Shown here one piece after another: positions 1 through 37,878 of a DNA stretch of 37,878 nt; positions within the stretch are counted from its first letter, which is position 1, and the number at the start of each line of letters is the position of its first letter. The notes under the pieces are model-generated. The model was not told the DNA's origin and ran no database searches. It saw only the letters and a program-made list of their open reading frames with translations. Location of the stretch: NCBI GenBank assembly GCA_903930675.1, contig CAIYZJ010000089.1, positions 1-37,878 of the forward strand, in the 5' to 3' direction. Source of the DNA: an uncultured Hyphomicrobiales bacterium (lineage in GTDB: Bacteria; Pseudomonadota; Alphaproteobacteria; Rhizobiales; Beijerinckiaceae). A program made the position numbers and the translations under genes.

Positions 1-281
1 GGCGTCGGTCCTATGATGTGCCGCCGCCGAATGGCGAGAGCCTGAAAGACACGGTGGCGCGGGTGCTGCCCTATTATTGTCAGGACATTCTGCCGCAGGT
101 TTTGGCTGGCAAGCGTGTATTGGTTGCAGCCCACGGCAATTCTTTGCGGGCTTTGGTGATGGTGCTGGATCGCCTGTCGCCGCAAACCATTCCGTCGACG
201 GAGCTGGAAACCGGAATTCCGCTGATTTACCGGCTCAATGCCGATTCAACGGTGGCCAGCAAAGTGGTCTCTCACGCCTGA
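1..281 (+). CDS. gpmA: 2,3-bisphosphoglycerate-dependent phosphoglycerate mutase, C-terminal part
   Basis: This is the 3' end of a gene cut by the left window edge; the reading frame begins at base 3. The visible 92 residues start with [14 protein letters not shown], typical of cofactor-dependent phosphoglycerate mutase (3-phosphoglycerate to 2-phosphoglycerate in glycolysis and gluconeogenesis, cytosolic). The motif [11 protein letters not shown] carries the second conserved histidine of the family active site. The N-terminal RHG motif with the phosphorylated histidine lies outside the window, so catalytic completeness cannot be judged. The stop codon overlaps the end of dnaQ, which runs in the opposite direction, by about 10 bases, and no terminator is visible between the two. 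Confidence 0.9.
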
Positions 282-985
282 TCGGCCTCTTTGATGTAAT
301 CGGCCCATACAGCCTCTTTCATCGTGCCTACAAATTGTGTGTGGCGGGCCAGAGTCTCGGCATCGAGCCTGTTGGGCAAAGGCTCGGGTCGGGTCAGCGC
401 CTTCTGGCGTGTGACGGGCTCCAGCGTGTTTTTGCTCTGCGCCACCGGTTCGGCTCCCAAACCGAGATCGGTCTGGCGTCCGCCGAGCAATTCCAGATAG
501 ACTTCGGCCAGAATTTCCGAATCGAGCAAGGCGCCGTGTTTGGTCCGGCGTGAATTGTCGATGCCATAACGCTGGCACAGTGCATCCAGACTGTTGGGCC
601 CGAACGGATGACGCTTGCGCGCCATCACCAGCGTATCGATGATCCGCTCGGCTGCAATCGGCGGATGGCCCGATTGTGCCAATTCATGGTTGAGAAACAT
701 CATATCGAACGAGGCATTATGCGCGATCATCGTCGCATCGCCGATAAATTCGATAAAAGAAGCGGCAATCTCGGCAAAAAGCGGCTTATCCGACAAAAAC
801 GCTTCCGACAGGCCGTGCACCTTGAAGGCCCCTTCGGGCATGTCGCGTTGCGGATTGATATAGCAATGGAAGGTCTGGCCCGAGGGCAAATGGTTGATCA
901 GCTCGACACAACCGATTTCGACCACGCGGTCCCCCGATTGCGGGCTTAATCCGGTTGTTTCCGTATCAAAAACAATTTCACGCAT
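272..985 (-). CDS. dnaQ: DNA polymerase III epsilon subunit (3'-5' proofreading exonuclease)
   Basis: The 237-residue protein has the DEDDh exonuclease motifs in order: DTET at residues 7-10 (Exo I), HNASFDMMF (Exo II), and [18 protein letters not shown] (Exo III, with the catalytic His and Asp). In the family it removes misincorporated bases within the replicative polymerase core. The length is close to that of E. coli epsilon; the C-terminal part after the exonuclease domain is less conserved and would hold the alpha-binding tail. It is the last gene of the leftward ppsR-maf-coaE-dnaQ run and its start overlaps the coaE stop by 8 bases, which suggests translational coupling. In many alphaproteobacteria dnaQ closes this same gene order. 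Confidence 0.95.
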
Positions 986-1619
986 GGGGTGTTGGGTCTT
1001 TCCCGCTCAAGAGGGCCTGCGCGACAGTGCCTGTGGCATGACGATAGGTGTCTATCACCTGTTTAACCTGCTGTTCGGCAAATTCCAGCCCCTGTGACGT
1101 ATCAATCAGACAATCGGCATGATCGCGTTTTTGCTGGTCGGGCCATTGTTTGGCAAGGATGGCGTTGAACTGCTCTTCGGTCATGGTGTTGCGGGCCATG
1201 ACGCGCTGCTTTTGCACATCCGCCGGGGCCGTCACCACACAGATCGCATCAACCCGTTGCTGGCCGCCTGTTTCAAACAACAAGGGAATATCCAACACAA
1301 TCAGTGGTGTATGTCGTTCAGCTTGGTCGCATATAAATTGTTGTTCGGCGCTGCGCACCAAAGGATGAATGATGGCTTCGAGATCTTTCAAGGCTTGCGG
1401 ATGACCCAGCACCTGCGCGGCGAGTTTTTTGCGGTCAACCACACCATCCGCGACGGTGCCGGGAAACCGCTGCTCGATCAAAACCGCTGCGGGTCCGCGA
1501 TACAGCGCATGCACGGTCGCATCGGCATCATAGACCGGCACCCCATGCTTTTGAAACATCGCGCTGGTGGTCGATTTGCCCATACCGATCGAGCCTGTCA
1601 GGCCAAGCACAAAGGTCAT
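978..1619 (-). CDS. coaE: Dephospho-CoA kinase
   Basis: The 213-residue protein catalyses the last step of coenzyme A synthesis, ATP-dependent phosphorylation of the 3'-hydroxyl of dephospho-CoA. The P-loop GSIGMGKS is at residues 9-16, followed by the family patterns VYDADATVHALY and LDIPLLFETG. The length is normal for the family. Its ATG overlaps the maf stop as ATGA (4 bases) and its stop overlaps the dnaQ start, so it sits inside a tightly coupled operon. In many alphaproteobacteria aroE (shikimate dehydrogenase) lies directly upstream of coaE; here there is no room for it. Confidence 0.96.
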   Translation of the reverse strand: MTFVLGLTGSIGMGKSTTSAMFQKHGVPVYDADATVHALYRGPAAVLIEQRFPGTVADGVVDRKKLAAQVLGHPQALKDLEAIIHPLVRSAEQQFICDQAERHTPLIVLDIPLLFETGGQQRVDAICVVTAPADVQKQRVMARNTMTEEQFNAILAKQWPDQQKRDHADCLIDTSQGLEFAEQQVKQVIDTYRHATGTVAQALLSGKDPTPHA

Positions 1620-2221
1620 GCTGCGATCAACCCTTTCTGGTGCAACAGCTCAAGCAAGCGCTCAAATGGCATGCCCATGATGGTGCTGCGGCTTCCCTCG
1701 ATGCGTTCAAACAAACGCGCCCCTTCGGCCTCGATATGATAGCAGCCGACACTGCCGAACACCTGTTCGCCGACCTCGTCGAGATAGGTCTTCAATTCAC
1801 TGGTCGACCAGTGCTTCATAGAGAGAAAAGCCTCGTCTTGGATTTCGGCTTCGACCTGTCCGGCAAAGGCCAGACAGAGGGCGTTGGTCAAGCGGTGCCT
1901 GCGTCCGTTCAAGGCTTGTAACTGCGTCAAAGCGTCCGTTTTATTGCCGATTTGATGGAACATCTGCCCTTCGCAATCCAGCATCTGGTCCGAACCGATG
2001 ACCCAGTGATCGGGATATTGATCAGAGACTGTCAAAGCTTTGGCACGCGCCAATATCATCGCCTGATCGGTAATCGGGCTTTGTTCGTGCCGCGCATTCA
2101 ATGCGCGCTCGTCAACGGAGGCGGGACAGCTGACAAAATCCAGTCCGGCCTCGCGCAGCAGCCTTTGGCGGGCTTGGCTCTTGGAGGCCAGAATCAGGGG
2201 CTTGTCATGCCGCCATCCCAT
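1616..2221 (-). CDS. Maf/YceF-family nucleoside triphosphate pyrophosphatase
   Basis: The 201-residue protein has the Maf signature near the N-terminus (LILASKSQARQRLL, where the usual form is S-x-S-x-R-R), then DERAL and VIGSDQML, corresponding to the conserved acidic nucleotide/metal site of the family. Maf proteins hydrolyse non-canonical or selected nucleoside triphosphates to monophosphates and pyrophosphate. The substitution in the first motif (SKSQAR) and MLDCEG in place of the common VLxxxG make the substrate subgroup uncertain. The ATG shares one base with the ppsR stop (TAATG), and the stop overlaps coaE. The start at 2221 gives a short N-terminal extension before the first strand. 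Confidence 0.9.
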   Translation of the reverse strand: MGWRHDKPLILASKSQARQRLLREAGLDFVSCPASVDERALNARHEQSPITDQAMILARAKALTVSDQYPDHWVIGSDQMLDCEGQMFHQIGNKTDALTQLQALNGRRHRLTNALCLAFAGQVEAEIQDEAFLSMKHWSTSELKTYLDEVGEQVFGSVGCYHIEAEGARLFERIEGSRSTIMGMPFERLLELLHQKGLIAA

Positions 2222-3054
2222 TATTGCGCCATCAACTGGTTTTGCCGCTCTTTATAGAGATCGATGATAGCGGCGGCGGTTTCTTCAATCGAGCGGCGGG
2301 TGACATCGATCACCGGCCAATTGTTCTGCTGGAACATCCGGCGTGATTGCGAGACTTCGGAACTTACGGCCTGCCGGTCGACATAAGGTGTATCATCGGA
2401 GGCATTGAGCGATAGCAGGCGGTTCTGCCGGATCTGGATAATCCGTTCGGGGCTGGCGATCAAACCGACCACCAAAGGCCTGCGCACCAGTTTCAAATCG
2501 GGGGGCGGGGGAATATCGGGCACCAGCGGCACATTGGCGGTTTTGATGCCGCGATTGGCCAGATACATGCTCGTCGGGGTTTTCGAAGTGCGGCTGATGC
2601 CGACCAGGATCACATCCGCGCTTTCCAGATCATGGGGCAATTGCCCGTCATCATGCAGCATGGTGTAATTCAGTGCGTCGATCCGTTTGAAATATTCGGC
2701 ATTCAGCACATGCTGCGCGCCGGGCCGATGGTTGGACACAGTCCCCAGATAGGACTGGAACAATGCCATCACCGGATCGAGCACCGACAGGCAGGGACAA
2801 CCATGTTCGCGGCAAACACGTTCGAGCTTTTCGGATAATTCGGGTTCGACCAGCGTATAAAGAACAATTCCAGGGCTTTCTTCCAACTCGTTCAGCACAC
2901 GTTCCAATTGCTGCGCAGTCCGCACGAGCGGATAGACATGCTCGATCGCCGAGATGCCGGTATATTGCGAGGCCACCGCGCGCGACACGGCAATCAGCGT
3001 TTCACCGGTTGAATCCGAGACCAGATGCAGATGGAAATAGCTGCGTGTTGTCAC
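2221..3054 (-). CDS. ppsR: Bifunctional kinase/pyrophosphorylase regulating PEP synthase or pyruvate phosphate dikinase (DUF299)
   Basis: The 277-residue protein opens with [14 protein letters not shown], typical of the DUF299/PpsR/PDRP family, and contains the P-loop-like motif [15 protein letters not shown] followed by [12 protein letters not shown]. Family members inactivate (ADP-dependent phosphorylation) and reactivate (phosphate-dependent dephosphorylation) a threonine on pyruvate phosphate dikinase or PEP synthase; which target applies here cannot be told. The start is a GTG at 3054 with an AGAAGGA Shine-Dalgarno sequence 9 bases upstream. It is the gene called RP001 next to the origin in Rickettsia and its homologue flanks Cori in Caulobacter, so it marks the left edge of the putative origin. 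Confidence 0.93.
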
Positions 3055-3084
3055 TTGGCCCGATCCTTCTTCTATTCGCCAGCC

Positions 3085-3103
3085 TGTGGATCAGTGTGGA
3101 TAG
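3085..3103 (-). promoter_or_regulatory. Tandem DnaA-box-like pair
   Basis: Two 9-mers, TGATCCACA and CTATCCACA on the minus strand, are separated by one base just upstream of the ppsR start. The first equals the Caulobacter G-box; the second differs from the E. coli consensus TTATCCACA only at the first base. Closely spaced same-orientation boxes are typical of DnaA filament nucleation sites. Binding is inferred, and autoregulation of ppsR transcription is an alternative role. Confidence 0.65.
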
Positions 3104-3135
3104 GGGGGTATAACCCGACCCTTTTTGCCCTGCAC

Positions 3136-3153
3136 TTGTTTCACGTGAAACAA
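3136..3153. other. parS: parS centromere site 1 (in the origin)
   Basis: This is a perfect 18-bp palindrome, TTGTTTCACGTGAAACAA, whose 16-bp core TGTTTCACGTGAAACA matches the bacterial parS consensus TGTTNCACGTGAAACA without mismatch. ParB encoded at 11228-12103 is the expected ligand. It lies inside the putative origin, between the DnaA-box pair and the AT-rich part. Confidence 0.93.
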
Positions 3154-3184
3154 ACCCCTTTGAATCATCCCCAACCCAAAACAG

Positions 3185-3206
3185 CAAGGGGTTGAATCAG
3201 CCCTTG
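3185..3206. repeat. Inverted repeat CAAGGG-N10-CCCTTG in the origin region
   Basis: The six-base arms CAAGGG and CCCTTG flank a ten-base loop that contains a GAATC methylation site. The repeat ends next to the DnaA-like box TTATCAACA (3207-3215). It is not followed by a T-run, so an intrinsic terminator is unlikely; a protein site or an origin hairpin is possible. Confidence 0.4.
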
Positions 3207-3380
3207 TTATCAACAGATAGACCATGAAAATACTTTATCAATTACCCACAGGCCTAACAGTATGTTTTTACTCACAAAATCGAGAATTACACATTTCAGG
3301 AGTCGGATTTATCGACAGCTTATTAGCGGGAATGAATCTTTGTCTGATGTGGACGGTTTGTGTATCAATCAGAATCACTG

Positions 3381-3397
3381 GTTTGAGGTGGTCAAAC
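3381..3397. promoter_or_regulatory. Inverted repeat GTTTGA-N5-TCAAAC upstream of hemE
   Basis: A perfect 6-bp inverted repeat with a 5-base spacer lies about 60 bases before the hemE start, where an operator or promoter element would be expected. No known consensus was recognised, so the binding factor is unknown. Confidence 0.4.
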
Positions 3398-3410
3398 AAC
3401 AACATCAAAA

Positions 3411-3429
3411 GATTCTTTATATAAGAATC
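3411..3429. promoter_or_regulatory. Palindrome GATTCTT-TATAT-AAGAATC carrying two GANTC sites
   Basis: Seven-base arms flank a TATAT centre that could serve as part of a -10 element for hemE. Each arm includes one GANTC sequence (3411-3415 and 3425-3429), the target of the CcrM adenine methyltransferase in many alphaproteobacteria. A site whose methylation state changes as the replication fork passes is a reasonable guess, but it is only inferred. Confidence 0.45.
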
Positions 3430-3459
3430 ATTTAAGAGACCGATCAGGGGATAAGTCAG

Positions 3460-4479
3460 ATGAAGCCAATTTTACAGGTTTTGGACGGTCAAACACTTAA
3501 AAGACCACCGATCTGGATCATGCGTCAGGCCGGACGTTATCTCCCTGAATATCGGGCTCTGAGAACCAAAGCCAAAAACTTTCTGGATTTTTGCTATCGA
3601 CCGGAAATGGCCATTGAAGCCACGTTACAACCGATCCGCCGATACGGTTTCGATGCAGCGATCATTTTCTCCGATATTCTGGTCATTCCGGATGCTTTGG
3701 GTCAAAAAGTGTCTTTTCAGGAAGGAGAAGGTCCAAGGCTCGAGCCTGTGCTTGATATGGAAGCTCTGGGACGTCTCAAATCAGAAGTTGATCTGGAGCA
3801 TCTGGCACCTGTGTTCGAGACCATTCGGGGTGTTAAAGGCAATCTGCCGCCAACAACGACTTTATTGGGCTTCTGTGGCGCTCCCTGGACTGTGGCGAGT
3901 TATATGATTGCCGGTAAGGGAACTCCTGAACTGGCTCCGTCCCGATTGAAAGCCTATGCCGATCCGGTCTTCTTCGCAAAACTGATCCAGCGGCTGGAAG
4001 ATGCCTCTGTGGCTTATTTGCTCAGGCAATTCGAGGCCGGCATTGATGCCGCCCAGATTTTCGAAAGTTTTGCCGGGGCCTTGCCAGCCAATATGCTCAA
4101 AACCTATTCCTTTGATCCGATCCGGCGCATTATTGCGCGGGTTCGTGCCAAACGTCCGGATGCCCGTTTCATTGTGTTTTGTCGCGGTGCCGGCGCACGC
4201 CATGACCAGGTTGCCAAATCCACAGGGGCCAATGCGGTCGGGTTGGATTGGGCTGTCGATGAACAATGGGCTGCAACACATGTCCAAAGCCAGTCAGCTG
4301 TTCAAGGTCATCTTGATCCTTTGCTTGTCGTCAATGGCGGCGAGCTGATGGACCGCAGAACTGACGAAATTATCGAAGCTTTCTCGCACGGGCCGCATAT
4401 TTTTAATCTCGGCCATGGTATTGTCCCTGAAACATCACCCGATCATGTCGAGCGGTTGCTGAAACGTGTAAGAGGCTGA
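3460..4479 (+). CDS. hemE: Uroporphyrinogen III decarboxylase
   Basis: The 339-residue enzyme decarboxylates the four acetate side chains of uroporphyrinogen III to give coproporphyrinogen III in haem synthesis. The family signature PIWIMRQAGRYLPEYR is at residues 17-32, with the substrate-binding arginines, and GFCGAPWTVASYM follows in the middle of the protein. The length is normal. The ATG at 3460 follows an AGGGGATAAG ribosome site. hemJ begins 4 bases after the stop, so the two haem genes form an operon. The gene is the right-hand neighbour of the putative origin, as in Caulobacter. Confidence 0.97.
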   Translation: MKPILQVLDGQTLKRPPIWIMRQAGRYLPEYRALRTKAKNFLDFCYRPEMAIEATLQPIRRYGFDAAIIFSDILVIPDALGQKVSFQEGEGPRLEPVLDMEALGRLKSEVDLEHLAPVFETIRGVKGNLPPTTTLLGFCGAPWTVASYMIAGKGTPELAPSRLKAYADPVFFAKLIQRLEDASVAYLLRQFEAGIDAAQIFESFAGALPANMLKTYSFDPIRRIIARVRAKRPDARFIVFCRGAGARHDQVAKSTGANAVGLDWAVDEQWAATHVQSQSAVQGHLDPLLVVNGGELMDRRTDEIIEAFSHGPHIFNLGHGIVPETSPDHVERLLKRVRG

Positions 4480-4483
4480 ACCG

Positions 4484-4918
4484 ATGACCGAGACGCAGTA
4501 TCTGATCGTCAAATCCATTCATATCATCGCCGTGATCAGTTGGATGGCCGGTATGCTCTATCTGCCGCGTTTGTTTGTCTATCACGCCGAGAACGAGGGC
4601 AATACGGCCCTGACAGATACATTCAAAGTGATGGAGCGGCGTTTGCTGCGTTTCATCATGACACCGGCGATGATTGTCAGCTGGATTTTCGGTCTTGCTC
4701 TGATGATCAGTGCGGCTTGGATCAAAGCCCCATGGATGCATGCCAAATTATTGCTCGTGTTGGTGCTCAGTGGTGTGCATGGCTGGCTGTCGGTTTGCGT
4801 GAAACGATTCGCTTCGGACCAGAACCGCAAGTCCGGTCGTTATTTCCGCTTTGTGAATGAAATTCCAACGGTTTTGATGATAATCATCGTTGTTTTGGTG
4901 GTGGTGAAGCCGTTTTAA
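4484..4918 (+). CDS. hemJ: Protoporphyrinogen IX oxidase HemJ
   Basis: The 144-residue membrane protein has several hydrophobic helices and the family pattern IKSIHIIAVISWMAGMLYLPRLFVYH (partly seen as VKSIHII and WMAGMLYLPRLFVYH), whose first histidine is the conserved haem-ligand residue of the family. HemJ converts protoporphyrinogen IX to protoporphyrin IX in bacteria lacking HemG and HemY. It directly follows hemE. In alphaproteobacteria this order (hemE-hemJ-rho) is common. No clear terminator follows; a long leader for rho begins here. Confidence 0.93.
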   Translation: MTETQYLIVKSIHIIAVISWMAGMLYLPRLFVYHAENEGNTALTDTFKVMERRLLRFIMTPAMIVSWIFGLALMISAAWIKAPWMHAKLLLVLVLSGVHGWLSVCVKRFASDQNRKSGRYFRFVNEIPTVLMIIIVVLVVVKPF

Positions 4919-4982
4919 TGAAGCACTTGTCTCCGACAGTAAAAACAGCTATCGATAGGGTGTTCCCTTTAATCGTGAATGC

Positions 4983-5059
4983 GGTCTCGCTTGCTTCGTG
5001 CTGAGACCTCCCTTATGATCGTTTACGGAACAGAGAACCCGTAAGTCCCCCGGTTCTCT
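4983..5059 (+). promoter_or_regulatory. Structured leader upstream of rho (two inverted repeats)
   Basis: The 210-bp gap between hemJ and the chosen rho start holds two perfect inverted repeats. One has arms GGTCTC (4983-4988) and GAGACC (5003-5008) with a 14-base loop. The other has arms AGAGAACC (5032-5039) and GGTTCTCT (5052-5059) with a 12-base loop. Neither is followed by a T-run. Because rho is autoregulated in other bacteria, a leader RNA controlling rho by structure or by Rho-dependent attenuation is possible, but it is inferred only from position. Confidence 0.45.
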
Positions 5060-5128
5060 CATATGCTTTCAAATGTCTTTCCCCATGCCAGACCGGATCA
5101 CGCATCCGATCTCAATCAGGCGATATCA

Positions 5129-6394
5129 ATGCCAGAGATTAAACTCAAAGACCTTAAAGCCAAGGCACCGACCGAATTGCTCGCTTTTGCCGAAGAGCAG
5201 GAAGTCGAGGCAGCCAGCACGTTGCGCAAACAGGAATTGATGTTTGCGATTTTGAAACAGCTGGCCACCAATGACATCGACATTATCGGCGAAGGTGTGG
5301 TTGAAGTGCTCCCCGATGGTTTCGGGTTCCTGCGTTCCCCCGACTCCAATTATCTCGCGGGTCCGGATGATATTTATATTTCCCCCTCCCAGATCCGCAA
5401 ATTCAGTCTGCGCACCGGTGATACGGTCGAAGGCGAAATCCGCAGCCCCAAAGAAGGCGAGCGTTATTTCGCCCTGCTCAAGGTCAACACGATTAATTTC
5501 GAGGACCCCGAGCAGACCAAGCACAAGGTCAATTTCGATAACCTGACCCCGCTTTATCCCAACGAGCGGTTGAAACTGGAAATCGAAGATCCGACCCGCA
5601 AGGATTTCTCGCCGCGCATTATCGACATCGTGTCGCCGATCGGCAAAGGCCAGCGTGCTTTGATTGTCGCGCCGCCGCGGACCGGTAAGACCGTTTTGCT
5701 GCAAAATATCGCGCAATCGATCACCTCCAATCATCCCGAATGCTATTTGATTGTGCTGTTGATCGACGAACGGCCGGAAGAAGTGACCGATATGCAGCGC
5801 TCTGTGCGCGGTGAAGTGGTCTCCTCGACCTTCGACGAACCCGCCTCGCGCCACGTGCAAGTGGCTGAAATGGTGATCGAAAAAGCCAAGCGTCTGGTCG
5901 AACATGGCCGCGATGTTGTGATCTTGCTTGATTCCATCACCCGCCTCGGTCGCGCCTATAACACCGTTGTGCCGTCCTCCGGCAAGGTTTTGACCGGTGG
6001 TGTCGATGCCAATGCGTTGCAACGGCCCAAACGCTTCTTCGGTGCAGCCCGCAATATCGAAGAAGGCGGTTCGCTGACCATCATTGCGACCGCGCTGATT
6101 GATACCGGCAGCCGCATGGACGAAGTGATCTTTGAAGAATTCAAAGGCACCGGCAATTCGGAAATCATTCTTGACCGTAAAGTCTCAGACAAGCGCGTCT
6201 TCCCGTCGATCGATATCACCCGTTCGGGCACCCGCAAGGAAGAGCTGCTGGTGGTTCCCGATACGCTCAAGAAGATGTATGTCTTGCGGCGTATCCTCAA
6301 TCCGATGGGGACGGTGGATGCCATCGAATTCCTGCTCGATAAATTGCGCCAGACCAAGAGCAATGGTGAATTCTTCGATTCGATGAACACCTGA
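5129..6394 (+). CDS. rho: Transcription termination factor Rho
   Basis: Hexameric RNA-dependent ATPase/helicase. From the ATG at 5129 ([14 protein letters not shown]) the protein is 421 residues, the usual length; an in-frame ATG at 5063 would add 22 residues that do not resemble the family and has no ribosome site. Visible domains are the N-terminal helical domain, the cold-shock-like RNA-binding domain (GDGFGFLR-like segment [16 protein letters not shown]), the Walker A motif APPRTGKT near residue 180, and Walker [15 protein letters not shown]. The R-loop region GGVDANAL is also present. All core motifs are intact. It is preceded by a structured leader and followed 36 bases later by mnmE. 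Confidence 0.97.
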
Positions 6395-6430
6395 TCCTGC
6401 TGGTTGCAGGAGTTATGAAAGGAAACGGAT

Positions 6431-7729
6431 ATGCCGCGCGACACCATTTTTGCGCCCGCATCCGGTTCCGGCAAAGCGGCGATTGCTATTGTCCGCATTA
6501 GCGGTCCACAGACTCGATTCGTTGTCGAAACGATTGCCGGATCGCTCCCCGGTCCCCGACAGGCCACATTGCGGATCATTACCGGCCCTGAGGGTCCGAT
6601 TGATCGCGCGCTGCTTGTCTGGTTTCCGGCTCCCCATAGTTTTACCGGCGAGGATTGTGCCGAATTCCATCTGCACGGCTCGCTTGCGGTCGTTCGCTCT
6701 TTGCTGTCCTGTCTGTCGACTTTCACGGATTGTCGATTGGCCCAACCGGGAGAATTTGCCCGTCGTGCCTTCGAACATGGCAAAATGGACCTGTCAGAGG
6801 TCGAAGGCTTGGCCGATCTGATTGATTCGGAAACGGAACGGCAACGCAAGCAGGCTTTGCGGCAGATGGAAGGCGGTTTGTCCCTGCGGGTGGCCGAATG
6901 GCGGCAGGCCCTGTTGTCCGCCATGGCTTTGGTGGAAAGCGATATCGATTTTTCAGACGAGGGGGATATCGAGCCTGCAACATCGCGCCATGCCCAACGT
7001 TTCATCGAACAATTGATATCCGATATCAATCACGTTCTTGCCAGTGCCCGACAGGGACAACGGTTGCGCGAGGGTATTGTGGTGATTGTCGCCGGTCCAC
7101 CCAATGCCGGTAAATCCACTTTGGTGAATGCGCTGGCCCATCGGGATATTGCCATTGTTTCGCCGATTGCCGGAACCACCCGGGATCTGATCGAGGTTCC
7201 GCTTGATCTCGAAGGTCTGCCTGTCACTTTGATTGATACGGCCGGTTTGCGTGAAAGCACCGACGATATCGAAAATCAGGGGATTGCGCGGGCCCGCCGG
7301 CGGGTGGCCCAAGCCGATTTGGGTTTGTGGTTGATGCCGCCGGATTATGACGGCCAACCCCCGTCCGGACCTGATTGGATTCGCATCCGAACCAAAGCCG
7401 ATGTGTCACAGATCACGGGCGACGGACTGCCGATTTCTGTGCTGACGGGTGCCGGAATGGATCAATTGCGCGCCCGCTTGAAAAATGAAATCGAACAGCG
7501 TTTGGGTTCCGGTGATGCGCTCATTACCCGAGAGCGTCAAAATCAGGCCTTGACGCGGGCTTTGCTTTCTTTAAGTCAGGCTTTGCAAGGCCTGAAGAGT
7601 GGCGGAGCAACGGAATTGATAGCCGAAGATTTGCGGCTTGCGGCGCGGCATTTTGGTGAAATCATCGGTGTTGTCGGTGTTGAAGCCATGCTGGATACGC
7701 TGTTTGCCCAGTTCTGCATCGGCAAATAA
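6431..7729 (+). CDS. mnmE: tRNA modification GTPase MnmE (TrmE)
   Basis: The 432-residue protein partners MnmG in making the carboxymethylaminomethyl group on wobble uridine 34 of certain tRNAs. The N-terminal folate-binding domain starts DTIFAPASGSGKAAIAIVRISG; the G domain has GPPNAGKS at residues 222-229, GTTRD, DTAG, and TKAD in place of NKxD. The C-terminus ends FCIGK with the family cysteine. The ATG follows an AAAGGAAA ribosome site. It is the first of the mnmE-mnmG-rsmG-parA-parB run; mnmG starts about 100 bases downstream after a parS site. Confidence 0.97.
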   Translation: MPRDTIFAPASGSGKAAIAIVRISGPQTRFVVETIAGSLPGPRQATLRIITGPEGPIDRALLVWFPAPHSFTGEDCAEFHLHGSLAVVRSLLSCLSTFTDCRLAQPGEFARRAFEHGKMDLSEVEGLADLIDSETERQRKQALRQMEGGLSLRVAEWRQALLSAMALVESDIDFSDEGDIEPATSRHAQRFIEQLISDINHVLASARQGQRLREGIVVIVAGPPNAGKSTLVNALAHRDIAIVSPIAGTTRDLIEVPLDLEGLPVTLIDTAGLRESTDDIENQGIARARRRVAQADLGLWLMPPDYDGQPPSGPDWIRIRTKADVSQITGDGLPISVLTGAGMDQLRARLKNEIEQRLGSGDALITRERQNQALTRALLSLSQALQGLKSGGATELIAEDLRLAARHFGEIIGVVGVEAMLDTLFAQFCIGK

Positions 7730-7746
7730 TCGGGATCGGAGCCTCG

Positions 7747-7764
7747 ATGTTTCACGTGAAACAT
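7747..7764. other. parS: parS centromere site 2 (mnmE-mnmG gap)
   Basis: Perfect 18-bp palindrome ATGTTTCACGTGAAACAT containing the full parS 16-mer (7748-7763). It lies between the mnmE stop and the mnmG start, so ParB bound here could also cover the mnmG promoter region. Confidence 0.93.
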
Positions 7765-7831
7765 TTTGGATGCCGAGCCGATCTATTGATTCCTGAGATT
7801 GAATGGTCCGAGAGTGAGCGAGCTGGATACA

Positions 7832-9700
7832 ATGTCCGATTTTTATGATGTGATTGTCATCGGTGGCGGACATGCCGGAACGGAGGCGGCCGCTGCTGCC
7901 GCACGTATGGGCGCTTCGACCGTGCTGATAACCCACAAACTCGAGACCATCGGTGCGATGTCGTGCAATCCGGCGATTGGAGGTCTTGGCAAGGGTCATC
8001 TGGTCCGCGAGATCGATGCGCTCGATGGCGTGATGGGTTTGGCGGCTGATCGTGGCGGCATCCAGTTTCGGGTGTTGAACAAGCGCAAAGGGCCTGCCGT
8101 GCGCGGTCCCCGCGCACAAGCCGACCGCAAACTCTATGCCGCGGCAGTCCAGCAGCTATTGTCAGAAACAGAAAATCTGACCCTGCGAGCCGCAGAAGTT
8201 GCGGGTTTGATTGTTGACGGGGATCGGCTGACCGGCGTGACGCTGGCCGATGGCACCGAGATCAAAGCCGGGGCTGTTGTCATGACAACCGGGACCTTTC
8301 TGAACGGTTTGATCCATCGCGGTGACGAACGGGAAGAAGCCGGACGGGTCGGTGATCCGCCTTCCAAAAGTCTGGCGCAAAGCCTGCGCTCCCTTGGTTT
8401 TACAATGGGCCGATTGAAAACCGGCACACCTGCACGGCTTGATGGCCGGTCGATTGACTGGAGCCAACTGGAACGGCAAGAGGGCGACGACATTCCCGAG
8501 CCGTTTTCGGCTTTGACAGAGTCGATCACCACGCCACAAATTGCGTGCGGGATCACCTATACGACGGCTGAAACGCACCGTATCATCCGTGACAATCTGC
8601 ATCGCTCAGCCATGTATAGCGGCCAGATCGAGGGGCGCGGCCCGCGCTATTGTCCTTCCGTCGAGGACAAGATTGTGCGTTTTGCCGACCGTGACCGCCA
8701 CCAGATTTTTCTGGAGCCCGAAGGTCTGGATGACCCGACCGTCTATCCCAACGGCCTGTCGACCTCGCTGCCTGCCGATGTGCAGGAGGCTTTTCTGCGG
8801 TCTATCCCCGGTCTCGAACAGGTGGTCATCATCCGGCCCGGCTACGCGATTGAATATGATTATATCGATCCGCGTGAATTGGCCGCAACGCTTGAAACCA
8901 AATCGCGCGTCGGATTGTTTCTTGCTGGCCAGATCAATGGCACCACCGGTTATGAGGAGGCCGCCGCCCAAGGCCTTCTGGCCGGTATCAATGCGGCCCG
9001 CCGGTCCCGCGGACAGGAGGGCATGATCATCGATCGCGCCCGCGCCTATCTCGGCGTGATGGTCGACGATCTGGTGACCCATGGCGTGACCGAGCCATAC
9101 CGCATGTTCACCTCGCGCTCCGAATATCGGCTTAGCCTGCGCAGTGACAATGCCGGCGAGCGTTTGACCGATTGGGGATTGTCGGTTGGTTGTGTGCGTC
9201 CGCTACGGGCAGCCCACCATCGTCAGGTGCAGTCTGAATTGCTTGAAGCGCGTGGTTTGGTCGACGGTTTGAACGTGACACCCAATGAGGCGCGGGCCAA
9301 GGGGTTGAATGTCAACCTCGACGGCATTCGCCGCTCGGCTTTCGATCTGCTCGCCCATCCCGATATCGAATGGGCTCAACTGTCCTTGATCTGGCCGGAA
9401 CTGTCAAAGATCAAACCGGCAATAATCGACCGGATCAGCTCGGATGCACGCTATTCTGTTTATCTCGATCGCCAGAATCGTGATATCGAAACCTTCCGAG
9501 CCGATGAAAATCTGCTGTTGCCCGAGGGGTTTGATTTTAACGGTCTGCCAGGTCTCTCCACTGAATTGCAGGTCAAATTGGTCAGCGTTAAGCCGTTGAC
9601 GGTCGGCCATGCGGCACGGATCGAGGGGATGACGCCGGCGGCGCTGACACTGCTGGCCGCGCATGCCAAACGTCAACGTGATCGGGATCATGCTGCCTGA
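7832..9700 (+). CDS. mnmG: tRNA uridine-5-carboxymethylaminomethyl modification enzyme MnmG (GidA)
   Basis: FAD-dependent partner of MnmE. From the ATG at 7832 the protein has 622 residues and starts [20 protein letters not shown], with the dinucleotide-binding loop GGGHAG at residues 11-16, as in the family. Further signatures are [17 protein letters not shown] and the [13 protein letters not shown] segment. An in-frame TTG at 7799 and GTG at 7814 would give longer N-termini; the family alignment favours 7832 although its ribosome site is weak. The stop shares one base with the rsmG start (TGATG). Confidence 0.95.
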
Positions 9701-10353
9701 TGTCTGCTTCCGCCGATAAATTGCAAGCCTTGGCTCTCTGCCCTGTTTCACGTGAAACAGAACAGCGTCTGGATCAGCTGGTTGATTTGCTGCGACGCTG
9801 GCAAACAATCAAGAATCTGGTCGGCCCGCGCACGCTGGACGAGGTCTGGATGCGTCATATCGCCGATTCCCTGCAATTGGCCTCTTTGCGCCCCGATATC
9901 CGCCGTTGGGCCGATTTCGGATCAGGCGCCGGATTTCCCGGTTTGGTGGTGGCCAGCACATGGATCGATCAGGACCGCGAGATGCATCTGGTCGAGAGCA
10001 ACGGGCGCAAGGCCGCGTTTTTACGCGAGGCTGCCCGTGCGCTTGGCCTTTCGGTGATCGTTCATGATTGTCGCGTTGACGAGGCCATGCCGGTGCTTTT
10101 GACGCGGGATATCGAACTGGTCTCGGCGCGGGCGCTGTCCAGTCTGGATCAACTGATCGAAATGGCCGAACCCCTGTTGAAAAAAGGGGCGGAAGGACTG
10201 TTTCTAAAGGGACAAGATGTAGATAATGAATTGACCAAAGCCACTAAATGTTGGATATTCAGGGCGTCTCTACTGCCAAGCAAGACTGATCTTGCAGGCC
10301 GCATTGTCAGCCTGACACAGGTTGCCAGAGTTGAGAGCGAGCAGGAGCTCTGA
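9700..10353 (+). CDS. rsmG: 16S rRNA (guanine-527-N7)-methyltransferase RsmG (GidB)
   Basis: The 217-residue SAM-dependent enzyme methylates G527 of 16S rRNA, a position connected with streptomycin sensitivity in other bacteria. The SAM-binding motif ADFGSGAGFPGL is at residues 71-82, and the upstream segment MRHIADSLQL is typical. The gene starts at the A of the mnmG TGA. Codons 15-20 (PVSRET) encode a complete parS site, so the protein N-terminus is constrained by centromere function. parA starts 5 bases after the stop. Confidence 0.96.
   Translation: MSASADKLQALALCPVSRETEQRLDQLVDLLRRWQTIKNLVGPRTLDEVWMRHIADSLQLASLRPDIRRWADFGSGAGFPGLVVASTWIDQDREMHLVESNGRKAAFLREAARALGLSVIVHDCRVDEAMPVLLTRDIELVSARALSSLDQLIEMAEPLLKKGAEGLFLKGQDVDNELTKATKCWIFRASLLPSKTDLAGRIVSLTQVARVESEQEL
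9743..9760. other. parS: parS centromere site 3 (inside rsmG)
   Basis: Perfect 18-bp palindrome CTGTTTCACGTGAAACAG within the rsmG coding sequence. The core 9744-9759 matches the parS consensus exactly. It lies about 600 bases upstream of parA. Confidence 0.93.
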
Positions 10354-10358
10354 TCGAA

Positions 10359-11204
10359 ATGACCACACTTGCCAATTGCCTTCGCCCTGTCGGATCGGCC
10401 CCACGGGTTCTTGTTGTCGCCAACCAAAAGGGCGGCGTTGGTAAAACCACCACGGCGATCAATCTGGGAACCGCGCTGGCCGCCATTGGCGAAGACGTGT
10501 TGATTGTGGATCTTGATCCGCAAGGCAATGCCTCCACCGGCCTCGGTGTGGCGCGCAAGGACCGTCGTGTCTCCACCTATGACGTGCTGGTGGGCACTGC
10601 CAGCCTTGATCAGGCGATATTGCCGACCGATGTGCCCCGTTTGATGGTTGCGCCCTCTACACTCGATCTGTTGGGTGTTGAAATGGAGATTTCCTCGGAG
10701 AAAGACCGCGCCCACCGGTTGCGCCGCGCTGTGCTGGTGCTGCATGAAACGCGGATTGCCGCCGGTCTGCCGCCCTATTCCTATATTCTGGTCGATTGCC
10801 CGCCGTCGTTCAACCTGTTGACCATCAATGCGATGGTGGCGGCCGATGCCGTTTTGGTGCCCCTCCAATGCGAGTTTTTCGCTCTTGAAGGGTTGAGCCA
10901 GCTGTTGAAAACGGTTGAACAGGTCCGTTCCTCGCTTAATCCGCGCCTGACCATTCAAGGCATTGTGTTGACCATGTTCGACCCGCGCAACAATCTGTCG
11001 GGTCAGGTGGTCAAGGATGTGCGCGATTTCATGGGTGACAAGGTCTATGACACGGTTATTCCGCGCAATGTCAGGGTCTCCGAGGCTCCGTCTTACGGAA
11101 AGCCCGTTCTCCTCTATGATTTGAAATGCACGGGGTCACAGGCCTATTTGAAACTGGCCTCCGAAGTGATCCGTCGTGAAAGACAGGCCGCTGTCGCGGC
11201 TTGA
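10359..11204 (+). CDS. parA: Chromosome-partitioning ATPase ParA (Soj)
   Basis: The 281-residue deviant Walker-type ATPase moves the ParB-parS complex and so the origin region during chromosome segregation. The deviant Walker A motif KGGVGKT is at residues 24-30, with the signature lysine K24; DLDPQGNAS (A' motif) and LVDCPPSFN (Walker B) follow. The N-terminus is short, without the long DNA-binding extension of plasmid type Ia ParA, so it is a chromosomal type. parB follows, with its start 23 bases after the parA stop. The operon sits about 7-9 kb from the putative origin, as expected. Confidence 0.97.
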   Translation: MTTLANCLRPVGSAPRVLVVANQKGGVGKTTTAINLGTALAAIGEDVLIVDLDPQGNASTGLGVARKDRRVSTYDVLVGTASLDQAILPTDVPRLMVAPSTLDLLGVEMEISSEKDRAHRLRRAVLVLHETRIAAGLPPYSYILVDCPPSFNLLTINAMVAADAVLVPLQCEFFALEGLSQLLKTVEQVRSSLNPRLTIQGIVLTMFDPRNNLSGQVVKDVRDFMGDKVYDTVIPRNVRVSEAPSYGKPVLLYDLKCTGSQAYLKLASEVIRRERQAAVAA

Positions 11205-11227
11205 TGATATCGGAAGGAATTGTCTCA

Positions 11228-12103
11228 ATGGCCGAAGAAACCCGATCACGTTTGGGCCGTGGTCTCGCTGCCCTTATGGGTGATGTCGGTAGCGAAACGA
11301 ACGAGGCCAATTCTGGCCGGACAGGAACCCGCAAGGTTCCGACCGAGTTTCTCCGCCCCAATGCGCGCAATCCCCGCAAGACCTTTGCCGAGGTCGATCT
11401 CGAGGAACTGGCCAACTCGATCCGTGAAAAAGGCATTATCCAGCCGATTGTCGTGCGCGAGCAGGCAGGCTTGGCCGATGTGTTTGAAATCATCGCCGGT
11501 GAACGCCGCTGGCGGGCCGCACAACGGGCCGGACTGCACGAAGTGCCGATCATTGTCGTCGAAGCCAGCGACCGCGATGCGCTTGAAATGGCGATTATCG
11601 AGAATGTCCAGCGCGCCGACCTCAATCCGATCGAAGAAGCCGCCGGTTACGAGCGTCTGATGGCGGAATTTGACTATGCACAGGCCGATCTGGGCAAGAT
11701 GATCGGCAAAAGCCGCTCGCATATCGCCAATACGCTGCGTTTGATGAAATTGCCTGACAGCGTCAAGGAATTGCTGCGCTCGGGCCAGCTGTCCGCCGGT
11801 CATGGCCGTGCTTTGCTGGCTGTCACCAATCCCGAAATGGTCGCCAAATTGGCGGTTGAACGCGGATCAAGCGTGCGCGACCTCGAAAAACTGTCGCGTC
11901 AACCCGAAAGCGAGCAGGGCGAAGCGCACAATCCGCGCCAGTCCCCGCAAAAAGATGCCGATACGCGGGCTATCGAAAAGATTCTGGAAGACCAGCTCGG
12001 TATGACAGTGAGCATTTCGCACAGCGGACAGGGCGGCGAGTTGAAAATCCGCTATAAGACGCTCGATCAGCTTGAAGATCTCTGCCAGAGACTGCGCCGC
12101 TAA
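11228..12103 (+). CDS. parB: Chromosome-partitioning protein ParB (Spo0J family, CTPase)
   Basis: The 291-residue protein binds parS, loads as a CTP-dependent clamp and stimulates ParA. The ATG at 11228 is chosen because GGAAGG lies 11 bases upstream; TTG and ATG codons at 11201-11204 would overlap the parA stop and lack such a site. It begins with the LGRGLAALMGD motif that contacts ParA, has GERRWRA at residues 91-97 (CTP/parS-binding box II), then ENVQRADLNPIEEA and a helix-turn-helix (LGKMIGKSRSHIANTLRL). The C-terminal dimer domain is short and normal. The stop lies 3 bases from the convergent holA stop. Confidence 0.97.
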   Translation: MAEETRSRLGRGLAALMGDVGSETNEANSGRTGTRKVPTEFLRPNARNPRKTFAEVDLEELANSIREKGIIQPIVVREQAGLADVFEIIAGERRWRAAQRAGLHEVPIIVVEASDRDALEMAIIENVQRADLNPIEEAAGYERLMAEFDYAQADLGKMIGKSRSHIANTLRLMKLPDSVKELLRSGQLSAGHGRALLAVTNPEMVAKLAVERGSSVRDLEKLSRQPESEQGEAHNPRQSPQKDADTRAIEKILEDQLGMTVSISHSGQGGELKIRYKTLDQLEDLCQRLRR

Positions 12104-12106
12104 AGA

Positions 12107-13129
12107 TCAGCCGCGCCGTCTGGCGGCCAGCGACAGTTGCAGGCAGCAACGGGACACGATGCTTTCTCCCAGAGCCGAGCTTTTGCGTGCCATTGTCTGC
12201 GCCTCGAACAGATGTGCGATGGCGGTATCGAGTGCTTCGCGCTTCCAGTGCCGGACTTGCTGCTCGAAAGCGTTTTTGCGCTTGAAATGCAGGCGCGAGG
12301 CCTGGCTGATCGTGGCCATATCCTTGCCCTGATCGAGCAAAGCGCGTGATTGCTGCAATTGCATGGCATGGCGCAACAAAGAGCCGACGATCACGCCGGC
12401 ATCCATATGTTCGGCCAGACAACGGCGCAGCATTTCATCGGCATTGCCGCTTGCACCGACAAACACTGCATCAATCAGCTGGTCGAGATTGACCGTGCCG
12501 GTATCGGCCATCATGGCATCGACATCGGCCAGCGTAATGCGCGGGCGGCCGCTGACATAAAGCGCCAATTTGTCGATTTCGTTGCGCGACATCAGACGGT
12601 CGGCACCCAGACGTTCGATCAAAACCTCTTTGGCATCGCGGTCGATTTGCAATCCGTATTGTTTCAGGCCCTGATCGACCAGATCGGAAAGGCTGCGGCC
12701 TTCGTCGCCGAAACAGGGCAAAGCAGCAGCTGTGGAGGCTTTTTCGATCAGGCTGCGCAGGGGACTTTTCGGCGTCAACTCGCCCGCTTCCAGCACAATC
12801 AGCACATCGCGCGGTGGCACTGAGCATAATTGGCCAATGGCCTCTGCGAGAGGATTGTTGCCCATTCTGACCCAGATGCTGCGTTTGCCGCCAAACATCG
12901 GCACAGTATGGGCTTCGTCGACCAGCCGCATCGGATCGCTGGCCAGCTGGTCCCCGTCCATGCGGATCAGCTGGAACGGATCATCGGGGTTTTCAACCGC
13001 GGAACGGGCCAGCAAACGTGCCCGCTCGGATACAAGACCCTGATCAGGCCCGTAAATCAGAACAAGCGGATAACGCGGATCTGGCCGTCTGAGAAATGCC
13101 TCGACTTCACCCGCTTTGAGCGCCGTCAT
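12107..13129 (-). CDS. holA: DNA polymerase III delta subunit
   Basis: The 340-residue protein is the clamp-loader subunit that opens the beta clamp. It has the family N-terminus (LVLIYGPDQGLVSERAR) and the segments SIWVRMGN, LIVLEAGELTPKSPLRSLIEK and LADVDAMMADTG. It lacks a functional Walker motif, as delta subunits do. It is last in the leftward run leuS-lptE-holA; its start lies 4 bases after the lptE stop. Order and spacing match many alphaproteobacteria, where this operon faces parAB. Confidence 0.92.
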   Translation of the reverse strand: MTALKAGEVEAFLRRPDPRYPLVLIYGPDQGLVSERARLLARSAVENPDDPFQLIRMDGDQLASDPMRLVDEAHTVPMFGGKRSIWVRMGNNPLAEAIGQLCSVPPRDVLIVLEAGELTPKSPLRSLIEKASTAAALPCFGDEGRSLSDLVDQGLKQYGLQIDRDAKEVLIERLGADRLMSRNEIDKLALYVSGRPRITLADVDAMMADTGTVNLDQLIDAVFVGASGNADEMLRRCLAEHMDAGVIVGSLLRHAMQLQQSRALLDQGKDMATISQASRLHFKRKNAFEQQVRHWKREALDTAIAHLFEAQTMARKSSALGESIVSRCCLQLSLAARRRG

Positions 13130-13133
13130 CGGA

Positions 13134-13652
13134 TCATTTTTGGTTCAGCAACAAAGTCGCGACGCGGGTGCGTATATCTTCGGCCATGGCCTGTGACACG
13201 CGGATTTCAGCGTCGCGGCGGGCGCGGGCTGCAGAAAAGCGTTGCGACATCCGGTCGTAGGTGGCCGATGAATTGACCACACCACGGCCGATCTCGGCAC
13301 CGGTATCGATACGCGCCAGCACAAATGTCACAGACGTGAGCACAGATCCGACATCCGCACGGCCCGATGACGAGTCGATCACCGGAGTGGTCAGCGAATT
13401 GGTGGCTTTCATGGTCAATTTATAGCGGGGCTTGGTTGGCAGCGTGCCGCCGTTCAATTCGAACAGCACATTCTGGACCAGAAAATGGCCCAATGTATCG
13501 GACATCGGCTCGACATCCACCAAAGCCAGTTCTTTGGCAATGGTCGTGTTGTCCTTGCCGAACTCGCCGTTGAGCGGACGGAAACAGCCAGCAAGCGCAA
13601 GCGCCATCAGACCGGCAGCAATGAATTTGGAAACAGGTTTAGACGACCACAT
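13134..13652 (-). CDS. lptE: LPS-assembly lipoprotein LptE-like
   Basis: The start chosen is the ATG at 13652, with AAAGGA about 7 bases upstream, rather than a TTG at 13673. The 172-residue protein opens with a lipoprotein signal peptide ending in the lipobox LALAGC, so Cys23 would be the lipidated residue and the protein would sit in the outer membrane. LptE plugs LptD and helps insert lipopolysaccharide. Sequence similarity in LptE is low, so the call leans on the lipobox, size and place between leuS and holA, which is the standard context. It overlaps the leuS 3' end by 14 bases. Confidence 0.85.
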
Positions 13653-16257
13653 TGACGATCCTTTGCGGAACAACGATGATCTTCTTCGGAACCTGATTGT
13701 CCAATGCCTTTTGCACCGCGTCGAGAGCTAAAACAGCCATCTCAACGGTTTTTTGATCAGCATCACGGGCAATCGTCAGATCAGCGCGTTTCTTGCCGTT
13801 GATTTGAACTGGATAGGTGAATTCATTCTCGATAATCAGGCTGCGGTCGGCCACAGGCCATGCCGCTTCCGCAACGAGACCCTGACCGCCCAGAACGGAC
13901 CAGCACTCCTCGGCCAGATGCGGCATCATCGGGGCGACAATCTGGATCAGGATCAAGCCTGCCTCGCGCAAGGCGGTGACCAGATCCTGCGAGGCCGGAC
14001 CTTCGCAGTCCGCCATTGCCGATTGCAGGGCATTGGAGAGTTCATAGACATGCGCCACGCAGCGGTTGAAGCGCAGGCGTTCGACATCATCCTCGGTGCG
14101 GGCCAGCGCGCGGTGGGCCGCTTTGCGGATCGACAGGGCCGATTGCTCGGCATGTGTGGCCGTATGGCCGTCTTCCAGCGTGGCAATGTCGCACACCACA
14201 CGCCACAAACGCTGGACAAAACGGGCCGCGCCTTGCACGCCTTCTTCGGTCCAGATCACGTCGCGCTCGGGCGGCGAATCCGACAGCATGAACCAGCGGG
14301 CGGTATCGGCACCGAATGTGCCGATAATATCATCCGGATCCACGGTATTGCGCTTGGATTTCGACATTTTCTCGATCGCGCCGATACTCACAGGCGTTTT
14401 GTCACTCAAACGGCTGGCCTGACGCTGGTTGCCGTCACTGGTGATCGCGATCTCGGCAGGTGAAATCCACTGCCCGTCGACATCGCGATAGGTTTCATGG
14501 ACCACCATGCCTTGCGTGAACAGACCCGCGAACGGTTCGTCGATCCCCGCATGGCCGGTTTTGTGCATGGCGCGGGTGAAAAACCGCGAATAGAGCAGAT
14601 GGAGGATCGCATGCTCGATGCCGCCGATATATTGATCGACCGGCAACCAGTGATCGACGGTGGCAGGCACGGTCGGATCGGTCTCGTTCCACGGATTGGT
14701 GAAGCGGGCGAAATACCATGAGGAATCGACAAAAGTGTCCATCGTGTCGGTTTCGCGCCGCGCAGGCTTGCCGCATTGCGGACAACCGACATGCTTCCAG
14801 GTCGGATGGCGATCAAGCGGATTGCCCGGCACATCGAAGGTGACATCATCGGGAAGCACGACTGGCAGGTCATGTTTGGGAACCGCAACAGTGCCGCATT
14901 CCTCACAGTGAATGACCGGAATCGGGCAGCCCCAATAGCGCTGGCGGGAAATACCCCAGTCGCGCAGACGGAAATTGACCTTGCGCTTGCCGACAGGCTC
15001 GCCGTCCAGCATCGTGGCTTCAAGCCGCTTGGCGACCTCTTCGCGGGCTTGGGCGGGGGTCATGCCGTCAAGGAAGCGCGAATTGATCATCACGCCGTCG
15101 CCGTCATAAGCGAGATCGGTCACGGTGAAGGTCGAAGCATCGCTGCCGGCGGGGCAGACCACCGGCGTCACGCCCAAACCATAGGCATTGACGAAATCCA
15201 GATCGCGCTGGTCATGGGCCGGACAACCGAAAATCGCGCCTGTGCCGTAATCCATCAGAATGAAATTGGCGACATAGACCGGCAATTCCCATGACGGATC
15301 AAACGGATGTGCCGCGCGGATGCCGGTATCGAACCCTTTTTTATCGGCTTTGGCGATGGCTTCCTGCGCGGTGCCGATGCGCTTGCAGTCCTCGATGAAG
15401 GCAGCCAGCCCGGGATTGTTGGCAGCCGCGGCGCGGGCCAGTGGGTGATCGGGCGCAAGGGCAAGGAATTGCGCGCCGAACAGGGTGTCGGGGCGTGTGG
15501 TGTAGATGTCCAGCGCGGTGTCGCTGTTGGGTGTCGTTGCGGGATTCAGCGCGAAGCGCACGGAAAGGCCTTCTGAACGGCCGATCCAGTTTTGCTGCAT
15601 GGTGCGGACTTTTTCAGGCCAGCGATCCAGCCCGTCCAGCGCATCGAGCAATTCCTGCGCATAATCGGAGATTTTGAAGAACCATTGCGTCAATTCGCGC
15701 TGTTCGACCGGTGCTCCCGAACGCCAGCCGCGACCGTCGATCACCTGTTCATTGGCCAGCACGGTCTGGTCGACCGGATCCCAATTCACTTTGGCGGTCT
15801 TGCGGTCGATCAGACCCGCTTTCAGAAAATCCAGAAACATATGTTGTTGGTGGCGGTAATAGCGCGGATCACAGGTCGCCAATTCGCGCTTCCAATCCAG
15901 CGACAGGCCCATGGATTTGAGCTGGTCGCGCATGGTGGCGATATTGGCATAGGTCCAGGCGGCAGGATGGGTCTTGTTGGCCATGGCGGCATTTTCGGCA
16001 GGCATGCCGAACGCATCCCAGCCCATCGGATGCAAGACGTTGAAACCGCGGGCCCGCTTGTAGCGCGCCACGACATCACCCATCGCATAATTGCGTACAT
16101 GGCCCATATGGATGCGGCCGGACGGATATGGAAACATTTCAAGGACATAATATTTCGGACGCGGATCATCATTTTGCGTTTCAAAAAGTGATTTCTGGTC
16201 CCAGATGCGCTGCCATTTAGGTTCGGCTTCACGCGCGTTGTAACGCTCGGCAATCAT
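13639..16257 (-). CDS. leuS: Leucyl-tRNA synthetase
   Basis: The 872-residue class I synthetase charges tRNA-Leu. The HIGH-type motif appears as HMGH at residues 50-53 within [15 protein letters not shown], and KMSKSK is near the C-terminal third. The editing domain has [10 protein letters not shown], and the zinc-binding region shows two CxxC pairs (CEECG and CPQCG). The length is normal and the protein appears complete. It starts an operon leuS-lptE-holA, preceded by a 167-bp gap shared with the divergent yggS that contains competing hairpins. Confidence 0.97.
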
Positions 16258-16424
16258 GACTTTGCTAACACCGTCTCGAATCAGTCAAAGGACACGTGGT
16301 TGCTCACCACGCAAGGTGGTCTGACTAAGGACACGAATGGGCTTTGCGGTCAATATTTGCCGCTTAATATTTGTTGGCTTAAGACTACGGGCAGAGTGAC
16401 CGGATCAACGCGAAAGGCCAACCA
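16258..16424. promoter_or_regulatory. Divergent leuS/yggS promoter region with alternative hairpins
   Basis: The sequence GTGGT (16296-16300), ACCAC (16306-16310) and GTGGT (16316-16320) allows two mutually exclusive stems; the first extends to CGTGGT/ACCACG. A 9-base direct repeat AAGGACACG lies at 16288-16296 and 16327-16335. Further right, AATATTTGCCGCTT and AATATTTGTTGGCTT form an imperfect tandem repeat that is AT-rich and could carry the yggS promoter. No leader peptide rich in leucine codons was recognised. Confidence 0.5.
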
Positions 16425-17093
16425 GTGACCGACCAGCAGGCTATCGTCCAACGCTATCACGGGGTGCAGTCCCATATCGCCATGGCGGCGCATGATGCCG
16501 ACCGTGACCCCGAAGATGTCTGTCTGGTTGCGGTTTCCAAAACCTTCGATGCGCCCGACATTCTGCCTTTGCTGGAAGCCGGACACCGGGTGTTCGGGGA
16601 AAACAGGGTGCAGGAATCGCAGAAAAAATGGCCCGGACTGAAGGCCCGCTTTCCCGATGTCGAATTGCATCTGATCGGACCGCTGCAAAGCAACAAATCG
16701 CGCGAGGCGCTGGCTCTGTTCGATGTGATCGAAACGCTGGACCGTGAAAGCGTGATCCGTGCCATTGCCAAAGATTGGCCATTGCTGGAGAAAAAGCCGC
16801 GCCTGCTGGTGCAGGTCAATACCGGAGCCGAACCGCAAAAAGCCGGAGTGCTGCCACAAGATCTTGCCGCGATTCTGGCTCTTGCCAGCGAGTTGCGGCT
16901 GCAGATCAGCGGTTTGATGTGCATCCCGCCGGTCGATGAACCGCCCTCGCCGCATTTTGCAATTCTGGCCCGTTTGGCCAAAACCCATGGGCTGACCCAT
17001 CTGTCGATGGGGATGAGCGCGGATTATGCCGAGGCGATCCAGTTGGGTGCCGGTTATGTGCGTGTGGGCAGTGCCATTTTCGGGCACCGCTGA
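16425..17093 (+). CDS. yggS: YggS/PROSC-family pyridoxal-phosphate homeostasis protein
   Basis: The 222-residue protein is a single PLP-binding TIM barrel without known enzymatic activity; the family balances vitamin B6 and some amino-acid pools. VCLVAVSKTF contains the PLP-binding lysine, and FGENRVQE, HLIGPLQSNK and MGMSADYAEAI are family hallmarks. The start is a GTG with AAAGG about 8 bases upstream. It stands alone, divergent from leuS, and its stop is 3 bases from the convergent transpeptidase-like gene. Confidence 0.93.
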   Translation: MTDQQAIVQRYHGVQSHIAMAAHDADRDPEDVCLVAVSKTFDAPDILPLLEAGHRVFGENRVQESQKKWPGLKARFPDVELHLIGPLQSNKSREALALFDVIETLDRESVIRAIAKDWPLLEKKPRLLVQVNTGAEPQKAGVLPQDLAAILALASELRLQISGLMCIPPVDEPPSPHFAILARLAKTHGLTHLSMGMSADYAEAIQLGAGYVRVGSAIFGHR

Positions 17094-17096
17094 GGC

Positions 17097-17639
17097 TCAG
17101 CACATTTTGAAACAGCGGATGCGGTCAATGACCGCCAAGAGCAACCGTATATCCTTGCGCGAGAGCGCAATACAGCCTTCGGTCGGTTGATAACCGGCGC
17201 GCGCCAGATGGATAAAAATCGCGCTGCCGTATGAGAGGCGGCGCGGACAATGGTTCCAGTCGGTTTCGATCACAAGATCGTAGAGATGGTCATCCCGCCA
17301 CATCTTTTCATGGCTGGCTGCAAAGGGGAGTGTGACGCGCCGGTTATAGGCAAATGAGTGTGGCGCATCGCACCAGCCGTCAGTGGTTTTGATCCTTTGT
17401 TGCGGCAATCGCCTGCCTGTCGGCCTTAAATTCTGGTCTGGCCGATAGAAAATGCGGATCGGGACGAGACGGGCGCGGGGTGTGGCGCCGTCCCCTTCGC
17501 GCTTGCGCTGCGTCACGCCGGAGCGACCCAGCGCGCAAGGCAGCCGCAGGGTACCGATTGCAATGATCCCGCGGCGCGGATCCGAAGGGCGCGGCCTGAC
17601 AAAGGCGGTGATTGGATTATTTGCCTTGGAGAATGTCAT
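17097..17639 (-). CDS. YkuD-domain (L,D-transpeptidase-like) protein without signal peptide
   Basis: From the ATG at 17639 the protein has 180 residues. The YkuD catalytic signature is visible as His144 in AIFIHLA and Cys156 in TEGCIALS, with KREGDGATP and MWRDDHLYDLVI upstream, as in the COG3786 branch of the family. Periplasmic L,D-transpeptidases crosslink peptidoglycan or attach lipoproteins, but no signal peptide or membrane anchor is visible here; the N-terminus starts almost directly with the domain. The start codon has a weak ribosome site, and a TTG one codon upstream is an alternative. The role therefore remains open. It is divergent from the regulator gene 56 bases away. Confidence 0.8.
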   Translation of the reverse strand: MTFSKANNPITAFVRPRPSDPRRGIIAIGTLRLPCALGRSGVTQRKREGDGATPRARLVPIRIFYRPDQNLRPTGRRLPQQRIKTTDGWCDAPHSFAYNRRVTLPFAASHEKMWRDDHLYDLVIETDWNHCPRRLSYGSAIFIHLARAGYQPTEGCIALSRKDIRLLLAVIDRIRCFKMC

Positions 17640-17695
17640 CAATTACCCATATCGTGTCATCATGCGCTGTGATCAGACCGGAAGGAAGCACTCTC

Positions 17696-18397
17696 ATGCA
17701 AGGGGATCATCACGGGGATCATCATATCGTCATTGTGGATGGTCTGACAGTCCGTCACCAGCATCTTGTCGGAGCGCTCAAAAGTGCCAGAGGCATGAGC
17801 GTGCAATGCCGCCCGTTCGCGGAGCTGATCCAGAACAAGCCTGATCCCGATGAAGATAGTTTGCCGGTCGATGTAATCATTCTGCTGGCCGATGGCGATA
17901 CCCCCCATCAGGAGATGACAGCCAGGATCCGCGCCGCCGGATTGACCCAGCCTTTGCTGGTGTTGAGCGATGAGAATGCGGCAAGCGATGACGAGACCGA
18001 CGAAATGATCCGCCTGCCGGTGCAGATCGGTTTTCTGCTCGGTCGCATCAGAGCGCATATCAGCATGTATGAATCGAGCGAAGACGCGACGCTGACGCTG
18101 GGGGCCTATGTGCTGCGCCCGGGTTTGCGGCAATTGATCCTGCCTGATGGTTCTGCGGTGAGGTTGACGGAAAAAGAAATCAATATTTTGCGTTTTCTGC
18201 ATCGCGCCAACGGGCAGCCGGTATCTCGCGAAGTGCTGCTGGCCGAAATTTGGGGGTATAATTCGCAGATATCCACCCATACTTTGGAAACACATATTTA
18301 CCGCCTGCGGCAAAAGAGTGAGGGTGGAACAGAGAATAGTACGTTGGAAACACCTTTGCTGGTCACCGATGCGGGTGGCTATCGACTGGTGGTTTGA
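17696..18397 (+). CDS. OmpR-type winged-helix regulator with degenerate receiver domain
   Basis: From the ATG at 17696 (GGAAGGAA about 8 bases upstream) the protein has 233 residues. Residues 10-122 resemble a receiver fold, but the phospho-acceptor position after the third strand reads IILLADGD (A65-D66 instead of a lone Asp), the conserved KP reads LP (L107-P108), and only one acidic residue (D15) stands in the first loop. Residues 135-233 form a Trans_reg_C winged helix (LTEKEINILRFL, HTLETHIYRLRQK, DAGGYRLV). It probably works without phosphorylation, as an atypical response regulator. No histidine kinase is adjacent. A cyclic-nucleotide-binding protein follows 19 bases downstream and is likely co-transcribed. 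Confidence 0.85.
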   Translation: MQGDHHGDHHIVIVDGLTVRHQHLVGALKSARGMSVQCRPFAELIQNKPDPDEDSLPVDVIILLADGDTPHQEMTARIRAAGLTQPLLVLSDENAASDDETDEMIRLPVQIGFLLGRIRAHISMYESSEDATLTLGAYVLRPGLRQLILPDGSAVRLTEKEINILRFLHRANGQPVSREVLLAEIWGYNSQISTHTLETHIYRLRQKSEGGTENSTLETPLLVTDAGGYRLVV

Positions 18398-18416
18398 AAA
18401 TATTGGTTCACTGTTT

Positions 18417-18908
18417 ATGGCCCTGCAAGACGACGTCAATTTGTTTTACAAGCAGCCTGCCTTGCGGGTGTTTCATGACGAGGCTTTGCGGCTTCTTGCC
18501 TTCTCGTCCGAGGAAGTGATGGCACAGGCCGGAGAAGTGCTGTTCCGCAAGGGTGACAAGGCCAGCGGCGCCTATCTGATCCGGCACGGGCAGCTCTCGC
18601 TGGTTACCACTGACACCACCGAGACACAGGAATTGTTTTCGGGCGATCTGGTCGATGAATCGGCTTTGCTGGCCGAGGTGCGCTATCGTGCCACCGGCAT
18701 CGCGCGGGCGCCGACCTCGCTGATCTTTATTCCGCGTTTGGCGGTGCAGCGGGTGTTGCAGGAATATCCCGATCTGGTGCTGTCGTGGGAAAACGACATC
18801 CTCAAACGGCTTCACGATGTCAAAGCCACGCTTGAAAAAGTGATGAAAATCCTGCCGCCGTCCGAGCAGAAAACCGACCTGTCAGCCGGACAGACCGAGG
18901 GGCTCTGA
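18417..18908 (+). CDS. Stand-alone cyclic-nucleotide-binding-domain protein
   Basis: From the ATG at 18417 the protein has 163 residues and one Crp-like beta-roll. The phosphate-binding cassette region reads GDLVDESALLAEVRYRAT: the ALL and the R-A-T part fit the cNMP-binding consensus, while the usual G-E is D-E. There is no DNA-binding helix-turn-helix; a helical C-terminus (DILKRLHDVKATLEKVMKI) may be a coiled coil for partner contact. It follows the degenerate regulator in the same direction, so a joint signalling role is possible. An upstream in-frame start at 18318 would overlap the regulator and is unlikely. The stop is 6 bases from the convergent xth stop. Confidence 0.8.
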   Translation: MALQDDVNLFYKQPALRVFHDEALRLLAFSSEEVMAQAGEVLFRKGDKASGAYLIRHGQLSLVTTDTTETQELFSGDLVDESALLAEVRYRATGIARAPTSLIFIPRLAVQRVLQEYPDLVLSWENDILKRLHDVKATLEKVMKILPPSEQKTDLSAGQTEGL

Positions 18909-18914
18909 GCCCTG

Positions 18915-19721
18915 TCAGAAGTGGATGCGGATCAGCACCGGCACGTGGTCTGACGGGCGTTCCCAGCCACGGGCCTCGCGGAAAATTTCCAGATCATGCA
19001 AGCCGTCCGACAGATCGGGCGAGACCCAGATATGGTCGAGCCTGCGGCCGCGGTCGGCGGCATCCCAGTCGGCTGCGCGATAGCTCCACCATGTATAGAC
19101 CTTTTCAGGCTCGGGCTTTTGTGCGCGGATGGCATCGACCCAGCCGCCGTCCTCGATCACTTTGGTCATCAGATTGGTTTCAACCGGCGTGTGGGACACG
19201 ATTTTGAGCATTTGCTTGTGGCTCCACACATCGTTTTCAAGCGGAGCCACATTGAGATCACCGACCAGCACGGCCTTTTTGGCAGCGGGTTGTTGGGTCT
19301 GGCCCCATTGACGCATTTCTTCGAGAAAGCCGAGTTTGTGGGCGAATTTGGTGTTTTCTTCGGGATCGGGAATATCTCCGCCCGCCGGAACGTAGAAATT
19401 ATGGATGGTCAGGCCACCGCCTTCATCGCCCAGTTCCGCCGCAATATGGCGGGCATCGGGATTGTCGCAGAAAAAAAGGTTATGGGTGGAGCGGATCGGC
19501 ACACGCGAGACAATGGCGACGCCGTGATAGCCCTTCTGGCCGTTGATGACGACATGCTCGTAACCGAATTTGCGGAAATCCGACAAGGGAAACTGGCCGT
19601 CATGGCACTTGGTTTCCTGCAGACACAAGACATCGGGTTGCTGTTCTTCGAGAAAACGGCCAACCAGCCCGATCCGCAAACGGACAGAATTGATGTTCCA
19701 AGTCGCAATGGTGATGGCCAT
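18915..19721 (-). CDS. xth: Exodeoxyribonuclease III
   Basis: From the ATG at 19721 (AAGGA 10 bases upstream) the protein has 268 residues and starts MAITIATWNINSVRLR. It belongs to the AP-endonuclease/exonuclease III family of base-excision repair: LQETK with the metal-binding glutamate (E36), YHGVAIVSR, VLVGDLNVAPLENDVW with the catalytic Asp-Asn pair, and RLDHIWVS and SDHVPVL at the end. A longer in-frame start at 19760 would translate a parS-like sequence and is not preferred. It is preceded by lolA in the same direction, 93 bases away. Confidence 0.95.
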   Translation of the reverse strand: MAITIATWNINSVRLRIGLVGRFLEEQQPDVLCLQETKCHDGQFPLSDFRKFGYEHVVINGQKGYHGVAIVSRVPIRSTHNLFFCDNPDARHIAAELGDEGGGLTIHNFYVPAGGDIPDPEENTKFAHKLGFLEEMRQWGQTQQPAAKKAVLVGDLNVAPLENDVWSHKQMLKIVSHTPVETNLMTKVIEDGGWVDAIRAQKPEPEKVYTWWSYRAADWDAADRGRRLDHIWVSPDLSDGLHDLEIFREARGWERPSDHVPVLIRIHF

Positions 19722-19743
19722 GGCAGAGCTGTCCTTCGGGCAG

Positions 19744-19759
19744 GGTTTCACGTGCAACA
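19744..19759. other. Degenerate parS-like site upstream of xth
   Basis: On the minus strand the 16-mer reads TGTTGCACGTGAAACC and differs from TGTTNCACGTGAAACA only at the last base. It lies in the non-coding gap between lolA and the chosen xth start, about 10 kb from parS site 3. Weak ParB binding is plausible. Confidence 0.55.
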
Positions 19760-19814
19760 ATCCTTAGCGGACGCGATGGTATCGCCCAAGGGTGCAAACG
19801 GCCTATCCAGAGAC

Positions 19815-20588
19815 TTATTTATAGGTCTGGAAATCAATCACGAACAATTTGGGATCGGGCCGGTCTTTGGTGTTGATCTCGTTGAGCACAACACTGATTT
19901 CGACGCCTTGCGGATCGACGACAATCCATTGTTTCAGCAACAAAGTCGGTTGCTCGAAAAACAAAGTGACTTTGGACGTGCCGGCAAAGGTCGAATGATC
20001 TTCCACCGCCACGATCACCCTGTCCGGATCGACCCGGACACCTGTAACTTTGAGATCGCGGGCAAGATCGATTTGCTCGCGGGTCAGAAATTTCAGCGGG
20101 GTCTGGCCGATCGGATAGATATCCTGCGTCGCCATTTTGGTGTCGCGCACGGCCACCGATGAGCCGTCCGCGATGATCTCGGTCGGCACCGGCGGATCGT
20201 AATCGAACCGCAGCTTGCCCGGTTTCATCACATAGACCTGCCCCTCGCTCTGGCGATTGCCGACAAGCTGGGTGAAATAGGCGCTGAAATAGGGGCTGGC
20301 ATTGAGTGCCGCATTGACGCGTTTGAGCACTTCGGGTGCAGGAGTATTGAGCGGCAGCGGTTTTGGGACTTCCGCTTTGGTGATGGTCACCGAGGAAGGC
20401 GTGGCCGGTACAGGAGACGTTGCGGGTGCAGCGGGGGCCGCTATGGCCGGAGGCGCGGGTTTTGTTGACACAGAAGGTCCGAATTCTGCGGGCCGCAGCG
20501 GCGGACGCGGGGCTGTCTGTGACCAGGCAGGCGCCATCGTGGCCGCAAGGCCGAACAGGGCAACCAAAGCAGTTGCCGCACGCATCAT
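19815..20588 (-). CDS. lolA: LolA-like outer-membrane lipoprotein carrier protein
   Basis: Periplasmic chaperone family that ferries lipoproteins from LolCDE to LolB. With the ATG at 20588 the protein has 257 residues: a signal peptide (MMRAATALVALFGLAA, cleavage near APAWS-Q), a Pro/Ala-rich linker of about 50 residues, then the LolA fold (YFSAYFTQLVGNRQSEGQVYV, KPGKLRFDYDPP, PIGQTPLKFL). The linker is longer than in E. coli LolA. In-frame GTG codons at 20618 and 20612 would overlap the ftsK end and give a longer n-region; the start remains uncertain. It follows ftsK, an arrangement common in alphaproteobacteria. Confidence 0.88.
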   Translation of the reverse strand: MMRAATALVALFGLAATMAPAWSQTAPRPPLRPAEFGPSVSTKPAPPAIAAPAAPATSPVPATPSSVTITKAEVPKPLPLNTPAPEVLKRVNAALNASPYFSAYFTQLVGNRQSEGQVYVMKPGKLRFDYDPPVPTEIIADGSSVAVRDTKMATQDIYPIGQTPLKFLTREQIDLARDLKVTGVRVDPDRVIVAVEDHSTFAGTSKVTLFFEQPTLLLKQWIVVDPQGVEISVVLNEINTKDRPDPKLFVIDFQTYK

Positions 20589-20601
20589 GCTCCGGGTCCG
20601 G

Positions 20602-23082
20602 TCAGTCGTCACTGTCACGATGCCCCGATTCAAGCAGAATCTCCCGTTTGCCCGCATGGTTGGGGGCACCGACAATGCCCTCGTTTTCCATCCGCTCGAT
20701 CAGCGAGGCGGCGCGGTTATAGCCGATCTGCAAACGGCGCTGGATATAGGATGTCGAGGCTTTGCGGTCCCGCAACACAATGGCGACCGCCTGATCATAG
20801 AGATCGGTTCCCGCGCTGCCGAATGATCCCTGATCGAACACCGCTTGGTCCTGTTCGCCCGAGCCGTCATCCTCGGTAACGGTTTCGAGATATTGCGGCT
20901 GGCCCTGCGATTTCAGATGCGCGACCACGCGTTCGACTTCGGCATCCGAGACAAAGGGTCCGTGCACGCGGCTGATCCGCCCGCCGCCCATCATATACAG
21001 CATGTCACCCTGACCGAGCAGCTGTTCGGCGCCCTGCTCGCCCAGAATGGTGCGGCTGTCGATTTTCGATGTGACCTGAAACGAGATACGGGTCGGGAAA
21101 TTGGCCTTGATCGTGCCGGTGATGACATCGACCGAGGGGCGTTGCGTCGCCAGAATCACATGGATGCCTGCCGCACGCGCCATTTGCGCCAGCCGCTGCA
21201 CTGCGCCTTCGATGTCCTTGCCCGCCACCATCATCAGATCGGCCATTTCGTCGACAACGATCACGATATAGGGCAGCGCATCAAGCGACATGGCCTCGGT
21301 TTCATAGACGGCTTGTCCGGTCTCACGGTCAAAGCCGGTTTGCACCGTGCGGCTGATTTCCTCGCCCTTGGCGCGGGCTTCGGCGACACGCGCGTTGAAG
21401 CCGTCGATGTTGCGCACGCCGAGCTTCGACATTTTCTTGTAGCGTTCCTCCATCTCGCGCACCGCCCATTTGAGCGCGAGAATGGCCTTTTTCGGATCGG
21501 TCACCACGGGGGTCAGCAGATGCGGAATGCCGTCATAGACCGACAGTTCCAGCATTTTCGGATCGACCATGATCAACCGGCATTCTTCCGGCTTCAGGCG
21601 GTAGAGCAGCGACAGGATCATGGTATTGATCGCCACCGATTTGCCCGAACCGGTAGTGCCCGCCACCAACAGATGCGGCATGCGGGTCAATTCGGCAATC
21701 ACCGGATCGCCGCCGATGGTTTTGCCCAGACACAGCGCCAGTTTCATCTCGGTATTGGCAAAGGCCTCGCTGGCCAGCATTTCGCGCAAAAACACCGTTT
21801 CGCGCCGCTGGTTGGGCAATTCGATGCCGATGGCATTGCGACCCGGGACCACAGCGACACGTGCCGAAATCGCGCTCATCGAGCGGGCAATGTCATCGGC
21901 CAAACCAACCACGCGGGAGGATTTGATGCCCGGTGCGGGTTCAAGTTCGTAAAGGGTGACAACAGGGCCGGGGCGGACATTGACGATTTCGCCGCGCACG
22001 CCGAAATCATCCAGCACGCCTTCGAGCAAACGGGCATTCTGTTCCAGTGCTTCTGGCGGAACCAGCGGGCCGACCTGCTTTTTGGGTTCGGCCAGCAGCG
22101 ACAGCGAGGGATGCGCATAGCCGTCATCATCGGTTTCAAACAGCTGTGCCGATGATTTGCCACTCGTTCGTGCCCGTTTTGGTTTGGCAACGGCAACAGG
22201 CTCGTCATCGGCTTCGGGAAATTCAAAATGCTTCTGGCGGGCGGTCTGGATCACCGGCGGCAGAGAGGTCTCGCCGCTATGCCCATCAAAACCCGGTTCG
22301 ATCCGGCCATGCTGGACGCGGTCATAGACCATGTCATTCTCGGCTTTGGGGCGAAACAGCCGCGCAAACCACGCTTTCAGGCTCAAGAACCAGTGAATGA
22401 CCGCCCCGAAGGAGGCGGAGGAGAAAAACGGTTCCGGTTCGCTCTCGTCCTCTTTCAGGTCATCCAGCATGATCTGGCGTTTTTGTGCGGCCTCATGCTG
22501 GCTTTTCTCGTAATCCCCCAGCCCGATCCCCGCCACAAGCAGCAAGGACAGCAATGCGATCAGACCGGATGTGAAACCGACCACCGGTTTTGCCGGCAAT
22601 TCGAGCGGGATCAAAGGGCTCAGCCAGTCCAGAATCACATCGCCGATAAATCCGCCTAGTCCTGTCGGCAAAGGCCAACGGCCGGTGGTCGGGAAAACCG
22701 CTGCCATGGCGGACAGGCTCACGATACCGAGCACCAACAGCAACAAGCGGGATTTGGGCCGCAAGACCTCGCCGCTCGCCATCATTTTCAGGCTGGCATA
22801 GCCGACCGGAATCAGGATGGCACCGGCGCTCAGGCCGAACAGCTGGATCAGCAAATCGGCGGTAATCGCCCCCGGCCAGCCCAGAAAATTGCGCACGGGC
22901 GCACTGGTGGCGTGATTGAGGCTCGGATCGGTCACCGACCAGGTCAACAAAGCGGTGGCGCCTGCCGCGGTCAGCAGCAGCAGACACAGCCCGGTGATCT
23001 CGACCGCCCGACGGGCCACAAAGTCCCGGATATGGTCGATAAACCGGTCCTGATTGGCCTCTCTCGATCTGATCATGCGCAT
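20602..23082 (-). CDS. ftsK: DNA translocase FtsK
   Basis: Septum-located DNA pump that clears and aligns chromosome ends at division. The ATG at 23082 follows AGGG at a good distance and gives 826 residues. Four hydrophobic helices are seen (about residues 30-50, 72-100, 113-131 and 168-190), then an acidic linker (about 200-340), the motor domain with Walker A GTTGSGKS (about 475-482), Walker B IVIVVDEMADLMM, and LATQRPSVDVITG. A C-terminal gamma winged helix follows (STSYIQRRLQIGYNRAASLIERMENEGIVG), which reads KOPS sites. The linker is short compared with E. coli. A CtrA-type box is centred about 75 bases upstream. Confidence 0.96.
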   Translation of the reverse strand: MRMIRSREANQDRFIDHIRDFVARRAVEITGLCLLLLTAAGATALLTWSVTDPSLNHATSAPVRNFLGWPGAITADLLIQLFGLSAGAILIPVGYASLKMMASGEVLRPKSRLLLLVLGIVSLSAMAAVFPTTGRWPLPTGLGGFIGDVILDWLSPLIPLELPAKPVVGFTSGLIALLSLLLVAGIGLGDYEKSQHEAAQKRQIMLDDLKEDESEPEPFFSSASFGAVIHWFLSLKAWFARLFRPKAENDMVYDRVQHGRIEPGFDGHSGETSLPPVIQTARQKHFEFPEADDEPVAVAKPKRARTSGKSSAQLFETDDDGYAHPSLSLLAEPKKQVGPLVPPEALEQNARLLEGVLDDFGVRGEIVNVRPGPVVTLYELEPAPGIKSSRVVGLADDIARSMSAISARVAVVPGRNAIGIELPNQRRETVFLREMLASEAFANTEMKLALCLGKTIGGDPVIAELTRMPHLLVAGTTGSGKSVAINTMILSLLYRLKPEECRLIMVDPKMLELSVYDGIPHLLTPVVTDPKKAILALKWAVREMEERYKKMSKLGVRNIDGFNARVAEARAKGEEISRTVQTGFDRETGQAVYETEAMSLDALPYIVIVVDEMADLMMVAGKDIEGAVQRLAQMARAAGIHVILATQRPSVDVITGTIKANFPTRISFQVTSKIDSRTILGEQGAEQLLGQGDMLYMMGGGRISRVHGPFVSDAEVERVVAHLKSQGQPQYLETVTEDDGSGEQDQAVFDQGSFGSAGTDLYDQAVAIVLRDRKASTSYIQRRLQIGYNRAASLIERMENEGIVGAPNHAGKREILLESGHRDSDD

Positions 23083-23148
23083 CAAGAGCCCTGATGGAAA
23101 AAGGCCGAAACTATTCCGGCCGGACGGTTTGATCCTAGCCGCGGCAAA

Positions 23149-23164
23149 GTTAAAATCTTGTTAA
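23149..23164 (-). promoter_or_regulatory. CtrA-type binding box upstream of ftsK
   Basis: On the minus strand the sequence TTAACAAGATTTTAAC fits the full CtrA consensus TTAA-N7-TTAAC without mismatch. It lies 67 bases before the ftsK start, a normal promoter position. CtrA is the cell-cycle master regulator of many alphaproteobacteria; regulation of this gene is inferred from the motif. Confidence 0.65.
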
Positions 23165-23186
23165 GGAATAGACTGCACTTGCGGAC

Positions 23187-23214
23187 AAAAAAAGGCGGCT
23201 GAAACAGCCGCCTT
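23187..23214 (-). terminator. Rho-independent terminator of glnK-amtB
   Basis: A perfect 10-bp stem, AAGGCGGCTG/CAGCCGCCTT (23192-23214), with a 3-base loop is followed on the minus strand by seven T residues (23187-23193, overlapping the stem by two). It lies about 80 bases beyond the amtB stop and about 105 bases before ftsK, separating the two minus-strand units. Confidence 0.93.
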
Positions 23215-23292
23215 GGAGTGAGGGGTATTTGGTATTCAGGGAGAGGAAGGAACGGGCCGTGGTCCGTTCCGCTTGTTGATCGCCAACAGGGA

Positions 23293-24765
23293 TCAATAGT
23301 TGTAGGCACGTTCGTCATGCTCGGTGATGTCGAGGCCTTCGCGCTCGGCTTCGGGCGACACACGCAGGCCAACCAGCATATCGGTGATCTTGTAGAGGAT
23401 CGCCGAACCGACGCCCGACCAGACGAGGGTCAGAGCAACCGCTTTCAACTGGGCCAGCATCACGGTAGCCATGTCGTAATCGGCAACCGAGAGTTCGCCC
23501 GGCTTCATCGCATAGTCGGCAATACCGACGCCGCCCAGAGCGGGATTGACCAGAATACCGGTGGCGAGTGCTCCGATGATGCCGCCGACGCAGTGGACGC
23601 CGAACACATCGAGTGAGTCGTCATATTTGAGGGTATTCTTGACGGTCGAGACGAAGAAGTAGCAGACCGGGCTGACCAGAAGGCCGAGAACGATCGCACC
23701 CATCGGGCCAGCGAAACCCGACGCCGGTGTGACAGCCACAAGACCGGCTACCGCACCCGAGACCATGCCGAGCAAAGTCGGCTTGCCTTTGGCCATCCAT
23801 TCGGTGAACAGCCATGACAGGGTGGCTGCAGCAGTCGCTACGAAGGTGTTGACCATCGCCAGAACCGCACCGCCGCCTGCTTCGAGGTTGGAGCCGGCAT
23901 TGAAGCCGAACCAGCCGACCCAGAGCAGGGACGCGCCGACCATGGTCATGGTCAGGGAGTGGGGAGCCATCAGCTCTCTGCCATAACCGACGCGCTTGCC
24001 GATCATGATTGCGCCCACCAGACCGGCAATACCGGCATTGATGTGGACCACGGTCCCACCTGCGAAGTCGAGCGCACCCCACTGGAAGGCGAGACCGGCA
24101 TCGGCCATCACGGCATCCAGCTTGGTCTGGGCAGCAGCCTTGGCGGCATCATCGGTCGCAGCAGCCAGCAACTTTGCAGCATCGGCAATCGCATCCGGAC
24201 CGGCCCAATACCAGACCATGTGGGCAATCGGGAAGTAGATGAAGGTCACCCACAGGGTCACGAACACCAGCACGGCCGAAAAACGGATCCGCTCGGCAAA
24301 GGCACCGACGATCAGCGCAGGCGTGATGCAGGCAAAGGTCATCTGGAAGACGACATAGACCAACTCGGGAATGACAACGCCGTTGGAGAAGGTGGCGACA
24401 ACCGAGTCAACGGTGACACCCTTCAGGAACAGCTTGTCGAGACCGCCGACATAATCGCCGATCGCGCTCGGCGTGAAGGCCAGAGAATAGCCGAACACCA
24501 CCCAGAGAATGGCGACCAGAGCCACAATCGCAAACACCTGACTCAACACCGACAACATGTTTTTGGTGCGCACGAGGCCACCGTAAAACAGGGCCAGACC
24601 CGGAATGGTCATCAACAGAACCAGCACGGTGGAAATCAGCATCCACGCCGTGTCACCCTTGTTGGGAACCGGAGCAGCGGGCGCATCAGCAGCAAGAACG
24701 GCAACGCTGGTCAGCGCTGTGCCCAGACCGGCGAGCCCGAGAGAGAGCATAGAACGAAGTTTCAT
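23293..24765 (-). CDS. amtB: Ammonium transporter AmtB
   Basis: From the ATG at 24765 (AAGGA 8 bases upstream) the protein has 490 residues. A signal-like N-terminus (MKLRSMLSLGLAGLGTAL) precedes about eleven hydrophobic segments. Family landmarks are GDTAWMLISTVLVLLMTIPGLALFYGGLVR, DFAGGTVVHINAG, WVGWFGFNAGS, and DVFGVHCVGG with one of the twin pore histidines. An insertion rich in Ala/Asp around KLLAAATDDAAKAAAQTK lies between helices and is unusual in length. It imports ammonium and is gated by the PII protein encoded upstream, 29 bases away. Confidence 0.96.
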   Translation of the reverse strand: MKLRSMLSLGLAGLGTALTSVAVLAADAPAAPVPNKGDTAWMLISTVLVLLMTIPGLALFYGGLVRTKNMLSVLSQVFAIVALVAILWVVFGYSLAFTPSAIGDYVGGLDKLFLKGVTVDSVVATFSNGVVIPELVYVVFQMTFACITPALIVGAFAERIRFSAVLVFVTLWVTFIYFPIAHMVWYWAGPDAIADAAKLLAAATDDAAKAAAQTKLDAVMADAGLAFQWGALDFAGGTVVHINAGIAGLVGAIMIGKRVGYGRELMAPHSLTMTMVGASLLWVGWFGFNAGSNLEAGGGAVLAMVNTFVATAAATLSWLFTEWMAKGKPTLLGMVSGAVAGLVAVTPASGFAGPMGAIVLGLLVSPVCYFFVSTVKNTLKYDDSLDVFGVHCVGGIIGALATGILVNPALGGVGIADYAMKPGELSVADYDMATVMLAQLKAVALTLVWSGVGSAILYKITDMLVGLRVSPEAEREGLDITEHDERAYNY

Positions 24766-24794
24766 AGGAAAATTCCTTGTCAACAGAGGGCCGC

Positions 24795-25133
24795 TCAAAG
24801 CGCGTCCTGATCGCGTTCGCCGGTGCGAATGCGAACGGCTTGCTCGATGCTTGAAACAAAAATCTTGCCGTCGCCGATTTGTCCGGTTTTGGCCGCTTCG
24901 GAGATCGCATCAATCACTTGCGGAACCAGATCGGAGTTGATCGCCACTTCGATTTTCAGTTTGGGCAGAAAACTGACGGCATATTCGGCACCACGATAGA
25001 TTTCGGTGTGGCCTTTCTGGCGGCCATATCCTTTGACTTCAGTGACAGTAAGGCCGTGCACGCCGATTGTGGTCAGCGCATCGCGGACCTCCTCGAGCTT
25101 GAACGGCTTGATGATCGCCATAACGATTTTCAT
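24795..25133 (-). CDS. glnK: Nitrogen regulatory PII protein GlnK
   Basis: From the ATG at 25133 (GAGGAA upstream) the protein has the canonical 112 residues, MKIVMAIIKPFKLEEVRDAL. The T-loop holds Tyr51 (GHTEIYRGAEY), the uridylylation site, and the B-loop TGQIGDGKIFV binds ATP/ADP. PII proteins sense 2-oxoglutarate and energy state and, as GlnK, plug AmtB. Pairing with amtB in one operon supports GlnK rather than GlnB. A sigma-54-like promoter lies 65 bases upstream. Confidence 0.96.
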   Translation of the reverse strand: MKIVMAIIKPFKLEEVRDALTTIGVHGLTVTEVKGYGRQKGHTEIYRGAEYAVSFLPKLKIEVAINSDLVPQVIDAISEAAKTGQIGDGKIFVSSIEQAVRIRTGERDQDAL

Positions 25134-25197
25134 GGAGCCTGTTCCTCGGTTTATTCTCAACGGAAGCGACGTGCTTCTGTTGTTCCGAGTCTTGTCT

Positions 25198-25215
25198 AAT
25201 CAAGGGTCGTGCCAA
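25198..25215 (-). promoter_or_regulatory. Sigma-54-type (RpoN) promoter of glnK-amtB
   Basis: The minus-strand sequence TTGGCACGACCCTTGATT has a perfect -24 element (TGGCACG) and the right spacing to a -12 element that reads TTGAT rather than TTGCA/T. It lies about 65 bases before glnK, which is commonly NtrC/RpoN controlled. The -12 mismatch lowers confidence. Apart from this site I see nothing coding in the 206-base gap to tesB. Confidence 0.65.
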
Positions 25216-25339
25216 GCCAAAAAATTCAATATAATCAATAAGAAAACCAGCGGGGTCTTTTCTCTGTGATCAAAACCGCGCCAGTGTGATTAAAAATGAT
25301 GCAACCCATGCAGCTTCTGGGTCAGGGGCTTTCATCCAC

Positions 25340-26200
25340 TCATTCCGCGCGCTCGCGGATGAGGCCTTCCTGTGCAACGGAAGCCACCAGACGCCCGTCT
25401 TGCGTAAAAATAGAGCCGCGTGCAAAGCCGCGATGACCACCGGTAAAGGGGGTATCCTGCGAATAGAGCAACCATTCATCGGCGCGGAACGGCTCGTGCA
25501 GCCACAAAGCGTGATCGAGGCTGGCGGCCTGAATGGTTTTCTCGAACACGGTCCGACCGTGCGGCACCAATGTGGTATCCAGCAAGGTCATATCCGAGGC
25601 ATAGGCCAGCACGCATTGATGGATGGCGGGATCATCGGGCAGCGGGGCTGTCGCCCTGATCCAGACATTGAAACGTGGTTCCATCGGTTTGTGCGACATG
25701 TAGCGTTCGAATTCCACCGGACGTATCTCGATGGGTCGTTCGCGCTCGAAATATTGCCGCACCGGATCGGGCATGCGCGGCAGCACGCGGTCCTTGATGT
25801 CCTGTTCGTTCGGCAACTGGTCGGGATGCGGCACATCCGGCATGGCAATGCGGTGCGACAATCCGGTTTCCGGTACTTGAAAAGATGCCAGCAGCATGAA
25901 AATGACGCGACCGTGCTGGATCGCCTTGACGCTGCGCGTGGTGAAACTGCGTCCGTCCCTGATCCGCTCGACCTCGTAAATGATCGGGATTTTCGGATCA
26001 CCCGGGAGCACGAAATAGCCATGCAGTGAATGGGGCGGGCGGCCCTCGACCGTGCGGCAGGCCGCCACCAGCGCCTGTCCGATCACCTGCCCGCCGAACA
26101 CCCGCTGCCAGCCGACTTGCGGGCTGCGGCCGCGATAGAGATTGGTTTCAAGCTGTTCGAGATCGAGAATGGTCAGCAGCTCATCAACGGCTTTGGTCAT
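25340..26200 (-). CDS. tesB: Acyl-CoA thioesterase II
   Basis: The 286-residue double hot-dog protein hydrolyses acyl-CoA to free acid and CoA. Family marks are NLYRGRSPQVGWQRVFGGQVIGQAL at the N-terminus and, in the second half, LAYASDMTLLDT (with the catalytic Asp) and SLDHALWLHEPFRADEWLLY, followed by GGHRGFARGSIF. Two adjacent ATG codons exist (26203 and 26200); GGGGA is better spaced for the second. The gene stands alone; the divergent upstream gap to the monooxygenase carries an 18-bp tandem repeat. Confidence 0.95.
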   Translation of the reverse strand: MTKAVDELLTILDLEQLETNLYRGRSPQVGWQRVFGGQVIGQALVAACRTVEGRPPHSLHGYFVLPGDPKIPIIYEVERIRDGRSFTTRSVKAIQHGRVIFMLLASFQVPETGLSHRIAMPDVPHPDQLPNEQDIKDRVLPRMPDPVRQYFERERPIEIRPVEFERYMSHKPMEPRFNVWIRATAPLPDDPAIHQCVLAYASDMTLLDTTLVPHGRTVFEKTIQAASLDHALWLHEPFRADEWLLYSQDTPFTGGHRGFARGSIFTQDGRLVASVAQEGLIRERAE

Positions 26201-26245
26201 CATATCCCCGGAAGTTGAAGCCCGAATGGGGTGCGGCTTCGACAG

Positions 26246-26282
26246 TTTCGATCAAATCCAAGATTTTCGATCAAATCCAAGA
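26246..26282. repeat. Tandem 18-bp direct repeat between tesB and the UbiH-type gene
   Basis: Two identical copies of TTTCGATCAAATCCAAGA lie at 26246-26263 and 26265-26282, one base apart (19-bp period, close to two helical turns). They are in the divergent intergenic region, 46 bases before tesB and 108 before the monooxygenase. Paired operator sites are one reading; a simple slippage duplication is another. Confidence 0.75.
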
Positions 26283-26389
26283 ATCGCACAAGAATGTGTC
26301 CCGGGCCACTTCTGTTTTGGTATTCGGCCGCAAGCAGTGATAAAGACGGGTGCGACCAGATCGTAACCCTGTCCAGCGGAAATCCTGCC

Positions 26390-27640
26390 ATGGCCTCTCC
26401 ATCCCCCAAGCAACAATCGGGTTATGATGCCGTCATCGTCGGGGCTGGTCTGGCGGGTCTGACCATGGCTGTGGCCCTCAGGCAAGCCCATGGCGGCCAT
26501 CTGAACATCGCGCTGGTCGATGCGCGGCTTGGTCAGGCTTTCAAGCCCAGCGGCCGCGCCTATGCGCTGGCGGCAGGCGTATGCCAGATGCTCGACGCGC
26601 TCGATATCTGGTCCGATCTCAATGGCCATGTCCAGCCGATCACCAAAATGGTGATCACCGACAGCCGTCTCAACGAGCCGGTGCGGCCGATCTTTCTGAC
26701 CTTTGATTCACCGCAGACCCAAGGCGTCACGCAAGGCTCCTATGCCACGATGGTGGAGCAAGACGCACTGTGGCAGGCTTTGGAACGCAAGGCACGGGCT
26801 GTCGGCGTCACGATGCTGCCGGCGGAGGTGGTCGACCATCAATCTGATCCCCATCGGGTTGTGGTGACGCTCGACAATGGCGCGGTGTTGCAGGCCAAAT
26901 TGCTGATTGCCTGCGATGGCGCGCAATCGATGATCCGCAAACGCGCGGGCATCGCCATGATCAGCCGCGATTATGACCAGTCCGGCATTGTCATGACCTT
27001 GCAGCACGAGCGTCCGCATGACGGCGTCGCCGAGGAGCATTTTCTGCCGTCCGGCCCTTTTGCGACCCTGCCGCTGACCGGCAACCGCTGTTCGATTGTC
27101 TGGACCGAGCGGACCGGCCGCGTCAAAACCTATCTGTCGATGGCGAACGAGGAATTGATCGAGGAGATCGAGCAGCGTTTCGGGCTGAAGCGTGGCCGGT
27201 TGACCATTCTGGATCGTCCGAAAGCCTTTCCGTTGCGGATCGGCATGGCCCGCCGTTTCATCGGGCCGCGTCTGGCACTGGTCGGCGATGCGGCGCATCT
27301 GATCCATCCGATTGCCGGACAGGGGCTCAATCTCGGCCTGCGCGATGTTGCCGCGCTGGCGGAACTGGTCAGCGATGCGGTCGGGTTGGGGCTTGATTGC
27401 GGTGCGGCCACCGTGCTGGAAGATTATGAACAGGCCCGCCGTTTCGATACCGTGTTGATGGGCGGACTGACCGATGCGCTCAACCGGCTGTTTTCCAACG
27501 ACATCACACCGTTGCGCTTGTTGCGCAGTCTCGGTCTGGGGCTGGTCGACCGGATGCCGCGCCTCAAAAACCGGTTGATCAGCGAGGCTTCGGCGGTCAA
27601 CCGGCACATGCCGAAATTGCTGCGCGGCGAGCCGCTTTAG
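26390..27640 (+). CDS. UbiH/UbiF/Coq6-family FAD-dependent monooxygenase (ubiquinone synthesis)
   Basis: From the ATG at 26390 the protein has 416 residues. It is a class A flavin monooxygenase: GAGLAG (residues 18-23) binds FAD, CDGAQSMIRKRAG is the second flavin/NADPH motif, and GDAAHLIHPIAGQGLNLGLRD is the third motif with the HPxAGQGxNxGxxD signature of ubiquinone hydroxylases. It probably hydroxylates a ring carbon of the ubiquinone precursor; which position (C1, C5 or C6) cannot be told because alphaproteobacteria mix UbiH, UbiL and UbiM types. Upstream in-frame codons down to 26231 give an unrelated extension. Its stop overlaps the convergent ChaC gene by 4 bases. Confidence 0.9.
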   Translation: MASPSPKQQSGYDAVIVGAGLAGLTMAVALRQAHGGHLNIALVDARLGQAFKPSGRAYALAAGVCQMLDALDIWSDLNGHVQPITKMVITDSRLNEPVRPIFLTFDSPQTQGVTQGSYATMVEQDALWQALERKARAVGVTMLPAEVVDHQSDPHRVVVTLDNGAVLQAKLLIACDGAQSMIRKRAGIAMISRDYDQSGIVMTLQHERPHDGVAEEHFLPSGPFATLPLTGNRCSIVWTERTGRVKTYLSMANEELIEEIEQRFGLKRGRLTILDRPKAFPLRIGMARRFIGPRLALVGDAAHLIHPIAGQGLNLGLRDVAALAELVSDAVGLGLDCGAATVLEDYEQARRFDTVLMGGLTDALNRLFSNDITPLRLLRSLGLGLVDRMPRLKNRLISEASAVNRHMPKLLRGEPL

Positions 27641-28167
27641 CTTTTCAAAGCGGCGGACAGTCTTTTCAACAATTTGTCCTCGAGCCCCATTTGCTGCAGA
27701 TGCTCATGGGTGGCGATGACATAATCGGGATTGGCCCCCGACTGGCCGACACCGGAGCGGATCAGGTCCAGCAGGCGCGGTTCGGACAATTTCCCTGCAT
27801 ACTGGATGTGGTTGCGGTCGATTGTGAAGGCCACGGCCTGCACTTTGCGGCCGTCTTTCAGACGCACGGGATGGTTGCTTTCGACATAGACCATGGTGGC
27901 CTGTTCGCGCGCCCGCAGATAATCCATCACTGTGTCGTGATCACGACCGGCCACGCGAAAGGCCATGCCGTGGCAGGAGCCGCCATAATCCAGTCCCAAC
28001 ACCAGACCGGGCCGCTCGGGCGTGCCGCGATGGACATGCGAATAGACACAGAGCGAGCGGTGATAGCCATGCAAAGTGGCCACCTGCTGCTCGATAAACT
28101 CGAAGCCCGGCCGCCACATCAGGGACCCATAACCGAAAACCCATAAATCCTGATCACGCTCTTGCAT
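27637..28167 (-). CDS. ChaC-type gamma-glutamylcyclotransferase
   Basis: The 176-residue protein shows the ChaC N-terminus WVFGYGSLMWRPGFEF, with the YGSL substrate-binding loop, then LGLDYGGSCHGMAFRV and the RAREQATMVYVE segment that contains the family's catalytic glutamate. ChaC enzymes split glutathione into 5-oxoproline and Cys-Gly. The ATG has GGA six bases upstream. It is divergent from the DUF2125 gene (82-base gap) and convergent with the monooxygenase; similar placing near DUF2125 and tyrC is seen in other alphaproteobacteria. Confidence 0.9.
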   Translation of the reverse strand: MQERDQDLWVFGYGSLMWRPGFEFIEQQVATLHGYHRSLCVYSHVHRGTPERPGLVLGLDYGGSCHGMAFRVAGRDHDTVMDYLRAREQATMVYVESNHPVRLKDGRKVQAVAFTIDRNHIQYAGKLSEPRLLDLIRSGVGQSGANPDYVIATHEHLQQMGLEDKLLKRLSAALKS

Positions 28168-28249
28168 TTTTTGTCCATGACCGACTGCAAATCACTGTTT
28201 CGAACTGTTATAGAAAGCTTCCGGTCAACAGACAAAGGAAACTCGGCAG

Positions 28250-29299
28250 ATGTCAGATTTAACACCACATGATCCTGCTTTGGCTCCTTTGCCTGCCAAA
28301 AAGAGTTTCCACATGGGGCTGGTGGTGATCCCGCTGGCCTTGGTGGGTTTGCTGGCGGCAGGCTGGTCGGCGTTCTGGTACCAGCAAGTCAATAAATTCG
28401 AAGCCAGACTCGATGAATTGATCGAGCGCGAGGCCTCCCTTGGCAAGCAATGGACCTGTGCGCAGCGCAAGATCGGCGGCTTTCCTTTCCGGCTTGAAGC
28501 GACTTGCGGTGCAACCTCGCTGGTGTTGAAAGATGCGGGGTTAAGTCTGGGAATCGGGACCGTTCGCGCTGTCGCCCAAGCCTATGACCCTTCTTTGATG
28601 ATCATCGAGGCCGACGGTCCGATGCAGATCACCAATCAAGCGTCCGAGACATGGACAACCAAATGGGAGTTGGCGCGCAGCTCGGTGCGGCTTGATTTGA
28701 AAAATCTCAAAGATCTGCCGGAACGTTCCTCGCTTGAAATCAAGTCGATATCGGTTTTCGCACCCAACAATCCGAAAGTGTCGACCACGATCGAATCCAT
28801 CGATGTGCAAGCGCGGCGCAATCCTGAAAAATTTGCAACAGAACGCGCCTATGATCTGGCCTTCACGGTCACCAATCTGGTTGATTTCATGCTGGCCGAA
28901 ATCACAAAGACCAATGATCCTCTGACGCTGTCCTATGATTTGACGATCACGCGCAATCCCGAACCGTCCAAAAAACCTTTGCCGGAACAATTGGAACTGT
29001 GGCGCAGTCAGGGGGGATTGGTCACCTTGCGCCAGATGATGGTCAATCGCGGCCCGTTCAATCTGGTGATGAGCGGTGAAATGGGGCTTGATGCCCAGCA
29101 CCGCCCCGATTTCCGACTGGATACCAAGGTCAAGGGATTGGATGAATTGCTCAAGGCCAGCGGGCAAAAGGCCGATATTCTGAACCTGCTGGGCGGCAAG
29201 CGCGCGGCATCGGGAGAAATGACCTTCAACCTGCGTACCCAATCGGGTCAGGCTTTTCTCGGCCCGCTGCCTCTGGGCAAAATGCCGCCGCTTTACTGA
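28250..29299 (+). CDS. DUF2125 domain membrane-anchored protein
   Basis: The 349-residue protein has one N-terminal hydrophobic helix (about residues 22-44, GLVVIPLALVGLLAAGW) and a long periplasmic-type domain. The pattern QWTCAQRKIGGFPFRLEATC with two cysteines is characteristic of the alphaproteobacterial DUF2125 family, for which I know no established function; the two cysteines may form a disulfide in the periplasm. A weak AsmA-like look (membrane anchor, repeated beta-rich segments) suggests an envelope role, but this is only inference. The stop overlaps the convergent tyrC stop by 7 bases. A possible -10 element (TATAGA) is about 35 bases upstream. Confidence 0.85.
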   Translation: MSDLTPHDPALAPLPAKKSFHMGLVVIPLALVGLLAAGWSAFWYQQVNKFEARLDELIEREASLGKQWTCAQRKIGGFPFRLEATCGATSLVLKDAGLSLGIGTVRAVAQAYDPSLMIIEADGPMQITNQASETWTTKWELARSSVRLDLKNLKDLPERSSLEIKSISVFAPNNPKVSTTIESIDVQARRNPEKFATERAYDLAFTVTNLVDFMLAEITKTNDPLTLSYDLTITRNPEPSKKPLPEQLELWRSQGGLVTLRQMMVNRGPFNLVMSGEMGLDAQHRPDFRLDTKVKGLDELLKASGQKADILNLLGGKRAASGEMTFNLRTQSGQAFLGPLPLGKMPPLY

Positions 29300-30246
29300 C
29301 CCTGTTCGGGGGTGCGGCGGCCGAAATCGGGTGCCGCCGTTTCCTGCCCCAGATCAATGATCCCGCGGCGGATCGCCCGCGTGCGGGTGAAAGTGTCGAA
29401 CAGCGTATCGCCATCGCCCCAGCGTATCGCCCGCTGCAACAGGGCCAGATCCTCGGTGAAGCGGCCGAGCATTTCCAGAACCGCCTCGCGGTTGTTCAGG
29501 AACACATCGCGCCACATGGTCGGATCGGAGGCGGCAATGCGGGTGAAATCGCGGAAACCCCCCGCCGAGAATTTGATCACTTCCGATTGCGTGACCGTTT
29601 CCAGATCGGCAGCGGTGCCGACGATGTTATAGGCGATCAGATGCGGCAAATGGCTGGTGACAGCCAGAACCAGATCGTGATGCTGCGGTGACATCAGCTC
29701 GACATTGGCCCCCAAAGCGTCCCAGAACAGGCTGAGCCGGTTGACGGCCCCGCTATCGGCCTCGTCTGGCGGCGTCAGGATGCACCAGCGGTTTTTGAAC
29801 AGGCTGGAAAAACCGGCATCCGGCCCCGAATATTCGGTTCCTGCGACCGGATGGGCGGGGATGAAATGGACATGACCGGGCAGATGCGGCGACACCGCCT
29901 GCACCACTGCCGCTTTGACCGAGCCGACATCCGACAGGATCGCGCCTTGCGCCAGATGCGGCCCGATCAGTTCGGCCACCACGCTGCAAGCCCCGACGGG
30001 CACGCAGAGGATCACCAGATCGGCCTTTTCGATGCCGGCCACAGCATCGGTTGTCGAGACATCGGCCAGACCCAGTTCCTTGACCCGTTCGATCACGGCG
30101 GGGTCGCGGTCAATCGCGGTGATGGTCGCGGCAATGTTCTTGCGGCGGATGCCGCGGGCCAGCGAGGAGCCGATCAGGCCGAGACCGACCAGCGCGATAT
30201 GGTCAAACAGAGGGGTCGCCAGCGGCGTTCCGAGCTGATCAGGCAC
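29293..30246 (-). CDS. tyrC: Prephenate/arogenate (cyclohexadienyl) dehydrogenase
   Basis: The start is set at a GTG (30246) with AAGGA about 11 bases upstream, giving 317 residues; a TTG at 30273 is less likely. The Rossmann loop GLGLIGSS is at residues 21-28, followed by [23 protein letters not shown] and a helical C-terminal dimer domain with [13 protein letters not shown]. It oxidatively decarboxylates prephenate or arogenate on the way to tyrosine. The start overlaps the hisC stop by 8 bases, so it is translationally coupled to the aminotransferase. No ACT domain is present, hence no obvious feedback site. Confidence 0.93.
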
Positions 30247-31345
30247 GAGACATGAATTCCTTGAGTGAGGCAATGAAATGCAGGTTGGCTTCTTCGGTGC
30301 CGATGGTCAGGCGCAGGCAGTCACCCAGCCCGTAGGCTCCCACGGCACGCAGGATCAAGCCGCGCTCCGACAAAAACGCATCGGCTTCGGCCGCCGTATG
30401 GCCCTTGGTTTTTGGGAAATGGATCAGCAGGAAATTACCGACACTCGGAGTCACTTTCAGGCCGGTGGCCTCGATCTCCCTTGTCAGCAACGGCAACCAG
30501 TGATCGTTATGGTCCATCGCTTTGCCCAGATGCGCATCGTCATGCAGGGCGGCGATACCGGCCGCGAGCGCGGCACCATTGACGTTGAACGGACCCCTGA
30601 TCCGGTTCAGCGCATCGGCGACAGCGGCAGGCGCATAGCACCAGCCCAGACGCAGCAAGGCCAGACCGTAGATTTTCGAGAAGGTGCGCGTCATCACCAC
30701 ATTCTCGCTGGTCGAGACCAGTTCGATGCCTGCGGCATAGTCATTGCGCCGGACATATTCGGCATAGGCGGCATCCAGCACCAGCAGCACATGTTTGGGC
30801 AGGCCCGCATGCAAACGCTTGACCTCGTCGAAGGACAGATAGGTGCCGGTCGGGTTGTTGGGATTGGCCAGAAACACGATTTTGGTTTTGGCTGTCACCT
30901 TGGCCAGAATGGCATCGACATCGGCGGTCAGTTCGGTTTCGGGCGCGACAACCGGCACGCCACCGGCGGCCAGCAGGGCGATTTTATAGACCAGAAAACC
31001 ATGGGTGGTGAAAATGCCCTCGTCGCCGGGGCCGACATAGGCCGAGGTCAGCAGCGACAGGATTTCGTCCGAACCCGAACCGCAAATGATCCGGCCCGCA
31101 TCGAGCCCGTATTTTTGCGCAATGGTCTCGCGCAGCGCGGTCGAGCCGCCATCGGGATAGAGTTCGAGATGGTCGGCGGCATTTTTATAGGCGGCCATCG
31201 CCTCGGGCGATGCACCCAGCGGGGTCTCGTTGGAGGAGAGTTTGTAGAGCTTGCCCGCCGATTTCGAGCCACTTTTGCCCGGAACATAGGGATCGATGCT
31301 CATGACACCGGCACGGGGTTGGGGACGATCAGGCAAAGCACTCAT
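30239..31345 (-). CDS. hisC: Histidinol-phosphate/aromatic aminotransferase (HisC family)
   Basis: The 368-residue PLP-dependent fold type I aminotransferase has [13 protein letters not shown] at the N-terminus, [18 protein letters not shown] and the PLP lysine K224 in [17 protein letters not shown]. The context, between chorismate mutase and cyclohexadienyl dehydrogenase and away from other his genes, suggests it mainly transaminates aromatic keto acids, although HisC enzymes of alphaproteobacteria often serve both pathways. The ATG has GGAA about 7 bases upstream. The gap to the chorismate mutase gene is 41 bases. Confidence 0.93.
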
Positions 31346-31386
31346 CAGATAATTCCGTATGGTTGGAAACGCGACAATCCGGCTGT

Positions 31387-32259
31387 CTAGTCTTGTGGCA
31401 GTTTGAAGCGGGCAGCGTGGCTGCCGATCTCGGTCCAGTCGAACCGGCCGACGCCCAGACCCGCCATAGCACCCGTCAGCGTTTCGGTCGAGACCGAACC
31501 GGGTGCTGCGACCAGCAAAGTCAGGCCGTTTTCATCACCGGCCGAGGCCTCGATATGGGCATCATGCACTTCCAAAGCCTTGCCGAGACCTTCGCGCCAG
31601 CGTTCGATACCCAGCGCATAAAGCACGACTTCGCGGACGGTGGCATCGGCAATCGGCTTGGATACGACATAGATCGGTGTGCCGGCGGGATGGTCGGGCC
31701 GCTCGACAAAGGGCAGACGGGCGATGATTTTGGGGCTGTCGGGGCCGGACAGCGGGATCCACCACGAGCCGCCGGAGCGACCCGGATCAGCCGGAAAAAT
31801 TCCGAGATCACCGGCCGAGGCCGCCACCGCATCGATCACTTCCTGCGCATTGCGGTGGGTGCGATAGGGCACCGTGAAACCGAAATGGAAGCGGGCGGTG
31901 TCGCGCATTTTCTCGTCGCCGATCGAGCAATCGGCATGCACGGTATAGGGAGCCTGCACATAGGTGAAGGTCGATACAATCACCCGCCAGATGCTTTCGA
32001 CCGTATCGAACGGCAACAGGCCGTGATGGCGTTCGGCCAGACGGCGCATCTGGTCGGCTTCGCGGCCCGGACGGAAGGCCGAGCCGGAGGCTTGGGTCTT
32101 TTTGACGCCGATCAGCGTTTCGATGATCTCGCTGCGTTCCATCAACAGGCGGTGCATGGTCTCGTCGATGCGGTCGATCTCGCGCCGCAAGTCGGCCAAA
32201 GTCGGCTGTGCTGTTGCAGGCGTGTTTTTTTCGGTCTGATCAGGCATGGTCATCATCAT
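31387..32259 (-). CDS. Chorismate mutase (AroQ type) with an additional C-terminal domain
   Basis: The 290-residue protein begins with an AroQ-type helical domain (about residues 19-105): [23 protein letters not shown] with the conserved R and the ID-ID pattern, then KK and [12 protein letters not shown]. It converts chorismate to prephenate. The remaining 180 residues ([31 protein letters not shown]) do not form a recognisable prephenate dehydratase (no TRF motif) and may be regulatory; similar two-part proteins occur in other alphaproteobacteria. Several in-frame ATG codons cluster at the start (32259, 32256, 32253, 32247) with no good ribosome site, so the start is uncertain. First gene of the CM-hisC-tyrC operon. 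Confidence 0.88.
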
Positions 32260-32311
32260 GATTGGGCTGCGTGAACTCCATCTTTGTCATAGACGCGGAC
32301 GGGAGGAAACG

Positions 32312-32332
32312 AAAAAGGCTGGCCGGACAGCC
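32312..32332 (-). terminator. Possible intrinsic terminator or attenuator before chorismate mutase
   Basis: On the minus strand GGCTG-N6-CAGCC is followed directly by TTTTT. It lies 53 bases upstream of the chorismate mutase start and so would stop transcripts that begin further right. A short minus-strand reading frame (27 codons, stop at 32287, with Phe-Phe in the T-run) spans it. The stem is short, so this is weak. Confidence 0.4.
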
Positions 32333-32346
32333 AAAATGGTCATTTT
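32333..32346. promoter_or_regulatory. Palindrome AAAATG-GT-CATTTT in the divergent CM/metX region
   Basis: A 6-bp perfect inverted repeat with a 2-base centre lies between the divergent chorismate mutase and metX genes. It could be an operator shared by both. No known consensus was recognised. Confidence 0.4.
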
Positions 32347-32437
32347 AAACGCCATGGGCATACAAACCATATCGGCCCCGTGACAACAACGGATGAATCC
32401 CCCTTGCGAGACGGGTGACAAAACGATAGTGAGAAAA

Positions 32438-32455
32438 CGTTCGGAAAGACGAACG
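32438..32455 (+). promoter_or_regulatory. Hairpin in the metX leader
   Basis: CGTTCG (32438-32443) and CGAACG (32450-32455) form a 6-bp stem with loop GAAAGA, ending 21 bases before the metX ATG. Alphaproteobacterial metX genes often carry a SAM-II riboswitch; I could not recognise its conserved pseudoknot sequence here, so the leader is unassigned. Confidence 0.35.
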
Positions 32456-32476
32456 GTTGAACCTGAGAGCGGAACG

Positions 32477-33658
32477 ATGCCGCGGTCAAAAACCACTCCG
32501 GCCGTCTCGCAAAACGAGGCGGATCATCCCACCAGTCCGGTGCAGCATTTTGCCGCACACGAGAGCCTGTTGCTGGATTCCGGCGCCTCGCTCGGCCCGT
32601 GGCAGATTGCCTATCAAACCTACGGCACGCTGAACACGGATAAAAGCAATGCGATTTTGATCTGCCATGCCTTGACCGGTGACCAGCATGTGGCCAGCGA
32701 CAATCCGGTGACCGGCAAGCCCGGTTGGTGGACCAGCATGGTCGGACCGGGCAAGTCCTATGATACCGACCGTTTTTTCATCATCTGCGCCAATGTGCTG
32801 GGTGGTTGCATGGGCACATCCGGCCCCGCCAATCACGAGGCGGAAACGGGCAAGGCCTATGCGGTCGATTTTCCGGTGGTGACCATCCGCGACATGGTGC
32901 GCGCACAGGCGCGTCTGGTGGACCGTCTGGGCATCGAGACGCTGTTTTGCGTGGCAGGCGGCTCGATGGGCGGCATGCAGGTGCTGCAATGGGCCGCGAC
33001 TTTCCCCGACCGTGTGTTTGCCGCTATGCCGCTGGCGACAGGGGCCAAGCATTCGGCCCAGAATATCGCCTTTCACGAGGTTGGCCGTCAGGCCGTGATG
33101 GCCGATCCCGATTGGCGCGCCGGTCGTTATCTGGCCGAGGGCACACGGCCCGAAAAGGGGTTGGCGGTGGCGCGCATGGCCGCCCATATCACCTATCTGT
33201 CCGAACCGGCTCTGCACCGCAAATTCGGGCGCAAATTGCAGGATCGTGCCGCGCCGACCTTTTCCTTCGATGCCGATTTCGAGATCGAAAGCTATCTGCG
33301 CTATCAGGGCCGCAGCTTTGTCGAGCGGTTCGATGCCAATTCCTATCTCTATCTGACCCGCGCCATGGATTATTTCGATCTGGCCGACGATTTCGGCGGC
33401 TCGCTGGCCGCTGCTTTCAAAGGGACCAAAACCCGTTTCTGTGTGGCGTCGTTTACATCCGACTGGCTGTTTCCGACCAGCGATTCCCGCGCCATTGTCC
33501 ATGCGCTCAATGCCGCCGGAGCCTCGGTGTCTTTTGTCGAAATCGAGACCGACAAGGGCCATGATGCCTTTTTGCTCGATGAGCCCGTGCTGTTTGCCAC
33601 CAGCCGCGGCTTTATCGACGCGGCCGCGCGTGCGCGTGGCCTGAAGGAGCAGGGCTGA
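32477..33658 (+). CDS. metX: Homoserine O-acetyltransferase (MetX family)
   Basis: The start at 32477 follows GAGCGGAA; an in-frame codon at 32393 would add 28 unlike residues. The 393-residue alpha/beta-hydrolase has the nucleophile Ser163 in AGGSMGGMQ, Asp329 in FTSDWLFP and His362 in DKGHDAF, the complete triad, plus [12 protein letters not shown]. It activates homoserine for methionine synthesis; whether acetyl-CoA or succinyl-CoA is used depends on few residues and is not settled by eye. It overlaps metW by one base (TGATG). Confidence 0.95.
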
Positions 33659-34293
33659 TGACCGTGCAGCTCAATCACACCGCCGCGGCCGCCCGTGTCG
33701 ATCTGCTGCTGGTCGCCGAGATGATCGAGCGCGGCGCCCGCGTGCTCGATGTCGGTTGCGGAGACGGCACCTTGCTGGATTTGCTGATCAAGACCCGCGA
33801 TGTCGACGGTCGCGGTATCGAATTGTCGCAAGCGGGTGTCAATGGCTGCGTCACCAAGGGCCTGTCGGTGGTGCAAGGCGATGCCGATACCGATCTGGCG
33901 GATTATCCCGATGACGGCTTTGATTATGTCATCCTGTCGCAGACCCTGCAGGCCACCCGCCGTCCGCGCGAGGTCATCGAACATCTGTTGCGGATCGGCC
34001 GGCGGGCGATTGTGTCCTTCCCCAATTTCGGCCATTGGCGGATCCGTTCGCAAGTCGCCTTTCAGGGCCGGATGCCGGTGACCAAAAACCTGTCTTATGC
34101 GTGGTATGACACGCCCAATATCCATTTCTGCACGATTGCCGATTTTGTCTCGCTGACCGACGAGATGGATGCCACCATCGAAAAAGCCGTGGCACTGGAC
34201 CGCAACGGCCAGCCGATGCGGATGACTCTGCCATGGGCGGTATGGAACCTGTTCGGCGAACAGGCGGTCTTTATGCTTAGACGTGGTTCGTGA
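33658..34293 (+). CDS. metW: Methionine biosynthesis protein MetW
   Basis: The 211-residue methyltransferase-like protein has the SAM-binding motif VLDVGCGDGTLLDLL and the MetW patterns GIELSQAGVNGCVTKGLSVVQGDAD and FPNFGHWRIR. MetW pairs with MetX in many proteobacteria and is thought to be needed for full MetX activity; no methyl-transfer substrate is established to my knowledge. Its ATG begins at the A of the metX TGA, so the two are translationally coupled. Confidence 0.95.
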   Translation: MTVQLNHTAAAARVDLLLVAEMIERGARVLDVGCGDGTLLDLLIKTRDVDGRGIELSQAGVNGCVTKGLSVVQGDADTDLADYPDDGFDYVILSQTLQATRRPREVIEHLLRIGRRAIVSFPNFGHWRIRSQVAFQGRMPVTKNLSYAWYDTPNIHFCTIADFVSLTDEMDATIEKAVALDRNGQPMRMTLPWAVWNLFGEQAVFMLRRGS

Positions 34294-34335
34294 TAGGCTG
34301 ACCGTCACAGCTCAACGATCGACAAAGGCTCTCAT

Positions 34336-34842
34336 ATGTTCAAACGCGCGCTTGAAACCGTCCTGTTTGCGTCCCGCTGGCTGTTGGTGCCGTTTTATCT
34401 GGCTTTGACGGGCAGCCTGCTGTTCCTGTTGTTCAAAGGCGGGCAGGAGGTGATCCATTATGTTGTCGCCCTGCCGCAAATGTCTGAAACCGACGTCATT
34501 CTGGCGGTCTTATCCTTGATTGATCTGACCTTTACCGGCTCTCTGGTGGTGATTGTGATTTTTTCCGGCTACGAAAATTTCGTAGCCCCGATCAAAGCAG
34601 GTGATGCGGTAGACTGGCCGGAATGGATGAGCCAAATCGACTTTACCGGACTGAAATTGAAACTGCTGTCGTCGATTGTCGTTTTGTCCGGGATCCAGTT
34701 GTTGAAGGCCATGCTGAATTTGAAAACGCTGAGTGACCGCGAACTGATCTGGTATGTGGTCGTGCATATGGTGTTTGTGGTGTCGGGCGTGTTGCTGGCC
34801 TGGACCGATAAATTATCGGGCGAAGCCAAGTCCTCCCATTGA
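34336..34842 (+). CDS. YqhA-family (UPF0114) membrane protein
   Basis: The 168-residue protein has about three to four hydrophobic helices (SRWLLVPFYLALTGSLLFLL, ILAVLSLIDLTFTGSLVVIVIF, KLLSSIVVLSGIQLL, VVVHMVFVVSGVLLAW) and the family segments FSGYENFV and DWPEWMSQIDFTGLKLKLL. The function of this widespread family is not established. It follows metW by 42 bases and is closed by a strong terminator shared with lepA. Confidence 0.9.
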   Translation: MFKRALETVLFASRWLLVPFYLALTGSLLFLLFKGGQEVIHYVVALPQMSETDVILAVLSLIDLTFTGSLVVIVIFSGYENFVAPIKAGDAVDWPEWMSQIDFTGLKLKLLSSIVVLSGIQLLKAMLNLKTLSDRELIWYVVVHMVFVVSGVLLAWTDKLSGEAKSSH

Positions 34843-34849
34843 AACAATC

Positions 34850-34877
34850 AAAAATGCCCGCATCCGCGGGCATTTTT
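34850..34877. terminator. Bidirectional intrinsic terminator between yqhA-type gene and lepA
   Basis: A perfect 12-bp stem, AAAAATGCCCGC/GCGGGCATTTTT, with loop ATCC has T-runs on both strands. It sits in the 37-base gap between convergent genes and can end both transcripts. Confidence 0.95.
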
Positions 34878-34879
34878 AA

Positions 34880-36685
34880 TCAGTCTTCCATTTTCAAGGC
34901 GGCGATGAAGGCCTCTTGCGGAATTTCCACACGGCCGAATTGCCGCATCCGTTTTTTGCCCTCTTTCTGCTTGTCCAGCAGCTTGCGCTTGCGGCTGATA
35001 TCGCCGCCATAACATTTGGCGGTCACATCCTTGCGTAAAGCGCTGATGGTTTCACGCGCGATGATCTTGCCGCCCAAAGCCGCCTGGATCGGGATCTGGA
35101 ACAGATGCTGCGGGATCAGTTCTTTGAGCTTTTCGCACATTGCACGGCCGCGATATTCGGCACGCGTCCGGTGCACCAGCATCGACAGCGCGTCGACCGG
35201 CTCGGCATTGACCAGCAGCGACATTTTTACCAGATCGCCTTCGCGGTAATCGGTGATGTTGTAATCGAAGCTGGCATAGCCTTTGGAGATGGATTTCAAG
35301 CGGTCATAGAAATCGAACACGACTTCGTTGAGCGGCAGGTCGTAAACCACCATGGCGCGCTTGCCGACATAATTCAGGTCGATCTGCGAGCCGCGCCGGT
35401 CCTGACAGAGTTTGAGAACCGAGCCGAGATATTCGTCGGGCGTCAGGATGGTTGCGCGGATCCATGGTTCCTGTACCGCTTCGATTTTCATCACATCCGG
35501 CATGTCGGCGGGATTGTGCAATTCGATTTCTGAGCCGTCGCGCATTTTCAGCTTGTAGATCACCGAAGGCGCGGTGGCGATCAGATCGAGATTGAATTCG
35601 CGTTCCAGCCGCTCCTGAATGATTTCGAGATGCAGCAGGCCCAAAAATCCGCAACGGAAGCCGAAGCCGAGAGCGGCCGAACTTTCCATTTCATAGGAGA
35701 AACTGGCGTCATTGAGCCGCAAACGGCCCATGGCGGCGCGCAAATCCTCGAATTGGGCGGCGTCGACCGGAAACAATCCGCAAAACACCACGGGCTGGGC
35801 GGGTTTGAAGCCGGGCAGCGGTGTGGTGGTCTTGCGCTTGCTTTCGGTGATGGTATCGCCGACGCGGGTATCGGCCACCTGTTTGATCTGGGCTGTGATA
35901 AAACCGACCTCGCCCGGACCGAGAATTTCGACATCGGTCATTTTGGGCTTGAAGACGCCGATTTTATCGACGACATAACGGGCATCGGTGCCGATCATCG
36001 TGATATCGGAACCTTTTTTCAAGGACCCGTCGATCACGCGCACCAGAACGACCACGCCGAGATAGGCGTCATACCAGCTATCGACCAGCAAAGCTTTGAG
36101 CGGGGCTGTCTCATCGCCCGAAGGGGGTGGCAGGCGGGTGACGATGGCTTCCAGCACGCCTTCGATATTCAGGCCGGTTTTGGCCGAAATCAGAACGGCC
36201 TGCGAGGCATCCAGGCCGATCACTTCCTCGATCTGTTCCTTGACCCGCTCGGGTTCGGCGGCGGGCAGATCGGCCTTGTTTAGCACCGGCACGATCTCGT
36301 GATTGGCGTCCAGCGCGTGATAGACATTGGCCAGCGTCTGCGCTTCCACGCCTTGAGAGGCATCGACGACCAGCAGCGAGCCTTCGCAAGCGGCGAGCGA
36401 GCGACTGACCTCATAGGCAAAGTCGACATGGCCGGGCGTGTCCATCAGGTTCAGGATATAGGTCTTGCCATCCTGCGCGGTATAATCGAGCCGGACGGTC
36501 TGCGCCTTGATGGTGATCCCGCGTTCGCGCTCGATATCCATCGAATCCAGCACCTGCTCGACCATTTCGCGTTTGGTCAGCCCGCCGGTGAATTGAATCA
36601 GCCGGTCGGCCAGCGTGGATTTGCCGTGGTCGATATGCGCCACGATCGAGAAGTTGCGGATATTGTCGAATGTATGTGTCGTCAT
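34880..36685 (-). CDS. lepA: Elongation factor 4 (LepA)
   Basis: The 601-residue ribosomal GTPase acts on stalled or mistranslocated ribosomes. The P-loop AHIDHGKS is at residues 16-23, followed by [12 protein letters not shown] (switch I), DTPGHVDF (switch II) and NKADLPAA. The C-terminal domain ends with [22 protein letters not shown], typical of LepA and absent from EF-G. The length is normal and all motifs are intact. It is preceded by three phased A-tracts on its strand and separated by 83 bases from the upstream sensor kinase, so it may have its own promoter. Confidence 0.97.
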
Positions 36686-36725
36686 GCTGTCGGCATATCA
36701 GTCAGAGGGTTATTTTCCAACAACC

Positions 36726-36758
36726 TTTTTTCTGCAAACTTTTTTCTGTAAATTTTTT
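36726..36758. repeat. Three phased T6 tracts upstream of lepA
   Basis: T6 runs at 36726-36731, 36740-36745 and 36753-36758 repeat with 13-14-base spacing inside near-copies of TTTTTTCTGYAAA. On the lepA strand these are A-tracts 40-75 bases upstream of the gene, where an UP-element or bent DNA could help a promoter. Confidence 0.55.
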
Positions 36759-36768
36759 CATGCCCCTA

Positions 36769-37878
36769 TCAGTTGCTGGACAGGCTGGCGCGGGTCTGGG
36801 CCAGAAACGAGCGCAGCGCGGCGGGTTTGAGCGGCTTGTTCATCACATGGATCTGTTTGCCCCCCGCCTCGTCGCGCACGCCCGGACTGCGGTCGGCTGT
36901 CAGCAGCACAGCCGGAATATTCTGCCCGAGCTTCCAGCGCAAAGCGACCACCGCTTCAATGCCGGTGCCACGGTCGAGATGGTAATCGGCAATGATGATG
37001 TCGGGCTTTTTGAACGGCGCATCGGCGGCGGGTTTGAGGCTGTCAAACGCCTCGGTCAGGCTGGCGGCGGTGATGACCTGACAGCCCCAGCCGCTCAGCA
37101 ACATGCGCATGCCGTCGAGAATGGCCGGTTCATTGTCGATGCACAGCAGGACCATGTCTTTGAGGGGGGCTGCGGCGGGCTCGCTTGCCGGTGCGGCTTG
37201 CGAGGCGGCGGGCACCTTGCTTGATCCCATCGGCATGTCGACCGCGAACATCGAGCCGCGTCCGGCGGTCGAGCGCACGGTAATTTTATGGTTGAGCACC
37301 CGCGCGATGCGCTCGACGATCGACAGGCCCAGCCCCAGCCCCGTCTGCTCATCGTCGCCATGCAGGCGCTGGAATTCCTGGAAGATCACGTCACGCTTGT
37401 CTGCCGGAATGCCGGGACCCGTGTCATGCACTTCGATCCGCAGTTTCGATCCCCGCCGGCGGCAGCCCATGAGCACTTCGCCCTGACGCGTATACTTGAT
37501 GGCATTGGCCACCAGGTTCTGCAGCACCCGGCGCAAGAGCTTGCGGTCGGTCTCGACGGTGAGCCCGCAGGGCATCACCTTGAGGCGCAGATTCTTCCGC
37601 GCGGCGGCCGGCGTAAACTCGAGCGCCAGGGCCTGCAGCATCTCGTCGATACGGAAGGGCGCCACATCCGGCTTCATGGCGCCGGCATCGAGGCGCGAGA
37701 TATCCAGCAGCGCGGATAGAATGTCTTCCACCGCTTCGAGCGAGGCATCGACATTGCGGGCCAGATCGGATTCCTCCGTCCGCCGCGTGCGCTCCACCAG
37801 GCTGGCCGCGAAGAGCCGGGCCGCATTGAGCGGCTGCAGGATGTCATGGCTTGCCGCGGCCAGGAACTGGGTCTTCGA
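36769..37878 (-). CDS. Hybrid sensor histidine kinase/response regulator, C-terminal part
   Basis: The 5' part lies beyond the right window edge; 369 residues are visible. The fragment opens in the HisKA domain (KTQFLAAASHDILQPLNAARLF, phospho-acceptor His at fragment residue 11), continues with a HATPase domain (LVANAIKYT N-box, DTGPGIP, GLGLGLSIVER), an Ala/Pro-rich linker, and a receiver with LCIDNEP, the phospho-acceptor Asp in IIIADYHLD and the conserved Lys in MNKPLKP. The input domains are unknown. The DILQPLNAARLF form of HisKA is common in alphaproteobacterial PAS-containing hybrid kinases. GC content is higher here (about 68% over 37561-37878) than in lepA. Confidence 0.92.
   Translation of the reverse strand, partial: SKTQFLAAASHDILQPLNAARLFAASLVERTRRTEESDLARNVDASLEAVEDILSALLDISRLDAGAMKPDVAPFRIDEMLQALALEFTPAAARKNLRLKVMPCGLTVETDRKLLRRVLQNLVANAIKYTRQGEVLMGCRRRGSKLRIEVHDTGPGIPADKRDVIFQEFQRLHGDDEQTGLGLGLSIVERIARVLNHKITVRSTAGRGSMFAVDMPMGSSKVPAASQAAPASEPAAAPLKDMVLLCIDNEPAILDGMRMLLSGWGCQVITAASLTEAFDSLKPAADAPFKKPDIIIADYHLDRGTGIEAVVALRWKLGQNIPAVLLTADRSPGVRDEAGGKQIHVMNKPLKPAALRSFLAQTRASLSSN

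Follow-up and report, generated by a model that had tools for sequence, protein, structure and literature searches.

A CtrA-type box at the ftsK promoter of an uncultured Hyphomicrobiales bacterium is kept at most ftsK loci of the order

The ftsK locus and its promoter

The window analyzed in this study, the whole stretch of 37,878 bases, carries on its minus strand an ftsK gene (20602..23085, -) that encodes 827 amino acids when read from a TTG at 23085, with the ATG at 23082 as the likelier start. Domain searches found the 4TM, alpha, motor, and gamma domains in its product (PF13491, PF17854, PF01580, and PF09397), and the gene is a true ftsK. Downstream lies a lolA-like gene (19815..20675, -) that is probably read together with ftsK; its match to TIGR00547 reaches 45.6 bits, under the cut-off of 112 bits. 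Both genes are followed by a member of the endonuclease/exonuclease/phosphatase family (18915-19760, -; PF03372). The upstream neighbor is amtB (23293..24798, -; TIGR00836 above cut-off), which adjoins ftsK in many relatives. An intrinsic-terminator-like hairpin with a 10-pair stem and a T run (23192..23214, -) lies 3′ of amtB, directly upstream of the ftsK promoter. Farther along, the plus strand encodes an OmpR-type winged-helix protein (17612-18397, +) whose N-terminal half has no Pfam receiver match, which suggests an atypical or orphan response regulator.

Between this hairpin and ftsK, the sequence TTAACAAGATTTTAAC (23149-23164, -) matches the CtrA-type box TTAA-N7-TTAAC without mismatch, exactly 7 nt separating the two half-sites; the 16-mer was checked in the window and has the position and strand given in a preliminary description of this DNA. 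It is the only exact match in the window, for which matches averaged 0.02 over 100 shuffles that preserved dinucleotides, with any match in just one of them. The box had been placed 67 bases before ftsK; it is indeed upstream, but the measured distance is 66 nt to the likelier ATG and 63 nt to the first possible start, the TTG. The surroundings had also been described as GC-rich. The GC content is 0.58 for the window and 0.50 for the stretch 23080-23230, so the ftsK spacer is only mildly AT-richer than the window.

A -10-like hexamer, TAGGAT (23132..23137, -), begins 27 nt downstream of the T that opens the box (locus L095). Transcription is predicted to start about 12 nt past the beginning of this hexamer (23125..23126, -), as judged from this geometry and from the example of Caulobacter ctrA P2 (PMC4287350). 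The predicted ftsK leader opens with a hairpin, GGCCGGAATAGTTTCGGCC (23121-23098, -), followed by five T, and a second hairpin covers the ribosome-binding stretch. Both leader hairpins also occur in three congener loci (L015, L097, and L098), with z values of just -0.8 to -2.2.

GANTC sites were sought in the promoter stretch with GcrA/CcrM co-control in mind, and none is present in 23085-23300; such co-control was therefore rejected as a reading. Across the window this motif is depleted (59 sites vs. 192 expected from dinucleotide shuffles and 141 from base shuffles), as might be expected given a CcrM-type methylase, whose RAMA domain was found in the genome.

Conservation of the box across the order

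The order set comprised 103 loci with a resolved FtsK N-terminus and 20 further order genomes, 123 ftsK loci altogether. Six loci (L082, L085, L087, L090, L118, and L123) were dropped before counting for an unresolved FtsK N-terminus, and so was the duplicate L096; two genomes without a CtrA match (G034 and G051) had broken ftsK matches and were left out. Three loci (L053, L075, and L083) are titled just Alphaproteobacteria, and the kinship of G-numbered loci is as labeled in the source collection. Because the set includes close relatives, the counts are of loci and not of independent events.

The box is retained in all four congeners, identical in three and with a different N7 interior in G004; its loss in sister species, named in the preliminary description as one of two results that would overturn the proposal, was thus not seen. 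The alignment of ftsK promoters in relatives that the same description had suggested showed that most order-set loci retain it: an exact box lies within 250 nt of ftsK in 81 of the 123 loci and at -1250 to -1450 in 19, a one-mismatch box is present in 13, and 10 have none. For the 103-locus set alone, 76 loci contain an exact box no more than 250 nt upstream, which in 63 of these 76 forms the palindrome GTTAA-N7-TTAAC. The remainder of the same 103 loci (873,351 bases) yielded 15 matches as background. This background includes 13 palindromes situated about 1.3 kb upstream of ftsK, found among the 27 loci without a near box.

Conservation is specific to the spacing. Other spacings from 0 to 15 reach at most four of the 103 loci, and spacings from N2 to N13 other than N7 reach at most five exact matches in the 123. 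When up to one mismatch is allowed, N7 is found near ftsK in 94 of the 123 loci and the next best spacing in 16. The order-set boxes contain 77 different N7 interiors, which indicates that the core is retained while the filler turns over.

At least five of the 10 box-less order loci (L112, L116, L200, L201, and L203) belong to genomes with a CtrA match. Two order genomes without a CtrA match, G043 and G044, have no exact box, and the same is true of some CtrA-bearing genomes. The G043 genome (locus L199) is scored as 100% complete and has neither a CtrA match (E ≤ 1e-60) nor an ftsK box, reflecting either a loss or an assembly gap.

Loci with the box about 1.3 kb from ftsK were read closely in 15 cases: eight of the 13 far-palindrome loci and seven picked by handle, or, by origin, 14 of the 19 far-box loci of the order set plus G067 from the class set described below. 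All 15 have an open frame of 398-429 amino acids between box and ftsK, in every case a class I/II aminotransferase (PF00155). The -10-like hexamer at 26/27 nt is retained in 12 of the 15 and absent in L187, L197, and L204.

Two controls were available. For the class outside the order, 60 loci were fetched, 10 were dropped for an unresolved N-terminus, and 50 were counted; FtsK was not matched in eight of the 76 class genomes (E ≤ 1e-100), and the 60 loci represent part of the matching genomes. A near exact box was identified in none of the 50 loci. The only exact box (G067) is at -1327, and a one-mismatch box occurs in five of the 50, the same count as for an N8 control. With an exact box in just one class locus, the joint distribution of CtrA and box in the class is uninformative as evidence. 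The second control consisted of second FtsK copies in seven genomes, which match the FtsK of the window in the motor region and not in the N-terminus and whose starts were taken as stop-to-stop frames. Neither an exact nor a one-mismatch box was found near the frame start of any of the seven. Of the seven copies from these genomes that do match in the N-terminus, six have an exact box and the one in G017 does not.

Promoter geometry and the extended element

In 80 of the 100 loci of the final set, the distance from the first T of the box to the beginning of TANNNT is 26 or 27 nt, compared with a mean of 1.9 and a maximum of 7 per 100 loci in mononucleotide shuffles; the corresponding count is 73 among 88 aligned loci, an alignment that leaves out L015. 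This spacing places the box near -39, as reported for ctrA P2 (PMC4287350). In the window, the 5′ end of the box would lie 38-39 nt upstream of the predicted start, comparable to the -35 to -39 of a full site with its -10 at a fixed distance, and the -10 hexamer is not covered by the box.

Alignment of the 88 loci gave an order-wide element (c)ATGG-TTAA-N7-TTAACC, followed by a T-A-rich hexamer. GG precedes the core in 74 of 100 loci and C trails it in 82 of 100. The window has CC before the core and T after it, and its copy ranks 86th of 88 when scored with a weight matrix derived from the remaining loci (13.3 vs. a median of 28.8). Ranks 84-86 are taken by the three aligned species that share the identical box, and G004 comes last, at 88 of 88. 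The box had been called perfect, a word that suits the nine core bases and, given this low rank, not the flanks. Judged by this score and by the missing GG and C, binding may be weak; this genus keeps the core and not the flanks, so that at the sequence level the site is conserved but not optimal.

Occurrence of the core and the extended palindrome elsewhere

The genome contains 14 matches to the core (13 places) vs. 25 for a mirrored control. We rejected genome-wide enrichment as evidence in this genome; since the core is not enriched, support comes from position and conservation and not from motif count. Counted by eye, the core exceeds its mirror in 41 of 60 genomes and does not in the other 19. 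Of the 12 further places where the genome has a box, three have TANNNT at 26/27 nt (0.5 on average in shuffles, with three attained in 1.65% of 2000) and six have it at 26-28 nt (0.8 on average, with six attained in none of 2000). One of these six, L001, is a very AT-rich stretch. The places with a -10-like hexamer at 26-28 nt include L006, L008, L011, L012, and L013, which are candidate CtrA targets; candidate sites precede genes for an M23 peptidase (L011), a DUF2336 protein (L013), and a TPR protein (L008). The boxes at L002 and L003 (G000:C16), separated by 288 nt, have similar flanks and no -10-like hexamer and lie in an apparent repeated stretch.

The extended palindrome is rare, with 67 rows in 60 genomes compared with three for the mirrored control. 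As a signature unique to ftsK it was rejected, since by eye about 20 of the 67 rows are at ftsK and the others elsewhere.

The CtrA relay in the genome and its relatives

The nearest named relatives of this genome are MAGs labeled Hyphomicrobiales, Rhizobiales, or Beijerinckiaceae. The genome encodes a CtrA with 81% identity to a Caulobacter query and 425 bits against NF045991 (NCBIfam cut-off 350), with a C-terminal DNA-binding region almost unchanged relative to that query; the query, an approximate Caulobacter CtrA sequence, also underlies the counts of CtrA matches. The gene chpT adjoins ctrA (NF046018 above cut-off). A cckA orthologue was detected at 826 bits, under the cut-off of 1000 bits, a shortfall that probably arises from truncation of its frame at the start of the contig. 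Searching the genome for ctrA and cckA, as had been proposed, thus recovered both; absence of ctrA, the other result that would have overturned the proposal, was not seen, and the suggestion of a CtrA-containing lineage is supported. The cognate regulator and CckA-ChpT relay that belong with a full CtrA site are therefore present, with CckA under its cut-off as above. Matches to the SciP family (DUF1153), the GcrA family, and RAMA (CcrM-type) are co-present; those to DUF1153 number three (G000 C10, C253, and C235; L179-L181), the last being partial, at a contig start. With a threshold of E ≤ 1e-60, a CtrA match was obtained for 56 of the 60 genomes sampled as relatives and for 50 of the 76 sampled from the class.

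Interpretation and alternatives

We consider it highly likely, from the sequence comparisons above, that the element is a promoter from which CtrA activates ftsK and probably also the lolA-like gene downstream. The element is very probably a real CtrA switch kept in most of the order. That CtrA is the binding protein, that it activates and does not repress, and that it times ftsK within the cell cycle are what we infer. In the proposed mechanism, CckA and ChpT would feed the phosphorylation of CtrA, and a CtrA~P dimer would bind both TTAA half-sites at about -39 to -24, where it would replace the -35 hexamer. Bound CtrA~P would then bring in RNA polymerase at TAGGAT, the -10 hexamer, and ftsK would be made while CtrA~P is high, before division.

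An unlikely alternative is that CtrA binds here but mainly represses, or times ftsK together with a second regulator on a CbrA-dependent path, in which case ftsK would rise when CtrA falls. There is precedent in S. meliloti, in which CtrA represses minCD (PMC4433202) and ftsK2 is raised in a cbrA mutant by a route that the authors did not ascribe mainly to CtrA (PMC11500502). The position of the box, 5′ of the predicted start at the distance of an activator and with the -10 left free, argues against repression (PMC4287350), as does the finding that the sole sigma70-consensus match near the ftsK start falls on the opposite strand.

It is still less probable that the site belongs to a regulator other than CtrA that recognizes the GTTAA-N7-TTAAC palindrome. 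The near-palindromic flanks of the order-wide ftsK element and the rarity of the extended palindrome, of which a substantial share is at ftsK, would suit such a protein, and, elsewhere in this genome, 11 of 12 places with a box lack the leading G. Against it, the arm ATGGTTAA is the reverse complement of TTAACCAT, a published CtrA motif (PMC11527210), and other box places in the genome have a similar distance from box to -10. A chance match in an AT-richer spacer has a negligible probability: the missing genome-wide enrichment in this genome would agree with it, but the exact spacing conserved around variable filler, the box ahead of the aminotransferase, and the fixed -10 speak against it and refute chance for the order set as a whole.

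We slightly favor the view that direct CtrA control of ftsK is ancestral and near-universal in Hyphomicrobiales, with the box keeping its position at the head of the transcript as the aminotransferase gene came or went. Fixation near the base of the order is suggested by the lack of a near exact box in the 50 class loci outside it.

FtsK couples chromosome clearing to septum closure, and Hyphomicrobiales include rhizobia, agrobacteria, and brucellae. If direct CtrA control holds order-wide, a core division step would be wired straight to the master regulator of the cell cycle.

Comparison with known systems

In Caulobacter, the ftsK promoter is listed as having both a CtrA motif and ChIP-seq enrichment of CtrA; the full motifs of activated promoters are near -35, with the ctrA P2 box at -39 (PMC4287350). 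The element described here resembles these "CtrA full" promoters in core, spacing, target gene, and position relative to the start, which is predicted in our case. It differs in the longer consensus found across the order, (c)ATGG-TTAA-N7-TTAACC as against their TTAA-N7-TTAA; the Caulobacter ftsK site itself may be a full or a half site. Within the class set, CtrA is most similar to that of Caulobacter in genome G111 (87%), and the ftsK box there is no more than a one-mismatch form, at -69, so that a common origin with the Caulobacter ftsK site does not follow.

For S. meliloti, the Fts complex has been stated to lie outside CtrA control (PMC4433202, whose main text does not contain the word ftsK), and ftsK2 has been called an indirect CtrA target, with expression in cbrA suppressor strains that did not track CtrA (PMC11500502). 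That ftsK2 may or may not be the orthologue of the ftsK in the window; the printed ftsK2 primer letters had no match within three mismatches in Sinorhizobium/Ensifer loci. The conserved ftsK box sits awkwardly with the published claim that CtrA spares division genes in this species. If the control is ancestral, the conclusion that CtrA spares the Fts complex and acts via Min would miss a conserved direct target, and Sinorhizobium would differ less from Caulobacter than has been stated.

The main text of PMC2877005 does not mention ftsK, and the relevant passages of PMC11527210 and PMC5900048 report no ftsK box. A description of order-wide conservation of the ftsK promoter was not found in the literature searched, which mostly did not extend to subscription papers. 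A CtrA motif has been predicted upstream of S. meliloti ftsK (PMC3616915), the same kind of predicted site at the same gene in the same order. That prediction came from a matrix scan of one genome; the present analysis goes beyond it with data on conservation and -10 spacing, the tracking of gene order, and a control on paralogues. CtrA at ftsK is therefore known as a report in Caulobacter and a prediction in Sinorhizobium, and what is new here is the depth of conservation, the promoter geometry, and the conflict with the Sinorhizobium conclusion.
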